Origin: Alcanivorax sp.
Lineage (GTDB): Bacteria; Pseudomonadota; Gammaproteobacteria; Pseudomonadales; Alcanivoracaceae
DNA: 64,000 bases
Direction of reading: 5' to 3'
Assembly: GCA_022565695.1 (NCBI GenBank)
Contig: JAIUME010000007.1
Coordinates: 140,754 to 204,753, forward strand
Shown here: positions 1-64,000 of the stretch, piece by piece
Layout: every line of letters begins with the position of its first letter
Position numbering within the stretch: position 1 is the first letter of the stretch
Position numbers and translations under genes: made by a program
Notes under the pieces: generated by a model
Seen by the model: only the letters and a program-made list of their open reading frames with translations
Told to the model about the DNA's origin: nothing
Database searches by the model: none

Positions 1-203
1 CCTATAGGCTCGTCGTCGTCATGGCTGCCGGAGTCGTTCATGTCGACAAAGATGGTGGCGCCAGCCAGGCCACCGTTGATCGTGATGCGCCCTTCGGTGC
101 CTGCCGCGCCTCGGCGCGAACCGTCCTGGTTGCTGGTGCCGCCGCAGGCAACCAACGCGATGGTAGCGAGCGAGATCAGCGGCCATTTAATAGTGGAAAT
201 CAT
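1..203 (-). CDS. Lipoprotein, N-terminal part only (gene runs off the window)
   Basis: The minus-strand frame opens at an ATG at 203 and is still open at base 1, so only the first 67 residues are visible. A short basic/hydrophobic leader ends in the lipobox LVAC, with the lipidated cysteine at residue 20, followed by a Gly/Ser/Asn-rich linker. This predicts an envelope lipoprotein. After the linker the sequence (GLAGATIFVDMNDSG) resembles the start of a carboxypeptidase-regulatory or SdrD-B-like beta-sandwich, which is an inference from style. It lies 83 bases downstream of the outer-membrane protein gene on the same strand and may share its transcript. A larger lipoprotein with a similar leader lies at 29780-31984. 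The function is not recognised. Confidence 0.75.
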   Translation of the reverse strand, partial: MISTIKWPLISLATIALVACGGTSNQDGSRRGAAGTEGRITINGGLAGATIFVDMNDSGSHDDDEPI

Positions 204-286
204 GTTGCCCCCTTGTTCAATCCGTTAACGTGTTTTTCCGTTTTCGGCGTTTCTTGTGCAGATTCCGGCAAGCTCGCTCAGGAAAA

Positions 287-1600
287 TCAGAAGCGAGACT
301 GCCAGCCGAGACTCAGTGCTGCGGTGCGCGGTAATGAGCTGCCATCGATCTCGACCTTTTCGAGGCCTATGAGTGCATCCAGGGTCAGGCGGCTGAACCA
401 GGTCATGCCGAGGCTGATGCTGGACAGCTTGCTGCCGCGCTGATTGGCGTGATAGCCGCCGCGCAAGCCAGGCAGCCAGGTGTTGGGCAACTGATAGCCC
501 GCCATCAGTGAAAGCATTTGCTCGCGATCACCGGTCGGTGTGTTGGCATCGGTCAGGTCGTAGCTGAAACCCGCCAGACCGCGCCCGTTACTGAAACTGT
601 AGCTGCCGTCCGCAGTGGCCTGGCTGGCCAGTACCCATTTTTCGTTCCTGGCGATGCGGCCTTCCTGTACGAAGAAGTCGGCGGCCAGGCAGTTGGCTTG
701 TTCGTTTGAGCCGGCCGATAGTGAGGCGCAACCCACGCCGACGCTGCCATAGCGAAACGAGGGTTCGTTGATGTTCTTGAGAGTCAGTCCTGCGCGCCAG
801 TTATCCTGTTGCCAGGCAGCGCCCAGGTCGATACCGATATTCGTGCTGCTGCGCTCGTTGGTGTCGTACTGGTCAGAGATGATGTCGCCGATACTGTCGT
901 CATCATCGTTAGTGGCAGCGGCCTTCAGGCTTACGACTTGCTTGCTCAGGGAGCCGTTGATCAGGCGCGCACGGGCACCGACGGTAACCGACTGATTGTC
1001 CTGCTGCCACAGTTCATCGGCCCAGCCCAGACTGATCTGGGTCAGGGTGGCCGACTTCAGGTACAGGGAGGTGCGTGAACGCAGTTCCTGGTTCACGGCA
1101 TCGTAGATGACGGCATCATCGAGAACGCTGGCGCGTACTTCAATATCGGCTTCCACTGAAACGCTAAAAGTCCCCGCGGCGGTTCTGAACGCTATGGGTG
1201 TCAGCGGGGCTTGCAAGCCGGCATTGATACGGAGGTAGCCGTCCCGGCCAATAAGTTCGACGATGTCATTGGTTTCATTGGCCAGAGCAATGCCTTCAGC
1301 AACGGACAGGTTTTCTCGCTCCAGATTATCCAGCACGTCATCGGCACGATCGAGGAAGTTGTCCACCTTGCCCATTTCATAGCCCAGGCTGAAGGCGCCT
1401 GCTCGCCCCATGCGCAGGCTGCTGTCTTCGCTTAGCACATGGAGGCCATGGGCGGGATTGCCGGACAGGCTGTGCAGATTGATGCCATGACTGTTGTCGC
1501 CATAGGTGACGTTGGGACCTTTGCCCACAGTGCCCGGCAAGGCAAACGCAGAGGCGGATACGGCCGCCACGCAGATGGCCACCATTGATCGAGTGAACAT
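287..1600 (-). CDS. TraF_2-family (PF13729-like) outer-membrane protein
   Basis: A 437-residue protein begins with a clean signal peptide, cleaved about residue 20 after ASAFA. It continues with the 'GNPAHG...RMGRAGAFSLGYEMG' pattern typical of chromosomal proteins annotated as 'conjugal transfer protein TraF'. These resemble FadL-like outer-membrane beta-barrels and have no demonstrated role in conjugation. The C-terminus ends in phenylalanine (LGWQSRF), as barrels recognised by BamA usually do. I chose the ATG at 1600 because it is preceded by a G-run at 1609-1614 and puts the signal peptide first; the longer frame from 1672 would bury it. The cut-off lipoprotein lies just downstream on the same strand. 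Substrate or partner is unknown. Confidence 0.75.
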   Translation of the reverse strand: MFTRSMVAICVAAVSASAFALPGTVGKGPNVTYGDNSHGINLHSLSGNPAHGLHVLSEDSSLRMGRAGAFSLGYEMGKVDNFLDRADDVLDNLERENLSVAEGIALANETNDIVELIGRDGYLRINAGLQAPLTPIAFRTAAGTFSVSVEADIEVRASVLDDAVIYDAVNQELRSRTSLYLKSATLTQISLGWADELWQQDNQSVTVGARARLINGSLSKQVVSLKAAATNDDDDSIGDIISDQYDTNERSSTNIGIDLGAAWQQDNWRAGLTLKNINEPSFRYGSVGVGCASLSAGSNEQANCLAADFFVQEGRIARNEKWVLASQATADGSYSFSNGRGLAGFSYDLTDANTPTGDREQMLSLMAGYQLPNTWLPGLRGGYHANQRGSKLSSISLGMTWFSRLTLDALIGLEKVEIDGSSLPRTAALSLGWQSRF

Positions 1601-1634
1601 TATTGATACCCCCCACGGGTAAAACGATGTTTTT

Positions 1635-1662
1635 ATTTTATGAAGTATGGTGTGGTGTCGAA
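1635..1662 (-). promoter_or_regulatory. Sigma70-type promoter for the TraF_2-like gene
   Basis: On the minus strand a TTCGAC -35 box (1657-1662) and a TAAAAT -10 box (1635-1640) are separated by 16 bases, and lie about 35 bases upstream of the ATG at 1600. The match is moderate. Confidence 0.5.
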
Positions 1663-1734
1663 CGGCGAACAAGGGAATTCAGCGAGGTGGTGCTGCAGTG
1701 TCCCCTGAACGTGGGACAGAAACGATTGCCTGGG

Positions 1735-2262
1735 TCAGATCAGATACAGGGATATGCCAGCGAGCAGGGTGCCAATGCCCAGAGCCGCCAGCACATCGCT
1801 GGGGTAGTGCAGCCCGAGAAAGACCCGTGACAGCGCGACGCTGATTGCAAAAGGCACCAGCAGGATCGCCAGCATCGGATAGTAGGCCAGCGCGACCAGC
1901 GTAAAGACAGTGGCATGCAGGGTATGGCCAGACGGGAAGCTGAATTCATCCAGTGGCGCGACCCAGGCGCGGATGCGGCCATCGTTGGCGAAAGGGCGAG
2001 GGCGGCGCGTCCAGCGCTTCAGGGTCTTGTACATCACCAGTGCCACCAGGCCGGTGGCCATCATGTGGGCTGCGGCGGTCAGACCATACATGCCGTCCAC
2101 GGCGATCATGGCGGCCATCAGGGTATACCAGAAGACGCCGTCGCCCAGGCGGCTGACGATGGAGAAGTAGCTGCGCAGCATGTGGCGCTCGCACCAGCGG
2201 TTGGCGCGCAGGCACCAGCCCCTGTCACGTATCAGAATCAGTTCGCGGGTGATCAGTTGCAT
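1735..2262 (-). CDS. PAP2-superfamily membrane phosphatase
   Basis: A 175-residue integral membrane protein carries all three signature motifs of the type-2 phosphatidic acid phosphatase superfamily: K-x6-RP (K82 to P90), PSGH (110-113) and SR-x5-H-x3-D (S145, R146, H152, D156). The conserved histidines form and break the phospho-enzyme, so an active lipid or isoprenoid phosphatase is expected. The substrate could be phosphatidate, phosphatidylglycerophosphate or undecaprenyl pyrophosphate; sequence alone does not decide. The gene overlaps the end of the glycosyltransferase by 10 bases and has a strong AGGAGG seven bases before its ATG, so the two are translationally linked. A role in lipid remodelling with that partner is an inference. 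Confidence 0.88.
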   Translation of the reverse strand: MQLITRELILIRDRGWCLRANRWCERHMLRSYFSIVSRLGDGVFWYTLMAAMIAVDGMYGLTAAAHMMATGLVALVMYKTLKRWTRRPRPFANDGRIRAWVAPLDEFSFPSGHTLHATVFTLVALAYYPMLAILLVPFAISVALSRVFLGLHYPSDVLAALGIGTLLAGISLYLI

Positions 2263-3464
2263 GGCGATACCTCCTCTTGACCGTTGCGTTGGGCGTCAAG
2301 GCCACCGAGCAATGCGTCAAAGTTGGCGGCAACCTGATCCGGGTGCAGTCGCTGCATGGCCGCACTGGCGGCACGGCCCTGTTGCTGGCGTCGGTCCGGG
2401 TGTCGTGCCAGCGCCACGGCGGCCTCGATAAAGGCTTCGTCCGTGTCGACGGCTGCGCCGTGCCGGCCATTGCGCAGGTGTTCCCGGGCGGCACCGTAGT
2501 TGAAGGCGACGGTGGTGACGCCGCTGGCCATGGCTTCCAGGGTGACGTTGCCAAAGGTCTCGCTGCGGCTGGGGAACAGGAACAGGTCGCCGCTGGCAAA
2601 ATGGGTGGCCAGTGCCTGGTGCAGTTGCAGGCCGCAGAAGATGAAGTCGGGGTTGGCCGCCGCCAGCGCGGCGCGCTGGGGGCCTTCGCCGACCCAGATG
2701 AAACGGGCGTGTGGCGAGTGGGTCTGGATTTCGCGAAAGGCGCGTACCGCCAGGCCCAGATTCTTCTCCGCTGCGATGCGGCCCACGTAGATCACGGCCA
2801 GGTCGTCGCTCGCCAGACCCCATTGCTGCCGCAACTGCGTATCCCGATGGGCCGGGCTGAAGCGTTGCGGGTCTACGGCGCGGGGCAGGTGAACGGCCTG
2901 CCGGAAGCCGCGTGCGCTCAGGAAGCTGGCCAGCTCGCCGGTAGGCACCAGCGTGGCGTTGGCGCGGTTGTGGAACCAGCGCATCCAGGCGAAGGCGAGG
3001 CCTTGCAGGAAGCCCAATCCATAGTCGCGGGTGTATTCGTCAAAGCGGGTGTGCAGGCCGGTGGCCACCGGGATGCCCAGTTGCCGGGCGGTGTTGACGG
3101 CGGACCAGCCCAGCGGACCTTCGGTGGCGACATATATGGCATCCGGCGGCTGGTCCCGCCACAGGCGGCGTAGCTTGCCACCGGCGGGCAGGCCAAATTG
3201 CAGGCCGGGGTAGCGAGGCAGTTTCATGCCGGGGACAGTGATGTCGGCGTCCGCAGAGGCTTCGCTGACGGGCTGCCCGTCTGCAGCCTGTCGGGGCCGT
3301 ATCACTGTGACATGGTGGCCGCGTGCTCGCAGTCCCTGGGCCAGGTTGCGCACGGTCAGGGCGACGCCATTGATCTCCGGGGGGTAAGTCTCGGTGACGA
3401 TGGCGTAGTGCTTCTCTTCTGTCCGGGAGTCGATTCTGCCCGGTTCACTCATCAGTCTTTTCAT
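2253..3464 (-). CDS. Family-4 glycosyltransferase (MgtA/SqdX-like)
   Basis: A 403-residue GT-B fold glycosyltransferase. The N-terminal half starts with the acceptor-domain signature 'TETYPPEINGVALTVRNLA' near residue 24, seen in GDP-mannose- or UDP-sugar-dependent enzymes that glycosylate lipids (MgtA, PimB, SqdX). The C-terminal half has 'VIYVGRIAAEKNL' (about 224-236) and the E-x7-E nucleotide-sugar motif at E302 and E310. Sugar and acceptor cannot be read from sequence; a diacylglycerol acceptor fits the coupled PAP2 phosphatase. The next ATG, four codons in (3452), is an alternative start, as neither has a strong ribosome-binding site. A Pho-box-like element lies 35 bases upstream. Confidence 0.85.
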   Translation of the reverse strand: MKRLMSEPGRIDSRTEEKHYAIVTETYPPEINGVALTVRNLAQGLRARGHHVTVIRPRQAADGQPVSEASADADITVPGMKLPRYPGLQFGLPAGGKLRRLWRDQPPDAIYVATEGPLGWSAVNTARQLGIPVATGLHTRFDEYTRDYGLGFLQGLAFAWMRWFHNRANATLVPTGELASFLSARGFRQAVHLPRAVDPQRFSPAHRDTQLRQQWGLASDDLAVIYVGRIAAEKNLGLAVRAFREIQTHSPHARFIWVGEGPQRAALAAANPDFIFCGLQLHQALATHFASGDLFLFPSRSETFGNVTLEAMASGVTTVAFNYGAAREHLRNGRHGAAVDTDEAFIEAAVALARHPDRRQQQGRAASAAMQRLHPDQVAANFDALLGGLDAQRNGQEEVSPCN

Positions 3465-3498
3465 ACCGGCAAGGGTGCGCCGCCGCGGTGACGCGTAT

Positions 3499-3516
3499 GT
3501 GTCGTATTTATGACAG
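3499..3516 (-). promoter_or_regulatory. Pho-box-like element before the glycosyltransferase/PAP2 operon
   Basis: Read on the minus strand the 18 bases are CTGTCATAAATACGACAC. The first heptamer and A/T spacer match the PhoB consensus (CTGTCAT-AAAT) exactly; the second heptamer matches at four of seven positions. The same bases also form an imperfect palindrome (TGTCGTA/TATGACA), so another regulator is possible. It lies 35-52 bases upstream of the glycosyltransferase start. Confidence 0.4.
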
Positions 3517-3623
3517 TTTTCTTAAACGGGGCTGGCCAGCGATGGACAATTTCGGGGGTTCCCTTACCATGGCCACCATCACCTTGCCCCGATCGTCATC
3601 CGATCTGCCACGCCGGATAGCCC

Positions 3624-4652
3624 ATGCCTGCCGTTGACACCCATACAGCCCCGCCCGTTGTGTTCCTGATGGGGCCCACCTGCTCGGGCAAGACTGCCCT
3701 GGCGGTCGAGCTGGTGCGGCGTTTGCCTCGACTGGAGATCATCAGTGTGGACTCGGCGTTGATCTATGCCGGCCTGGAGATCGGCGCGGCGCGGCCGGAA
3801 CCGGCGGAGCTGGCCGCGGCCCCGCATCGCTTGCTGGGCATCCGTGATCCGGCGCAGCCTTATTCGGCGGCGGATTTTCGTGCCGATGCGCTGGCGCATA
3901 TTGACCAGATTCATGCGCGTGGCGGTGTGCCGCTGCTGGTAGGCGGCACCATGCTGTATTTCCGGGCCCTGCTGGAGGGGCTGGCGGCGCTGCCGGAGGC
4001 GGATCCGGCGCTGCGTGCCCGCCTGGATGAGCAGGCACGAACACAGGGCTGGCCAGCGCTGCATGCCCGCCTGGCCGAGGTTGATCCGGAGACGGCGGCG
4101 CGGCTGGAACCCAATGATCAGCAGCGGCTGCAGCGGGCGCTGGAGGTCTATGAGCTCACCGGGGTGCCGCTCTCCGAGCATCATGCCCGGCAGAAGCGGG
4201 GGATAAAACAGGGGGGTGAGGCTGGCGGATTGTCCGACCAGTCTCCGGGGCGCAGCGCGGCTTTTCCGTACAATGTGATGCAGTTCGCGCTGGTTCCTCA
4301 GGATCGGGTGCGCCTGCATGCCCGGATAGCCGAGCGCTTCCAGCTGATGCTGGATGCCGGGCTGATCGCTGAAGTGGCGGCGCTGCGTGCCCGGGGGGAC
4401 CTGCACCTCGGGCTGCCGGCGATCCGGTCAGTGGGCTACCGGCAGGTATGGGAGTATCTGGACGGGCACTATGATGCCGATGAGATGCAGCGCCGGGCGC
4501 TGGCGGCGACCCGCCAACTGGCGAAGCGCCAGATGACCTGGTTGCGGGGCTGGTCCGGGCTGACGGTGCTGGAACCGGATGCGCCGGATTTGCTCGGGCA
4601 AGTTCTTGAAAGGCTGAGCGAATCAGTGTTTAGTAGCGATGCTGAGGTATGA
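3624..4652 (+). CDS. miaA: tRNA dimethylallyltransferase MiaA
   Basis: A 342-residue MiaA, which transfers a dimethylallyl group from DMAPP to N6 of A37 in tRNAs that read UNN codons. The P-loop GPTCSGKT is at residues 17-24, followed by '[10 protein letters not shown]' and the '[14 protein letters not shown]' motif. The C-terminal '[14 protein letters not shown]' stretch is also typical. It is slightly longer than most (about 310-320), mainly through a Gly/Ser-rich insertion near residue 195. As in many gammaproteobacteria, it stands directly upstream of hfq and hflX on the same strand. Confidence 0.96.
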
Positions 4653-4942
4653 CAAGAACGGTGCAGGGGGGAAATGGAGAGGTCTGGAAAGAAACTTTCT
4701 CCCCGCGCTGATGACGAAAAGACGGCACCGGCTGGTTTGGCTGGTGCCTACACCTGCTACGGGGTGGGTTTGGCTGGCTTGAAAAGACAAAAGCTGACCG
4801 CATACATGACCCTGTGACAGAGCCGGGCGCGCTGCCCGGCAATTTGCGCTGATTGCCCCGGGATATTTGCTTCGGTGGTTTGCCGACAACCGTTCCTGTA
4901 GGGCGTTACTTTTTACTTACTTGTATTTCAAGGAGAACCACC
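4653..4942 (+). other. miaA-hfq intergenic region (290 bases)
   Basis: No convincing gene is seen. Two hairpins are present: GGCACC/GGTGCC (4724-4729 with 4743-4748) and GCCGGGC/GCCCGGC (4822-4828 with 4834-4840). The second is followed only by AATTTG, so it is at best a weak terminator. The hfq promoter is expected here, but I could not pick a clear one. Confidence 0.5.
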
Positions 4943-5221
4943 ATGTCGAAAGGGCACTCGCTACAAGACCCTTTTCTCAACGCGCTGAGAAAGGAACGTA
5001 TCCCCGTTTCTATCTTTCTGGTTAACGGCATCAAGCTGCAGGGACAGATCGAATCTTTCGACCAGTACGTGGTGCTGCTGAAGAACGCAGTCAGTCAGAT
5101 GGTCTACAAGCACGCGATTTCCACCGTGGTTCCGGCGCGCAATCCGCGTGCTGCCGGTCCGGTTGGCGGCAATCCGGCAATGGGTCAGTCGAACGACGAT
5201 GGCTTTCCCGGCAACGCCTGA
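4943..5221 (+). CDS. hfq: RNA chaperone Hfq
   Basis: A 92-residue Hfq, the Sm-like hexameric RNA chaperone that pairs small RNAs with mRNAs and, in pseudomonads, acts with Crc in carbon catabolite repression. The core begins '[19 protein letters not shown]', with the Sm1 segment '[18 protein letters not shown]' and the Sm2 '[10 protein letters not shown]'. The acidic/Gly-rich tail is short, as in Pseudomonas rather than E. coli. The ATG at 4943 follows AAGGAGA at a good distance; an upstream in-frame start at 4853 would add 30 residues foreign to the family. Neighbours miaA and hflX are the classical ones. Confidence 0.97.
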
Positions 5222-5379
5222 ACCTGGCGTTGTCTGATACGTAGTCTGAGATCTGAGCACCACCTGGCTGTCCGGGGCGCGGCGTGCGGCGACATCGCGC
5301 GCAGCGCTCTGGCTGCCATCTCTCCCTGTTCCGTTGACCGGTTGGTGGCCCCTTTCCCCCTGTTGCAAGCCGGTATCAT

Positions 5380-6756
5380 ATGGAATTCTTTGAACGTCCC
5401 GAACACACATCCCACGACAACGACCAGCTGCCGGAACGGGCAGTGCTGGTGCATATAGAGCTGCCCGACGGGGCCGGCCACGAAGATCTGGAAGAGTTCC
5501 ACCATTTGGTGGTCTCCAGCGGCGTGACGCCGGTGGCTGAGGTCATGGGCCGACGTGACCGCCCGGAGCCAGCGACCTATGCCGGTAGCGGCAAGGTGGA
5601 AGAAATTGCTGCGGTGGTCAGCGAGCATGAAGCCGATGTGGTGCTGTTCAATCACATTCTCAGCCCGGGGCAAGAGCGTAACCTGGAGCGTGCCCTCAAG
5701 TGTCGGGTGCTGGACCGTACAGGTCTGATCCTGGATATCTTTGCCCAGCGTGCCCGCACCCATGAGGGGCGCTTGCAGGTGGAGCTGGCCCAGTTGCGGC
5801 ATCTCTCCACGCGGCTGGTACGGGGCTGGACCCACCTTGAGCGCCAGAAAGGCGGTATCGGCCTGCGCGGGCCCGGTGAAACCCAGCTGGAGACCGACCG
5901 TCGACTGGTGCGCGAGCGTATTCGCAGCATCGAGGGGCGTCTGACCAAGGTGCGCAGCCAGCGCGCCCAGGGGCGGCGGGCGCGGGAGCGCTCCGAGATA
6001 CCGCTGATTTCACTGGTGGGCTACACCAACGCCGGTAAGTCGACCCTTTTCAATGTGCTCACGCAGGCCGAGGTATATGTAGCGGACAAATTGTTCGCGA
6101 CGCTGGACCCGACCCTGCGCCGGGTGCGTGTGCCGGGGGTGGGGCCTGCGATCCTGGCCGATACGGTGGGCTTCATCCGGCATCTGCCACACCGGTTGGT
6201 GGACGCGTTTCGTGCTACGCTGGAGGAGACACTGGGGGCGAGCCTGCTGCTGCACGTCACCGACTGTGCTGCGGAGGATCGTGACCGCAATGTGATGGCG
6301 GTCAACGAGGTGCTGGAGGAAATCAGTGCCGATGAGCTGCCGGTGTTGCACGTATACAACAAGGTGGACCTGGCAGGCGAGGCGCCGCGTATCGAGCGGG
6401 ACGAGCAGGGCAAGCCCTGGCGAGTCTGGCTGTCGGCGCATACCGGTGAAGGGCTCGAACTGTTGTATGATGCCATGGCGGAGCGCCTGGCCACCGGCTG
6501 GGTCGACCGCTGGATCCGCCTGCCGGCAGATTCGGGGCGCATGCGCGCTCGATTGCACGAGGCGGGTGAAGTACTGGACGAGCAACTGGATGAGTCCGGG
6601 AATCTGTTACTGAGGGTGCGGGTCAACCGCATCCATTTCGAACGACTGTTGCGCGGTGAAGGGTTGCTGGAGGCGGATGTCACGCCTGAGGCGGTTGCAG
6701 GGGATGAAGCCCCTTCCTACAATCCTTCCCGCTCACGCTCGCCTGATGGCAGGTAA
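5380..6756 (+). CDS. hflX: Ribosome-associated GTPase HflX
   Basis: A 458-residue HflX, a GTPase that binds the 50S subunit and splits or rescues stalled ribosomes under stress. The N-terminal domain has 'PATYAGSGKVEEI' and the glycine-rich 'GGIGLRGPGETQLETDRR' linker. The G domain shows G1 (GYTNAGKST, about 212-220), G3 'DTVGFI' and G4 'NKVD'. Length matches the usual 420-460. It lies 158 bases after hfq and 69 bases before hflK, the standard order. Confidence 0.96.
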   Translation: MEFFERPEHTSHDNDQLPERAVLVHIELPDGAGHEDLEEFHHLVVSSGVTPVAEVMGRRDRPEPATYAGSGKVEEIAAVVSEHEADVVLFNHILSPGQERNLERALKCRVLDRTGLILDIFAQRARTHEGRLQVELAQLRHLSTRLVRGWTHLERQKGGIGLRGPGETQLETDRRLVRERIRSIEGRLTKVRSQRAQGRRARERSEIPLISLVGYTNAGKSTLFNVLTQAEVYVADKLFATLDPTLRRVRVPGVGPAILADTVGFIRHLPHRLVDAFRATLEETLGASLLLHVTDCAAEDRDRNVMAVNEVLEEISADELPVLHVYNKVDLAGEAPRIERDEQGKPWRVWLSAHTGEGLELLYDAMAERLATGWVDRWIRLPADSGRMRARLHEAGEVLDEQLDESGNLLLRVRVNRIHFERLLRGEGLLEADVTPEAVAGDEAPSYNPSRSRSPDGR

Positions 6757-6825
6757 GGTCCGCGTATCATGCGGGCCTGCTGGTATGTCGGGTGGGATAG
6801 CTGAGCAAGACTGACGGAGAATTCG

Positions 6826-8037
6826 ATGGCCTGGAACGAACCTGGCGGACAGAAACCGCGGGACCCCTGGGGGGGCGGCGGCAAGGGTGGTGGCAACAAC
6901 AATGGCGGCAACAACGATCAGGGGCCGCCAGACCTGGATGAGGTGATTCGCAACCTCAAGGACAAGCTCGGTGGCGCCTTTGGTGGCGGCGGCGGTGGCA
7001 AATCCGGCGGCAGTGGCGGTGGCGCAGCCTCCGGCAGTATTGCTGTGATCGTGATTGCCGTGCTGATCTTCGTGTATGCCTTCTGGGCGTTCTTCCAGGT
7101 GGACTCGGCGGAGCAGGGCGTCGTGCTGCGCTTCGGCAAGTTGCACCGGATCGTCGATCCGGGTCTCAACTGGCACCTGCCTCCCTTCGAGGAATACCAC
7201 AAGATCAACGTGACCCAGGTCAACAGCCACCGTATCAGCGAAGAAATGCTCAGCGGTGACACCAACATCGTCAGCGTGACGCTGGATGTGCAGTACCGGG
7301 TGCTGGATCCGGCCGCCTATCTGTTGAAAGTGGCCAATTCCGAGAGCGTGCTGCGTAACGCGACCGAGAGTGCACTGCGCCATGTGGTCGGCAGCAAGAC
7401 CATCAACGCGGTGCTCAGCTCAGAACGGGAAAGCCTGCGTTCCGAGGTGCAGACGCGCCTGCAGGATTACCTGGATACCTATTCCACCGGTCTGCTGGTG
7501 TCTGCGGTCGTACTGGATAGCACCCAGGCCCCTGCGGCGGTGCGGGATGCGTTCCAGGATGTCACCCGGGCGCGTGAGGATGAAGACCGCTTCCAGAAAG
7601 AGGCCGAGTCCTACGCCAACGCCATCATTCCGGAAGCCCGTGGTCGTGCCCAGCGGTTGCGCGAAGAGGCGGAAGCCTACCGGGCAGAAGTTGAAGCCCG
7701 CGCCACCGGTGAAGCGGATCGCTTCATGGCACTGCTGGCCGAGTACAACAACGCCCCGGAAGTGACTCGCGAGCGTCTGTACATCGAAACCATGCAGGAA
7801 GTGATCGGTAACAGCAGCAAGGTACTGGTGGACGTGAAAGGCGGCGACAGCCTGATCTATCTGCCACTGGACCAGATCATGAAGCAACATCAGGAGCGGA
7901 GCAGTTCCTCTTCTGATACCCCTGAGCGCACCTCCGTGCCCAGCCGAGACGGCAGCAGTAATGCCGGCAGCAGCACGTCGGGTACGCGGAGTTCGCAGCA
8001 GCAAAGTCTGTATGGCCGTAGCCGGGAGGTGCGCTAA
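6826..8037 (+). CDS. hflK: FtsH-modulating membrane protein HflK
   Basis: A 403-residue HflK, a stomatin/prohibitin-family (SPFH) protein that forms large rings with HflC around the FtsH protease in the inner membrane. The first 70 residues are a Gly/Asn-rich cytoplasmic segment, followed by one transmembrane helix (about 71-90). The SPFH domain starts at 'VDSAEQGVVLRFGKL', followed by a long charged helix (about 245-300) and a Ser-rich tail. The stop codon shares one base with the hflC start (TAATG), so translation is coupled. Confidence 0.96.
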   Translation: MAWNEPGGQKPRDPWGGGGKGGGNNNGGNNDQGPPDLDEVIRNLKDKLGGAFGGGGGGKSGGSGGGAASGSIAVIVIAVLIFVYAFWAFFQVDSAEQGVVLRFGKLHRIVDPGLNWHLPPFEEYHKINVTQVNSHRISEEMLSGDTNIVSVTLDVQYRVLDPAAYLLKVANSESVLRNATESALRHVVGSKTINAVLSSERESLRSEVQTRLQDYLDTYSTGLLVSAVVLDSTQAPAAVRDAFQDVTRAREDEDRFQKEAESYANAIIPEARGRAQRLREEAEAYRAEVEARATGEADRFMALLAEYNNAPEVTRERLYIETMQEVIGNSSKVLVDVKGGDSLIYLPLDQIMKQHQERSSSSSDTPERTSVPSRDGSSNAGSSTSGTRSSQQQSLYGRSREVR

Positions 8038-9095
8038 TGTCCCCAAGAAGCCTGATGGGTCTGGTCGCCGGTCTGTTCCTGGTGATCGTGGCGCTGGACT
8101 CTTACTTCATTGTTAATGAAACCGAACGCGCGGTGCTCAAGCGCTTTCAGGAAATTGTTCGCACGGATATCCAGCCTGGCATTCACGGCAAGATGCCGTT
8201 TATCGATCAGGTGGTGAAGGTAGACGGCCGGGCCACAGCGTATGAGCTGCCGGCGCAGTCCTACCTGACTTCCGAGCGCAAGCTCATGGATGTCAGCTCC
8301 TTCGTGATCTGGCGCGTGGAAGACGTGCAGAAGTACGTCACCGTTATCGGCGGCGGCGGGGTCAACACTTCCGACCGCATGCGCGAAATTGCCCAGCAGC
8401 GTCTGAATGCCCGGGTGGCCGAGCGACTGCGGAACGCAGTGGCACAGCGCACGGTGCAGCAGGTCGTGGCGGGTCGTCGGGAAGTGATTGTTGATCCTGA
8501 CAGCGTCATGACGGATGGCAACGGCAGTGAACTGACCGCCCGTGATCTGGGTATCGGCGACGGTTCCCGGGCTGACGATGAGCCGCTGGAAACCATCACA
8601 GCGGAAGAGGCTGCCCGTCTGGATCCCCAGCAGGATGCCCGTGAGCAGCTGATGGTCAGCGTGCTGGCGGATGTCCGGGGCGATGCACTGGAAGACTTCG
8701 GCATCGACGTGGTCGATATCCGTGTCAAACAGGTCGACTGGCCCAGCGAGGTGCGTGAGCGGGTGTTCGACCGGATGCGCGCAGAGCGTGCCCGTGATGC
8801 GGCCCGGCACCGTTCGGAAGGCCGCGAGGCAGCGGAGATCATCCGTGCCGGCGCGGAGCGTCAGCGCACCGTGCTGCTGGCCAATGCGTTCCGTGATGCC
8901 GAGCAGATGCGTGGTGAAGGTGATGCCACGGCTGCGCGGATCTATGCCAACGCCTATAACCGCGAGCGGGAGTTCTACCAGTTCTACCGTAGCCTGCAGG
9001 CCTACCGGGAAACCTTCCGGGGCGCTGGCGACGTGATGGTGCTCGAGCCGGATGGTGACTTCTTCCGTTACCTGAAGAGCTCCAGCGGCAACTGA
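8037..9095 (+). CDS. hflC: FtsH-modulating membrane protein HflC
   Basis: A 352-residue HflC, partner of HflK. An N-terminal membrane anchor (about residues 5-22) precedes 'NETERAVLKRFQEIV', the start of the SPFH domain. The C-terminal half carries the family signature 'RIKQV'-like strand (here VDIRVKQVDWPSEV), a long Ala/Arg/Glu helix and the ending 'DVMVLEPDGDFFRYLK'. The acidic stretch at about residues 160-215 matches the variable insertion present in other HflC proteins. It is followed by a strong terminator at 9171-9198. Confidence 0.96.
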   Translation: MSPRSLMGLVAGLFLVIVALDSYFIVNETERAVLKRFQEIVRTDIQPGIHGKMPFIDQVVKVDGRATAYELPAQSYLTSERKLMDVSSFVIWRVEDVQKYVTVIGGGGVNTSDRMREIAQQRLNARVAERLRNAVAQRTVQQVVAGRREVIVDPDSVMTDGNGSELTARDLGIGDGSRADDEPLETITAEEAARLDPQQDAREQLMVSVLADVRGDALEDFGIDVVDIRVKQVDWPSEVRERVFDRMRAERARDAARHRSEGREAAEIIRAGAERQRTVLLANAFRDAEQMRGEGDATAARIYANAYNREREFYQFYRSLQAYRETFRGAGDVMVLEPDGDFFRYLKSSSGN

Positions 9096-9170
9096 TCACT
9101 GTCGGTCGCGGTACGGGATACAGGGACGGGATAAGAGTGCCTGTGCCGGATCAAAGTGCTACCATGCGCA

Positions 9171-9198
9171 ACGCCGGGCGATAACCGCCCGGCGTTTT
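9171..9198 (+). terminator. Rho-independent terminator after hflC
   Basis: A perfect 10-bp stem (ACGCCGGGCG at 9171-9180 with CGCCCGGCGT at 9186-9195), a five-base loop and a short T-run ending at 9198. It separates hflKC from hisZ-purA. Confidence 0.85.
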
Positions 9199-9210
9199 GC
9201 TGTCTGACGT

Positions 9211-10407
9211 ATGACCTCTGACATAAGACCTATGATGAATCGTGAAGAACAGTGGCTGCTGCCTGAAGGGGTCGAGGAGATCCTGCCGGAGGGTGCGGCT
9301 GTCATAGAAGGCCTGCGCCGTCGCCTGCTGGATCTCTACGATCGCTGGGGCTATCAGCTGGTGTTCCCGCCGTTGATCGAGTTCCTGGAGTCGCTGCTCA
9401 ATGGCGCGGGCCGGGATCTGGAGCGCGAGACCTTCAAACTGACGGATCAGCTCAGCGGCCGCCTGATGGGCGTGCGCGCTGACATCACACCCCAGGTGGC
9501 GCGAATCGATGCCCACAGCCTGCGTCGCAATGCGCCCAGCCGGCTGTGCTACTGCAGCACGGCGCTGCGTACCCGGGCGGCGTTGCCCGGTGGCTCCCGG
9601 ATTCCCTACCAGGTGGGTGTGGAGTTGTTCGGCCATGACGGTGTCGACAGCGACGCCGAAGTCATCGGCCTGATGCTGACCACGCTGACGGAAGCCGGCG
9701 TTTCCGGCGTCACGCTGGACCTCGGCAACGTGGCCATTTATCGCGAGCTGGTGCGTGCGGCCGGCCTCAGCGAAGCAGATGAAGCCAGTCTTTCGGATAT
9801 CTACCTGCGCAAGGCGCGCACCGAGCTGGATGCGTTCATTGCCAGTCGTGACATGCCTGCGCCGGTGGCGACGGCCCTGCAGGCGCTGCCCTGGCTGGCT
9901 GGTGAGGGGGCCATGACACGCGCCGCCACGCTGCTGGCGGATACCGGTGAAGCCGTGCTGGCTGAGCTGGCCAAGCTCACCGCCCTGGCGGAGCGTGTGG
10001 CGGAAGCCTTCCCGGCGGTCCAGCTGCACCCGGACCTGGGGGAGTTGCGCGGCTATCATTACCACACTGGCTGTATCTTCGCGGCCTACCGCCAAGGCTT
10101 CAGCGAGCCGCTGGCCAAGGGCGGGCGTTACGATCATATTGGTGAGGTGTTCGGCCGTGCGCGGCCGGCCACGGGCTTCAGTGCCGACCTGAAACTGCTG
10201 GCGGCCTGTCAGGCGCCGGTCACGTTTCGCGGTATTCTTGCACCGACAGGGGCCTCCGGGTCGCTGGCGGCAGAAATAGCTCGCCTGCGTGCTGCAGGCG
10301 AGCGGGTAGTGCAGGCGCTGCCGGGGGCCAATAATGACCCGGCGGAGCTTGGTTGTGACCGTCAACTGGTGGCTGATGGCCAGCAGTGGCGTATCGATTC
10401 CCTTTAA
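9211..10407 (+). CDS. hisZ: ATP phosphoribosyltransferase regulatory subunit HisZ
   Basis: A 398-residue HisZ, a histidyl-tRNA synthetase paralogue without aminoacylation activity. It assembles with the short form of HisG to make the histidine-sensitive first enzyme of histidine synthesis. Class II synthetase motifs are visible ('FPPLIEFLESLL', 'ADITPQVARIDA', 'GGRYDHIGEVFG'), but the C-terminal anticodon-binding domain is absent. The start is uncertain: ATGs at 9211, 9232 and 9235 are all in frame and none has a clear ribosome-binding site; 'MNREEQWLLPEG' (9235) fits family N-termini best. The position between hflC and purA is common in gammaproteobacteria. Confidence 0.93.
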   Translation: MTSDIRPMMNREEQWLLPEGVEEILPEGAAVIEGLRRRLLDLYDRWGYQLVFPPLIEFLESLLNGAGRDLERETFKLTDQLSGRLMGVRADITPQVARIDAHSLRRNAPSRLCYCSTALRTRAALPGGSRIPYQVGVELFGHDGVDSDAEVIGLMLTTLTEAGVSGVTLDLGNVAIYRELVRAAGLSEADEASLSDIYLRKARTELDAFIASRDMPAPVATALQALPWLAGEGAMTRAATLLADTGEAVLAELAKLTALAERVAEAFPAVQLHPDLGELRGYHYHTGCIFAAYRQGFSEPLAKGGRYDHIGEVFGRARPATGFSADLKLLAACQAPVTFRGILAPTGASGSLAAEIARLRAAGERVVQALPGANNDPAELGCDRQLVADGQQWRIDSL

Positions 10408-10425
10408 TTTTCGCGGATCAGTTGA

Positions 10426-11724
<1,299 letters not shown>

Positions 11725-11849
11725 TGTTGTTGACTGAACAGATTCGCCCTGTCTGAAGCAGGATGATGTGATGGTGAGTGATGGCGTTGTGCCATGACTT
11801 TCCCATGGCACCGGGCCATCACATCGCTGCCCTGCACGCTTCTCTCTGC

Positions 11850-11872
11850 TTTGCAAAGAACCGCTTTGCAAA
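11850..11872 (+). repeat. Inverted repeat in the purA-pmp3 intergenic region
   Basis: TTTGCAAAG (11850-11858) and CTTTGCAAA (11864-11872) form a 9-bp hairpin with a five-base loop. An A-run follows on the plus strand, so it is not a normal plus-strand terminator. The rest of 11725-11970 shows no gene. Confidence 0.45.
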
Positions 11873-11970
11873 AAATTACGCTCCTTCATTGCCGTTTTGT
11901 CGTGGCTTCGTCCATGATGGGAGAGCGGCGCTCGTTTGCGGGCGCTTCGCATGATCAGGGAGACCAGAAG

Positions 11971-12129
11971 ATGGATATTATTCGCATCATTTTTGCTGTG
12001 CTGCTGCCGCCGCTGGGTGTTTTTCTCCAGGTCGGTATTGGTGGCGCCTTCTGGCTCAATATTCTGCTGACCTTGCTGGGCTATTTTCCTGGCGTGATCC
12101 ACGCGGTCTATATTATCGGCAAGAAGTAA
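11971..12129 (+). CDS. Pmp3/YqaE-family small membrane protein
   Basis: A 52-residue hydrophobic protein with the two-helix layout and signature 'LLPPLGVFLQVG...NILLTLLGYFPGVIHAVYII' of the UPF0057/Pmp3/YqaE family. These inner-membrane proteolipids are often induced by salt, cold or stationary phase in other organisms; their biochemical role is not settled. The ATG at 11971 has AGGGAGA (11957-11963) at a suitable distance. The longer in-frame ORF from 11794 would add 59 residues unlike the family, so I rejected it. It lies 27 bases before the response-regulator gene and may be co-transcribed. Confidence 0.88.
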   Translation: MDIIRIIFAVLLPPLGVFLQVGIGGAFWLNILLTLLGYFPGVIHAVYIIGKK

Positions 12130-12156
12130 CCGTCTGGCACGGGGGGTGAAGAAAGC

Positions 12157-14607
12157 ATGACTGAGGATGCCTACGAACAGAAAATGAGGGAATTGCGTCT
12201 GCAATACCTCAAGGCCTTGCCGGCTCACGCCAAGGTGCTGAACGAGCATTGGCGTCGGCTCCGCCATGTGAGCTGGGAAGCACCCTCTGTGCAGGCCATG
12301 TACCAGACAGCGCACAAGCTTGCTGGCAGTGGCACCACCTTTGGTTACGAGGCCATCACCCATACCGCCCGAGAACTGGAAAACCTGCTCAGCCCCATGC
12401 TGGAAACCGGCGAGGTGGCATCGGCTACCCTGCGCGAGGCAATTGATGTGGCCTTGCAGAGCCTCGTGCGCGCGATGGATGCAGCACTCAAGGGCAAGCG
12501 CGTCGTCGAGGCGGCAGCGACCCCCGATGCGCCGATGCCTGCGCCGGCTGATGCCGGGCTCAACGCGCGCATTGCCCTGGTGGAAGATGACGAAGTGCTG
12601 GCGGGGCAGCTGCGCTTGTGGCTGGAGCAGTGGGGCTGTGAAGCCATATGGTTCAGCAACCCGGAGGATTTTGAGCAAGCCCTGACGCGCGGCAACTTTG
12701 ATCTGTTGCTGCTGGATGTCAGTTTTCCCGATGCGCCAATGGGTGGTGTGGACTGGCTGGCGGCGGTGCGCGAGCGTCGTGGGCTGGTGGTGCCCGTGGT
12801 CATGCTCTCGGCACGGACCGATGTGATGTCCCGTTTGCGCGCACTGCGGGCCGGTGCGGCCAGTTATCTGCCCAAGCCGGTGGCCGAGGCCGATCTGAAA
12901 TCCCGTCTTGAGTCATTGCTGACGCACCGTGAAGCCAATCGCGAACGCGTGCTGGTGGTGGACGATGACGCGCAACTTGGCGACTGGCTGCGTGTTGCGA
13001 TGGAAGGGGCTGGTTTCAGCGTCAAGGTGCTGAATCAGCCGTTGGGCATCCTGGATGCGATGGAGCGGGTGAAACCGGATATTCTGGTGCTGGATTACCA
13101 GATGCCGGGCATCAATGGCGTGGAGGTGGCGCGCCTGTTGCGCCAGGACTCGCGCTATCTGGATATTCCGATCATTTTCGTATCCGGTGACGCCAAAGCG
13201 TTTGATCATCAGGAAGAGTTCAGCATTGTCGGCAATGCCTTTCTGACCAAGCCTCTGGACGCGGGCATATTGATTGAAAAGCTGCGTCTGCATCTCGCCA
13301 AGGCGCGACAGGTGTCGCGGCGCATGCAAATGGCCAGTGTCCGGCAGCGCCCGGAAGGGCTGCAGAACCGCGCGTTTTTCCTGGGTGAGCTGAATGATGT
13401 GTTGGCGGCGCGCCGGTTGAGTGGTGATTCGGCCGGAGAGTTGCTGCTGCACTTGATGGTCAGTAACAGTGATTATCTGCGCCAGCGTCACGGTATTGTC
13501 GCGGCAGCCGCATTGCAGGACCGTATTGAGCGACAGCTGGCGGCGCATCCGGCTATCAGCGGTCAGGGATGCCTGTGGGGCGAATTCGTATTTCTGTTGC
13601 GAGTGCGCGTGCCGGAGAATGAACTTGCGGAGGAGTTTGCCGAGAGCCTGCGCCGGCAATTGTCGGAGACGGATTTCGTTTCGAGCGAGGGCCAGAATGC
13701 GATCTTCTGCCTCGGAGGGGCGCTGCTGGACGGCAGTCACGGAAATGTCGAGCAGGCTTTGCGGGTGACGGAGAAAGCCTGCGCCGAGGCACTCAAGAAC
13801 AAGGCAGGCACAACAGTGCTTGCCAGCGGCGATAAAGATCAAGCACGCAAGCCTGCGGATGAGGCGGTGCGCAAGGCGGTGAAGGCGCGCAGCTACAAGT
13901 TGTTCTTTCAGCCGATCGTCAACCTGGAAAGCAACGAACCGTTGTTTGAGGTGTCAGTGCGTCTTGAAGATGAGGGGGGTAACATTTATCCACCGGGCCA
14001 ATTCTTCAGTTTTGTGGAACATTATGCTGAAGGCGGCCTCTCCGGCCTCGATCGCTGGGTGATTGAGAACACCATCAAGGAAATGGCAAGACTGCGCGGC
14101 AAGGAAGCAGAGTCCTGGGCTGTCGTGATCAAGCTGTCGCCGGTGAGTGAGACGCTGGACAAGATGCTGCCCTTTATCGCCAATGTGCTGCAGAACTCAC
14201 GCCTGAAGGGCACTCGGCGGGTGTTCTTCTCCCTGCCGGAAAGCTTCGTTCTGCGGCAACCTGCGCGGGTCGCGGAATTCTATGGGTATCTGCACAAGAT
14301 GAATTGCGGCGTGATCATCGACGAGGTCGGTGCATCAGAAGGGGATAGCGCGCTTGTTGCTGAAGTCGCCGCGCCGGACATGATCAAGCTGGATGCCAGT
14401 TGGAACCAGCGTATTCGTCGCCGCGCCGAAGCGGAGCCGGGTCTGAACAGGCTGATCGAGTATGTCGGCGGCGCGGAGCGTGTCGTTGCAGCCTGCATCG
14501 AGGATGCCCAGATATTTGCTGCCTTCTGGGATTTCGGTATCCGTCACTTCCAGGGGTTCTTTATTCAGGAGCCTGGCGATGCCCTGGCCTTCGAAGCCCA
14601 GGGGTGA
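12157..14607 (+). CDS. HPt-REC-REC response regulator with degenerate GGDEF and EAL domains
   Basis: An 816-residue cytoplasmic signalling protein. An N-terminal HPt domain has the phosphorylatable histidine at H53 in 'TAHKLAGSGTTFG'. Two receiver domains follow: REC1 (about 138-255, D187, K240) and REC2 (about 264-380, D313, K365). The next segment (about 395-555) has the GGDEF fold pattern, but WGEF (474-477) replaces the active signature. The last 240 residues look like an EAL domain (QPIVNLES, VIDEVGASEGD, IKLDASW, FQGFFI), with EVS at 598-600 in place of EAL. So both cyclic-di-GMP enzymatic sites are probably dead and the protein likely acts as a phospho-dependent adaptor or c-di-GMP receptor. 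Partner kinase unknown. Confidence 0.85.
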   Translation: MTEDAYEQKMRELRLQYLKALPAHAKVLNEHWRRLRHVSWEAPSVQAMYQTAHKLAGSGTTFGYEAITHTARELENLLSPMLETGEVASATLREAIDVALQSLVRAMDAALKGKRVVEAAATPDAPMPAPADAGLNARIALVEDDEVLAGQLRLWLEQWGCEAIWFSNPEDFEQALTRGNFDLLLLDVSFPDAPMGGVDWLAAVRERRGLVVPVVMLSARTDVMSRLRALRAGAASYLPKPVAEADLKSRLESLLTHREANRERVLVVDDDAQLGDWLRVAMEGAGFSVKVLNQPLGILDAMERVKPDILVLDYQMPGINGVEVARLLRQDSRYLDIPIIFVSGDAKAFDHQEEFSIVGNAFLTKPLDAGILIEKLRLHLAKARQVSRRMQMASVRQRPEGLQNRAFFLGELNDVLAARRLSGDSAGELLLHLMVSNSDYLRQRHGIVAAAALQDRIERQLAAHPAISGQGCLWGEFVFLLRVRVPENELAEEFAESLRRQLSETDFVSSEGQNAIFCLGGALLDGSHGNVEQALRVTEKACAEALKNKAGTTVLASGDKDQARKPADEAVRKAVKARSYKLFFQPIVNLESNEPLFEVSVRLEDEGGNIYPPGQFFSFVEHYAEGGLSGLDRWVIENTIKEMARLRGKEAESWAVVIKLSPVSETLDKMLPFIANVLQNSRLKGTRRVFFSLPESFVLRQPARVAEFYGYLHKMNCGVIIDEVGASEGDSALVAEVAAPDMIKLDASWNQRIRRRAEAEPGLNRLIEYVGGAERVVAACIEDAQIFAAFWDFGIRHFQGFFIQEPGDALAFEAQG

Positions 14608-14611
14608 GGGG

Positions 14612-14920
14612 TTATTTCTTCCGCTTGATGGTCAGTACCAGCACGATGACCAGGCCGATCACTGCCGCCGGGTACATCAACAGCACCTTGCGCCGCTTTT
14701 CAGCCCGCTCCCGCTCGGCATCGTCAACCGGTGTCAGTTCGGTGGGCTGGAAAACGGATGCCTGGGCCTGTGACGCCGTTGCCGGCACCAGTTGCAGCGC
14801 CAGGATCAGTGCCATGGCGGCGACCAGGCAGCCGAGAAGGTGCCTGATCCGGCGGGGCAAGGCCGCCGAAGACCGGGTTGTGGAAGCGAGAGATCGCAGG
14901 TTGCCGTGAGTCGTATGCAT
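14612..14920 (-). CDS. Small predicted membrane protein of unknown function
   Basis: A 102-residue protein with a basic N-terminus, a hydrophobic stretch at about 28-50 that could be a signal peptide or anchor ('LVAAMALILALQLVPATASQA'-like), a short extracytoplasmic segment rich in Glu/Asp/Arg, and a C-terminal transmembrane helix (about 82-99) ending in KRKK. I do not recognise a family. It converges on the response-regulator gene with a 4-base gap. Support is the signal-anchor/TM layout only, so it could still be spurious. Confidence 0.5.
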   Translation of the reverse strand: MHTTHGNLRSLASTTRSSAALPRRIRHLLGCLVAAMALILALQLVPATASQAQASVFQPTELTPVDDAERERAEKRRKVLLMYPAAVIGLVIVLVLTIKRKK

Positions 14921-15010
14921 CGGATGTCAGCGCCTTCTGTATCAGGCAGAACAGTCTGCCATACCTGTCGTCATGGTGCAGTCAGTGGGGTGCTGGCTGC
15001 CGCCGGGCAC

Positions 15011-15045
15011 AAAAAAGCCGCGAGAGCGGGGCTACTCGCGGCTTT
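15011..15045 (-). terminator. Rho-independent terminator of the tRNA-Leu gene
   Basis: On the minus strand an 11-bp stem (AAAGCCGCGAG with CTCGCGGCTTT, 15014-15024 and 15035-15045) runs into TTTTTT. It lies 36 bases downstream of the tRNA. Confidence 0.85.
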
Positions 15046-15080
15046 CTCTCGATCTTCTGAGCTGATCTTCTGATCTGAAT

Positions 15081-15167
15081 TGGTGCCGAGGAGAGGACTT
15101 GAACCTCCACGCCCTTGCGAGCACTAGCACCTGAAGCTAGCGTGTCTACCAATTTCACCACCTCGGC
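15081..15167 (-). tRNA. tRNA-Leu (anticodon CAG)
   Basis: An 87-nucleotide tRNA with encoded CCA (15081-15083 on the minus strand). The acceptor stem GCCGAGG pairs with CCTCGGC (one shift at the discriminator). The anticodon arm is CTAGC-TTCAGGT-GCTAG, giving anticodon CAG. A long variable arm as in all leucine tRNAs is followed by the T-arm with GGTTCAAGTCC. It has its own promoter and terminator. Confidence 0.96.
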
Positions 15168-15198
15168 AGTCCGGGGTGTTTACCCGGAAAGCGGGCGT

Positions 15199-15226
15199 AT
15201 TCTAGTACAACCTGTTGCCATGTCAA
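15199..15226 (-). promoter_or_regulatory. Sigma70 promoter of the tRNA-Leu gene
   Basis: On the minus strand a consensus -35 TTGACA (15221-15226), 16 bases, and -10 TAGAAT (15199-15204) lie 32 bases upstream of the tRNA 5' end. Confidence 0.8.
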
Positions 15227-15371
15227 ACTTTTCCGGCACAATCCGGTCGAAAAGCCAACGAAAGTTGCGCCGGGCCGCCGCAGGCCCCACTATTCAACAA
15301 AGCTGATGGGCCGATCTGGCCGCATCCATTGCGCCCCGGAGGGGGTGCTACCCTGAGGAAACCCTTTTTAT

Positions 15372-17999
15372 ATGAGCAAGAAAGAAAGAAGTTACCGTGA
15401 TCCGCAAGCGGAACGGGAAGCTTCGCGTTACGACAATCCGGTGGCGAGCCGGGAACTGATTCTCCACGTGTTAAACGACCAGGGCCGGCCCCTGACCCGC
15501 GATCAGCTCGAAGACCTGCTGCACATCCCCGACGATGAAGATGACCGCGAGGCCTTGCGCCGCCGCCTGAAGGCGATGTTGCGCGATGGTCAGCTGGTAC
15601 AGAACCGTCGTGGGCAGTATGGCATCGCGGACCGCATGGACCTGATTCCCGGTCGTGTGCAGGGCCACCGGGACGGCTTTGGCTTCGTAGTGACCGACAC
15701 GGCCGGTGAGGACGACCTGTTCCTGTCGCCCCGGCAGATGCAATCCGTGATGGACGGTGACCGCGTGCTGGTCAGCGTGGAGGGCCGCAACCGCTTCGGC
15801 AAGGTCGAAGCGCGGGTGGTGGAAGTCATTGAGCGAGCCAATACCGAGATCGTCGGTCGATTTGTCCAGGGTGCGGCCGGTCCGGCCCTGGAGCCTGCCA
15901 ACCGCCGCATCACCGGCGATGTCCTGATTGCCGACATGGCCGGGTTGCGGGTCGAGGTGGGCGATCATGTGCGCGCCGAGATCCAGCACTACCCCTCACA
16001 GCAGAACCCGCACCTGCAAGTACGGCTGCTGGAGGTGATTGCCTCGCCGGATGAGCCGGGCATGGAAGTGGATGTCGCCCTGCGCAGCCACGATATTCCC
16101 TTTGACTGGCCGCCGGAGGTGGAGGCGGAAGCCCGCGCCATTTCGGACACGGTCAGTGAAGATGCCAAGGTGGATCGGGTCGATCTGCGTGGCCTGCCCC
16201 TGATTACGATTGATGATGAGACCGCCCGGGACTTCGACGACGCGGTGTATATCGAGAAACGCGGGTGGCTGCGCGGCTGGCGCTTGATCGTAGCCATTGC
16301 TGATGTGTCGCACTACGTCTTCCCCGGCGCCCCGCTGGACAAGGAGGCGACCCGGCGCGGTACCTCCGTGTACTTCCCCAACCGCGTTGTGCCGATGCTG
16401 CCGGAGAAGCTCTCCAACGGCTTGTGTTCCCTGAACCCGGATGTTGACCGGCTGTGTCTGTTTTGTGAGATGCAGATCTCGGCCAATGGTCGCATTACCG
16501 GTTTCAGCTTCGGTGAGGGCGTGATGCGCTCCGCCCGGCGGATGACCTACAACCAGGTGGGTGCCTTCATTGAGCAGCCGGATGGCGATGTGGCACGGCA
16601 GCTGAAGGCTGACCTGCCGAAGCCGGTGCAGACCATGCTGCAGGAGTACCACGGCCTCTACAAGGCGCTGCGCGCGCGCCGTGAAGACCGTGGCGCGATC
16701 GATTTCGAGACCGTGGAAACCCGGATTCTCTACGACGATCAGAAGAAGATCCGCGCCATCGAGCCGACGGTGCGTAACGTCGCGCACATGATGATCGAGG
16801 AGGCCATGCTGGCGGCCAATATCTGTGCCGCACGGCTGCTGGAGAAGGCTGGCGTGCCGGCATTGTTCCGTAACCATGAGCCGCCGAAGAACGAGAAGCT
16901 GGAATCCCTGCGGGAGTTCCTCGGCCCGCTGGGCGTCAAGCTGGCCTGGACCGAGAAAGACGGCAGCGCCAAGCCAGTCGTGTTCCAGAAGTTGTCGCAG
17001 TCCATCGCCAAGCGGCCGGATCGCATCCTGATCCAGACCGTGATGCTGCGCTCGCTGACTCAGGCGCGCTATGCCGCCGAGAACAAGGGGCACTTCGGGC
17101 TGGCCTACAAGGCCTACACGCACTTCACATCGCCGATCCGTCGTTATCCGGATCTGCTCGTGCACCGTGCCATCCGTTACCTGATCCGCGAAGGCAGCGA
17201 GCCGAAGCATACCCAGAACCCCGGCAAGCTGCCGAAGCTGGAGAAAGCCGGAATTCTGCCCTACGACCAGAACGCCATGGTGACCCTGGGTGAGCATTGC
17301 TCCATGGCCGAACGGCGTGCGGATGATGCGGCCCGGGACGTGGTGCAGTGGCTCAAGTGCCAGTTCATGGAGCAGCACATCGGCGACGAGTTCGAAGGTG
17401 TGATCAGCGGCGTGACCGGCTTCGGCCTGTTCGTGCAGATCAACGATCTGTATGTGGATGGCCTGGTGCACGTGGCCAACCTGGACAGTGATTACTACCA
17501 CTACGATGCCAAGCGCCACATGCTGATTGGCGAGTCATCTGGCCGACAGTTCCAGCTGGGTGACAGCATTCGTGTGCAGGTGGCGGCGGTGCATGTGGAA
17601 GACCGCAAGGTTGATCTGCAGCTGGCGAAAAACTGGCAGCCTGCCGGCAAGAACAGCCGTAGCCGCAGCCGCGGCGGGCCGACCCGCCAGGCACTGGCCG
17701 AGGGTCGTGTTGGTAATAATAAGGACGGCAACGCGAAAGGTGCGGGCAGGGGTGCAGGAAGAGGTGCTGGAAGAGGTGCAGGAAGAGGCGCTGGCAAAGG
17801 CGGTGGCCAGGGCGCAGGCAAGAGTGGCAGCAGAGGCGGCCGGGGTTCCGGTGGCGGCAAGGCGGCGGGTGACAAGTCACCGGCAGCGGGCAAATCAGCG
17901 AATCAGTCAGGCAGCAAACCGGCCAACAAGACCGCTGACAAGCCATCAGGCGCTGCGCGCCCGAAGAAAGCGGCGACCCGTACGCGCAGAAAGCGCTGA
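15372..17999 (+). CDS. rnr: Ribonuclease R
   Basis: An 875-residue RNase R, a processive 3'-to-5' exoribonuclease that degrades structured RNA and takes part in rRNA and tmRNA quality control. Order: N-terminal helix-turn-helix (about 20-80), two cold-shock domains, the RNB catalytic domain with 'DDETARDFDDAVY' (about 279-291, metal-binding aspartates), an S1 domain at about 675-755 ('FEGVISGVTGFGLFVQI'), and a basic, low-complexity tail. The tail has Gly-Ala-Gly-Arg repeats encoded by a 12-bp tandem repeat. GAGGAAA lies 13 bases before the ATG. rlmB follows directly, the usual neighbour. Confidence 0.96.
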   Translation: MSKKERSYRDPQAEREASRYDNPVASRELILHVLNDQGRPLTRDQLEDLLHIPDDEDDREALRRRLKAMLRDGQLVQNRRGQYGIADRMDLIPGRVQGHRDGFGFVVTDTAGEDDLFLSPRQMQSVMDGDRVLVSVEGRNRFGKVEARVVEVIERANTEIVGRFVQGAAGPALEPANRRITGDVLIADMAGLRVEVGDHVRAEIQHYPSQQNPHLQVRLLEVIASPDEPGMEVDVALRSHDIPFDWPPEVEAEARAISDTVSEDAKVDRVDLRGLPLITIDDETARDFDDAVYIEKRGWLRGWRLIVAIADVSHYVFPGAPLDKEATRRGTSVYFPNRVVPMLPEKLSNGLCSLNPDVDRLCLFCEMQISANGRITGFSFGEGVMRSARRMTYNQVGAFIEQPDGDVARQLKADLPKPVQTMLQEYHGLYKALRARREDRGAIDFETVETRILYDDQKKIRAIEPTVRNVAHMMIEEAMLAANICAARLLEKAGVPALFRNHEPPKNEKLESLREFLGPLGVKLAWTEKDGSAKPVVFQKLSQSIAKRPDRILIQTVMLRSLTQARYAAENKGHFGLAYKAYTHFTSPIRRYPDLLVHRAIRYLIREGSEPKHTQNPGKLPKLEKAGILPYDQNAMVTLGEHCSMAERRADDAARDVVQWLKCQFMEQHIGDEFEGVISGVTGFGLFVQINDLYVDGLVHVANLDSDYYHYDAKRHMLIGESSGRQFQLGDSIRVQVAAVHVEDRKVDLQLAKNWQPAGKNSRSRSRGGPTRQALAEGRVGNNKDGNAKGAGRGAGRGAGRGAGRGAGKGGGQGAGKSGSRGGRGSGGGKAAGDKSPAAGKSANQSGSKPANKTADKPSGAARPKKAATRTRRKR
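17739..17798 (+). repeat. 12-bp tandem repeat encoding the Gly-Ala-Gly-Arg tail of RNase R
   Basis: Five in-frame units (GGTGCGGGCAGG, then GGTGCAGGAAGA and variants, then GGCGCTGGCAAA). The three central units use the AGA arginine codon, otherwise rare in this gene, which suggests expansion by slippage. Confidence 0.8.
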
Positions 18000-18023
18000 G
18001 CGTCATGCGCAGGATTTGCGATC

Positions 18024-18788
18024 ATGAGTAAACCTATCTGGTACTCCGGCCTGCATGCCGTGGCGTCACTGCTGCGGCATCGGCCTGAGGCCATCCTGGA
18101 AATGTACGTGCTGGAGAGCCGCGCGGAGCGTGGTGAAGACCGGCTCAGTCGTGTCTGCGACGAAGCGGTGCGGTTGGGCGTGACGCCTCGCCCGGTGGGG
18201 CGTGAGACGCTGGAAAAGCATGCCGGCCCACAACACCAGGGTGTGGCCGTGCGGGCACGTCCCCGGGCGCCGGGGGATGAGCAGGATCTGCTGACACATC
18301 TGGCCAGCTTGTCTCGCGCTGCGCTGGTGCTGGTCCTGGACGGTGTCACCGACCCCCATAACCTGGGCGCCTGCCTGCGTACCGCTGATGCGGTGGGGGC
18401 CGATGCTGTGGTGGTGCCTCGTCGCAACGCCTGCGGTCTGACGCCGGTGGCCTGTCGCAGTGCAGCGGGCGCGGCGGAAAGCGTGCCTTACTTCGAGATC
18501 GGCAACCTTGCCCGCACTCTGGATCAGTTGCGTGACAGCGGGCTGTGGGTGGTCGGCACGGGGCTGGGCGACGGTAGCCAGCGCCTGCATGATTTTGTGC
18601 CCGAGGGGCCGCTGGTTGTGGTCATGGGAGCAGAGGGGGACGGCATGCGCCGTCTTACCCGCGACAAGTGTGATTACCTGCTGGAAATCCCCATGGTCGG
18701 CGAGGTGGAAAGCCTGAACGTGTCCGTCGCTACCGCCGTCGTGCTCTATCATCTGGCCGGTCCACGGCTGAGTGCTCCCTTAGCGTAG
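18024..18788 (+). CDS. rlmB: 23S rRNA (guanosine-2251-2'-O)-methyltransferase RlmB
   Basis: A 254-residue SPOUT methyltransferase that methylates the ribose of G2251 in the 23S P-loop. An N-terminal substrate-binding domain ('YSGLHAVASLL') is followed by the trefoil-knot domain with 'VLDGVTDPHNLGACLRTADA' (about 97-116), 'VVMGAEGDGMRRL' and 'IPMVGEVESLNVSVA', the three SpoU motifs. It lies 24 bases after rnr, the usual pairing. Its 3' end overlaps the convergent gene on the minus strand by nine bases. Confidence 0.96.
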   Translation: MSKPIWYSGLHAVASLLRHRPEAILEMYVLESRAERGEDRLSRVCDEAVRLGVTPRPVGRETLEKHAGPQHQGVAVRARPRAPGDEQDLLTHLASLSRAALVLVLDGVTDPHNLGACLRTADAVGADAVVVPRRNACGLTPVACRSAAGAAESVPYFEIGNLARTLDQLRDSGLWVVGTGLGDGSQRLHDFVPEGPLVVVMGAEGDGMRRLTRDKCDYLLEIPMVGEVESLNVSVATAVVLYHLAGPRLSAPLA

Positions 18789-19370
18789 CTGCACCTGCAC
18801 CGGGTGTGGCTCGGGGGCTCTGACTTCGAGCTTTGGCGGGTATCCTGAATCGGTATCTTTCGGCGCCAGCATGTCCGGCGCCAGCATCAGGCGTTCGGGA
18901 ATGCTGATCGCGCTGTAGTCAGTGCCGCGTGTCGGTGTCGGCTCGCTGGCCAGTGCCTCGCGGGCCATGCTGTCCGCAGGCAGCGGGGGCAGGGGGAAGC
19001 TGATGTGCGTGGTGCGCTCGAAGCGCCGCGGCTCCCGGTAGCGGGGCTGCTCGTAGCCGCGCGCATTGTCGACGGCCTGCTCCAGATCTTCAGGGCCGGT
19101 GACCCGGTGCCAGGGCTTCATGCCCTCGCCCAGAGCAGGCTGCTGCGGGGCCGCATCGGCGCGTGGGGCCCGGTCCGGCATGGCGCCCTGGCGCCAGGCA
19201 AGCATGTCTGCGACGAAAGCCTGTGCGTCGTCATACTCGGACATCACCGGGCGTCCGTCCGCCATGGTCGATCCGGTCACCAGCCACAGCACACTGCTCA
19301 GGAGCAGTGTGGCGGTCAGGCCGAGAGGACGCGGGTGATCAACTGCCGGGTGCACAGGCCATGCAGCCAT
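18780..19370 (-). CDS. Secreted protein of unknown function
   Basis: A 196-residue protein with a signal peptide (hydrophobic core about 17-32, probable cleavage after STMA). The mature part is Pro/Arg-rich with no recognised domain. Near its start it has 'EYDDAQAFVADMLAWRQG', which resembles a segment of the upstream secreted protein. The frame stays open to an ATG at 19403, but I prefer the ATG at 19370 because it puts the signal peptide first; a GTG at 19355 is another option. With the 19370 start it overlaps the preceding gene by 32 bases, so the two are probably translationally coupled. Not annotated further. Confidence 0.6.
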   Translation of the reverse strand: MAAWPVHPAVDHPRPLGLTATLLLSSVLWLVTGSTMADGRPVMSEYDDAQAFVADMLAWRQGAMPDRAPRADAAPQQPALGEGMKPWHRVTGPEDLEQAVDNARGYEQPRYREPRRFERTTHISFPLPPLPADSMAREALASEPTPTRGTDYSAISIPERLMLAPDMLAPKDTDSGYPPKLEVRAPEPHPVQVQLR

Positions 19371-20073
19371 AGACGACACCCCGGGTCCGCAGCACCTGGT
19401 CATCAGCGTCGAGATAGAGGATCAGATTGCCACGCACCACAACAGAAGCAAGCGGCAGATTGACGCCGCTGACCTCCTCATAGAGGGCCAGTAACTCGCT
19501 TTGTTGCCGGCCTTCCCTCAGGCGTGCGATGACCCGTTCCAGATCGTCTCCGCGCCAGTCCTCCGGCAGTTCCACATACGCTGATGCGGGCAACTGCAGC
19601 GGAATGTCAGGGTTGCCGAGCCGGAGCCTTTGCGTGGCCAGCTCGTTGCCGCTCAGGCCGCTCAGCGAAAAGCTTCGGGACGTGCTGCGGTCATACCAGG
19701 TGGTGTGGCGCTGGTAGTCGAATGCCGGGCGCCGGGCGGCGTCCGCGAGGGCGTCTCCGAGCGTCGGCGTGGGCTGCCCGGACTCGCGCTCGACGGTTTG
19801 CTCATAGAGTGCAGGGCAATGCTCTTGATGTCGGCTATGCCGCTCTTCAAGGCGTTTGAAATTCATGATGTCGACGATGAAGGCGCTGTAGTCGGTGTAG
19901 GACTCCAGCAGGGGCCGTTCCGGCAAGGAGATACGTTGATCGCAGTCAGCGCCGTGACTTGAGGGGCTCAGCAAGAGGCCACTCAGCAGCAGGCCAGGCA
20001 GAAGCTGGCGGCAGCGCGTCAAGGCCGTCGACGACGTGAGTGAAGGTGCACGTAATACAGCGGGGCGTTTCAT
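19339..20073 (-). CDS. Secreted protein of unknown function
   Basis: A 244-residue protein whose first ~42 residues form a signal peptide (Arg-rich start, core LLPGLLLSGLLL, cleavage near SSHGA). The mature protein has no recognised domain. Shortly after the cleavage site it has 'YTDYSAFIVDIMNFK', resembling the downstream protein, and it ends with 'VVYGCMACAPGS', where two cysteines may pair. It is the first gene of a two-gene minus-strand operon. Function and location beyond the periplasm or envelope are unknown. Confidence 0.65.
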   Translation of the reverse strand: MKRPAVLRAPSLTSSTALTRCRQLLPGLLLSGLLLSPSSHGADCDQRISLPERPLLESYTDYSAFIVDIMNFKRLEERHSRHQEHCPALYEQTVERESGQPTPTLGDALADAARRPAFDYQRHTTWYDRSTSRSFSLSGLSGNELATQRLRLGNPDIPLQLPASAYVELPEDWRGDDLERVIARLREGRQQSELLALYEEVSGVNLPLASVVVRGNLILYLDADDQVLRTRGVVYGCMACAPGS

Positions 20074-20262
20074 GGCATGAGCCCGTTCTGTTTATTGTTG
20101 TTGTAGTTGTAGTAGCCCCTTGGAGAATACGGTCTCTGGCCAAGGCTGGCAATCCCGCCGGATGAGCGGTATCCGGGCAGGCCGGGCGCCTCGCGCGCCT
20201 GATGTGGCGGTAACTGTGGCGGCACATGTGGCAGCACCTTTGGCAGTAAGGCGGGCTTTCCC

Positions 20263-20291
20263 TTGAGTTTGGCGGGTCAGCGGGCTAGAAT
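20263..20291 (+). promoter_or_regulatory. Sigma70 promoter of the rpsF operon
   Basis: TTGAGT (-35, 20263-20268), a 17-base spacer and TAGAAT (-10, 20286-20291) lie about 100 bases upstream of the rpsF ATG. The preceding stretch 20074-20262 has no gene. Confidence 0.7.
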
Positions 20292-20347
20292 CGCGCCCCT
20301 TCCCGGAATCAGGGCCTGCCTGGCATGCCGTTTTCCGGGGACTCCTT

Positions 20348-20370
20348 GCCTCACCGCCGGTGCGGGAGGC
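20348..20370 (+). promoter_or_regulatory. Possible S6:S18 leader hairpin (autoregulation)
   Basis: GCCTC (20348-20352) can pair with GAGGC (20366-20370), enclosing ACCGCCGGT just before the rpsF ribosome-binding site. Known rpsF leaders bind the S6:S18 complex through a hairpin with a CCG-containing bulge, and this is a candidate for that. The fold is judged by eye only. Confidence 0.3.
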
Positions 20371-20394
20371 TGCCAAATCCGTAAGGAGCTGACA

Positions 20395-20736
20395 ATGCGT
20401 CATTACGAAATCGTGTTCCTGGTCCACCCGGACCAGAGTGAGCAGGTGCCTGCCATGATCGAGCGCTATAGCGCGCAGATCAAGGAAGCCAACGGCACTA
20501 TTCACCGCCTTGAAGACTGGGGCCGCCGTCAACTGGCTTACCCGATCAACAAGATCCACAAGGCACATTATGTGCTGATGAACGTCGAGTGCGACGGCGA
20601 GACACTCGCGGAGCTGGAGAACACCTTCCGCTTCAACGACGCCGTGATCCGCAACATGGTGATGCGCCGTGACGAAGCTGTTACCGAAGCTTCATCACTG
20701 GCCAAGTCGAACGAGAAGGAGGAGGTCGCCAGCTGA
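20395..20736 (+). CDS. rpsF: 30S ribosomal protein S6
   Basis: A 113-residue S6, which pairs with S18 on the platform of the 30S subunit. It starts '[18 protein letters not shown]' and contains '[22 protein letters not shown]', both family signatures. The tail is acidic, as in other gammaproteobacteria. The ATG at 20395 follows AAGGAG; the longer in-frame ORF from 20263 overlaps the promoter. The stop codon overlaps the proposed CTG start of priB. Confidence 0.97.
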
Positions 20737-21050
20737 GCCAGGCAGAGCGCAATGACTGCGAACTGACCGGCGCGATACACACACTTGAACGGCCGCGTCT
20801 GACCCCCGCCGGGGTGCCCACCAGAAAACTCTGGCTCGAGCACCGCTCCCGGCAGCAGGAGGATGGCGCAGCACGGGAAGTCCAGGCCCGAATAGGGGTG
20901 GTACTGACCGGCGAGGCCCTGATAGCACTGAGCAATCAGCTGCAGGAAGGGGATCGCATCAGAGTCCGGGGGTTTCTGGCCCGGGCCGGGTTCAAGGGTG
21001 AAGCGCGGGATCGTTTGCATCTGCATGCCGAACAGCTGGAATGTCTCTGA
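20733..21050 (+). CDS. priB: Primosomal replication protein PriB, probable CTG start
   Basis: The frame encodes a PriB-like OB-fold protein: '[20 protein letters not shown]' aligns with the first strands of E. coli PriB, followed by '[11 protein letters not shown]', '[14 protein letters not shown]' and 'LHLHAEQLE'. PriB is a dimeric ssDNA-binding protein in PriA-dependent replication restart. The only standard start codon is a GTG at 20814, which would delete the first ~27 residues of the fold. The CTG at 20733 overlaps the rpsF stop (CTGA), has GGAGGAGG seven bases upstream and gives 105 residues, against 104 in E. coli. I therefore take it as the start. The order rpsF-priB-rpsR-rplI is classical. 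Confidence 0.82.
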
Positions 21051-21077
21051 CTACGCGAATTTTTAGGAGCAAGTCTC

Positions 21078-21308
21078 ATGGCACGTTTTTTCCGCCGTCG
21101 TAAGTTCTGCCGCTTTACCGCGGAAGGTGTGGTCCGGATTGATTACAAGGATCTGGAAACCCTGAAAGCCTATGTCACCGAAACCGGCAAGATCGTACCC
21201 AGCCGGATCACAGGCACCAGCGCGCGCTACCAGCGCCAGCTGGCCCAGGCTATCAAGCAGGCTCGTTATCTGGCGCTGTTGCCTTACAGCGATTCCCACG
21301 ACAACTAA
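21078..21308 (+). CDS. rpsR: 30S ribosomal protein S18
   Basis: A 76-residue S18, the platform protein that binds 16S rRNA with S6. '[17 protein letters not shown]' and '[20 protein letters not shown]' are the invariant family segments. It lies 27 bases after priB in the same operon, with TAGGAG before the ATG. Confidence 0.97.
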
Positions 21309-21335
21309 GCCCGGATAAGAGCGAGGTAACAGATC

Positions 21336-21788
21336 ATGCAAGTTATTCTGCTGGACAAGATCAAGAACCTGGGCGACCTGGGTGCAGTAGTGGATGTGCG
21401 CGCCGGTTATGGCCGCAACTTCCTGATTCCCCAGGGCAAGGCACTGCCTGCCACCAAGGCCAATCTGGCTGTGGTGGAAGAGCGCCGCGTCGAACTGCAA
21501 AAGCAAGCTGAAGAAGCGATGGGTGCTGCACAGGCCCGCCTCGAGAAGCTGGCTGACGCACAGGTCACCATCGGCTCGAAAGCCGGTGACGAGGGCAAAC
21601 TGTTTGGCTCCATCGGCACCCGTGACATCGCCGAAGCCATCAGCGCCCAGACCGGTGTGGAGATCGAGAAGTCCGAAGTGAAACTGCCGAACGGCGCCCT
21701 GCGCTCCACCGGCGAATTCGAGATCGATCTGCAGCTGCACGCTGAAGTGTCCACAACCATCAAGGTTGCTATCGTCGCTGAAGCCTGA
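21336..21788 (+). CDS. rplI: 50S ribosomal protein L9
   Basis: A 150-residue L9, with the N-terminal 23S-rRNA-binding domain ('[16 protein letters not shown]', '[16 protein letters not shown]'), the long connecting helix (about 45-75) and the C-terminal domain ('[16 protein letters not shown]'). It ends the rpsF operon and is followed by a strong terminator. Confidence 0.97.
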
Positions 21789-21844
21789 TTGTACCGGCTG
21801 ACGCCGGCACCGATTGCCCCTCCGGGGGCACGGTGCCACAATGC

Positions 21845-21877
21845 GGGCACTGCCTTTCGGGGCAGTGCCCGTTTTTT
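21845..21877 (+). terminator. Rho-independent terminator of the rpsF operon
   Basis: A 10-bp stem (GGGCACTGCC 21845-21854 with GGCAGTGCCC 21861-21870), a six-base loop and TTTTTT (21872-21877). Confidence 0.92.
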
Positions 21878-21890
21878 GTGTTGGGCCCCC

Positions 21891-21899
21891 TGATATACT
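21891..21899 (+). promoter_or_regulatory. Extended -10 promoter candidate for dnaB
   Basis: TGATATACT matches the extended -10 element (TGn plus TATACT), 39 bases before the dnaB ATG and just after the rplI terminator. No good -35 box is present. Confidence 0.5.
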
Positions 21900-21937
21900 C
21901 AAGCCGCAATGAGCGCCCATGGATGACATGACCCACG

Positions 21938-24823
21938 ATGAATGATGTGACCGGACTAGATCAGCATCTGCCTGAGGCGCTGCGCCTGCCGCCCAATTCT
22001 GTGGAAGCCGAACAGGCTGTCCTGGGCGGCCTGATGATCAATAACGACGCCTGGGATCAGGTGTCCGAGCGGCTGGGGGAGCAGGATTTCTACCGCAAGG
22101 ACCATCGGCTGATCTTCCGCGTCATGGTGCAACTGGTGGAGCAGGACCAGCCCCGGGATCTGGTGACGGTGTCCGAAGCACTGGAGCAGCTGGGGCAACT
22201 GGACACGGCGGGGGGCATTGCCTACCTCTCCGAGCTGTCCCGCAATACCCCCAGTGCCGCGAATATTGCCGCCTACGCGGATATTGTCCGTGAGCGCTCG
22301 ATTCTGCGGCAGCTGATCCAGATCTCCCAGAAAGTGGCCGACCGCGCGTTCCGCCCGGAAGGGGCGTCCAGCAACGAGATTCTGGATCAGGCCGAGTCCG
22401 CCATCTTCGAGATTGCCGAGCAACAGAATCGCGGCACCGGGCCGGAAGGCATCAAGAGCATTCTCAAGAAAGCCGTCGACCGGATCGACGAGCTGTACCG
22501 CACCAAGTCCGCGGTCACCGGCCTGTCCACCGGCTTTACCGAACTCGACCGGATGACCTCCGGCATGCAGCCCGCCGACATGATCGTCGTGGCCGCACGG
22601 CCCTCCATGGGCAAATGCATCATGGCCGGTTCACGCCTGGTGGACCCGGAGACGGGCGCGCTGGTGACCATTGATGCACTGGTGGCGGCCCAGCGCGCGC
22701 GGCTGCTGACCCTGGATGATCGCTTCCGGCTGGGCACCGCCAGTGCCTCGGCGTTCGTCGACGATGGCATCAAGCCGGTGTTCCGCGTACGCACCGCCAG
22801 TGGCCGTGAAATCTGCACCACACTGACGCACCCCTTCCTGACCGGCGACGGCTGGCAACCGCTGGGGCAGATCGGTGTTGGCGAGCGCGTCGCCGTGCCG
22901 CGCCAGATTCCGGTATTCGGCCATGACGCGCTGCCGGAACACGAAGTGCGGGCGCTGGCCTATTTCATTGCCGATGGCGGCACCACGCAGACCTGTCCGA
23001 TGTTCACCAATCGCGATGAGCGTTTGCTGGCGGACTTCGAGCAAGCCGTTGCGGCCTTTGGCGGCCATCAATGTCGACGCATCGATGACGGGCAACGTAC
23101 GCCGACATTACGTGTCAGCCGTGACATGACGCTGATCGCTGACGTGCGGGCCGGGTTTGCCCTGGCCCTGAAGCGATTGCTGACAGAGCTGCGCCTGACC
23201 GGTGAAGCCCTGTCGCAACTGCTGGGCGTGAGCAAGGCCACCGTCAGCTATTGGTGCAACGGTAGAGCGGTGCCCGCCGCAGGCACGTTCGAGCAGCTTT
23301 GTGTGGCGCTGAAAGTCACACCGGCAGAGCTGGGGCTGCCTCGGCATGTTGCCGGTGCGAAGAATGGCCCTAACGGCGTCCGTCTGTTCCTGGAACAGCA
23401 TGGTGTCTGGGCATGCAGCGCCCTGGAAAAAACACTGCCGGATGCGGTATTCCGTTTACCTCGCAACCAGCTTGCCCTGTTCCTGAATCGTCTGTTTGCC
23501 TGCGACGGCAGCGCTTTTGTGCAGGGCAATGGACAGGCCCGGATCAGCTATGCCTCGTCCAGCCCTGCGCTGATTCGTGGTGTGCAGCATCTGCTGTTGC
23601 GCTTCGGTGTCCTGGCCAAGGTGCGTCGCAAGCAGCATCGCTATCCCGGCCTGAAGCAGTCGCCCTGCGAACTGGAAATCATGGACCAGGCCAGCCTGGC
23701 GACCTTTGTTCGCGAGATCGGTATCTTCGGCAAGGAGGATGCGGTGGCGCGTGTTATGGCGGCGCTTGACGGCAAGCGTGCGCACAGCAACCGCGACAGC
23801 CTGCCGCCGTCGGTGAATCGCTATGTGCTGGCCCGCAAGGGGGATGACAGCTGGGCAGACTGTTTTGCCCGTGTCGGGCAGGCATGCCCGCCAGGCTACA
23901 ATCCGCATCTTGTTGGCCGCAGCGAGCGGCACCTGTCCCGGTCGAGAGCAGCAGAGTTTGCCCGGCTGTTTGATGATGACTACCTGGCCAGTCTGGCTAC
24001 TTCGGATGTGTACTGGGACGAGATTACCGCCATCGACTACATCGGCGAGCATCAGGTCTACGATCTGACGGTGCCGGGCACGCACAATTTTGTCGCCGAG
24101 GATTTCTGCGTCCACAACACCACCTTCGCGATGAACCTGGTGGAGCATGTGGCCATCAAGGAAGACAAGCCGGTGCTGGTGTTCTCCATGGAGATGCCCT
24201 CCGATTCGCTGGTCATGCGGATGCTGTCCTCCCTGGGGCGCATCAACCAGCAGAATGTGCGTTCCGGGCGACTGGAAGCGGACGACTGGCCGCGCATCAG
24301 TTCGGCCATTCAGCTGCTGTCCGAGCGCAAGCTGTTCATTGATGACACCGGCGGCCTGTCGCCTATGGAGATGCGCGCCCGGGCCCGTCGTGTGGCGCGG
24401 GAATGCGGTGGGCTGGGCATGATCATGATCGATTATCTGCAGCTGATGCAGGTGCCGGGCTCGGATAACCGGGTCAACGAGATTTCGGAAATCTCCCGCT
24501 CTGTGAAGGGGCTGGCCAAGGAACTGGGTGTGCCGGTGGTGGTGCTCTCGCAGTTGAACCGCTCGCTGGAGCAGCGCCCCAACAAACGGCCGGTGATGTC
24601 TGACCTGCGGGAATCCGGGGCTATCGAGCAGGACGCCGACGTGATCATCTTCCTGTACCGCGATGAGGTCTACAACAAGGACTCGCAGGAAAAGGGCATC
24701 GCCGAGATCATTATCGGCAAGCAGCGGAACGGCCCTATCGGCACCCTCCGTCTGGCATTCCGTGGCGAGTTCACGCGCTTTGATGATCTGGCCCCCGAGT
24801 ACTATCAGGACTATTCGGAATGA
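21938..24823 (+). CDS. dnaB: Replicative DNA helicase DnaB, interrupted by an intein
   Basis: A 961-residue precursor. Residues 1-226 and 728-961 together make a 460-residue DnaB of normal length, the hexameric 5'-to-3' helicase of the replication fork. The N-extein has the helical DnaG-interacting domain ('LPPNSVEAEQAVLGGLM') and RecA-fold start. The Walker A motif is split: 'AARPSMGK' ends at K226 and 'TTFAMN' resumes at T728. The C-extein has Walker B ('GLGMIMIDYLQLM'), 'LSQLNRSLEQRP' and 'SDLRESGAIEQDAD'. DnaB is inactive until the intein is removed by protein splicing. alr follows 40 bases later. Confidence 0.96.
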   Translation: MNDVTGLDQHLPEALRLPPNSVEAEQAVLGGLMINNDAWDQVSERLGEQDFYRKDHRLIFRVMVQLVEQDQPRDLVTVSEALEQLGQLDTAGGIAYLSELSRNTPSAANIAAYADIVRERSILRQLIQISQKVADRAFRPEGASSNEILDQAESAIFEIAEQQNRGTGPEGIKSILKKAVDRIDELYRTKSAVTGLSTGFTELDRMTSGMQPADMIVVAARPSMGKCIMAGSRLVDPETGALVTIDALVAAQRARLLTLDDRFRLGTASASAFVDDGIKPVFRVRTASGREICTTLTHPFLTGDGWQPLGQIGVGERVAVPRQIPVFGHDALPEHEVRALAYFIADGGTTQTCPMFTNRDERLLADFEQAVAAFGGHQCRRIDDGQRTPTLRVSRDMTLIADVRAGFALALKRLLTELRLTGEALSQLLGVSKATVSYWCNGRAVPAAGTFEQLCVALKVTPAELGLPRHVAGAKNGPNGVRLFLEQHGVWACSALEKTLPDAVFRLPRNQLALFLNRLFACDGSAFVQGNGQARISYASSSPALIRGVQHLLLRFGVLAKVRRKQHRYPGLKQSPCELEIMDQASLATFVREIGIFGKEDAVARVMAALDGKRAHSNRDSLPPSVNRYVLARKGDDSWADCFARVGQACPPGYNPHLVGRSERHLSRSRAAEFARLFDDDYLASLATSDVYWDEITAIDYIGEHQVYDLTVPGTHNFVAEDFCVHNTTFAMNLVEHVAIKEDKPVLVFSMEMPSDSLVMRMLSSLGRINQQNVRSGRLEADDWPRISSAIQLLSERKLFIDDTGGLSPMEMRARARRVARECGGLGMIMIDYLQLMQVPGSDNRVNEISEISRSVKGLAKELGVPVVVLSQLNRSLEQRPNKRPVMSDLRESGAIEQDADVIIFLYRDEVYNKDSQEKGIAEIIIGKQRNGPIGTLRLAFRGEFTRFDDLAPEYYQDYSE
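22616..24118 (+). mobile_element. DnaB intein (501 residues) with LAGLIDADG endonuclease and embedded XRE-type HTH
   Basis: The intein begins at Cys227 of the precursor (CIMAGSRLVDPETG, block A) and ends with FCVHN at Asn727; the +1 extein residue is Thr. Block B has the T-x-x-H motif (TLTHPF), and blocks F/G are 'VYDLTVPGTHNFVAEDFC' and VHN. All splicing residues are therefore present. Two LAGLIDADG-type helices keep their acidic residues: 'ALAYFIADGG' (intein residue ~112) and 'FLNRLFACDG' (~290), so the homing endonuclease may be active. Between them, at about 185-235, is a Cro/CI-type helix-turn-helix (LSQLLGVSKATVSYWCNG), unusual for an intein. The insertion point in Walker A is a known DnaB intein site. 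Confidence 0.95.
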
Positions 24824-24863
24824 TCGGAACGATGGCCGTGCCGGGAACGCGGAGTCTGGTCCC

Positions 24864-25958
24864 GTGAGTCGGGGGACTCTGCTGACGCTGCGCCCCGGCG
24901 CGCTGGCCGCCAACGCCCGGCGCGCGCGGGCGCTGGCCGGTGATGCCCGGGTGTATGCCATGGTCAAGGCCAACGCCTACGGCCACGGGACTGCCCTGGC
25001 GCTGAGCGCCTTCTCGCCCCATGTGGACGGTTTCGGTGTGGCGGTACTGGATGAGGCACGCGCGTTGCGTGCGCTCGGCTGCAGCGCTCCGGTGATGCTG
25101 CTGGAAGGCCCGTTCGATGCGGATGAGCTGGACGAGGCCGGAGCACTGGGGCTGGAGCTGGTGGTGCACAGCGCCTGGCAGCTGGCGCTGTTGGCGGAGC
25201 GCCACAGCACTGCGCCGCTGGTAGTTTGGCTGAAGTGCGATACCGGCATGCATCGCATCGGATTGCCGCCGGCGGCCTGTGCCGGTGCACTGTCCCGGTT
25301 GACGATGTTGCCGGGTGTGACGGTCGCGGGATTGATGACCCATTTCGCCTGCGCGGATGAGCGGCACGACGCCCTGTCGGCATCGCAACTGTCCACGCTG
25401 GTAGCGCTGGCTGAACAGCACGACCTGCCGTTTACGGCGGCCAACTCGGCGGCGCTGTGTCGCTACCCCGACAGCCGCGGGGCTCTCGTGCGGCCGGGCA
25501 TCATGCTTTACGGCGGCTCCCCGCAGGCCGGGCAATCGCTGGCGGAACAGGGTCTGGCGGTGACCCAGTGTCTGACTGCCCGACTGATTGCCATCAATGA
25601 TATTCCCGCCGGGGACAGCGTGGGTTATGGCGCCAGCTGGACAGCACAACGCCCCAGCCGCATCGGCGTGGTGGCGATCGGTTACGGTGACGGCTATCCC
25701 CGCCATGCCCCGGCCGGTACCCCCGTGGCCGTGGGCGGTGCGCGCACCGGGCTCGCCGGTCGTGTGTCCATGGACATGTTGACCATCGACCTGACGGATT
25801 TGCCGGCTGTGAAGGTGGGCGATGAGGTGGAGTTGTGGGGCGATACGGTGAGCGTCGACGAGGTGGCAGCGGCCTGCGGCACCATCAGTTATGAATTGTT
25901 CTGCCAAGTGACCGCGCGTGTCGAGCGCGTGGTGGTGCGGCCAGACGGCACCGCCTGA
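24864..25958 (+). CDS. alr: Alanine racemase
   Basis: A 364-residue PLP-dependent racemase that makes D-alanine for peptidoglycan. The PLP lysine K35 is in 'MVKANAYGHG', the second catalytic tyrosine region is in 'SVGYGASW', and 'IGYGDGYPRH' and 'GRVSMDMLTIDLT' are family signatures. The frame is open upstream into dnaB. I chose the GTG at 24864 because it starts just before the first conserved strand and has GGAG nine bases upstream; no in-frame ATG fits. The dnaB-alr-radA order is common in gammaproteobacteria. Confidence 0.93.
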   Translation: MSRGTLLTLRPGALAANARRARALAGDARVYAMVKANAYGHGTALALSAFSPHVDGFGVAVLDEARALRALGCSAPVMLLEGPFDADELDEAGALGLELVVHSAWQLALLAERHSTAPLVVWLKCDTGMHRIGLPPAACAGALSRLTMLPGVTVAGLMTHFACADERHDALSASQLSTLVALAEQHDLPFTAANSAALCRYPDSRGALVRPGIMLYGGSPQAGQSLAEQGLAVTQCLTARLIAINDIPAGDSVGYGASWTAQRPSRIGVVAIGYGDGYPRHAPAGTPVAVGGARTGLAGRVSMDMLTIDLTDLPAVKVGDEVELWGDTVSVDEVAAACGTISYELFCQVTARVERVVVRPDGTA

Positions 25959-25993
25959 GAGGCCACTGCCGGTAACCCGACGCGGATACGAAT

Positions 25994-27361
25994 ATGGCGA
26001 AGAAAAAGACAGCCTATGTCTGCACGGAGTGCGGTGCGGACTTTCCCAAGTGGCAAGGCCAGTGCGCGGCGTGCGGCGCCTGGAACACGCTCAGCGAATT
26101 TGTCACGGACCCGTCCACGCCTGCGGCAGGACGCGCGGCGCCACGTACCGGGTTTGCCGGTGAGCTGGCGGCGGTGCAACGGCTGGACCAGATTGAGCTG
26201 ACGGAGACACCGCGCATCACCACCGGTATCGGTGAGCTGGACCGGGTGCTGGGCGGCGGGCTGGTGCCCGGCTCGGCGATCCTGATTGGCGGCCATCCCG
26301 GCGCGGGTAAATCCACCCTGTTGTTGCAGACCCTGTGTCGCCTGGCGCAACAGCGGGATTGTCTCTATATCACCGGCGAAGAATCACCGGCCCAGGTCGC
26401 CATGCGCGCGGAGCGGCTGCAACTGCCCCGGGACCGGTTGCAGCTGGCGGCGGAAACGGATGTCGAGCGCATCATCGAACTGGCCCACAAGGAAAAACCG
26501 GCGATCCTGGTGATCGACTCGATTCAGGTGATGTATCTGTCGGCGTTGCAGTCGGCGCCCGGCTCGGTGGCGCAGGTGCGCGAATCCGCGGCGGCGCTGA
26601 CGCGCTTTGCCAAGCAGAGTGGCACGGTGCTGATGCTGGTGGGGCATGTCACCAAGGACGGCACCCTGGCGGGCCCCAAGGTGCTGGAGCACATGATTGA
26701 TTGCTCGCTGATGCTGGAAGATTCCACCGACTCCCGTTTTCGCACGCTGCGGGGTCTGAAAAACCGGTTTGGCGCCGTCAATGAACTGGGGGTGTTTGCC
26801 ATGACCGGGGAAGGCCTGAAAGAGGTCAAGAACCCATCCGCCATCTTCCTCAATCGTGCAGAGGAAATCGCGTCCGGCTCGCTGGTGACGATTGTCTGGG
26901 AGGGCACGCGGCCCTTGCTGGTGGAGTTGCAGGCGCTGGTCGACCAGAGTCACTTCGGCAACCCGCGTCGCGTATGCGTCGGCCTGGAGCAGAACCGGTT
27001 GGCGATGCTGCTGGCCGTATTGCACCGCCATGGCGGCATTCAGGTGGGCGATCAGGACGTGTTTGCCAACGTGGTGGGCGGCGTCAAGGTCATGGAGACC
27101 GGCGCCGATCTGGCGTTGTTGCTGGCGATTGTGTCGAGCTTCCGCGACAAGGCGTTGCCGAAAGAGCTGGTGGTGTTCGGTGAGGTGGGGCTCTCCGGTG
27201 AGATACGGCCCGTGCCGCAGGGGCAGGACCGGTTATCCGAGGCGGCCAAGCACGGTTTCCGCAAGGCCATTATTCCCCGGGGCAACCGCCCGCGTCAGGC
27301 ACTGGCAGGCATGGAAGTGATTGCCGTCGCCACACTCGCTGAGGCGCTGGAGCACCTGTAG
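25994..27361 (+). CDS. radA: DNA repair protein RadA (Sms)
   Basis: A 455-residue RadA, a RecA-like hexameric helicase that extends recombination intermediates. The N-terminal C4 zinc finger is 'CTECGADFPKWQGQCAAC' (residues 10-27). Walker A is 'GHPGAGKSTLL', the RadA-specific motif 'KNRFG' lies in 'LKNRFGAVNELGVF', and the Lon-like C-terminal domain ends the protein ('EVGLSGEIRPVPQG'). Full length. It lies 35 bases after alr on the same strand. Confidence 0.96.
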   Translation: MAKKKTAYVCTECGADFPKWQGQCAACGAWNTLSEFVTDPSTPAAGRAAPRTGFAGELAAVQRLDQIELTETPRITTGIGELDRVLGGGLVPGSAILIGGHPGAGKSTLLLQTLCRLAQQRDCLYITGEESPAQVAMRAERLQLPRDRLQLAAETDVERIIELAHKEKPAILVIDSIQVMYLSALQSAPGSVAQVRESAAALTRFAKQSGTVLMLVGHVTKDGTLAGPKVLEHMIDCSLMLEDSTDSRFRTLRGLKNRFGAVNELGVFAMTGEGLKEVKNPSAIFLNRAEEIASGSLVTIVWEGTRPLLVELQALVDQSHFGNPRRVCVGLEQNRLAMLLAVLHRHGGIQVGDQDVFANVVGGVKVMETGADLALLLAIVSSFRDKALPKELVVFGEVGLSGEIRPVPQGQDRLSEAAKHGFRKAIIPRGNRPRQALAGMEVIAVATLAEALEHL

Positions 27362-27381
27362 CGGCTTTTCACGTCAGCAGA

Positions 27382-27753
27382 TCAACTGTCTTCCAGCAGC
27401 CACAGTGCATCCATGCCATCGTCCTCGCCCAGGTGCAGGGCCAGCAGACGCCGCAGATGCTGCATGGATTCCACATCAATGGTAGTGAAGGCCATGCCGG
27501 CCATGCCCTTGTTGGTGCGCACTACCTTGCAGGGCAGGAGGATGCGAATGTCCGAATCCTCCATCAGCAATTTGAGCGAGGCCGTCTCCCCCTGCGGTAG
27601 CGGGAAGCCGGACGGCTCATTGATCAGCGCCCCGCGCAGAGACAGATCTATCACCTCGACGCTGAACAGCCGGCCTTGAATTTCCAGGTGCGCCTCGCCA
27701 TCAAATGGCGCGCGCGGAAAGCGACGCTTTTCCGAAATCATAAGCTCATCCAT
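27382..27753 (-). CDS. PilZ-domain protein
   Basis: A 123-residue single-domain protein with both c-di-GMP-binding motifs of PilZ: RRFPR near residue 10 (R-x3-R type) and 'DLSLRGA' near residue 37 (D/N-x-S-x2-G). A c-di-GMP effector is therefore expected; the target is unknown. Upstream and divergent in role is ettA on the same strand; radA converges from the other side with a 20-base gap. A diguanylate cyclase is encoded 19 kb away at 46388, but a functional link is speculative. Confidence 0.85.
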   Translation of the reverse strand: MDELMISEKRRFPRAPFDGEAHLEIQGRLFSVEVIDLSLRGALINEPSGFPLPQGETASLKLLMEDSDIRILLPCKVVRTNKGMAGMAFTTIDVESMQHLRRLLALHLGEDDGMDALWLLEDS

Positions 27754-27793
27754 GGATCAGCACCTGGCAGTCCAGACAACCTTTAGTCTGCGA

Positions 27794-29461
<1,668 letters not shown>

Positions 29462-29779
29462 AAAATCCGACCAGTCAAAAAAGGCGCTTTGCCCCGGCGG
29501 GCTCAGGCGCGGTTCAGGTGGCGCCTAAGCTAACCGAAGCCGGGCACGGATTAAAGCCCGCAGCCGCATAAGCTCTGACTCTGATCGCGACCAGTCAACC
29601 TTTTGGCTGAGCCAAAAGGCCCATGGCTGGTTTGAAAAGGGATGGGGCATTATGGGATTCGAAGTGTGATGCATGTCACATGCTGTTCGGGGTTCCGGCT
29701 AAAAGCCCTGCCCGGTGTTCAGTCCCGCCTCGGGTGCCATCAGACAAGGTTGAAATCCCTTATTACGGAGTACAAGGAC
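29462..29779. other. Intergenic region ettA / lipoprotein (318 bases)
   Basis: A divergent control region with no gene. It holds a perfect 9-bp inverted repeat (CCTTTTGGC-TGA-GCCAAAAGG, 29599-29619), an 11-base direct repeat CGACCAGTCAA at 29468-29478 and 29588-29598, and a CRP/Vfr-like site at 29665-29680. Confidence 0.6.
29665..29680. promoter_or_regulatory. CRP/Vfr-type operator
   Basis: TGTGATGCATGTCACA is an exact TGTGA-N6-TCACA match to the CRP/Vfr consensus, flanked by AAG and TGC, which extends the similarity to the 22-bp E. coli site. It lies 99 bases before the lipoprotein ATG and 204 bases from the ettA start. The lipoprotein gene is the likelier target. Confidence 0.6.
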
Positions 29780-31984
29780 ATGAAAAAGGAACTGACTTTC
29801 AGGCAGGCGGGGGCGGCGATCGCGCTGGCCTGCGCGGTGGCCCTGACAGCGTGCGGTGGCAGTAGCTCCTCTAATCGTGGCGGCCCCTCAGAGACGGCGG
29901 TGGGCGGTACAGCCGCCAAGGGCCTGGTGCTGGGCGGGTTGGTGGAAGCCCGCAATCTGGACGGCGAACTGATTGCCAGCACCAGCACCAGTACCGAGGA
30001 TGGCAGCTATTCACTGGATTTGCCGGCCAGTGTCAGCGGGCTGTTGCGGCTTGAAGTGAAACCCCAGGCAGGCGCGGAAGTCATCTGCGATGCGCCGGTC
30101 TGTGTTGAGGAAGGCGGCATCCCGACGGTCGAGTTCGGCGATCGTTACCCGCTGGACTTTACCCTCAGCAGTCTTGTTCGTGTGGATGCCACCGCCACAA
30201 GCCTGTCAGCGGCGATCACTCCCATGACCACGCTGGTGGATCGTCATTTCAGCGCGCAAGCCGACCAGTCGCCCGAGGCGCTGACCGGCTCCAACCAGTA
30301 CATTCGTGGCCTGCTCGGGCTGGATCGTGACCCGTCATTGATTGCGCCCCTGGATATCACCAGCCCGGCAACAGCAGATGCGGACGCCATCCGTTACGCC
30401 CTCATCAACGCCGCATTTGCCGGCCTTGCCAATGATGCGCCGGGCGGTCTCGCGGGCGTGTTTGACGACCTGGCAGCGACATTTGCCACCAGTCAGGTGA
30501 CCTCGGCGCAGATCATGGCCATTCAGACTGCGGTGGCGGACGTTGCCAGTGCCGTGGATCCGACGCAGGTGCCCGGTGTGGCCATTGCGGCGGCCATTGC
30601 CGACAGTGCGCTGGACAATGCCCTGGCGGCCTGTGAGGCCGGCAGCTGCGGACCGGTGGCACCGCCTGCGGACGGGTTTGCCGATAACCTGGCTCAGGCC
30701 AAGACGCTGGCCAGCCGGCTTCGGGCTGTGGCCACCAATCTGATGGCGGAGTTTTTCGATGAAAGCGGTGATACCTTGCCGGAAATCCAGACGTTGCTGG
30801 ATCAGGCTGGCGTGGCGGTATCGGTGCTGGGCGATGTACAGGATTTTGACGACGGCATCGAGGCACTGGGTGAGGCCGCAGTGATCCTGCTGTTCCATCT
30901 GCTCACGTCCGAGGATACCGGCCCCATCTTGCTGAGTGACGCGGCCGAAGCGTTCTTCGTGTTTGCGGACGGCGACGATGATATGCCGCCAGCGTCCTTT
31001 GATGCGGGCGACTATGTGGGCAGCTTCTCCTCTGATGGCGACAGCGCCATCCTGACAGGCGCCCAGATTCGCGGTGTCGCGGTCAGCATGAATGCGGCGA
31101 TTCCGGCGAATGCCACTTTCGGTGAGATGCTGGACGGGTTTGTCTTCTCCGGCAGCGCCTCAGTGGGTGAGAGCCAGACGGTCCTCGACAACGCATCGCT
31201 GAAGCTGGCACTGACGGACGGCACACTGGCACTGGATCCGGCACTGCTGGATGAGGAAGAGGGCATTGACGATCTGCTGGACGGGCTTGCACTGGCGGCC
31301 TTCCAGATTGCCGGTGACATTACCACCACCAACAGCGGTGATACACCGTCCAGCTTCAGCGGGATGTTCATCCTGGATCTGGTGCGTAACGACAGCCTGG
31401 CGGCGGCACTGGATGATGATCCGGAAGCAGAAGGCCTGTCTGCCGTTGCCCTGTTGCCGGCGCTGCTCCAGGTCAAGGGGATGTTGACGGCCGGGGACGC
31501 TGCATTTGATGCAGAGCTGAAGCTGGAATTCGTCAATGCCGGCACGCTGGTATTGCCGGACGGCCTGTTGACGGATGACGAGGGCGAGATCAGCGAGTCG
31601 GTGGATGAATTCGCGCAGATCATCTTCGAGTTCAAGACCAGTGCGGTGCTGGCGCCAGCGTTTTCCAGTGCTGAACTGCGCGTGCTGGCGGAGCGCACAG
31701 CGTTTCTGGCCGGTGAGGCAAGCATCACGCTCAAGGTGGGCAGCGATACCTTTGAGCTCAAAGGCAGTGTTGCCGGTGTGGGTGACGACTATGACGCTCT
31801 GAATGATGCCGAGCCTGTGATCACGCTTTCCGACACGCAAGGGGCCGAGTTTGAAATCCTGCCTCTGGCACAACCGCTGGTGGCACGTATCAAGAAAGAC
31901 GGTACGGTCTACGGCACGGTGCGCGAAGAAAACGGCGTGTATCTGATCCTGTGGGCGGATAACACTTTTGAAACCCTGTTCTGA
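29780..31984 (+). CDS. Large lipoprotein of unknown function
   Basis: A 734-residue lipoprotein. The leader ends in the lipobox LTAC (lipidated Cys about residue 24) followed by GGSSSS. Residues about 45-100 resemble a carboxypeptidase-regulatory-like beta-sandwich ('GLVLGGLVEARNLDGE', 'STEDGSYSLDLP'). The rest is acidic, rich in Ala/Asp/Leu, with no catalytic motif I recognise. The ATG at 29780 follows AAGGA; the longer in-frame ORF from 29642 would mask the signal peptide. A CRP/Vfr-like site lies upstream and a strong terminator directly downstream. The style matches the cut-off lipoprotein at the window start, which also neighbours an outer-membrane protein gene. Confidence 0.8.
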   Translation: MKKELTFRQAGAAIALACAVALTACGGSSSSNRGGPSETAVGGTAAKGLVLGGLVEARNLDGELIASTSTSTEDGSYSLDLPASVSGLLRLEVKPQAGAEVICDAPVCVEEGGIPTVEFGDRYPLDFTLSSLVRVDATATSLSAAITPMTTLVDRHFSAQADQSPEALTGSNQYIRGLLGLDRDPSLIAPLDITSPATADADAIRYALINAAFAGLANDAPGGLAGVFDDLAATFATSQVTSAQIMAIQTAVADVASAVDPTQVPGVAIAAAIADSALDNALAACEAGSCGPVAPPADGFADNLAQAKTLASRLRAVATNLMAEFFDESGDTLPEIQTLLDQAGVAVSVLGDVQDFDDGIEALGEAAVILLFHLLTSEDTGPILLSDAAEAFFVFADGDDDMPPASFDAGDYVGSFSSDGDSAILTGAQIRGVAVSMNAAIPANATFGEMLDGFVFSGSASVGESQTVLDNASLKLALTDGTLALDPALLDEEEGIDDLLDGLALAAFQIAGDITTTNSGDTPSSFSGMFILDLVRNDSLAAALDDDPEAEGLSAVALLPALLQVKGMLTAGDAAFDAELKLEFVNAGTLVLPDGLLTDDEGEISESVDEFAQIIFEFKTSAVLAPAFSSAELRVLAERTAFLAGEASITLKVGSDTFELKGSVAGVGDDYDALNDAEPVITLSDTQGAEFEILPLAQPLVARIKKDGTVYGTVREENGVYLILWADNTFETLF

Positions 31985-33122
31985 ACCAGGCTTTTCTCAG
32001 CAAACCTCTCCCCGCCGGTGCTGCAATGATGCAGCCCGGCGGTTCTTTTTATGGCTGGCCGCACGGCTGGCCATTGGCCTGTTTTTTCTCGGTGTCAGTC
32101 TGTATTCAGCGGTCGCCGGGGCAGCGTCTGATGTCTGGATGACCGAATTCACGTCTCGCAGTGTGGCGGAGCCGGTGCCTCTCGCGGCATTGGTGGGGCG
32201 CTGGGATGCCAGGCTGTCATCTGGTCGACAGGCCTGGACCCGTAACCGGCTTGTCACCGGTTGGCGCCGGGACGCGTTGTCCCTGGCATACGTGCAGCGC
32301 TATGACTACGCGATGCGCTTCAGCGAAGACACGGCAGAACTTTACTGGCGAGACCGCAATGACCAGCCGCTGCCCGCGGGTCGCACCTACGACGTGCAAC
32401 TTCGTGCCCGCCATCTGCGCGCCCAGGGCGTGCGATTCGGCTGGCACCACCAGGTGTCGGGCGGGTGGTATGCCGAGAGTTATCTGCATCTGTTGCAGGG
32501 GCAGTCGTTTCAGGATGGGCGGCTCAGCGGCCAGCTGGCGGCGGGCGGACAGCTTTACACGGGCGATGCGATCATTACCTATCGCTATTCAGACGACAAA
32601 TTGCTGGACCATGATTTTCCGTCGCCAGCCGGACAAGGGCTTGCAGCCGATGTGCGCATCGGTTGGCGCGGCGAGCGGTTTGCTGCGGAGCTGGACATCC
32701 AGGATCTGTGGTCTGTGATGCGTTGGCAGGACGCGCCCTTTACGCTCGGCACCTTGAATACGGAAGGGCGGGCCGGTGAAGGCCTGAGCCTGCAGCCGCT
32801 GCTGAGTGGTCGGCGCGGCGGTAGCAACTATACGCAGTCGTTCCCGCATTACAGCCGTTTTATGCTGGCAGATCGGCGGCCAGGTTGGCAGCCGCAACTG
32901 GCTGGCGAGTATTTCCAGGATCGGCTGCTGTTGCAGCCGGGGCTGGCCAGGTCCTTTCTCTGGGGGACGGTATCGACCGGCTACGAGATGCGTTACCGGC
33001 AATGGCTGGTTGGCATCGCTGACCGGGACAACCGCTGGCGTGTGCAGGTGGGCACTGATCGTTTCCGTACCGAGGAGGCACGCAGCCTCACGTTGGCGAT
33101 CACGCTTGCCATTCCGTTTTGA
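31968..33122 (+). CDS. Predicted outer-membrane beta-barrel protein; start uncertain
   Basis: The frame encodes up to 384 residues: a signal peptide ('LAIGLFFLGVSLYSAVAGAA'), then alternating polar/aromatic strands, ending 'LAITLAIPF' with a C-terminal phenylalanine as in BamA substrates. No family is recognised. The only ATG/GTG/TTG start upstream of the signal peptide is a TTG at 31968, overlapping the lipoprotein by 17 bases, but a strong terminator (32012-32050) lies inside that N-terminal extension. A CTG at 32055 just after the terminator would give a short, well-formed signal peptide. Either a non-standard start or read-through seems to be needed. The adjacent lipoprotein is a likely partner by position. 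Confidence 0.6.
   Translation: MKPCSEPGFSQQTSPRRCCNDAARRFFLWLAARLAIGLFFLGVSLYSAVAGAASDVWMTEFTSRSVAEPVPLAALVGRWDARLSSGRQAWTRNRLVTGWRRDALSLAYVQRYDYAMRFSEDTAELYWRDRNDQPLPAGRTYDVQLRARHLRAQGVRFGWHHQVSGGWYAESYLHLLQGQSFQDGRLSGQLAAGGQLYTGDAIITYRYSDDKLLDHDFPSPAGQGLAADVRIGWRGERFAAELDIQDLWSVMRWQDAPFTLGTLNTEGRAGEGLSLQPLLSGRRGGSNYTQSFPHYSRFMLADRRPGWQPQLAGEYFQDRLLLQPGLARSFLWGTVSTGYEMRYRQWLVGIADRDNRWRVQVGTDRFRTEEARSLTLAITLAIPF
32012..32050 (+). terminator. Rho-independent terminator after the lipoprotein gene
   Basis: CCGCCGG-T-GCTGCA (32012-32025) pairs with TGCAGC-CCGGCGG (32030-32042), a 13-bp stem with one bulged T, followed by TTCTTTTT. It overlaps the 5' end of the next reading frame. Confidence 0.85.
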
Positions 33123-33124
33123 GA

Positions 33125-34126
33125 TCAGTGGGTGAGCGGGTCCAGCATGCGCTGGAACAACCACCCGACATGGCCGGAGCTGAAACTGTATGGCATGCGC
33201 AGTGGCGTAGCGACGGGGCTGATGACGTCATCCTCCCGAGTGCCCACGCCGAAGCGAAACACATAGGTGCCGCGCATGCCCATGCGCAGATCGCTGATGA
33301 CAATGGTGCCGTCTTCCTCCTCGACACTGTAAAAGCCATGGGTGAAGCGTTTCAGCTCCTGCACTGCCCAGTTGTCGGCGAGCGGTGTCAGCAGCGCGGG
33401 TTGGTGCGTGATCGCTTCAAAGGTCGGCGTGCGCTGGCCGTCCAGTAGTGAATAGAACCCCTCGTAATAACGGTCGCCATCCATCACCAGGATACGCCAG
33501 ATCAGCGTATTGAATGCCCCGGGGGTGGTGAGGATGCGCTCATAGGACACGTTGTGATCAGCCAGATGGTGACGCACCACCTGCTCGGTATGCCACTTCA
33601 TGCCGCCCGCCCACACCAGGTACAGGCAGCTGAGCACCAGCCCCACCGTATTGGCGCGGCTGCCGCGTTCCGGTGAGCGACTGAACAGTGCTATGCCGAC
33701 GCCGATCAGCAGCGGCAGGGTGTAGAGCGGGTCGATGATGAAGATCACCGAGCCGCTGACCGGATAATTGGTCAGCGGCCAGAACAGCTGGGTGCCATAG
33801 ACAGTGAGCGCATCGAGCAGGGTGTGGGTGGCCAGCACCAGAAAGATCAGCAGCGCCCAGCGCCCTGTATGTCGGGCGGTGTCTGGATGCAGGCGGCGGG
33901 CCAGCCAGACCAGCAGGGGGGTGGCCAGCGCCATGATCAGCAGGGAATGACTGAACGAGCGGTGATAGATGAACGCTGACACAGGATCCGCGACCGGTAT
34001 CAGCACATCCAGATCGGGCAGGGTGCCCAGGGCGGCACCCCAGAGAATCGCCCGGCGGCCGATCTGGCGGCCCAGTACGGCATGGCCCACGGCACTGCCG
34101 AGGGCGATCTGGGTCAGTGAATCCAT
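33125..34126 (-). CDS. YdjM-family membrane-bound metal-dependent hydrolase
   Basis: A 333-residue inner-membrane protein of the DUF457/YdjM family. Characteristic metal-binding motifs lie in the N-terminal half: 'MDSLTQIALGSAVGHAVLG', 'LGTLPDLDVL', 'HRSFSHSLL' and 'ATHTLLDALTVYGTQLFWP'. Several transmembrane helices (about 75-95, 120-140, 145-165) are followed by a soluble C-terminal part. E. coli YdjM is SOS-regulated, but I found no LexA box upstream here. The substrate is unknown for the family. It converges on the outer-membrane gene with a 2-base gap. Confidence 0.85.
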   Translation of the reverse strand: MDSLTQIALGSAVGHAVLGRQIGRRAILWGAALGTLPDLDVLIPVADPVSAFIYHRSFSHSLLIMALATPLLVWLARRLHPDTARHTGRWALLIFLVLATHTLLDALTVYGTQLFWPLTNYPVSGSVIFIIDPLYTLPLLIGVGIALFSRSPERGSRANTVGLVLSCLYLVWAGGMKWHTEQVVRHHLADHNVSYERILTTPGAFNTLIWRILVMDGDRYYEGFYSLLDGQRTPTFEAITHQPALLTPLADNWAVQELKRFTHGFYSVEEEDGTIVISDLRMGMRGTYVFRFGVGTREDDVISPVATPLRMPYSFSSGHVGWLFQRMLDPLTH

Positions 34127-34377
34127 GGGGCGGGCTCCGGGTCAGGGCTGCTGAGTCAGCCGTTCACGCTGCCGTGCCGGGCGTGACGGCGGCGTCAGCG
34201 GGTGTTTGACGCCTTGTGGCCGTTGCGGGTCGGATAATGGCATGAGTCTCAGGGTTCTACAAAGCTGGCAGGGCAGGCAGCTCATGCTGGAATGAGCGCT
34301 TCTCAAGTGCGTCCGGCGCGGCAATTGGGTAGAATATGCCACCCCGTCATTCACCTCATCGACCTCAAGGGCATCAC

Positions 34378-35628
34378 ATGTTCGGTAAAGACATGACCAT
34401 CGCGGAATTTGATCCTGATATCCAGCGCGCTATTGATGGCGAGATCCGCCGTCAGGAAGCGCATATCGAGCTGATTGCATCAGAAAACTATGCGTCGCCA
34501 CGGGTGATCGAAGCCCAGGGCACTGTCCTTACCAACAAGTATGCTGAAGGCTATCCCGGCAAGCGCTATTACGGTGGCTGCGAGTTTGTGGATCAGGTCG
34601 AGCAACTGGCCATTGACCGCGCCTGTGCGCTGTTTGGCTGCCAGTTTGCCAACGTGCAGCCGCACTCCGGTTCCCAGGCCAACGGCGCGGTGTTTCTGGG
34701 TCTGCTGCAGCCGGGCGACACCGTGCTGGGCATGAGCCTGGCCCACGGCGGCCATCTTACCCATGGCGCCAAGCCGAACTTCTCCGGCAAGACCTACAAC
34801 GCGGTTCAGTATGGCCTGAATCCGGACACCGGCCTGATCGACTACGACGAGGTCGAAGCGCTGGCGGTGGAGCACAAGCCGAAGATGATCATTGCCGGCT
34901 TCTCGGCCTACTCCCAGAAGCTGGATTTTGCCCGCTTCCGCGAGATTGCCGACAAGGTGGGCGCCATCCTGATGGTGGACATGGCCCACGTGGCCGGCCT
35001 GGTTGCCGCAGGTGTCTATCCGAACCCCTTCCCGCACGCGGATGTGGTCACCACCACCACCCACAAGACCCTGCGTGGTCCCCGTGGCGGCCTGGTGCTG
35101 ACCAACGATGAAGACATCGCCAAGAAGATCAATTCTGCAGTCTTCCCGGGCGGCCAGGGCGGCCCGCTGATGCATGTGATCGCGGCCAAGGCGATCTGCT
35201 TCAAGGAAGCCATGGGCGATGATTTCAAGACCTATCAGCAGCAAGTGGTGAAGAATGCCCAGGCCATGGCCCAGGTGTTTGTTGATCGCGGTTTTGACGT
35301 GGTCTCCGGCGGCACCGAGAATCACCTGTTCCTGCTCAGCCTGATCAAGCAGGACATCACCGGCAAAGATGCTGACGCGGCCCTGGGCCAGGCGCACATC
35401 ACCGTTAACAAGAATGCTGTGCCCAATGATCCGCGCTCGCCCTTCGTGACGTCCGGCCTGCGCATCGGCACCCCCGCAGTGACCACGCGCGGCTTTACCG
35501 AGGGTGACTGCCGTGAGCTGGCAGGCTGGATCTGCGACATCCTCGACAACATGGGCGACGAGTCCGTGATTGAGCGGGTGCGCGGTCAGGTGTCAGCGAT
35601 CTGCGAGCGTCTGCCTGTATACGGCTGA
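34378..35628 (+). CDS. glyA: Serine hydroxymethyltransferase
   Basis: A 416-residue PLP enzyme that interconverts serine and glycine while charging tetrahydrofolate. '[20 protein letters not shown]', '[18 protein letters not shown]' and the PLP-lysine motif '[16 protein letters not shown]' are all intact. Length matches E. coli (417). The ATG at 34378 (MFGKDMTI) follows AAGGG; an upstream in-frame start at 34336 adds 14 non-conserved residues. A TAGAAT at 34330-34335 may be its -10 box, but no good -35 is seen. nrdR and the rib genes follow on the same strand. Confidence 0.97.
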
Positions 35629-35677
35629 CGCGACGCGTTCAGCCCTGATGACACGCCCCTGATGACCGGAGCCAGCC

Positions 35678-36178
35678 ATGCATTGCCCGTTCTGTGGTGC
35701 TGAGGAAACCAAGGTCATCGATTCGCGTCTGGTCGCCGACGGCGGCCAGGTGCGTCGTCGTCGCCAATGTCTGACCTGCGATGAGCGCTTTACCACCTTC
35801 GAGACTGCCGAACTGGTGATGCCGCGGGTGATCAAGTCCGACGGTACCCGCGAACCCTTTGACGAGGCCAAGCTGCGTGCCGGCATGCTGCGGGCGCTGG
35901 AGAAGCGTCCGGTGAGCATGGAAGACCTGGAAGCATCGGTCACCCGCATCGGCCATCGCCTGCGTGCTACCGGCGAGCGCGAGCTGCCAGCCCGTGAGCT
36001 GGGCGAGCAGGTCATGGAGGAATTGCGACAGCTGGACGATGTGGCCTATGTGCGCTTCGCGTCAGTTTATCGCAGCTTCCAGGACATATCCGATTTTCGG
36101 GCCGAGGTGGACCGGCTGGAAAAAGCCGGCCGCAAAGCGCCGTCCCTGTCACCCATGCCACCACGTCCCAAAAAGTAG
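35678..36178 (+). CDS. nrdR: Transcriptional repressor NrdR
   Basis: A 166-residue NrdR, a zinc-finger/ATP-cone repressor that binds NrdR boxes before ribonucleotide reductase genes and senses dATP/ATP. The four zinc cysteines are in '[13 protein letters not shown]' and '[17 protein letters not shown]'. The ATP-cone starts at '[18 protein letters not shown]'. The C-terminal tail is somewhat longer than in E. coli (149 residues). GGAG lies six to nine bases before the ATG. The gene order glyA-nrdR-ribD-ribE is common in pseudomonads and relatives. Confidence 0.96.
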
Positions 36179-36211
36179 GTTGCCGCAACCCGCCGACCAG
36201 TGAGGATGCCA

Positions 36212-37333
36212 ATGCAGGACAGCCGCCGCGATGACACTGATCGCCGTCATATGAGTCGCGCTCTGCGGCTGGCACGTCGTGGTCGCTTCACCACAGACCC
36301 CAACCCTCGGGTGGGTTGCGTGCTGGTGCAGCAGGGCAGTGTTGTCGGCGAAGGCTGGCATGAGCGTGCCGGCGAGCCCCATGCCGAACGGCATGCGCTG
36401 TCGATGGCCGGTGAGCAGGCCCGCGGCGCCACCTGTTATGTCACGCTCGAGCCCTGTTCGCACACGGGGCGCACCGGGCCCTGCGCTGATGCGCTGGTGG
36501 CGGCAGGGGTGGCGCGCGTGGTCGTTGCCATGGGCGACCCGAATCCGCTGGTCAGCGGCAGAGGCCTTGAAATACTCGAATCTGCCGGCATTGACGTGAC
36601 CTGCGGGATACTGGAGGCAGAGGCTCGCGCGCTGAATCCGGGGTTCATTCAGCGAATGGAAACCGGCCGGCCTCTGGTGCGGGTCAAGCTGGCGATGAGC
36701 CTGGATGGCCGCACCGCCATGGCGTCCGGGGAGTCCCAGTGGATTACCGGCGCGGCGGCTCGCGAAGATGTGCAACAGCTGCGGGCGCGTAGCAGCGCGA
36801 TTGTCAGTGGTATCGGCACGGTGCTGGCGGATCAGCCCGCCTTTACTGTGCGTCCGGAAAGCTGGCAGCACGCCGAGTATCCGGCGTTGCCGGTGCGGCA
36901 GCCCCTGCGCGTGGTGATGGACCGTCATGCGCGCACGCCGGTGGATGCGGCAGTGGTGACCGGCCCCGGCGAGTGCCTGATTCTCTGTGCCGACGAGGCA
37001 GATGCCGAGGCGGTCTCCGCGTTGCGAGCAGCCGGGGCGGCGGTGCAACAGGGCGACTGGCACCCGGCGGCGGTGTTGGCAGCGCTGGGACAGCGTGGCT
37101 GCAACGAGGTGCTGGTGGAGTCCGGGCCAGTGCTGGCGGGGGCATTTGTCACCGCCGGCTGTGTCGACGAACTGGTGCTGTATATGGCGCCAGCCCTGCT
37201 GGGCGATGGTGCCCGGCCGCTGCTGGCGTTGCCGGGTATCACGCAGATGGCAGACAAGTTGTCGCTGACGCTGACGGATGTGCGCCAGGTCGGCGAGGAT
37301 CTGCGGCTGACCTGCAAGACGTCACTGATTTAG
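36212..37333 (+). CDS. ribD: Bifunctional riboflavin biosynthesis protein RibD
   Basis: A 373-residue fusion of a deaminase and a reductase acting on the pyrimidine intermediate of riboflavin synthesis. Deaminase zinc ligands are in 'GEPHAERHAL' (about 57-66) and 'TLEPCSHTGRTGPC'. The reductase domain has 'RVKLAMSLDGRTAM' and 'GIGTVLADQPAFTVR'. I chose the ATG at 36212 because GAGG lies six bases upstream; a GTG at 36200 and an ATG at 36206 are in frame but overlap that site. Next is ribE, 22 bases on. Confidence 0.96.
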   Translation: MQDSRRDDTDRRHMSRALRLARRGRFTTDPNPRVGCVLVQQGSVVGEGWHERAGEPHAERHALSMAGEQARGATCYVTLEPCSHTGRTGPCADALVAAGVARVVVAMGDPNPLVSGRGLEILESAGIDVTCGILEAEARALNPGFIQRMETGRPLVRVKLAMSLDGRTAMASGESQWITGAAAREDVQQLRARSSAIVSGIGTVLADQPAFTVRPESWQHAEYPALPVRQPLRVVMDRHARTPVDAAVVTGPGECLILCADEADAEAVSALRAAGAAVQQGDWHPAAVLAALGQRGCNEVLVESGPVLAGAFVTAGCVDELVLYMAPALLGDGARPLLALPGITQMADKLSLTLTDVRQVGEDLRLTCKTSLI

Positions 37334-37355
37334 TACCGCAAGAAGAGGCCGAGCA

Positions 37356-38039
37356 ATGTTTACCGGAATTATCGAAGCGAAAGGTGAGGTGCTGGCGCTG
37401 ACCCCGAAGGGTGGCGATGTGTCACTGCGTCTGCACACCGGCGCGCTGGATATGGGCGACGTACAGCTGGGCGATTCCATTGCCGTCAACGGTGTTTGCC
37501 TGACGGTGACCACGCTGCCGGGGAATGGCTTTACGGCGGACGTGTCCAGCGAAACCCTCAACAAGACATCGCTGGGGAGCCTGAAAACCGGCTCACCGGT
37601 AAATCTCGAGAAGGCACTGACCCCGACCACCCGTCTGGGCGGACATCTGGTGTCCGGCCATGTGGACGGCGTGGGCAAGGTGGTTTCACTGCGCCCGGAC
37701 GCGCGCTCCACGCGCATTGATATCCAGGCGCCGGCAGAGCTGGCGCGCTATATCGCCCAGAAGGGCTCCATCACCGTGGACGGCATCAGCCTGACGGTAA
37801 ACAGTGTCGACGGCGCCGTGTTCTCTCTGAACATCATTCCCCACACCCAGGACATGACGACCATCGGCAATTGGCAACCAGGCACGCAGGTGAACCTGGA
37901 AGTTGATATCATTGCCCGCTATCTCGAACGGCTGTTGCTGGGCGAGCGTGCGGCGGAGCCGGGCGTGGGTGCGGATCATGGCACGACTTATGGCGTGACG
38001 CTCGGCCTGTTGGCCGAGCACGGCTTTCTGAAAAGGTGA
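37356..38039 (+). CDS. ribE: Riboflavin synthase alpha subunit
   Basis: A 227-residue riboflavin synthase, which dismutates two lumazines to riboflavin. The duplicated lumazine-binding barrel is visible: 'MFTGIIEAKGEV' begins the first, 'GHLVSGHVDGVGKV' the second, with 'SIAVNGVCLTVTTLP' and 'SITVDGISLTVNSV' as the paired motifs. A short C-terminal extension is present. Called ribE in pseudomonads and ribC in E. coli. It is followed 4 bases later by ribB. Confidence 0.96.
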   Translation: MFTGIIEAKGEVLALTPKGGDVSLRLHTGALDMGDVQLGDSIAVNGVCLTVTTLPGNGFTADVSSETLNKTSLGSLKTGSPVNLEKALTPTTRLGGHLVSGHVDGVGKVVSLRPDARSTRIDIQAPAELARYIAQKGSITVDGISLTVNSVDGAVFSLNIIPHTQDMTTIGNWQPGTQVNLEVDIIARYLERLLLGERAAEPGVGADHGTTYGVTLGLLAEHGFLKR

Positions 38040-38043
38040 TTGC

Positions 38044-39147
38044 ATGAAACTGAATACGGTCCAGGAACTGATCGACGATATCCGCGCCGGGCGGATGGTC
38101 ATTCTGATGGACGATGAAGACCGGGAAAACGAAGGCGACCTGGTAATGGCTGCCGAACACGTGACGCCGGAAGCGATCAATTTCATGATCCGCCATGCCC
38201 GCGGCCTGGTGTGCATGCCCATGAGCCGCGAACGGTGCGAGCAGCTGGATCTGCCCTTGATGGTGCAGCGCAACAGCTCCGGTTTCGGCACCAAGTTCAC
38301 GGTGTCCATTGAGGCCGCCGAGGGCGTCAGCACCGGCATTTCTCCGGCAGACCGTGCGCGCACTGTGCTGGCGGCGGCGGCGCGGGATGCGAAGCCGGAA
38401 GACATCGTGCAGCCAGGGCACATTTTTCCGTTGATGGCGGAGCCGGGCGGTGTATTGCACCGGGCCGGTCACACGGAAGCCTCTTGTGATCTGGCAGTGC
38501 TGGCGGGCTGTGAGCCCATCGGTGTGATCTGCGAGATCATCAACGAAGACGGCACCATGTCCCGCAGGCCGGATCTGGAAACGTTTGCCGAACAGCATGA
38601 TCTGAAGATCGGCACCATTGCCGACCTGATCGAATACCGCATGCTCAATGAGAAGACGGTGGAGAAGGTCAGTGAAAATATCCTGCCCACCTGGCATGGC
38701 GATTTCCGCATGATTGCGTTTCGCGACACCGTGGATGACATGACTCATGTGGCACTGGTTAAGGGTGAGCCGACACCTGAGCAGATCACGACGGTGCGTG
38801 TGCATCAAGTGGACCCGCTGCGAGATCTGATGAGTGCCCAGATTGACGGCCAGACGGGCTGGAACATGCACCGCGTGCTGGAAGAGCTGGCGCGCAGTGA
38901 AGCCGGTGTGGTGATCATTCTCGGGCAGGATTACGTGTCCAATCACATGCAGGGCATGATCGAGAATTTCTTTGCTGGCAAGCGCCGCCCGGCGCAGGGC
39001 AACAGCATGGCCTACCGCAACATCGGCACCGGCTCGCAGATACTGCGTGAGCTGGGTGTGCGGCGCATGCGCCTGCTCAGTTCACCCATGAAGTTCAACG
39101 CCCTGTCCGGTTTCGATCTGGAGATCGTCGAATACGTGGCGCCCTGA
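38044..39147 (+). CDS. ribB: 3,4-dihydroxy-2-butanone-4-phosphate synthase with degenerate GTP-cyclohydrolase-II-like tail (RibBX type)
   Basis: A 367-residue protein. Residues 1-205 are a complete DHBP synthase with 'MDDEDRENEGDLVMAAE', 'ARGLVCMPMS' and 'HTEASCDLAVLAG', the enzyme that makes the four-carbon precursor of riboflavin. The remaining 160 residues follow the GTP cyclohydrolase II fold but lack the C-x2-GD-x8-C-x-C zinc cluster (the stretch reads 'VHQVDPLRDLMSAQIDG'). It therefore should not have GTP cyclohydrolase activity. Such hybrids are known as RibBX. A separate ribA should exist elsewhere. Four bases after ribE; no FMN riboswitch seen. Confidence 0.92.
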   Translation: MKLNTVQELIDDIRAGRMVILMDDEDRENEGDLVMAAEHVTPEAINFMIRHARGLVCMPMSRERCEQLDLPLMVQRNSSGFGTKFTVSIEAAEGVSTGISPADRARTVLAAAARDAKPEDIVQPGHIFPLMAEPGGVLHRAGHTEASCDLAVLAGCEPIGVICEIINEDGTMSRRPDLETFAEQHDLKIGTIADLIEYRMLNEKTVEKVSENILPTWHGDFRMIAFRDTVDDMTHVALVKGEPTPEQITTVRVHQVDPLRDLMSAQIDGQTGWNMHRVLEELARSEAGVVIILGQDYVSNHMQGMIENFFAGKRRPAQGNSMAYRNIGTGSQILRELGVRRMRLLSSPMKFNALSGFDLEIVEYVAP

Positions 39148-39158
39148 TCAGAGGCGCC

Positions 39159-41357
39159 CTAGCGCACACGGATCAGTATCTCGGCCCATGCGTACCGGAG
39201 GCACGGGTTGAGGTTCTCGTAACTGCAGCTGCCGGTGTTGCCGTTGTCATGCGACTCAATGCGGAGCAGGTAGTCGCCTTGCATAGGGGATTCGCTGAAG
39301 ACGGTGATGGCCCCCAGGAAACTGGACGTGGGGGGCAGTGTGCCCAGGTAGCGGTAGTGGTATCCGGGCACCAGGGTTTGCAGGTTGCTCATTGATGGTA
39401 TCAGCAGGCGGGTCGTGTCGCCCGGATCGCAACCGCCTTCGGCAAGGCAGATAAATTCCACCTCGGTAAACATCCCTCCCGTCCCTGTGTCAGGGTCCTC
39501 GATGTCGATGCCCACCGGGAACACCAACTGGCCAGTGGGGGTCACCTCATGCTCACAGTCGAGCTGTGAGTAGCTTGTGGCCACACAGGTGAGCAGGCTC
39601 TGCGTTGTGGGTATCAGCCGAGGTGGCTGATTGATGTCGTAGAGCCGGAACTGGTGCTGGACCGGCGGGGACGCCAGCGCAATGTCATCGGCGCTGGTAA
39701 AGCGCAACGCCAGGGCGCCCACCGTAATGCCGCCCAGGGCGTTGTCGGCCAGTGTGGCGTCCGGTGTCCAGCGCGCCTCCCAGGTGTATTCCAGCGCACC
39801 ATCACTGTTGTAGGGCAACCCGTCAGGCAGCGGCAGGGACTGCGGCAACGCATCGCAGTCCACGGCAGTGCTGTGACCCTGATGCAGTATCTCGACGGTC
39901 ACGGTGCCGTCAGACAGCCCACCCTCACAGGCGGTAACCTCTGCCAGCCCCAGCGCCGCCTCCGGGCCGATGGCGCGCGCAGTAAACAGATAGGATTCGC
40001 TCTGGCCTGGCTGGTAGGTGGCGGTGTCTCCGGGCGCCCCCGCTCTCAGTGCCAGAGCGTCGCTGCGCGGCGGTGCCAGCCGGGGCGAGCCACCACGCAC
40101 CCGCAATGCATGGGCGCTGTCGCTGCGTGCGGCGCGCTGATGCTGGCCGTCCAGTGCGTTCATCTGCCAGGCGTCGGATGACAGGGCCGGGGAGGCAGAC
40201 CACAGCGGTTCGCCCGGTACGCCGGGGAACAACAGCGGCGACAGTGCAGGGTCGTAGGCACAGGTGTCGTGCAATGAGGTCAGTTCGCGGATGTTTGGCA
40301 GGCGCCAGTCATCAAAGCCGGCATGCGTGTCTTGCGCCGCCTGTTCCAGTGCCGTGGCCCAGTCCTGCGCCTCGGGGGTGCCCTCGGTGCACTCGTCGCC
40401 GGAGAGCCCTGCCACGCAGCGTTGCCACATCAGGCCTGTCATCAGATCCACCACAGTGCCGGGGCGCGAGGTGTCGTAGCGGCGCGGCGGGGTGCTGCTG
40501 GGCAGACCCTCGGTGCAATGCGCCCGGGCCTGGGTGTCTTCCGTTGCCAACGGCGTGCCTCTGACCAGGCGCAACGATTGCGCACTGTCCGGCGACACAG
40601 GGCCTGGTAATGCGGTGTTCATGTCCAGTGCCCAGAGGTTATCGCCTCGGGCGTCTGCCGTGCTGCTCCAGAGCGGTGCGGTGGCGACCTCGGGGAAGAA
40701 ATCCGTGTCCTGCCACGGTGTTGTCTCGCGTCCGTAATGCACCAGGCTCTGAAGCTCATGCAGGCCGGGCAGCCGCCAGTCCTGATAGCCGCAAATGCCC
40801 TCGGCATTCATCGCCTCGACATAGGCTTCTGCGGTACAGGGTTGATCGCCGAGGCTGGCGCCGCAGAGGCTGGTATCGTCCGAGGGCGCCGCGCTGTAAC
40901 GGTGATCGATAAAGCGCGGGCTCAGGTCGCTGGCATCCTTGAGCTCCCAGGTCAGGCCGCTGACGTTGTCCCGGGTACAGCCCCATTGTTGTGGCAGGTC
41001 TCCACGCAGCGGCTGTGCCGGGCAGTCGCCTTCGCCCTCGGTATCACCGTTGTTGCACAGGCGCGAGTAATCGAAGCCGGCCGCCCCGGCGCCAATCTTT
41101 TCCAGTGTCTCGTCGGCATCGCGACCGAAATCGGCGTCCTGACCCGGCGGCTCATCGCCGAGGCACGGGGCGTTGATGTCGGTATCGGCGGTGCCACAGA
41201 ACTGGATGCCTGTGTCGTTGAGTGGACGGAAATCGATGCCGGGAGGCAGGGTGTCACTGCTGGATGATGAACTGCCGCCACAGGCTGTCAGGCCCGAGGC
41301 AACACAGGCGGCCAACGCCAGCGCGGGCAGCGGCAGCCGTGAGTGGATGGTCTTCAT
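39159..41357 (-). CDS. DUF1566-domain lipoprotein
   Basis: A 732-residue lipoprotein with lipobox LTAC (Cys26) followed by GGSSSSSSD. Two DUF1566 (Lcl-type) domains follow at about 125-275 and 295-440, each with the hallmark 'GLTWE/GLMWQ' start, 'DWRLPGLHELQSL' or 'DWRLPNIRELTSL' core and an 'LWSS/LWSA' strand. DUF1566 is common in secreted adhesin-like or C-type-lectin-like proteins. The C-terminal 290 residues are beta-rich with several Cys pairs and no family I recognise. Probably surface-exposed. Ligand unknown. It converges on ribB with an 11-base gap. A 16-bp inverted repeat lies about 60 bases upstream. Confidence 0.85.
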   Translation of the reverse strand: MKTIHSRLPLPALALAACVASGLTACGGSSSSSSDTLPPGIDFRPLNDTGIQFCGTADTDINAPCLGDEPPGQDADFGRDADETLEKIGAGAAGFDYSRLCNNGDTEGEGDCPAQPLRGDLPQQWGCTRDNVSGLTWELKDASDLSPRFIDHRYSAAPSDDTSLCGASLGDQPCTAEAYVEAMNAEGICGYQDWRLPGLHELQSLVHYGRETTPWQDTDFFPEVATAPLWSSTADARGDNLWALDMNTALPGPVSPDSAQSLRLVRGTPLATEDTQARAHCTEGLPSSTPPRRYDTSRPGTVVDLMTGLMWQRCVAGLSGDECTEGTPEAQDWATALEQAAQDTHAGFDDWRLPNIRELTSLHDTCAYDPALSPLLFPGVPGEPLWSASPALSSDAWQMNALDGQHQRAARSDSAHALRVRGGSPRLAPPRSDALALRAGAPGDTATYQPGQSESYLFTARAIGPEAALGLAEVTACEGGLSDGTVTVEILHQGHSTAVDCDALPQSLPLPDGLPYNSDGALEYTWEARWTPDATLADNALGGITVGALALRFTSADDIALASPPVQHQFRLYDINQPPRLIPTTQSLLTCVATSYSQLDCEHEVTPTGQLVFPVGIDIEDPDTGTGGMFTEVEFICLAEGGCDPGDTTRLLIPSMSNLQTLVPGYHYRYLGTLPPTSSFLGAITVFSESPMQGDYLLRIESHDNGNTGSCSYENLNPCLRYAWAEILIRVR

Positions 41358-41417
41358 GGGCCCCCCCGATGAAAAGCACTACTGGTGTCTTGAACGTGAT
41401 TTTAGGGGGAGTGGGGG

Positions 41418-41455
41418 AGCAGCGTATGTCCCCTGGTCGGGGGACATACGCTGCT
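41418..41455. repeat. Perfect 16-bp inverted repeat
   Basis: AGCAGCGTATGTCCCC (41418-41433) and its exact complement (41440-41455) flank a six-base loop. On the plus strand it is followed by TTTTATTATT, like a terminator, but both flanking genes read on the minus strand, where C-rich sequence follows. It may instead be an operator or a leader hairpin of the DUF1566 gene. Confidence 0.7.
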
Positions 41456-41482
41456 TTTATTATTGCGCGGCTGCCCGCAATG

Positions 41483-42163
41483 TTACTCGGCGGCGTCCTG
41501 AATGTGCAGGGTGGCCAGTACCTCATCCACCAGGGCTTCGCTCTCTTCATCGAAGAAGCTCTGTACAAACACCAGCGCATGCTGGTCGCGAACCAGTGCC
41601 AGGTAGCGTTGCTGGATCTGCTGTGAGCCGAACATGGCACTCGCGTGGAAGAAGTTCAGTTCGGTGCCATTGACGGTGCGGCTGTGACATTCATCTTCGA
41701 CGTCATAGTTGATGCTCATCTGCCGCAGCGCCACGCGCGCATGGTAGAGGTAATCGCAGCCGCTGGAGATGCCCGGTGCGTGGCGGATATTTTCCGCCGT
41801 GGCGAGAATGTTCGGGTTCAGCTTGCCGGGGGTGCCAGGCGGCACTTCAAAGAAGCCGAACAGCGGCAGGGTGCTCTCCAGTGAAGCTTTCAGGAGCTGG
41901 CGGATATTGTCGTCATCGCTGAACAGCGCGCTGCCCTGCTGCTGCATGGCGATCATGTCCTCGGCGCTCTGGGAGAACCAGCCGTCGGGTTTCTCAATGC
42001 GCAATGCAAACATGTCGTTGATGTAGACGTTGTCACCGGTGGTGTAGGTGAGTGCTTCCGGCCCGCGGGGGGCGTTTTCCGGTTTCGGTTCAGGTTCAGT
42101 ACCGCAGGCGCTGAGTGTCAGCAGGGCGGCCAGCAGGGCGGGTAAAGTCAGGCGTCGCATCAC
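41483..42163 (-). CDS. Lipoprotein of unknown function
   Basis: A 226-residue protein with a short leader and lipobox LSAC (Cys20), followed by a Pro/Glu-rich linker (GTEPEPKPENAP). The mature domain includes 'DMFALRIEKPDGWFSQS' and ends with 'LVDEVLATLHIQ', a pattern similar to small periplasmic proteins that resemble the PsbP/DUF1795 fold; that assignment is tentative. Two cysteines (in SGCDYL and EDECHS) may form a disulphide. It lies upstream of the DUF1566 lipoprotein on the same strand, 125 bases apart with an inverted repeat between, so co-transcription is uncertain. Confidence 0.7.
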   Translation of the reverse strand: MMRRLTLPALLAALLTLSACGTEPEPKPENAPRGPEALTYTTGDNVYINDMFALRIEKPDGWFSQSAEDMIAMQQQGSALFSDDDNIRQLLKASLESTLPLFGFFEVPPGTPGKLNPNILATAENIRHAPGISSGCDYLYHARVALRQMSINYDVEDECHSRTVNGTELNFFHASAMFGSQQIQQRYLALVRDQHALVFVQSFFDEESEALVDEVLATLHIQDAAE

Positions 42164-42403
42164 GATATCAAGTCTCTGGTCAGGGGCAGGTCTGTAGACG
42201 GTGTTGGCGGATGTTACACAAAGTGAGACGCAATATCAGGCCGGGCGTGGCTGGCGAACCGCTGGTGAACCAAATACAGGCATTTCCATGGGCAACCGGG
42301 TGCGCAAGTGGGTACAATAGGCCGCTTTGCCGGGCCAGAACCGGCAGCCGGGCAGGCTGCGGGCCGCCCGGATCAAATCAGACAGATCAGTCAAGGGTCA
42401 GAT

Positions 42404-42877
42404 ATGAAAGACGTCAAGGTGATCGAGGGTAACTTCACCAGCGCCGGCGGCCGCTACGGCATCGTCGTGGCACGCTTCAACAGCTTTGTCGTGGAAGCGC
42501 TGCTTGAGGGTGCGGTGGACACACTGCTGCGCCATGGCATCAAGGCACAGGATATCGAGGTGATCCGCGTGCCGGGTGCCTGGGAGTTGCCGGTGGTGGC
42601 CAAGCGTGTGGCCGAGAAAGGCAGCTACGATGCGATCATCACCCTGGGTGCTGTGATCCGTGGCGGCACCGCGCACTTCGAGTATGTCGCTGGCGAAGCC
42701 GCCAAGGGCATCGCAGCAATCCAGAACAGCACCGGTGTGCCGGTGGCATTCGGCGTGCTGACCGTGGACAGCATCGAACAGGCCATCGAGCGTTCCGGTA
42801 CCAAGGCGGGTAACAAGGGTGCCGAAGCAGCCATGTGCGCGCTGGAAATGGTCAGCCTGCTGAAAGTGATCGGTTGA
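42404..42877 (+). CDS. ribH: 6,7-dimethyl-8-ribityllumazine synthase
   Basis: A 157-residue lumazine synthase, the penultimate riboflavin enzyme, forming icosahedral or decameric shells. Conserved segments: '[19 protein letters not shown]', '[12 protein letters not shown]', '[15 protein letters not shown]' with the catalytic histidine, and '[20 protein letters not shown]'. ATG at 42404 follows AAGGG; the in-frame ORF from 42308 includes the promoter area. A TACAAT at 42313-42318 may be the -10 box of this operon. It shares one base with nusB (TGATG). Confidence 0.97.
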
Positions 42878-43314
42878 TGACAACCACGTCCCCCTCTGCC
42901 CGCCGCAAGGCGCGCCGTTTTGCGCTCCAGGCCCTGTATCAGTGGCAGCTCGCAGGGCATGCGTTGTCCGAGATCGAGGCCCAGTTCCGGGCCCAGAACG
43001 ACATGAAAAAAGTCGACATGGCGTATTTTCATGAGCTGCTGCACGGCGTGCCGGCGCAACTGGAGGAGCTGGATGCTCTGTTTGCACCAGCCCTGGATCG
43101 CAAGGTGCAGGAGTTGTCACAGGTCGAAAAAGTGATCCTGCGTCTGGGCACCTTCGAGCTGTTGACGCGGCTTGATGTGCCATACCGTGTTGTCATCAGC
43201 GAAGGCATCGAACTGGCCAAGCTGTTCGGTGCAGATGATTCCTTCAAGTACGTCAACGGCGTGCTCGACAAGGTGGCGCGCAAATGCCGGCGGGTGGAGA
43301 TCACGGCCCGCTGA
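42877..43314 (+). CDS. nusB: Transcription antitermination factor NusB
   Basis: A 145-residue NusB, which with NusE binds boxA RNA and allows rRNA antitermination. All-helical protein starting '[21 protein letters not shown]', with '[17 protein letters not shown]' and '[19 protein letters not shown]', both family signatures. The ATG overlaps the ribH stop codon (TGATG), so translation is coupled. A longer in-frame ORF from 42835 lies inside ribH and is not the start. Confidence 0.97.
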
Positions 43315-43356
43315 TCCCCTGACAGCCTGGCCGCTTCGTGGCCACGGATGCATTCG

Positions 43357-44331
43357 ATGGATGAGTTTGCCCTGATTCGCCGTTTTTTCCGCGACCGGCC
43401 CGGCCAGCCCTCCGATGGTGTGCTGCTGGGTCCCGGCGATGATGCCGCGTTACTGCTCCCAACCCCCGGCCACACACTGGTCATGACGCTGGACACGCTG
43501 CTGTCCGGCCGTCACTTCCCCGAGGATCTTCCTGTCGCCGATATCGGCTGGCGCAGCCTGGCCGTCAATCTGTCGGACCTGGCCGCCATGGGCGCGACGC
43601 CGCGCTGGTGCCTGCTGAGCCTGTCCCTGCCGGAGACCCTGGAAGCCGATCAGTGCGAGCGCTGGCTGAGTGATTTCTGCGAGGGCTTCCACGCCCTGGC
43701 GGCTGCGTCAGGCGTGGTGCTGGTGGGCGGCGATATGGTGCGTGGGCCGCTGAGTATCTCGGTTCAGGCAACCGGAGAGGTGCCCGCCGGAGAGGCCCTG
43801 CGGCGCAGCGGTGCCAGGCCCGGTGACACTCTCTGGATCGGTGGTGTGCCCGGCGAGTCGGCAGCAGGCCTGGCGGCCTGGTTTGCCGGCGCACGTGACG
43901 GCGCCCTGATACAGCAGTTCAGTCGGCCGACGCCGCAGCTGGCATTGGGTCAGGCGCTGCGTGGCCTGGCCACCGCTTGCATTGATGTGTCCGACGGCCT
44001 GCTGGCGGATCTCGGGCATATTCTGGCCGAGAGCGGCACATCCTCTGGTGGGTTGGGCGCCACGCTGACGCTGGCGGACATACCCTGCTCCCCCGCATTG
44101 GCGCAGGCCGGTGATGCCGAGGCGCGACGTCACTGGCAACTTGCCGGCGGCGATGATTACCTGCTGCTGTTCACCTTGCCGCCAGGGCAGCGGCCCCCCG
44201 CGCCCATGGCCTCCCACTGTCATTGCATTGGTGTCGTGACATCTCAGGCGCCGATGCAGGTGCTTGATGCGCAGGGCCAGCCCTTGCCGTCATTGCCTCA
44301 GGGCTGGAATCACTTTGTCTCGCGGGGCTGA
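43357..44331 (+). CDS. thiL: Thiamine-monophosphate kinase
   Basis: A 324-residue ThiL, which phosphorylates thiamin phosphate to the active diphosphate. 'LLGPGDDAALL' (metal-binding Asp pair), 'MTLDTLLSGRHF', 'NLSDLAAMGATPRWCLLSLSLP' and 'CIDVSDGLLADLGHI' are the family motifs. The start is ATG 43357 (MDEFALIRRFF), matching the usual M-x-EF-x-LI N-terminus; the ATG three codons earlier at 43348 is equally open. It lies in the ribH-nusB-thiL-pgpA operon, with an extra flavoprotein gene inserted after it. Confidence 0.95.
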   Translation: MDEFALIRRFFRDRPGQPSDGVLLGPGDDAALLLPTPGHTLVMTLDTLLSGRHFPEDLPVADIGWRSLAVNLSDLAAMGATPRWCLLSLSLPETLEADQCERWLSDFCEGFHALAAASGVVLVGGDMVRGPLSISVQATGEVPAGEALRRSGARPGDTLWIGGVPGESAAGLAAWFAGARDGALIQQFSRPTPQLALGQALRGLATACIDVSDGLLADLGHILAESGTSSGGLGATLTLADIPCSPALAQAGDAEARRHWQLAGGDDYLLLFTLPPGQRPPAPMASHCHCIGVVTSQAPMQVLDAQGQPLPSLPQGWNHFVSRG

Positions 44332-45664
44332 TGCGTCGGGTATCGTGATCGTCGGCGCCGGCATGGCCGGGCTCAGTGCTGCCCGGCGGTTGTCGGATCT
44401 GGGCCTGCGCGCCACGGTGGTGGACCCGTCTCCCTGGTTCGAGTGGCTGCCGAATATTCATGAGCTGTTGTCGGGGCGAAAGACCCCCGCATCACTGCGG
44501 CTGGACCGGCAGGCGCTGCTGGCCGCCATGGGCCATCGCCTGCTTGCACAGCGCGTCACCGGTATTGACCTGTCGGCGCAACGGCTGCACCTCGGGGAAC
44601 AGGAAGAGCTGCCTTACGACCGGTTGCTGCTCGCCTGTGGCGGCGTGGATCATGACCGCGGTGTCGAGGGCGTTGCCGGGCACGCGCTGCCGTTCAAATC
44701 GGTGGATGACTGTTATGCCATCGGCTCACGCCTGGCGCGTCTGATGGCCTCCGGGCGGCCGGTGTCAGTGGTGATTGTGGGCGGCGGCGTCGAAGGTATT
44801 GAAGCGCTGGGTGAAATACTGCGCTGTTATCGCCAGCATGCGGGCCTGCACGTCACGCTACTGGAAGGCGGGCCACGCCTGATGGGGCAGGCGCCGGCGG
44901 TGCTGGATGAGATGTTGCGGGAGCGACTGGCCGGGCAGCCGGTGACGATACGTTGTGCAACGCGGGTGGCGGCGGTCACGGCGACCGGTGTCAGGCTGGC
45001 CGCAGAGGCCCCGGCGCAGGCTGAATCTGTTGCAGGCGCACAGCTGGCAGCAGATATGGTGATCTGGACTGGCGGCGTGCGAGCTCCGGATTGGGTTGCC
45101 CGAAGCCCGTTGGCAGGTGCTGATGGCTGGGCCACGGTGACGCCGACGTTGCAAAGCCCTGCCTCGGCACGGGTATGGGTGTGTGGCGATGTCGGCAATC
45201 TGCCCGGTGTGCGCGGCAAGCAGGCAAGCGATGCGCTGGCGGCAGGCGTGCTGGCGGCGAGCAATCTGGCAGCGTCTTTTCAGGGCCAGAAGCAAGGGCG
45301 GGGACGCAGGCGCCGACAGCAGTCTTTCCGAGCCTCACCGACACCGCAGCTGCTGACGCTGGGCGATCTGGATGACTGGCTGGTGACGCCCGATCAGGTG
45401 ATTGCCGGGCCGGCGCTGGGTGAGCTCAAGGAAGCGATCTATCAGTTTTATATGGCACGGCTTGACCGCAGTCGCCGCTGGCGCGCGCTGCCGGGTGTGG
45501 CGGCGCGCCTGGGCGGTTATGGTTGGCTACAGTGGCAGGCATTGCTGACAGCGCCGGGCGGCCTGTTGCAGCCGGGGCGCTGGATGCTCAGACGGCGGCG
45601 CGCCGAAGGCGGTGCCTCCCTTCACAAGAACAGGTACGAGCAAGGGCACAAGGAGAAGACATGA
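44315..45664 (+). CDS. NDH-2-like FAD-dependent pyridine nucleotide oxidoreductase
   Basis: A 449-residue flavoprotein with two Rossmann signatures: FAD-binding 'IVIVGAGMAGLSAARRL' at the N-terminus and NAD(P)H-binding 'VSVVIVGGGVEGIEALGE' (about 150-167). A C-terminal FAD motif 'ARVWVCGDVGNLPG' follows. The layout matches type II NADH dehydrogenases and sulfide:quinone reductase relatives. I see no redox-active cysteine pair near the FAD motif, so NDH-2-like is preferred. The tail (about 380-445) is basic/amphipathic and may attach to the membrane. Start: TTG 44315, overlapping thiL by 17 bases, or GTG 44345. The end overlaps pgpA (ATGA). Physiological substrate unknown. Confidence 0.8.
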   Translation: MSRGADASGIVIVGAGMAGLSAARRLSDLGLRATVVDPSPWFEWLPNIHELLSGRKTPASLRLDRQALLAAMGHRLLAQRVTGIDLSAQRLHLGEQEELPYDRLLLACGGVDHDRGVEGVAGHALPFKSVDDCYAIGSRLARLMASGRPVSVVIVGGGVEGIEALGEILRCYRQHAGLHVTLLEGGPRLMGQAPAVLDEMLRERLAGQPVTIRCATRVAAVTATGVRLAAEAPAQAESVAGAQLAADMVIWTGGVRAPDWVARSPLAGADGWATVTPTLQSPASARVWVCGDVGNLPGVRGKQASDALAAGVLAASNLAASFQGQKQGRGRRRRQQSFRASPTPQLLTLGDLDDWLVTPDQVIAGPALGELKEAIYQFYMARLDRSRRWRALPGVAARLGGYGWLQWQALLTAPGGLLQPGRWMLRRRRAEGGASLHKNRYEQGHKEKT

Positions 45665-46152
45665 CGCCTCAACCCCGGCCGGATATGCGAAATCCGGTCC
45701 ATTTCCTGGCATTCGGATTCGGGAGTGGTCTGGCACCGAAGGCACCGGGCACGTTCGGTACCCTGGCGGCGATCCCGTTGTGGTATCTGCTGACACTGCT
45801 GCCGCTGTGGGGATACCTGCTCGGTACCCTGGCGGTGATCGCCGTCGGGCCCTGGTTGTGTGGGCGCACCTCCCGAGACCTCGGCGTGCATGACCATGGT
45901 GGTATCGTCTGGGACGAGTTCGCCGGCTTTCTGGTGACGATGCTGCCGTTGGCGCTGATCGGCGCGCCTTTCTCGGTGGCGGCATTGCTGGCCGGCTTCG
46001 TGCTGTTCCGCATCTTCGATGTGCTCAAGCCCTGGCCCATCGGTTGGCTGGATCGCCGCGTCCATGGCGGCACCGGCATCATGGTGGATGACCTGCTGGC
46101 GGGGGTGTATGCGGCAATCCTGTTGCATCTGGCGCTGGGATGGTTGCTCTGA
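45661..46152 (+). CDS. pgpA: Phosphatidylglycerophosphatase A
   Basis: A 163-residue inner-membrane enzyme that removes the phosphate from phosphatidylglycerophosphate to make phosphatidylglycerol. Typical segments are 'FGFGSGLAPKAPGTFGTLAA', 'VWDEFAGFLVTM' with acidic metal ligands, and 'FDVLKPWPIGWLDRRVHGGTGIMVDD'. It has about four transmembrane helices. The ATG at 45661 has AAGGAG upstream and overlaps the stop of the flavoprotein gene by four bases. Confidence 0.96.
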   Translation: MTPQPRPDMRNPVHFLAFGFGSGLAPKAPGTFGTLAAIPLWYLLTLLPLWGYLLGTLAVIAVGPWLCGRTSRDLGVHDHGGIVWDEFAGFLVTMLPLALIGAPFSVAALLAGFVLFRIFDVLKPWPIGWLDRRVHGGTGIMVDDLLAGVYAAILLHLALGWLL

Positions 46153-46183
46153 GTTGCGGCTGATGCCTCGCTCACGGGGCGGG

Positions 46184-46231
46184 TTATACTCAGGGTCATA
46201 CTCAGGGTCATATTCAAGGGCATATGCAGGG
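46184..46231 (+). repeat. Imperfect 12-bp tandem repeat between pgpA and the diguanylate cyclase
   Basis: About four units: TTATACTCAGGG, TCATACTCAGGG, TCATATTCAAGGG and CATATGCAGGG, decaying to the right. No gene is seen in 46153-46387. Confidence 0.7.
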
Positions 46232-46264
46232 CGTATCGAGAGCCATTTGGCCTGCGCCCTGTGG

Positions 46265-46276
46265 CGAGTATACTCG
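46265..46276. promoter_or_regulatory. Perfect 12-bp palindrome CGAGTATACTCG
   Basis: A candidate operator about 110 bases before the diguanylate cyclase ATG. It shares the TATACTC core with the tandem repeat just upstream. No regulator is assigned. Confidence 0.35.
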
Positions 46277-46387
46277 GGTTGATTGTTTTCCAGGGGGGAA
46301 GACAGCGATGCGTGATCAGAGGCGCCTGGCGGGCAGTGTATTGTGCTCCGTCACCGCGCTGGTGGGTCACTTTCTGGAGTCCGGTTG

Positions 46388-47629
46388 ATGGACGCTGACC
46401 CGTCGCACACCGCTGATAATGCCGGGCAACTCGAGGGATTACTCGATCGCCATGGCTGGCGGCTGAAATTTCCCCCTGCGTTGGAGACGCGCTTCCGCAG
46501 TCATCATGACAATGATGCCCTGCGCATTTTTCGCAGCAGTCTGGTGTATCTGGCGCTGCTCTATCTGGTCATGGCGGTGACGGCGCTGACGGTCATGGAC
46601 TGGGACAGTGTCGGTGCCTGGCCCTTCATGTTTTCCGGTTTTGCCCTGCTGATCATTGCCGCCTGGCGAGTGTCCTATTCGCAACTTATCCGCCAGCGTT
46701 ATCAGCAGGTGGTGTGCGGTATGGCCGCCCTGGTGGTGCTGCTTGCGGTGATCAACCCCATGCTGGAACAGGATCCGGAGTTCAGGACCCTGATTCATAT
46801 CGGCGGTGTATTTGCCGTCGTGGTGGTGTATCTGGGGCTGAGCCTGCGCTTGCCCTACGCCATGCTGGCGGGGTGGGGCGGGGGCCTGCCGCCGCTGTAC
46901 GTGGCACATAGCCTGGGTATGCCACTGGACTGGGTTCTGATCGTACCCACCTACTTCGGTGCCAGTGTGCTGTGTATGGTGCTCGGATTTCGTGATGAGC
47001 GGCAACGGCGGCGCATGTTTCTGCAGGGCGAGTTGCTGCGGGAAGATCGGCACCGCATCGCCACCCTGGCGGAGGAACTCAGCCGTCAGGCACTGGTGGA
47101 TGGTCTTACGGGGCTGGCGAACCGGCGGCAGTTTGATCAGGCGCTGCGTCGGGAGTGGGCTCGGGCCCTGCGGGAAGAACAGCCTCTGGCGCTGATCTTT
47201 GCCGATATCGACTACTTCAAACCCTATAACGATCACTTCGGTCACCAGGAAGGGGATGACTGCATGCGGGTGCTGGCCGGCGTTTTCCGGCAGCAGGCGC
47301 GGCGGGCCACGGATCTGGCGGCGCGTTACGGCGGTGAGGAGTTCGTATTGTTGCTGCCGGGTACCGGGCGCGGTGCGGCGATACAGCGCGCAGAGGAATT
47401 GGCGGAAGCCGTGCGTGCCTGCCAGTTGCCGCATCCCCGGTCACAGTGCGCGCCAGTGGTCACCGTGAGTGTCGGCGTGGTGTCGGCCATGCCGGACAGT
47501 GGCACCGGGGAAGAAGAGCTGGTGCGACGGGCCGACCAGGCGTTGTATCAGGCCAAGGCGGCCGGGCGAAATCGGGTTCAGTTTGCTGGTCAGGACCCCA
47601 TGGCGTCCGTCCGGGTGCCACCGATATGA
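46388..47629 (+). CDS. Membrane-bound diguanylate cyclase (GGDEF)
   Basis: A 413-residue protein with about six transmembrane helices (45-195), a short coiled segment (about 205-230) and a C-terminal GGDEF domain. The active site is intact: GGEEF at 315-319, with '[20 protein letters not shown]' upstream. The inhibitory I-site R306-x-x-D309 (RATD) is present, so product inhibition is expected. It makes cyclic-di-GMP from two GTP. The membrane sensor domain is not a named type that I recognise. ATG 46388 follows GGAG by eight bases; upstream in-frame starts are less good. Its 3' end overlaps the convergent dxs gene by 40 bases. Confidence 0.9.
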
Positions 47630-49515
47630 GCGAGGCGGTTTTCCACCGCAGCGCGAATGCCGGTTGCGTCGAGCCCTTGCTCGGCAAGCAGCGTGTCGCG
47701 TTTGCCGTGGTGAATGAAATGATCCGGCAACCCAAGATTCAGCACCGGCACCGCCAATCCCTGATCTGCCAGGAATTCGTTCACGGCTGAGCCCGCGCCG
47801 GTGGCACGTTGATGCTCCTCTACGGTCACCAGCAACGGGTGACTGGTCGCCAGTGCGCTGATCAGCGTCTCATCCAGTGGTTTGACCCAACGCATGTCGA
47901 TAACGGTGGCATCCAGGGCGTCGCCGGCTTCCAGCGCGGCGGGTACCAGCGCGCCAAATGCCAGCAGGGCCACGCCACGACCTTGCCGCAGTACGCGTGC
48001 CTTGCCCACCGGCAGGGGGCTCAGCGTCGCATCCAGTGCCACGCCGGGGCCTGTGCCGCGCGGGTAGCGCACGGCCGCCGGGCCGGGATGCTGATAGGCG
48101 CTGCACAGCAGCTGGCGGCATTCGTTCTCATCCGAGGGCGCGGCAATGATCATGTTGGGCACGCAGCGCAGGTAACCGAGGTCGAACACGCCGCCGTGGG
48201 TGGCGCCGTCCTCGCCCACCAGACCGGCGCGATCAATGCCGAAGGTTACGTCGAGATCCTGCAGGGCGATATCGTGAATCAGCTGGTCATAGGCGCGTTG
48301 CAGAAACGTGGAGTAGATGGCGACCACCGGTTTCTGACCCTCGCAGGCAAGGCCTGCAGCCAGGGTCAGTGCGTGTTGCTCGCAAATCGCCACATCATGG
48401 AAACGTTCGGGAAAACGCTGGCTGTATTCCAGCATGCCGGAGCCTTCGCACATGGCCGGCGTGATGGCCACGAGCCTGGGATCTTGTTCTGCCATGTCAC
48501 ACAGGAAGCGGCCAAATACATCCTGGTATTTCGGGCCTGTTACCTTTTTCGGCGCTGCCTGTTCCAGTTTTTTCTTTGGCTCGATCTTGTTGATGGCGTG
48601 ATATCCCACCGGGTCAGCCTCTGCAGGACCGAAGCCTTTACCCTTGGTGGTGTAGACATGCAGCAGTTGCGGGCCCTTGAGGTCGCGCAGATTGCCCAGC
48701 GCATCCAGCAACTCATCCATGTCATGGCCATCCATGGGGCCGATGTAGTTGAAGCCGATGGCCTCAAACAGGGCATCGGGGCTGACCATGTTCTTCATGC
48801 TCTCTTCGGTGCGGCGGACGAATTCCCAGGCTGCCGGCATCTTCGCCAGCACGCGCTTGCCGCCTTCCCGTAGCGTGATGTAGGTTTTTGACGCCCACAC
48901 CCGGGCAAAATAATTGGCCAGCCCGCCAACATTGTGGGAAATCGACATATTGTTGTCGTTGAGAATTACCAGCAGGTTGGCATTGGTGTGGGCCGCGTGA
49001 TTGAGCGCTTCGAAGGCCTGGCCGGCGGTCATGGCGCCATCACCGATGATGGCCACCGCGCGGCGGTCGCGGCCCGACATCTGCGCGCCCAGGGCCATGC
49101 CCAGGGCCGCGCTCACCGATGTCGAAGAATGGCCGACGCCGAAGGTGTCATATTCGGATTCGCTGCGCTTGGGGAAGCCGGAGAGGCCTCCTTGCTGACG
49201 GATGCTGGTAATGGCTTCGCGGCGTCCGGTCAGAATCTTGTGCGGGTAGGTCTGGTGGCCCACATCCCACACCAGCCGGTCTTCCGGCGTGTCGAACAGA
49301 TAATGCAGGGCCACGGTCAGCTCGACCACGCCCAGCCCGGCGCCGAAGTGGCCACCGGCCTGGCCGACGGCATAGAGCAGGTAGGCACGCAGTTCATCCA
49401 CCACCTGAGGGAGTTGCTCCCGGGGCAGGGCACGCAGGTCCGCCGGGCGGTTGATCCGGTCCAGCAGCGGTGTCTGGGGGCGTGTCAGCGGTATTTCGTC
49501 GAAGGTTCTGGCCAT
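47590..49515 (-). CDS. dxs: 1-deoxy-D-xylulose-5-phosphate synthase
   Basis: A 641-residue thiamin-diphosphate enzyme that joins pyruvate and glyceraldehyde 3-phosphate in the first step of the MEP isoprenoid pathway. TPP-binding '[18 protein letters not shown]' (about 152-169) and the transketolase-type '[20 protein letters not shown]' are clear. Length is slightly above E. coli (620). The ATG at 49515 ([13 protein letters not shown]) is the family start; the frame is open 71 residues further but without conservation. Last gene of xseB-ispA-dxs. Confidence 0.96.
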
Positions 49516-49597
49516 CAGGCGCTCTGTTCCTCGAGGGGTAAGGGGCATTATACCTGTCTCGAGCCCGGCTGTCTGAGGGTGGCGGCTGCCACCGCGC

Positions 49598-50518
49598 TCA
49601 GTACGTACGGGCAATGATATACGCCGCCAGGTCTCTGAGCAGTGAAGCGTTGCTGCCGTGCTCCTGATCATCCAGCGCCGCACAGGCTTGCTGGCACAGC
49701 TGGGCGGCGCGAGCGCGGCTGCCATCAATGCCGATCAGGCCGGGAAACGTGCTTTTGGCGTGGCGCAGATCCGAGCCGCTGGGTTTGCCCAGGGCGGCTG
49801 TTTCGGCGGTCACATCCAGGATGTCGTCCTGGATCTGGAAGGCCAGGCCGATGGCGTCACCATAGCGGTAAAGGGCTTCCCGCAGCGGTGCGCCAGCGTT
49901 GGCAGCCAGGGCTCCCAGCGTCAGCGCAGCGGTAATCAGGCGGCCGGTCTTGAGATAGTGAATTTCTTCCAGTGCCGCGAGCGTCAACGCCTGGCCATTG
50001 GCCTGCATGTCCTGCATCTGGCCTGCGGCCATGCCGTTGGCGCCGGCGGCCTGGCTGAGCTGGCGGATCATGGCGACCCGCTGGGCGTCGGAGTAGCTGC
50101 CGGCAGCGGACAGCAGTTCGAAGGCGAGGGTGTGCAGCGTGTCCCCGGCCAGAATCGCGGTGGCTTCATCAAAGGCGATGTGGCAGGTGGGCTGGCCCCG
50201 ACGCAGGTCGTCATCGTCCATCGCCGGCAGATCGTCGTGCACCAGTGAGTAGGCGTGGATCAGCTCGATGACCACCGCGGGCACGTCTGCATCCTCCATG
50301 CGGCCGCCGGCCAGCAGGCAGGCGCCGTACGTCAGCACCGGGCGGATGCGCTTGCCGCCCCCCAGGGCAGCATAGCGCATGGCATCGGCCAGCCGGGGTG
50401 AGGCGCTGGCGTGGTCTGGCAGCAGCGCTGCCATGCGTTGCTCGAGGCGCTCCCGGCAATCTGCCATGAAGCGTGTCAGCGCCTGAAAGTCTGCTGTCGG
50501 GTCAGTGGTCGCTGGCAT
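49598..50518 (-). CDS. ispA: Farnesyl diphosphate synthase (IspA)
   Basis: A 306-residue trans-prenyl synthase that builds geranyl and farnesyl diphosphate from IPP and DMAPP. First aspartate-rich motif '[15 protein letters not shown]' (about 97-111) and second '[11 protein letters not shown]' are intact, with '[14 protein letters not shown]' near residue 54 and '[10 protein letters not shown]'. Its start overlaps the end of xseB by 17 bases, and dxs follows 82 bases later: the classical xseB-ispA-dxs operon. Confidence 0.96.
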
Positions 50519-50774
50519 CGTCGCTATCTGGTGAGTTGACGGCAGGCGGGTTGAAAGGCGCCGGCTCGGCGTCCTGGCTCTGCTCCAGCAGGATGCTGAC
50601 TTTCTGCTCCGCCTGTTTGAGCGCCTGCTGGCACTCGCGGGTCAGGCGCACGCCCTCTTCGAAGGCTTTCAGCGACTCTTCCAGGGACAACTCGCCGGAT
50701 TCCATGCGTTCCACCAGGCTCTCCAGGGTGGTCAGCGCATCCTCCAGACGGGTTTGCTTCGGTTTTGCAGCCAT
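50502..50774 (-). CDS. xseB: Exodeoxyribonuclease VII small subunit
   Basis: A 90-residue helical protein, the small subunit of the exonuclease VII complex that degrades single-stranded DNA. 'FEEGVRLTRECQQALKQAEQKV' and 'LESLVERMESGELSLEESL' are diagnostic. The ATG at 50774 (MAAKPKQTRLED) is chosen from the family N-terminus; a longer in-frame ORF from 50858 includes the promoter. It leads the ispA-dxs operon. Confidence 0.93.
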   Translation of the reverse strand: MAAKPKQTRLEDALTTLESLVERMESGELSLEESLKAFEEGVRLTRECQQALKQAEQKVSILLEQSQDAEPAPFNPPAVNSPDSDDASDH

Positions 50775-50858
50775 AGGGGTATCCAGCTGATGACGGGCAC
50801 TGCCGCGCAGGTTAAGAGAACTGCCGTGAAGGGTAAGGGCACCGGCGCGGGCGGGCAA

Positions 50859-50887
50859 ACACTAAAAGAGTGGCGCGGGAGAGTCAA
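50859..50887 (-). promoter_or_regulatory. Sigma70 promoter of xseB-ispA-dxs
   Basis: Minus-strand TTGACT (-35, 50882-50887), 17 bases, TAGTGT (-10, 50859-50864), about 85 bases before the xseB ATG. The rest of the 338-base gap (50775-51112) shows no gene. Confidence 0.6.
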
Positions 50888-51112
50888 ACAGTCTGCAACG
50901 CTATCTGCTTGTTTTTCAGGGATTTTGCGGGTTTGTGAGCATTTACATCGATTGTCGGGGGCGGCAACATTCCAAAACGGCATAAGCGTGATGTTCCCCG
51001 GTCCGGCCTGCGGCGCTATAGTGAAAGGCCTCGTCGGCGGCCCGGGCGACCCGATTCCCGAGATCTCCTAAGTTCCAGGTATTGCCGTCTGCGGCTGCCC
51101 GGCGGGGTTCCT

Positions 51113-51574
51113 TCACCGGTCTTGTTCCCTGTTTTCCTGCTTGCTGTCCTCACTCTTCTGCTCCGAAGGGTGGGCTGCCATGTCAGCCGCCATGTGTGCG
51201 GCCAGTTGCGCCCGAATGGCCTCCGGAATGGGCACCGCCCGCCGTGCGACCGGATCGAAATTCACCAGTGTCGCCACGCCCCGTGCGGTAACGCGCCCTG
51301 CCTGGTGCAGGGTGTGCGCCAGCACGAAGGAGCTGTTGCCGATGCGCTGCACCTCGGTGGTGACCTGCACCGGCTGCCCGAAGCGGGTTTCCGCCAGATA
51401 GTCGATTTCGGTGCGCACCAGGGCCAGACCGCCCTGACGGAAATCCACGTCCGGCTGGAACCATCGCAGTATCGGCTCGCGGGCCTCGAGGAACCACACC
51501 GGTACTACGGTGTTGTTGATATGACCGAGGGCGTCGGTGTCGGAAAAGCGGGGATTGATTGTCAGTGTCAGCAT
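51113..51574 (-). CDS. Acyl-CoA thioesterase, 4HBT hotdog family
   Basis: A 153-residue hotdog-fold protein. The start 'PRFSDTDALGHINNTVVPVWFLEAR' has the D-x-D-x-x-G-H-x-N active-site pattern of the 4-hydroxybenzoyl-CoA thioesterase (YbgC/FcbC) family, which hydrolyses acyl-CoA or acyl-ACP. The tail (about 130-153) is charged and low-complexity. The ATG at 51574 lies just before the conserved motif; the long frame to 52375 is antisense to dusC and not real. It is divergent from dusC, 63 bases away. The acyl substrate is unknown. Confidence 0.85.
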   Translation of the reverse strand: MLTLTINPRFSDTDALGHINNTVVPVWFLEAREPILRWFQPDVDFRQGGLALVRTEIDYLAETRFGQPVQVTTEVQRIGNSSFVLAHTLHQAGRVTARGVATLVNFDPVARRAVPIPEAIRAQLAAHMAADMAAHPSEQKSEDSKQENREQDR

Positions 51575-51637
51575 GGCAGGGAGAATCGTGGGGTGAGTGA
51601 GAAAGCCTGTAGAGGAAGTGTAGCGTAGAATGGCGCC

Positions 51638-52579
51638 ATGAAACTGATTCTTGCACCCATGGAGGGCCTGGCGGATTTCTGGATTCGCCAGGCGCTGACA
51701 GATATTGGTGGTTACGACTGGTGTGTCACGGAGTTTGTCCGTGTCAACGGCATGCTGTTGCCGCCGAAAGTCTTTTATCGCTGGTGCCCGGAGTTGCGCA
51801 CGGGCGCACGCACGCGCAGCGGCACGCCGGTGCATGTGCAACTGCTGGGCTCGGACCCGGCCTGCATGGCCGACAATGCGGCCCTTGCCGTCAGCCTGGG
51901 CGCGCCCGCCATCGACCTGAATTTCGGTTGCCCGGCGAAGACGGTGAACCGCCATCGTGGCGGGGCGGTGCTGCTGGATGAGCCGGAGCTGGTTCATCGT
52001 GTTGTCTCGGCGGTGCGTGCGGCAGTGCCCGCCGGGATACCGGTTTCCGCCAAAATGCGGCTTGGCAATCATGATGACGAGCGTGCTCTGGACAATGCGC
52101 GGGGCGTGGCTGCGGCAGGTGCCAGCTGGCTGACCGTACACGGACGCACGCGGGTGCAGGGGTATCGTCCGCCGGCCTATTGGGATCGTATCGGCGTGTT
52201 GCGGGAAGCCGTGGCGCTGCCGGTCATTGCCAATGGCGAGATATGGACGCTGGAAGATGCCGAGCGGTGCCGCCGTGAAAGCGGTTGCGACGCGTTGATG
52301 CTCGGACGTGGCGCGGTGAGTAACCCGTATCTGGCCCGCGCGCTGCGTACTGGCGAAGCCGGGCAATGGCCGCAACTGCAGGCGTGCCTGGCAAATTTCG
52401 TCGTTACCATTATTGGCACCGGCAAGCCGGTGCAGGAAGCAGGCCGGGTAAAGCAGTGGCTCAATTATCTGCGCCGCAACTGGCCTGAGGCCGAACTATT
52501 GCACCAGCAGCTGCGGCGAGAGCGCACACCGCAAGCCATGCTGGCGGCGTTGCAAGAGCTGACGGCGTCGCAAGGATAG
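51638..52579 (+). CDS. dusC: tRNA-dihydrouridine(16) synthase DusC
   Basis: A 313-residue flavin enzyme that reduces U16 in the tRNA D-loop. FMN-barrel motifs: 'LAPMEGLADFWIRQALTDIG', 'IDLNFGCPAKTVNRHRGG' (catalytic Cys), 'KMRLGNHDDE', 'VHGRTRVQGYRP' and 'PVIANGEIW'. The N-terminal 'EGLADF' and the length favour DusC over DusA/DusB. No operon partner on this strand. Confidence 0.93.
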   Translation: MKLILAPMEGLADFWIRQALTDIGGYDWCVTEFVRVNGMLLPPKVFYRWCPELRTGARTRSGTPVHVQLLGSDPACMADNAALAVSLGAPAIDLNFGCPAKTVNRHRGGAVLLDEPELVHRVVSAVRAAVPAGIPVSAKMRLGNHDDERALDNARGVAAAGASWLTVHGRTRVQGYRPPAYWDRIGVLREAVALPVIANGEIWTLEDAERCRRESGCDALMLGRGAVSNPYLARALRTGEAGQWPQLQACLANFVVTIIGTGKPVQEAGRVKQWLNYLRRNWPEAELLHQQLRRERTPQAMLAALQELTASQG

Positions 52580-52590
52580 CGCCGGCGGAA

Positions 52591-53835
52591 TCAGAACGGC
52601 CAGTGAAGCTGGATATTGCCGCCGCCGAAGGCCGCCCGATGCAAACGGAAGGTCGGGTTAATGGTCAATACCGCGCCATGGGCCTCGTCCAGCGTATAGC
52701 GTAGCGGCAGCGCCACCTTCCCCTGCCATTCATCGTCGTCGTTATTGGTGGTGTCGCCAGACAGCGTGTCGGCGATCTGCTCCTGGATCACGCTGCTATG
52801 ACCGGCGTACAGCGTTGGCTCCCAGAACCAGCGATCACTGAGCTGCTGGCGTATACCGATAAAACCGATCAACTCATCGCGGCTCTCTCGCCCGGACACG
52901 GCCAGGCCGTCACCGAACCAGCCAGACTCGTGCAGGCGCAGATGGTAAAGCCCGAATGAGGGTGTCAGATGTGCCGTCGTATGGGTCGCCATCACGCGCA
53001 CGCTGTGCATGCGGCGGCGAAAGACATCATCCTGCGGTACATCGCTGCGGGTGAAACTGAAACTGCGTGTGCTGCGTTCGCCTTCGACCCGCACCTGGGG
53101 GCGTAACGCGCCCAGTGCGGGCAAGGTGATTTCGGCCATGGCGCGCGTGCGATTGCCGCTGGCGTCAATGCCCAGTTCGCGGTCGATGATCCGGGCCGGG
53201 GGGGAATAGGTCAGCGCGCCCTGGAAACCCCAGCCCGATTTGCCGCCCAGTGAGCCGCCCAGGCGTGTATGGGCAAAGTAGCTGAATGGCCGGGTGCGAT
53301 ACTCGGCATCGCGGGGTGTCTTGTCGTTGAAATAGGCGTCCGGCAGGATCAATGCCAGCCGCGCCAGGCGTTGATCGTCAGGTTGCCACTGGGCTTCGAA
53401 CTGGACATCGGTCTCGGCTTTGTCGGCGCGTATATCCCCGGCAATGGCCAGGCGATAGTCACCCAGGTGATGACCAAACCCCACGATCTGACGGTCAAAG
53501 CGGCCGTCGAAATCTTCTGAACGCTGCATGCGCACGAAGGCCTCGTTGCGTCCGTCATCGGCGCGCAGTGTCTTTTGCAGGAACATGTCCAGGTAGAGTT
53601 CGTCGCTGCGAGAGCTGCCTGCAGTGCCGCTCAGGCCATCGGCATCCGACCAGGGGCGCTCCGAGAGCTGCTTGAAACTGAGACGGTGCAGAAAGGATTC
53701 ACTGTTGTAATTGAAGTCCCTGCCTTCCAGCAACACGGTACTGCGCATCGGCGCAGGTTCTGTCCAGATATCGGCAGGTGCCAGCAAGGGGGTCAGCGCC
53801 GCCATGGCGGCAAGAAAACGGCTCAAGCGCCTCAT
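52591..53835 (-). CDS. Predicted outer-membrane beta-barrel protein of unknown function
   Basis: A 414-residue protein with a signal peptide (cleavage near LLAPA) and alternating strands rich in aromatic residues, ending 'GGGNIQLHWPF' with terminal phenylalanine. These are features of a BamA-assembled outer-membrane barrel. No family recognised. A Ser/Gly-rich loop and an Asn/Asp-rich loop (TTNNDDDE) look like extracellular loops. It resembles in style the barrel at 31968-33122. It lies downstream of a small membrane-protein gene on the same strand and converges on dusC with an 11-base gap. Confidence 0.7.
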   Translation of the reverse strand: MRRLSRFLAAMAALTPLLAPADIWTEPAPMRSTVLLEGRDFNYNSESFLHRLSFKQLSERPWSDADGLSGTAGSSRSDELYLDMFLQKTLRADDGRNEAFVRMQRSEDFDGRFDRQIVGFGHHLGDYRLAIAGDIRADKAETDVQFEAQWQPDDQRLARLALILPDAYFNDKTPRDAEYRTRPFSYFAHTRLGGSLGGKSGWGFQGALTYSPPARIIDRELGIDASGNRTRAMAEITLPALGALRPQVRVEGERSTRSFSFTRSDVPQDDVFRRRMHSVRVMATHTTAHLTPSFGLYHLRLHESGWFGDGLAVSGRESRDELIGFIGIRQQLSDRWFWEPTLYAGHSSVIQEQIADTLSGDTTNNDDDEWQGKVALPLRYTLDEAHGAVLTINPTFRLHRAAFGGGNIQLHWPF

Positions 53836-53870
53836 GAAACACTGCCTCAGGCCATGGTAAAGGCAAGAGG

Positions 53871-54380
53871 CTAACCTGCGCAGACGGCCCGGTAAAGCGG
53901 GGAGGTGCGTGTCATGGTTTGCAGGGCTTCGATATGCGGGCGGTGTTCACTGGTCAGCGGCACCAGCTCTGCGGTGGCGCAATTCATCAGATAGGGCTGG
54001 GCATACACCTGCTCAACGTACTCCCGTTCGAAACGGTAGAGCACGAATTCGACCAGCTGCTGGTCTTCCACCTGCCGTGTCACGATGCGGTCGTAATCAA
54101 TCACACTGAAGACAACGGTCATGGGGAACACTTGTGTCCAGGGACGCCACAGCATGCTGCGCTGCTCTGAGGAAATCACCTCTGCTGAGGCGGGCAACTG
54201 CTGACGCTTGTGCTCGAACCAGGTGTATTCGAAATGGATCTGGTAACCCAGCATGCCCAGGCCGGCAAACACCGGGACGATCCAGCGTGGCAGCCGTTTG
54301 CCGCTGGCCAGGCGTAGCAGCAGTGCAATGCCTGCGGCGCCCAGTGCGGCGAAGAGTGCTGCGATCAAATGCCATATCAT
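53871..54380 (-). CDS. Membrane protein of unknown function
   Basis: A 169-residue protein with two N-terminal hydrophobic helices (about 4-24 and 33-48) and a soluble domain of about 115 residues containing 'FEYTWFEHKRQQLP' and 'QVFPMTVVFSVIDYDRIV'. Two cysteines near the C-terminus could pair. I do not recognise the family. It lies 35 bases upstream of the outer-membrane protein gene on the same strand, so they may be co-expressed. Confidence 0.65.
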   Translation of the reverse strand: MIWHLIAALFAALGAAGIALLLRLASGKRLPRWIVPVFAGLGMLGYQIHFEYTWFEHKRQQLPASAEVISSEQRSMLWRPWTQVFPMTVVFSVIDYDRIVTRQVEDQQLVEFVLYRFEREYVEQVYAQPYLMNCATAELVPLTSEHRPHIEALQTMTRTSPLYRAVCAG

Positions 54381-54419
54381 GAGTAATCCTTCTTGAAGAC
54401 AGCGTGCCTCAAAGCAAAT

Positions 54420-54442
54420 CGGGCTTCCCTCAGGGAAGCCCG
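54420..54442 (-). terminator. Terminator hairpin after the symporter gene
   Basis: A 10-bp stem (CGGGCTTCCC with GGGAAGCCCG) with a three-base loop, followed on the minus strand by ATTTGCTTT. The T-tract is weak, so efficiency is uncertain. Confidence 0.6.
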
Positions 54443-54492
54443 ACTGTTGCAGGAACCCCGGTTCATGCAGGCATGCTCCGGGGCATTATGGC

Positions 54493-56289
54493 TCAGTGAT
54501 CTACAGCGAGGCCAGCGCCCTTCGGGTAGCGTACGCTTTCCACCAGCTGCTGGATCTCGATCGGCGGCGGTGCGGTGGCACGGGATACCACAAAGGCGAC
54601 GACGAAGTTCGCCAGCGCGCCCACCGGCCCAAAGCCCAGCGGTGAGATACCGAACAGCCAGTTCTCCGGTGTGTTCGCAAGCATGTTGGTGCCGGGAATG
54701 AAGAACCAGCCCAGGTAGGTAAACAGGTACAGCAGGGTAGTCACCAGACCGGCCAGCATGCCCGATACCGCGCCTGCGCTGTTCATGCGGGTAGAGAAGA
54801 TGCCCATCATCAACACCGGGAACAGGGTGGCGGCGGCAATACCGAAGGCCAGCGCCACCGTCTGGGCGGCGAAGCCCGGTGGATTGAGCCCGAGGTAGGT
54901 GGCGAGCAGGATGGCCCCGCCCATGGAGATCCGCGCTGCTCGCATCTCGCCTTTTTCGGTAATGGCGGGGTTGATGGTCTTTTTGATCAGGTCATGACTG
55001 ATGGCGGAGGAGATCGCCAGCAACAGACCGGCCGCTGTCGAGAGCGCTGCCGCAATACCACCCGCAGCGATCAGACCGATGACCCACGGTGGCAGGTTGG
55101 CGATCTCCGGGTTCGCCAGCACCATGATGTCGTTGTTCACCACCAGTTCGTTGCCTGCCCAGCCCCGCGTTGCTTCGGTCTCGGCAAAGTCCGGGTTGGC
55201 GTCGTTGTAGAACTGGATGCGGCCATCGTTGTTGTGATCGGTGAAGGTGATCAGTCCGGTTTCTTCCCAGGAACGGATCCACTCGGGACGATCCTCGTAA
55301 CGGATCGGGTTGTTGGCGGCTGCTTCGTAGTCCTGCACCTGGCCGCTCATTTCCGGATAGATGGTGGTCATCAGATTGAGGCGTGCCATGGAGGCTACGG
55401 CCGGCGCAGTCAGGTACAGCAGGGCGATGAAGACCAGTGCCCAGCCTGCGGACCAGCGCGCGTCAGCGACCTTGGGTACGGTAAAGAAGCGGATGATGAC
55501 GTGTGGCAGACCGGCGGTGCCGATCATCAGCGACAGGGTCAGCAGCAGCATGTTGAGTTTGCTGGAAGCATCACCAGTGTAGTCCTGGAAGCCCAGAGCG
55601 CGGACGACTTCATCCAGCTTTTGCAGCAAGGGGATGCCGGACTCGGTGTGCGTGCTGAACATGCCGAACATGGGAATCGGATTGCCGGTGAGCTGCAGGG
55701 CAATGAACACGGCCGGGATGGTGTAGGCGATGATCAACACCACGTACTGGGCGACCTGGGTATAGGTGATGCCTTTCATGCCGCCGAACACGGCATACAG
55801 GAACACGATGGCTGCGGCGATCCAGATACCCACATTGCTGGGGACTTCCAGGAATCGAGAGAAGGCCACGCCGGCGCCAGTCATCTGGCCAATCACGTAG
55901 GTGACCGAGGCAACGATGAGACAGACCACGGCAATCACGCGAGCGGTTCTGCTGTAGAAGCGGTCACCGATGAAATCCGGCACCGTGAACTTGCCGAATT
56001 TGCGCAGATAGGGTGCCAGTAGCATGGCGAGGATGACATAACCGCCGGTCCAGCCCATCAGGAAGGTAGAGGCGCTGTAGCCGCCGGCAGCGATCAGGCC
56101 TGCCATGGAAATGAACGACGCGGCCGACATCCAGTCAGCGGCGGTGGCCATACCGTTGGTAATCGGGTGAACGCCACCGCCGGCAACGTAGAATTCCTTG
56201 GTTGACCCGGCGCGCGCCCAGATGGCGATGCCTATATACAGCGCAAATGAGGCGCCGACAAAGAGCAGATTGATGGCAAATTGGCTCAT
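54493..56289 (-). CDS. Sodium:solute symporter, large subunit (VC_2705/ActP-like, probably acetate)
   Basis: A 598-residue SSS-family transporter with about 13 transmembrane helices. It starts 'LLFVGASFALYIGIAIWAR', and has 'EFYVAGGGVHPITNGMATAADWMSAASF' (split here for length) and 'GMKGITYTQVAQYVVL', as in the VC_2705 subfamily that pairs with DUF4212. Related ActP proteins carry acetate; the neighbouring acs and CrbSR-type genes support that substrate. A soluble loop at about 310-390 includes an EF-hand-like D351-x-N-x-D-G-x-I, possibly a calcium site. It follows the DUF4212 gene by six bases. Confidence 0.88.
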   Translation of the reverse strand: MSQFAINLLFVGASFALYIGIAIWARAGSTKEFYVAGGGVHPITNGMATAADWMSAASFISMAGLIAAGGYSASTFLMGWTGGYVILAMLLAPYLRKFGKFTVPDFIGDRFYSRTARVIAVVCLIVASVTYVIGQMTGAGVAFSRFLEVPSNVGIWIAAAIVFLYAVFGGMKGITYTQVAQYVVLIIAYTIPAVFIALQLTGNPIPMFGMFSTHTESGIPLLQKLDEVVRALGFQDYTGDASSKLNMLLLTLSLMIGTAGLPHVIIRFFTVPKVADARWSAGWALVFIALLYLTAPAVASMARLNLMTTIYPEMSGQVQDYEAAANNPIRYEDRPEWIRSWEETGLITFTDHNNDGRIQFYNDANPDFAETEATRGWAGNELVVNNDIMVLANPEIANLPPWVIGLIAAGGIAAALSTAAGLLLAISSAISHDLIKKTINPAITEKGEMRAARISMGGAILLATYLGLNPPGFAAQTVALAFGIAAATLFPVLMMGIFSTRMNSAGAVSGMLAGLVTTLLYLFTYLGWFFIPGTNMLANTPENWLFGISPLGFGPVGALANFVVAFVVSRATAPPPIEIQQLVESVRYPKGAGLAVDH

Positions 56290-56295
56290 GCTGGT

Positions 56296-56568
56296 TTACT
56301 CCCCCAGGCCAAATTTGCGGTCGATCCGGTTCATGCGCCATGCATAAAAGAAGATCAGGCCGATGAAGGTGAGGATCGAGCCTTGCTGAGCGAACCAGAA
56401 GCCGAGGTCGGTGCCACCGATGGGAATGCCGGACAGCAGCGGCCGGAACAGGATGGCGCAGCCGTAGGATACGAAGGCCCAGACGATCATGCAGCCGATG
56501 ATGAGGCGAAGGTTTGCCCGCCAGTACGCTGCGGCGTTGGTTGCGGCGTTGGTGTGGTCATCTGCCAT
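56296..56568 (-). CDS. Symporter small subunit (DUF4212)
   Basis: A 90-residue protein with two transmembrane helices and the DUF4212 signature 'YWRANLRLIIGCMIVWAFVSYG' start and 'WFAQQGSILTFIGLIFFYA' (each trimmed here). It is always next to VC_2705-type symporters, so it is probably a subunit. GGAGAG lies six bases before the ATG. Three 16-bp repeats sit directly upstream in the leader (56579-56626). Confidence 0.9.
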   Translation of the reverse strand: MADDHTNAATNAAAYWRANLRLIIGCMIVWAFVSYGCAILFRPLLSGIPIGGTDLGFWFAQQGSILTFIGLIFFYAWRMNRIDRKFGLGE

Positions 56569-56578
56569 GAGTTGCTCT

Positions 56579-56626
56579 CCAGTTGTTTGTCGGGCCAGTT
56601 GTTTTTTGGACCAATTGTTTTTCGGG
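56579..56626 (-). repeat. Three 16-bp tandem repeats in the symporter leader; possible Hfq/Crc sites
   Basis: Imperfect units at 56579-56594, 56595-56610 and 56611-56626. On the mRNA strand each has an A-rich core then CAACTGG or CAATTGG: AAAAACAA in two and ACAAACAA in the third. AAAAACAA fits the AAnAAnAA motif bound by Hfq/Crc in pseudomonads. They adjoin the ribosome-binding site. Confidence 0.5.
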
Positions 56627-56745
56627 TTTGCGAGGTCGACTCACATTCATACTGGTCAATGGTGCCGGGAAAGAAATCCCAGACTTTGGTCTGATGGGGA
56701 GGGTAGGTCGCCACTGTTCCGAAATATTCCTTATGTTTCAGTCGG

Positions 56746-56773
56746 TTGGGAGGGTCTTGGACGAAAGTATAGT
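56746..56773 (+). promoter_or_regulatory. Sigma70-type promoter for the cNMP/CBS gene
   Basis: TTGGGA (-35, 56746-56751), 16 bases, TATAGT (-10, 56768-56773), about 70 bases before the ATG at 56845. Confidence 0.4.
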
Positions 56774-56844
56774 GCGCTGCCCGTTGGGCTTTTATATAGA
56801 TCGTGGTTAGCTGTCAGACACTGCAATCAACCGAGCTTCGCCCC

Positions 56845-58659
56845 ATGGTGGATCTGGATCTGACACAACTGCCCTTCGCATTGCTGGACGCAGCGTCCAT
56901 GGAGCAATTGCGTGGCGCTGCGGATCTGAGTTACTTCGACAAGGGCGAGGTGATTCTCGATGCGGGGCAGGCGGGGAACTGGGTCTACCTGATTCACAAA
57001 GGGGCTGTGACCGAGCTGGATGTGCAAGCGCCGAGCGCACGGTCACGTATTGGCCTTTACACCGCAGGGGACCTGTTTGGCGCCATCAGCGTGCTCAATG
57101 GCAAGAGTCGTTATCGGTTTGTGGCGGACCAGCAGACGCTCTGCTATCTGATTCCGGGTGAGCTGTTTCAGCGCCTGTGCAATCACAACAACGCCTTCGC
57201 TGATTATTTTCGTCAGCGCCTGGCCGAGAAAAGCCAGTTGCTCGTGGAACAGCGCGAAGGCGGCGTGACGTTGGCCGGCTTCATGCTGGCGCGGATCAGG
57301 GATTGCATGCGCCCGCCCCTGATCATGGATACGGACATCAGCATTCATGACGCCGTCAGCGCACTGAAAACCCATCGTGCGGACAGCCTGCTGATTCAGC
57401 GCGGTGACGAGTTTGGCGTGATTACCAAGACGGATCTGCTCAATGCGCTGGTGCTGGGCGGCCATCGTAACGGCGATCCGGCGCGCACCATCGCGCACTA
57501 TGATCTGGTTACGGCGCGGCCGGATGAGTTCCTGTTTTCTGCACTGGTCAGCATGACGCGCCACGAAGTGGCCCGTGTGGTGATCATGCATCGCGGACGT
57601 CCTGCCGGTGTGGTCGAGCTCACGGATGTCCTCAGTTACTTCTCCAGCCGCTCCTATGTGGTGGGCCTGGAAATTGAAAAAGCCGACGATCTGGATGCCC
57701 TGGCGCTGGCCAGTGCGCGCCTGCCGGACCTGGTTCGCGCGCTCATGGCCCAGGGCGTCAAGCTGCGCTTTGCCATGGATCTGCTCGCTGCGCTCAACGG
57801 CCGCATCATCAGCAAGGCCTGGCAATTCACGGTGCCGGAGCCGCATCGACAAAACGGTTGCCTGATCGTCATGGGCAGCGAGGGGCGCGGCGAGCAGATA
57901 CTGAAAACCGATCAGGACAACGGTCTGATTCTCGACGATGGTGCCATCTGGCCTGATCAGGCGGGCACCATGGATCGCTTTACCGGCACGCTGTTGCGCC
58001 TCGGTTATCCGCCGTGCCCGGGTAATGTCATGGTCTCGAATCCGGAATGGACCGGTAGCCAGGCGCACTGGCATGCCCGCATCCAGCGCTGGGCCGCCGA
58101 CAGTGGCGGCAACACGTTGCTCAACCTGTCCATCATGGCTGATGCCCACCCTATCGTCGGTAACGCCCGGTTGCTGGATACCATGCGCGATACGCTGCTG
58201 GATCGTTGCAGTACCGATCAGGTGCTGATGTCGCATTTTGCTCGCGGTGTCTTGCGTTTCTCTACGCCACTGACGTTATTCGGTTCCCTGAAAAAGCCTG
58301 AGCACGGCATCGACATCAAGAAAGGCGGTATTTTTCCCATCGTGCATGGTGTGCGGGCGCTGGCGGTATCCCAGTCCATTCGGGAAACCTCGACGTTTGA
58401 CCGGCTGGAGCAACTGTCTGGCCGGGGTATTACGGACCGTCATTTTGCCGAAGACCTCGGTGAAGCGCTGTCGCTGTTTTCCGAGTTGCGGCTGAAGCGG
58501 CAACTCGCCGCCCTGGATGCCGGTAATGCCTACCCCGACGGTAACCATATCGTTGTCCAGGAGCTGAGCTCTCTGGAGCGCGACATGCTGCGCGATGCCC
58601 TGCATGTCGTGAATGAATTCAAACAGCGCCTGTCCCGGCGCTTTCATCTGGAATATTGA
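56845..58659 (+). CDS. cNMP-binding / CBS / DUF294 nucleotidyltransferase-like regulatory protein
   Basis: A 604-residue cytoplasmic regulator. Order: cyclic-nucleotide-binding fold (about 8-125), two CBS domains (about 155-270) and a DUF294 nucleotidyltransferase-like domain with the GlnD-type motif 'GSEGRGEQILKTDQDN' (344-359). A helical DUF294_C tail follows. Such proteins are regularly encoded beside actP-type symporters, the DEDD exonuclease and CrbS-type kinases. The role is not well defined; adenylate sensing is plausible from the CBS pair. Start: ATG 56845; a GTG at 56803 is also open, neither with a clear ribosome-binding site. It reads divergently from the symporter genes. Confidence 0.88.
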   Translation: MVDLDLTQLPFALLDAASMEQLRGAADLSYFDKGEVILDAGQAGNWVYLIHKGAVTELDVQAPSARSRIGLYTAGDLFGAISVLNGKSRYRFVADQQTLCYLIPGELFQRLCNHNNAFADYFRQRLAEKSQLLVEQREGGVTLAGFMLARIRDCMRPPLIMDTDISIHDAVSALKTHRADSLLIQRGDEFGVITKTDLLNALVLGGHRNGDPARTIAHYDLVTARPDEFLFSALVSMTRHEVARVVIMHRGRPAGVVELTDVLSYFSSRSYVVGLEIEKADDLDALALASARLPDLVRALMAQGVKLRFAMDLLAALNGRIISKAWQFTVPEPHRQNGCLIVMGSEGRGEQILKTDQDNGLILDDGAIWPDQAGTMDRFTGTLLRLGYPPCPGNVMVSNPEWTGSQAHWHARIQRWAADSGGNTLLNLSIMADAHPIVGNARLLDTMRDTLLDRCSTDQVLMSHFARGVLRFSTPLTLFGSLKKPEHGIDIKKGGIFPIVHGVRALAVSQSIRETSTFDRLEQLSGRGITDRHFAEDLGEALSLFSELRLKRQLAALDAGNAYPDGNHIVVQELSSLERDMLRDALHVVNEFKQRLSRRFHLEY

Positions 58660-58672
58660 GCAGGAGGTCACC

Positions 58673-59287
58673 ATGCTTCGCACACTGCGCCGCGCCACCG
58701 ACCGCCGTCGTCATGCAGGGGGAAATTACGCCCACCTGTTTCTGCCCCATCAGGGCAGCGATGTGATCGCGCTGGATTGTGAAACCACCAGCCCGGATGC
58801 CCGCCAGGCCGAGCTGGTGTCCATTGCCGCGGTGCCGGTGCATAACGGGCGAGTGGAAACCAGTCAGGCGCTGCACCTGCATCTGCGCCGTCCCCACGGC
58901 ATGCAGCGCGATTCCATCCGTATTCATCGGCTGCGGCCGGACGATCTGGTTGATGGCGCGACGGTGGATGATGCCCTGGAACGCTTGCTGGCGTTCATCG
59001 GCAACCGCCCGTTGGTGGGCTGGTGTATTGATTTCGATGTCGCCGTGATCAATCGCCACCTGCGCCCGCGCACCGGCTTCGAGCTGCCCAATCGCAGTAT
59101 CGAACTCATACAACAGTACAAGCGCCGCCTGCGCCGCAGCCATCCTGATGTGGCACCCCACGTGGGCTTTGAAGCCATGGCCGAGGCACTGGATGTGCCA
59201 ATCATCGGCCGACACACTGCGCTGGGGGACGCCACGACGTCTGCATTGATGTATCTTCGTATGCAAACGGCGCTGGCCGTCGCCTGA
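58673..59287 (+). CDS. DEDDh 3'-5' exonuclease (DnaQ-like)
   Basis: A 204-residue exonuclease-fold protein related to the DNA polymerase III epsilon subunit. Exo I is 'ALDCETTS' (D35, E37), Exo II lies in 'LVGWCIDFDVAVINRHL', and Exo III is 'GRHTALGDATTSALM' (H and D). All four acidic residues appear present, so an active nuclease is predicted. The ATG at 58673 has AGGAGG upstream. It lies 13 bases after the cNMP/CBS gene, a pairing often seen in acetate-switch loci; its substrate is unknown. The stop lies within a 14-bp tandem repeat. Confidence 0.88.
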   Translation: MLRTLRRATDRRRHAGGNYAHLFLPHQGSDVIALDCETTSPDARQAELVSIAAVPVHNGRVETSQALHLHLRRPHGMQRDSIRIHRLRPDDLVDGATVDDALERLLAFIGNRPLVGWCIDFDVAVINRHLRPRTGFELPNRSIELIQQYKRRLRRSHPDVAPHVGFEAMAEALDVPIIGRHTALGDATTSALMYLRMQTALAVA

Positions 59288-59337
59288 CACGACAGGCCTG
59301 ACACAACAGGCCTGACACAACAGGCCTGACACAACAG
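59282..59337 (+). repeat. Four 14-bp tandem repeats at the exonuclease stop codon
   Basis: GCCTGACACGACAG followed by three identical GCCTGACACAACAG units. The first unit contains the exonuclease TGA. The array fills most of the gap before the sensor kinase ATG at 59383. Confidence 0.95.
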
Positions 59338-59382
59338 GTCGGGCTGGGGCAGGGCCGGGGTCAGGCAGCACAGGGAGCTTTC

Positions 59383-62300
59383 ATGTTCACACTCTGGCAA
59401 CTCGGCAGCCTGTCACTGCTGTATGTGCTGATCCTGTTCGCGATTGCCTGGTGGGGGGATCGTGCTGCCCGCCGTCGCTCTCGGCTCGTCAACAATCCCT
59501 GGACCTACAGCCTCGCTCTCGGGGTGTATTGCACCTCCTGGACCTTCTTCGGTGCAGTGGGCGAAGCGGCCAATCATGGCTGGAGTTACCTGCCGATCTA
59601 TCTGGGCCCCATCTTTCTGGTGGTGTTCGGTGGCGCCGTGATCCTCAAGATCGTCACCCTCGGCAAACAGCAACGCATTACCTCCATTGCCGATTTCATT
59701 GCCGCCCGCTATGGCAAGAACCAGCGCCTGGCCATGCTTGTGACAATGATCGCGCTGGTGGGCGTGCTGCCCTACATTGCCCTGCAGCTCAAGGCGGTGA
59801 CGCTGGCCTTCGATGTCCTGACGCCCGGCGAAGGGCATATGGCCGGAAATATGGACAGCGCCCTGATCGTTGCCTTGCTGATGGCAGCCTTTACGCTGCT
59901 GTTCGGCACCCGGCACCTGGACGCGACGGAACACCAGTCCGGGCTGATGCTGGCGGTGGCTTTCGAATCTTTCGTCAAGCTGGTGGCGTTTATCGCGGTG
60001 GGCCTGTTCTGCCTGTTCTATGTGTTTGATGGCGCGGGCGGGTTTTTCAGTAACGAGGAGGTCAGGGTACTCGCCGGCGATCTGTTCTCGTCCGGTTGGC
60101 TGGAGCAGGATTTCATTGCGCAGTTTCTGCTGGCCATGGCGGCCATCATCTGTCTGCCACGGCAGTTCCACGCCGCCGTTGTCGAGAACAATGACTTGCG
60201 GCACCTGCGCACCGCACGTTGGGTATTGCCGGTTTATCTGGGTATTTTTGCTGTGCTGGTGCTGCCCATCGCATTGGCCGGGCTGGTGCAGCAGCCCCAG
60301 TTTGCCGGGCAGGCTGATCTCTATGTGCTGACCCTGCCGATGCTGGAAGGCCCCGCCTGGCTGACGCTGCTGGTGTTTCTCGGCGGCATAGCTGCTGCTA
60401 CCGGGATGGTGATTGTCTCCACCATTGCTGTCGCCATCATGCTGACCAATGAAGTCCTGCTGCCGCTGTGGTTGCGCCGCCGCGTGAACCTGCACAACGA
60501 CCTGGAGGAACTGGGCGCCAATGTGCGCAGCCTGCGCCGCATCGCGATTGTGGTGGTGTTGCTGCTGGCCTTCATGTTCCACCAGATGATGCTGGATTTT
60601 ACCCGCCTCACCAGCATCGGCCTGTTGTCCTTCGCCGCCATTGCACAGTTTGCCCCGGCGCTGTTCGGTGGCCTTTACTGGCGCGGTGGGCATGCGCGCG
60701 GTGCGGCCATCGGCCTGATGGTGGGGTTTGTGGTCTGGGCGTTCTGCCTGTTGTTGCCCGGTCTGGCCTCCGCAGAATGGCTGGCCCGCGCCAACGCAGA
60801 GGGGGTGCTGGGATTGGGTATCCTGCGGCCGCAGATGTTGCTGGGGCTGGACGGCATGTCGCCGCTGGCCCATGGCGTGCTCTGGAGCCTGGGGTTGAAT
60901 ACCGCGGCCTACATCTGGTTTTCCCGCCGTGCACATGTCTCGTCGCTGGATCGCTCCCAGGCAACCCTGTTTGTCGATATGCCCCTGGACTGGTGGCGCG
61001 ATGCGGATACCTCCGGCCTGGTCACACAGGGCGAGCTGATGGATCTGGCAGGCCGTTGCCTGGGCATGGGGCGGGCGGAAACCCTGTTCCGCGAACATGC
61101 TGAAAAACAGCAGTTTCTCTGGCAGCCGGAACTGCCGGCGCCGCTGCATCTGGTGCGTCTCACCGAGCGGTTGCTGGCGGGTGCCATGGGAGCCAGCTCC
61201 GCGCGCATCCTGTTGGGCACCTTGTTAACCAAACAGGAAGCAGACCGGCATGAAGTGGCGCGCATCATGGATGAAGCATCACAGCTGATTCAATTCAATC
61301 ATCAGTTGTTGCGCACCACCATCGAGACCATCAACCAGGGCATCTGCGTGGTGGATCGGGAGTTGAATATCGTGGCGTGGAACCGCGCCTATGAGCGCCT
61401 GTTCGATTACCCGGATGGACTGATCCGGCTGGGCCGAGCCATTGCAGATGTGTACCGCTATAACGCGCGGCTTGGCTATTACGGTGAGGGCGATATCCAT
61501 GATCAGGTACGCCGCCGGGTCAATCTGTTACGCGAGGGGTCTGCCCACAGCTTCGAGCGGGTGCTGCCCAACGGTACGGTGATTGAAGTCTCCGGCATGC
61601 CGATGCCCGGTGGCGGTTTCGTCAGTACCTTTCTGGACATCACTGCACGCAAACGGGATGAATGGACGCTGCGGGAAATTAACGAAAATCTGGAGCAGAT
61701 CGTGGCGGACCGCACCCGCCGATTGTCCGAAGTGAACGAACGGTTGCAATCCGCCATTGCAGAAGCCCAGCGGGCCAACCAGGGCAAGACCCTTTTCCTT
61801 GCGGCGGCGGGGCATGACCTGATGCAGCCGCTGAATGCCGCGCATCTGTTCTGCTCGTCGTTGCAGCAGAAATTCCAGTCCGGGACCATGGACGATGTCG
61901 GGCGCGCCCAGGAAATGCTCGGCAACATCAGTGGTGCGCTGGAGGCCGCCGAAAGCCTGATCAGTGATTTGCTGGATATCAGTCGACTGGATACAGGCGC
62001 CATGCCGGTGGACCAGCGGCCAGTGGCGCTGGATCGCGTACTGCATAATCTGGCTGCCGAATTTCACGCCATGGCTGAAGCACGCCATCTGCGCATGCGC
62101 TGGCGCATGGCTGACGTCATGATTCACACCGATGAGAAGCTTCTGCGCCGCGTGTTGCAGAATCTGCTCGGCAATGCGGTGCGGTATACGACGACCGGCA
62201 AGATACTGCTGGGTTGCCGTCGGCAACCCGGCGCGGTGCGTATCGAGGTGTGGGATACCGGCACCGGCATCACGGAGGAAGAGCAAAAGGAAATATTCCG

Positions 62301-62874
62301 CGAGTTCAAACGGCTGCCCAGCAGTGAGCAGCACGGCAAGGGGCTGGGGTTGGGGCTGGCGATTGCCGAGCGTATCTGCAAACTGCTCGGGCACAAGATT
62401 GCGGTGCGTTCCTGGCCGGGTCGGGGCACGGTGTTTTCGGTTACGGTGCCACTGGCGGACGGGGCCAGTCGCCCGGAGGAAACAGCTATGACATCTTTCG
62501 TGCCTCGCCGGCTGGATGGGATGACGGTGCTGTGTGTGGACAATGACGCCACGATTCTGGCCGGGCTGCAGGCCCTTCTGGAAGAGTGGGACTGCCATGT
62601 GCTGTGTGCCCGCTCGGAGGCAGAAGCCCACGCCTTGCTGGCGCCTGACAAGGTACCGGATATGCTGCTGGTGGATTATCAGCTGGACAATGACGAGAAC
62701 GGGTTTGATGTGATCCGCTCGCTGGACCAGCGTTGGGATGATGCCGTGCCAGCGGTGCTGATGACCGCCAATCACGACCCGGCAGTACGCCAGCGTGCGT
62801 TACAGGAAGGGCTGGTATTTCTGCAGAAGCCGGTGGATGCCGAGACGCTGTATCAGACCCTGACGTCGCTGTAA
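59383..62874 (+). CDS. crbS: CrbS/MxtR-type sensor histidine kinase with symporter domain
   Basis: A 1163-residue hybrid kinase. An SSS-type symporter domain of about 13 helices (1-500) is followed by a linker (about 520-640, STAC-like), a PAS domain (about 650-770), a histidine kinase core with H811 in 'AAAGHDLMQPLNA', and an ATPase domain ('GKGLGLGLAIAERI'). A C-terminal receiver has D1098 in 'LLVDYQLDND'. This architecture defines CrbS/MxtR, which with CrbR/ErdR controls acetate assimilation (the acetate switch) in Vibrio and Pseudomonas. Naming is by architecture and by its neighbours acs, crbR and the symporter. Confidence 0.88.
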   Translation: MFTLWQLGSLSLLYVLILFAIAWWGDRAARRRSRLVNNPWTYSLALGVYCTSWTFFGAVGEAANHGWSYLPIYLGPIFLVVFGGAVILKIVTLGKQQRITSIADFIAARYGKNQRLAMLVTMIALVGVLPYIALQLKAVTLAFDVLTPGEGHMAGNMDSALIVALLMAAFTLLFGTRHLDATEHQSGLMLAVAFESFVKLVAFIAVGLFCLFYVFDGAGGFFSNEEVRVLAGDLFSSGWLEQDFIAQFLLAMAAIICLPRQFHAAVVENNDLRHLRTARWVLPVYLGIFAVLVLPIALAGLVQQPQFAGQADLYVLTLPMLEGPAWLTLLVFLGGIAAATGMVIVSTIAVAIMLTNEVLLPLWLRRRVNLHNDLEELGANVRSLRRIAIVVVLLLAFMFHQMMLDFTRLTSIGLLSFAAIAQFAPALFGGLYWRGGHARGAAIGLMVGFVVWAFCLLLPGLASAEWLARANAEGVLGLGILRPQMLLGLDGMSPLAHGVLWSLGLNTAAYIWFSRRAHVSSLDRSQATLFVDMPLDWWRDADTSGLVTQGELMDLAGRCLGMGRAETLFREHAEKQQFLWQPELPAPLHLVRLTERLLAGAMGASSARILLGTLLTKQEADRHEVARIMDEASQLIQFNHQLLRTTIETINQGICVVDRELNIVAWNRAYERLFDYPDGLIRLGRAIADVYRYNARLGYYGEGDIHDQVRRRVNLLREGSAHSFERVLPNGTVIEVSGMPMPGGGFVSTFLDITARKRDEWTLREINENLEQIVADRTRRLSEVNERLQSAIAEAQRANQGKTLFLAAAGHDLMQPLNAAHLFCSSLQQKFQSGTMDDVGRAQEMLGNISGALEAAESLISDLLDISRLDTGAMPVDQRPVALDRVLHNLAAEFHAMAEARHLRMRWRMADVMIHTDEKLLRRVLQNLLGNAVRYTTTGKILLGCRRQPGAVRIEVWDTGTGITEEEQKEIFREFKRLPSSEQHGKGLGLGLAIAERICKLLGHKIAVRSWPGRGTVFSVTVPLADGASRPEETAMTSFVPRRLDGMTVLCVDNDATILAGLQALLEEWDCHVLCARSEAEAHALLAPDKVPDMLLVDYQLDNDENGFDVIRSLDQRWDDAVPAVLMTANHDPAVRQRALQEGLVFLQKPVDAETLYQTLTSL

Positions 62875-62887
62875 GGCGTGGGCAAGC

Positions 62888-63535
62888 TCAGGCCGGCGTT
62901 TCGATGGCGATGTCGCGCAGCAGCAACACCGCTTGCGTGCGGTTACGCACACCCAGCTTGCGCAGGATGGCCGTCATGTGGGCCTTCACTGTGGCTTCCG
63001 ACACTTCAAGTTCGATGGCGATGACTTTATTGGCCATGCCTTCCAGCAGCATGCCCAGCACCCGGAACTGTTGCGGTGTCAGGCTGCGTATTCGTTTGAT
63101 CAATTCCTGCTGACTGGCGGATGCTGCAACGGCGGTGCTGTGTCGTGCCACCGGGGGCAGCCATGTCTCGCCGCCGAGGATGTGTTTCATGGCGTCTGTC
63201 ATGGTGTCCAGGTTGCTGGACTTGGGAATAAAGCCATTGGCGCCGAAGCCGATGGCGCGCTGCATGACATCCGCCTCATCGCTGGCGGAAATGACCACCA
63301 GGGGCGTGTTCTGATACTGCTCACGCAGATAAATGACCGCCGAAAAACCATGGGTGCCCGGCATGTGCAGATCCAGCAGCAACAGACTGAAAACACGCTG
63401 CTGCTCGACCAGGGTCTGCAGGGCGGCCAGTGAGTCTGCCTCCTCGATGGGGGCATCAGGAAACGCTGCCGTGACCGCCTGGCGAAGGGCGGCGCGGAAC
63501 AACGGGTGGTCGTCGGCGATCAGTATCGGATCCAT
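62888..63535 (-). CDS. crbR: CrbR/ErdR-type response regulator (NarL/LuxR family)
   Basis: A 215-residue regulator: receiver domain with D8, D9 and phosphoacceptor D55 ('LLLLDLHMPG'), then a LuxR-type helix-turn-helix ('LTPQQFRVLGMLLEGMANK', 'EVSEATVKAHMTAILRKLG'). The cognate of the CrbS-type kinase in known loci, where it activates acs. The start ATG 63535 (MDPILIADDHP) begins the receiver; upstream in-frame starts lack conservation. It converges on crbS with 13 bases between, and lies downstream of acs on the same strand. Confidence 0.88.
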   Translation of the reverse strand: MDPILIADDHPLFRAALRQAVTAAFPDAPIEEADSLAALQTLVEQQRVFSLLLLDLHMPGTHGFSAVIYLREQYQNTPLVVISASDEADVMQRAIGFGANGFIPKSSNLDTMTDAMKHILGGETWLPPVARHSTAVAASASQQELIKRIRSLTPQQFRVLGMLLEGMANKVIAIELEVSEATVKAHMTAILRKLGVRNRTQAVLLLRDIAIETPA

Positions 63536-63570
63536 GTTCCAGACCATGCCATAAAACAGCGTTACAGGGA

Positions 63571-63608
63571 AAAGGAAAACGTTGCCGGGCGGTGCAGTGC
63601 CCGGCAAC
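63571..63608 (-). terminator. Terminator after acs
   Basis: A 10-bp stem (GTTGCCGGGC with GCCCGGCAAC, 63581-63590 and 63599-63608) with an eight-base loop, followed on the minus strand by GTTTTCCTTTTCC. Confidence 0.7.
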
Positions 63609-63617
63609 ACAAGGGCG

Positions 63618-64000
63618 TCAGTGGTCGGTGGGGCGGTTCATGCGCGAGGCGATCAATTCGGGCACCACCGCCGGATCGGCGAGGGTAGAGACGTCACCAA
63701 GACTATCGTGCTCGTTGGCAGCAATCTTGCGCAGAATGCGGCGCATGATCTTGCCGGAGCGGGTCTTGGGCAGCCCCGGCGCCCACTGGATCAGGTCCGG
63801 TGAGGCAATCGGGCCGATCTCGCGGCGCACCCATTGGCGCAGCTCTTCTCGCAAGACGTCACTGGCAACACTGTCGTGGGTCAGCGAGACAAACACATAG
63901 ATGCCCTGGCCCTTGATGTCATGGGGGTAACCCACCACAGCGGCTTCAGCCACACGGGGGTGAGACACCAGCGCGGACTCGATTTCAGCGGTGCCCATGC
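63618..64000 (-). CDS. acs: Acetyl-CoA synthetase, C-terminal part (gene runs off the window)
   Basis: The last ~127 residues of an AMP-forming acetyl-CoA synthetase, which activates acetate through acetyl-AMP. '[22 protein letters not shown]' and '[18 protein letters not shown]' (with the acetylatable catalytic lysine in SGKIMRR) are diagnostic of the small C-terminal domain. The 5' end is beyond 64000. It heads toward crbR on the minus strand, with a terminator between. Confidence 0.95.

Follow-up and report, generated by a model that had tools for sequence, protein, structure and literature searches.

Homing inteins with helix-turn-helix (HTH)-like accessory domains have been published, the accessory domain lying between the endonuclease and the C-terminal part of the HINT domain (HINT-C), and capture of such DNA-binding domains from transcription factors has been proposed (PMC8966425). 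According to that paper, the accessory domain of TliVMA alters which sites get cut. Without it, the homing site is still cut, DNA binding is lower and a second site is no longer cut; grafted onto another intein, the domain conferred cutting at the second site, and in isolation it seemingly brought no gain in overall affinity (PMC8966425). As for DnaB, the P-loop insertion site is named site b and the H4 site is named site a in PMC6195587.

The window analysed here, a stretch of 64,000 nucleotides of Alcanivorax sp. DNA, contains a dnaB gene interrupted by an intein (Table 1). A preceding sequence-only reading had placed a 501-residue insertion in the Walker A motif (GK/TT), and we recovered boundaries, length and site exactly as it claimed: the insertion point lies between the Walker A Lys and Thr (ARPSMGK/C...HN/TTFAMN). 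The splicing residues that it listed, namely Cys1, the TxxH of block B and the terminal His-Asn, are also present. Moreover, Cys1, T69xxH72 and His500-Asn501 are invariant in 83 of 83 aligned inteins, the one studied here included. C1, T69xxH72, H500-N501 and the +1 Thr are the residues of a class 1 intein, and the Pfam Intein_splicing match spans intein residues 14-501. A match to NF005852, which we take to be a model built on mycobacterial intein-bearing DnaB, covers residues 250-501. Class 3 inteins have no N-terminal nucleophile by definition; the class 3 mycobacterial P-loop type is ruled out here by the presence of both Cys1 and an endonuclease. The dnaB intein, which provides the sole LAGLIDADG_3 match in its genome, is best read as a mobile class 1 intein with intact splicing and endonuclease residues. 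From these residues and from the established biology of LAGLIDADG inteins we infer that it splices and homes.

Table 1. Features of the intein-interrupted dnaB gene (positions are those of the window; residues are those of the intein)
Feature	Position	Strand	Basis
dnaB ORF including the insert, 961 aa	21938-24823	+	ORF call
dnaB N-extein, 226 aa, ends ARPSMGK	21938-22615	+	ORF; PF00772 and PF03796
Intein, 501 aa, class 1 type (Cys1, +1 Thr)	22616-24118	+	PF14890, E 2.9e-20; AlphaFold2 model
HINT N-terminal part, residues 1-100, with C1 and T69xxH72	22616-22915	+	sequence; model
LAGLIDADG repeat 1, residues 108-170 (LAYFIADGG, Asp120)	22937-23125	+	sequence; model
XRE/Cro-CI helix-turn-helix domain, residues 171-240 (Pfam core 182-239)	23126-23335	+	Pfam; profile; model; Foldseek
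Presumed recognition helix, residues 207-214	23234-23257	+	helix in model; role by analogy with XRE proteins
Linker, residues 241-282, later part common to HTH-less relatives	23336-23461	+	comparison with relatives
LAGLIDADG repeat 2, residues 283-385 (LFACDGS, Asp297)	23462-23770	+	PF14528, best stretch 285-369, 79 bits; model
C-terminal accessory region, residues 386-462, helical	23771-24001	+	model
HINT C-terminal part, residues 463-501, ends His500-Asn501	24002-24118	+	Pfam; TIGR01443; model
dnaB C-extein with stop, begins TTFAMN	24119-24823	+	ORF; Pfam

The endonuclease is of the two-repeat LAGLIDADG type, as indicated by the PF14528 match, both catalytic acids and two repeats in the structural model. 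The catalytic aspartates D120 and D297, again invariant in 83/83 inteins, flank the XRE domain and are 177 residues apart, close to the approximately 175 residues first estimated between the two motifs. The AlphaFold2 model of the whole intein, based on an 83-row alignment, has a mean pLDDT of 93.4 and a pTM of 0.90. The PDB entry matching it best was 7qss, the homing intein TliVMA (E 4.4e-19, TM 0.68 to target), and the top matches were all homing inteins: 7qss, its deletion form, PI-PfuI, PhoVMA and, in fifth place, 2cw7, which is presumably PI-TkoII. In the model, the helical accessory region is located between repeat 2 and HINT-C, as in the TliVMA type. A possible second HTH was suspected by eye in this region (386-462); its comparison with the XRE profile using hhalign gave a probability of 4% (E 0.01), and it had no PDB profile match and weak scattered Pfam matches.

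The central claim of the sequence-only reading was a Cro/CI-type HTH between the two endonuclease helices, and it is borne out by both sequence and structure searches. Three Pfam families match at residues 182/185-239 above their cut-offs: HTH_31 (E 2.6e-10, 40.9 bits against 27), HTH_3 (E 5.2e-9, 36.4 bits against 23) and HTH_26 (28.7 bits against 22). At about 185-235, where a missing HTH fold would have told against the claim, the AlphaFold2 model displays the four helices of an XRE unit (171-191, 196-203, 207-214 and 222-232). Folded alone (57 rows), the segment reached a mean pLDDT of 75 and a pTM of 0.58. Its Foldseek matches were mostly XRE regulators (C.AhdI, C.BclI, ClgR, C.Esp1396I, lambda repressor), along with enzymes annotated HppE and MPnS; TM to target was 0.87 for C.AhdI/1y7y and 0.82 for 2b5a, and for this short segment the best E was 2.2e-3, with none at 0.001. 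The XRE profile searched against PDB sequences matched a LexA-named protein (E 2.4e-10), the P22 C2 repressor, the HigA-2 antitoxin and MBF1. The assignment of residues 182-239 to a predicted XRE/Cro-CI-type HTH fold holds, and a chance HTH pattern is ruled out by Pfam scores far above chance, the model and Foldseek.

Sequence comparison with HTH-less homologues reveals the XRE domain as a clean insertion. These relatives pass from the end of repeat 1 into the linker, which in the Alcanivorax intein starts near residue 250, and their matches to the family profile stop before the XRE positions and restart behind them. They include DnaB inteins at the H4 site and viral inteins. The viral set comprised 80 of 108 relatives, yielding 72 intein records (65 distinct) with both ends matched, 61 of which are inserted at GK/.../S or T. 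The host genes of seven viral precursors were a DnaB-like helicase in three cases, a terminase in two and a Sak4-like AAA protein in one, with no gene assigned for the remaining one. The XRE domain was found in 0/38 H4-site records (32 distinct; Nocardia L009 among them, none mycobacterial), and neither these nor the viral inteins (0/72) matched the profile through residues 185-210 or displayed the W..[GA]...P pattern, which is present in 82/83 inteins of the XRE family; both sets were collected from split matches only, and the absence of the XRE domain is backed also by the full match listing. Likewise, no ORF of the 80 viral loci matched without a break across the XRE positions, and a first viral scan with the Alcanivorax protein as query returned no match. 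Of nine matched phage or plasmid records, the six that were read (all but H3, H4 and H9) lack the domain. With the viral relatives examined here devoid of the XRE domain, a phage origin of the XRE-bearing form finds no support. The domain is also missing from six H4-site inteins (L021, L023, L024, L025, L030, L032) and three DnaE inteins (L022, L027, L028) in the class draw described below. A DnaB encoded on a Euzebya plasmid has a P-loop intein with no XRE match, which on the tree falls outside the XRE family, on a long branch and with unsure placement. On this account, more than one intein lineage may have come to occupy the dnaB P-loop site.

We next asked how the XRE-bearing intein is distributed. 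The nearest named relative is the intein of a metagenome-assembled genome (MAG), Alcanivorax sp. DS1.3.55 (L040), at 96% identity. Within the genus, one of six other genomes (G004) has the intein, 96% identical, and in the Alcanivoracaceae sample it occurs in 2/46 genomes, our own included. A search with the N-extein over 28 genomes recovered it in the own genome and G004, the P-loop being uninterrupted in 26/28. A draw of 398 genomes from the phylum produced no match beyond the own genome at E 1e-8, so that the element is rare nearby. The less biased sample is a draw of 369 genomes confined to the own class, in which 19 genomes, the own included, had a match at E 1e-8; a second draw of 369 around another centre gave the same matches minus the own genome. 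The class draw contained nine readable P-loop DnaB inteins, a count that leaves out the mostly masked genome G226, and eight of the nine bear the XRE domain (the own intein included; three are from a single genus, g201). In the ninth (L026, 288 aa), endonuclease and HTH are both gone.

A wider collection came from genome contigs of the best 80 of 355 relatives, ranked by similarity to the XRE-bearing query. The alignment (A3, n=83) consists of 78 inteins extracted whole, the window intein and four from class genomes (L017-L020), with L052 and L102 dropped as incomplete. All 78 extracted inteins sit at MGK/C or VGK/C ... HN/T; by name, their hosts are 34 Cyanobacteriota, 33 Pseudomonadota, 7 Chloroflexota and 4 Actinomycetota. 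The XRE segment is present in 83/83, in a set that was gathered with XRE-bearing queries and is hence biased. Gaps within 176-239 amount to two residues in one row (L108), and insertions to single residues in six rows and eight residues in L086. At E 0.001, Pfam recognises HTH_3 in 53/83 and HTH_31 in 49/83; over a third of the inteins fall below each single model, yet they align through the XRE segment. As an aside, four relatives (L004-L007) gave weak partial matches, and in L083 and L199 isolated matches to the XRE part of the profile lie outside the intein. By pattern, 26 of 64 dnaB ORFs readable that far have a second intein at the H4 site.

The search for other DnaB inteins with an HTH between the repeats, which the sequence-only reading had proposed, thus uncovered a family spanning four phyla. 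Since the same layout recurs in class-draw and A3 inteins, it is not a peculiarity of one genome. Whether it is the norm for DnaB inteins, an outcome that was to count against the claim, depends on the site: the layout is usual at the P-loop (8/9 in the class draw; 83/83 in the biased alignment) and absent from the H4-site inteins inspected. Judging from these sequences, the XRE domain between LAGLIDADG repeats defines a family of dnaB P-loop inteins.

To address origin, we built a tree of 128 inteins after removing residues 171-250 from the XRE-bearing rows, using a quick method and excluding duplicates, near-copies and any row shorter than 340 aa. Several branches of the tree are long. One branch (SH-aLRT 100) separates the 44 XRE-bearing inteins from all others; most of the remaining intein groups are scattered. 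The simplest reading is that the XRE domain was captured a single time, with spread afterwards. Phylum labels within the XRE group change four times against a minimum of three, which would fit some transfer between phyla; the evidence is weak, since many of the hosts are MAGs. Closer to the window, the intein is about as diverged from its G004 counterpart as the exteins are (DNA identity 89.8% against 85.5% and 90.0%), leaving recent homing within the genus without support. Compared with the own genome, G002 has seven silent differences between -28 and +12 of the insertion site and zero from -63 to -29 and from +13 to +65. This distribution, by its counts alone, is suggestive of co-conversion at the own insertion site.

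Selection on the segments was estimated from 25 pairs sharing no sequence. Over these pooled pairs, the XRE domain has a dN/dS of 0.25. The endonuclease repeats come to 0.13 and 0.12, the linker to 0.16, the C-terminal accessory region to 0.17 and the two HINT parts to 0.11 and 0.05. In the comparison of the own intein with L040, the XRE domain has a dN/dS of 0.07 and the other segments 0 to 0.06. The XRE domain is the fastest-evolving of the seven segments yet is under purifying selection; its highest dN/dS fits both relaxed constraint and tracking of targets.

Taken together, we consider it reasonably probable that the element is a class 1 intein, that it is mobile and that its endonuclease acquired the XRE domain as an accessory DNA-binding module for homing-site recognition. 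The intein would splice itself out of DnaB. Once free, it would work as a homing endonuclease with two LAGLIDADG repeats and cut intein-less dnaB at the Walker A (P-loop) codons; repair of the cut gene would then copy the intein in. On present evidence, a single insertion would have placed the XRE domain behind the end of repeat 1, ahead of the linker leading to repeat 2. The domain would have been kept since, and it would touch dnaB DNA beside the cut and tune which P-loop sequence is recognised. Computation provides the insertion site, the intact catalytic residues, the predicted XRE fold and its position, its occurrence in all 83 aligned inteins, the single clade, the purifying selection and a patchy presence with empty sites. 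By analogy with TliVMA, the nearest experiment, the most likely role of the domain is to adjust which DNA is cut. The earlier suggestion that it widens or anchors target recognition is plausible, with caution advised by its near-neutral charge and the mixed published results for the TliVMA accessory domain. A more ambitious version, which we regard as possible but somewhat doubtful, is that the XRE domain was acquired for targeting: a single capture by a relative of the viral inteins found in Walker A codons of several ATPase genes would have given rise to a dnaB specialist that spread through four phyla, its recognition residues evolving with the local dnaB.

The same domain could instead have ceased to read DNA and persist as a folded spacer that places the LAGLIDADG repeats or HINT, or that affects folding or splicing of the precursor. 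Its low net charge (mean +1.3, range -6 to +8, making it nearly uncharged), the several positions of the presumed recognition helix that differ among hosts and the highest dN/dS of the seven segments all agree with this account. In addition, HTH-less relatives retain these repeats and the linker, so the XRE domain is dispensable for the overall architecture. However, a mere spacer sits less well with retention of the domain in all 83 aligned inteins from four phyla, where R178, W213 and P220 are invariant (83/83) and the hydrophobic pattern is kept too, and with the single reduced P-loop intein of this kind (L026) having lost endonuclease and HTH together. We judge the spacer account unlikely.

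Regulation offers two further accounts. In the little evidence that bears on it, nothing favours the earlier suggestion that the intein senses or regulates its host gene. XRE domains are typically repressors, and the GIY-YIG endonuclease I-TevI represses its own expression; similarly, the spliced-out intein might bind an operator near dnaB through its XRE domain and limit expression. A PHROGs transcription-regulator match at residues 180-239 (E 3.9e-8) is in keeping with this, but a search for inverted repeats upstream of dnaB revealed nothing convincing as an operator: there is a terminator-like hairpin (21837-21878) and there are short palindromes, none of which stands out. Repression is improbable in our view. 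Least probable is a switch that serves the host, in which contact of the XRE domain with DNA or a cofactor would alter splicing of the P-loop-interrupted helicase and so control replication. Conditional splicing has been published for another P-loop DnaB intein, but that one is described as a class 3 mini-intein without endonuclease (PMC6195587), and the intein studied here is missing in most relatives, as expected of a selfish element.

If the XRE domain was indeed acquired for targeting, the family offers a naturally occurring case of a meganuclease retargeted by a built-in repressor domain. The family bears on how homing endonucleases acquire accessory DNA-binding domains and on what role these play: a recognisable domain was captured, apparently a single time, at an unusual position within the endonuclease, was kept in the 83 aligned inteins and can be compared with HTH-less relatives. 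Efforts to join DNA-binding domains to meganucleases could use it as a natural model. A survey of inteins by Pietrokovski from the 1990s may mention HTH motifs in some inteins, and HTH_XRE may already be assigned to DnaB proteins of this kind by automatic annotation. The sequence-only reading had not known this HTH layout as a described class, and we too found no description of an XRE domain between the LAGLIDADG repeats of DnaB P-loop inteins in the open-access literature, to which the search was confined, subscription papers being outside its scope. The layout is undescribed in the consulted portions of PMC8966425, PMC6195587, PMC8987985, PMC3029335, PMC4853749 and PMC3196547.

Known systems share parts of this layout. 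C.AhdI, P22 C2 and HigA-2 have the same fold and belong to the same sequence family as residues 182-239, but they are free regulators, whereas the XRE unit here is a domain within a homing endonuclease. Viral P-loop inteins of terminases, DnaB-like helicases and Sak4-like proteins have homologous HINT and endonuclease parts and differ in the XRE domain (0/72 records, 65 distinct). Among DnaB inteins, M. smegmatis DnaBi2 and the M. tuberculosis intein at the H4 site are likewise class 1 with an endonuclease (PMC6195587). H4-site inteins differ in having no XRE domain in the 38 records inspected, the mycobacterial ones being known from their description (PMC6195587). Mycobacterial DnaBi1 and the M. 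leprae DnaB intein share the P-loop insertion but are described as class 3 with a +1 Ser, DnaBi1 having no endonuclease (PMC6195587); the Alcanivorax intein, in contrast, has Cys1, an endonuclease, an XRE domain and a +1 Thr. TliVMA (7qss) and PI-TkoII combine HINT, a two-repeat LAGLIDADG endonuclease and an accessory domain, just as the Alcanivorax intein does; TliVMA is also inserted in a P-loop, and the accessory domains of both are said to resemble helix-turn-helix proteins (PMC8966425). HTH-like accessory domains in inteins are already known; an XRE domain between two LAGLIDADG repeats did not turn up in the literature searched. In TliVMA and PI-TkoII, as far as described, the accessory domain lies between the endonuclease and HINT-C, whereas the Alcanivorax intein has its XRE domain between the LAGLIDADG repeats and possesses a C-terminal accessory region as well.

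At the dnaB insertion point, we compared the window with G002 (L228), the closest intein-less relative. Seven silent differences lie in the dnaB flanks, between -28 and +12 around 22616/24119. On either side of this cluster the two sequences are identical, for about 35 nt on its upstream side and about 53 nt on its downstream side. The clustering of silent sites could reflect either co-conversion or chance.

The C-terminal accessory region of the intein (window 23771-24001) has an HTH-like look by eye. When aligned with the profile of the intein XRE domain using hhalign, this region matched in register, with an E-value of 0.01 and a probability of 4%. It could represent a second, older HTH.

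Elsewhere in the window, the two signalling genes listed below are apparently ordinary.

Other features of the window
Feature	Position	Location	Details
Terminator-like hairpin	21837-21878	between rplI and dnaB	18-nt arms, 83% complementary
PAS/HATPase/receiver hybrid	59383-62874		1163 aa
Receiver-EAL protein	12157-14607		816 aa

Related inteins occur at other loci. One of them, a short intein of 244 aa (L029) in a genome of the same bacterial class, is placed after a CLGK motif, and its host gene, judged by eye, looks like a dCTP deaminase. The DnaB encoded by a Euzebya pacifica plasmid (L008) carries a P-loop intein (L008:1501-2931), in which a different stretch separates the LAGLIDADG repeats, and an additional short intein at the H4 site.
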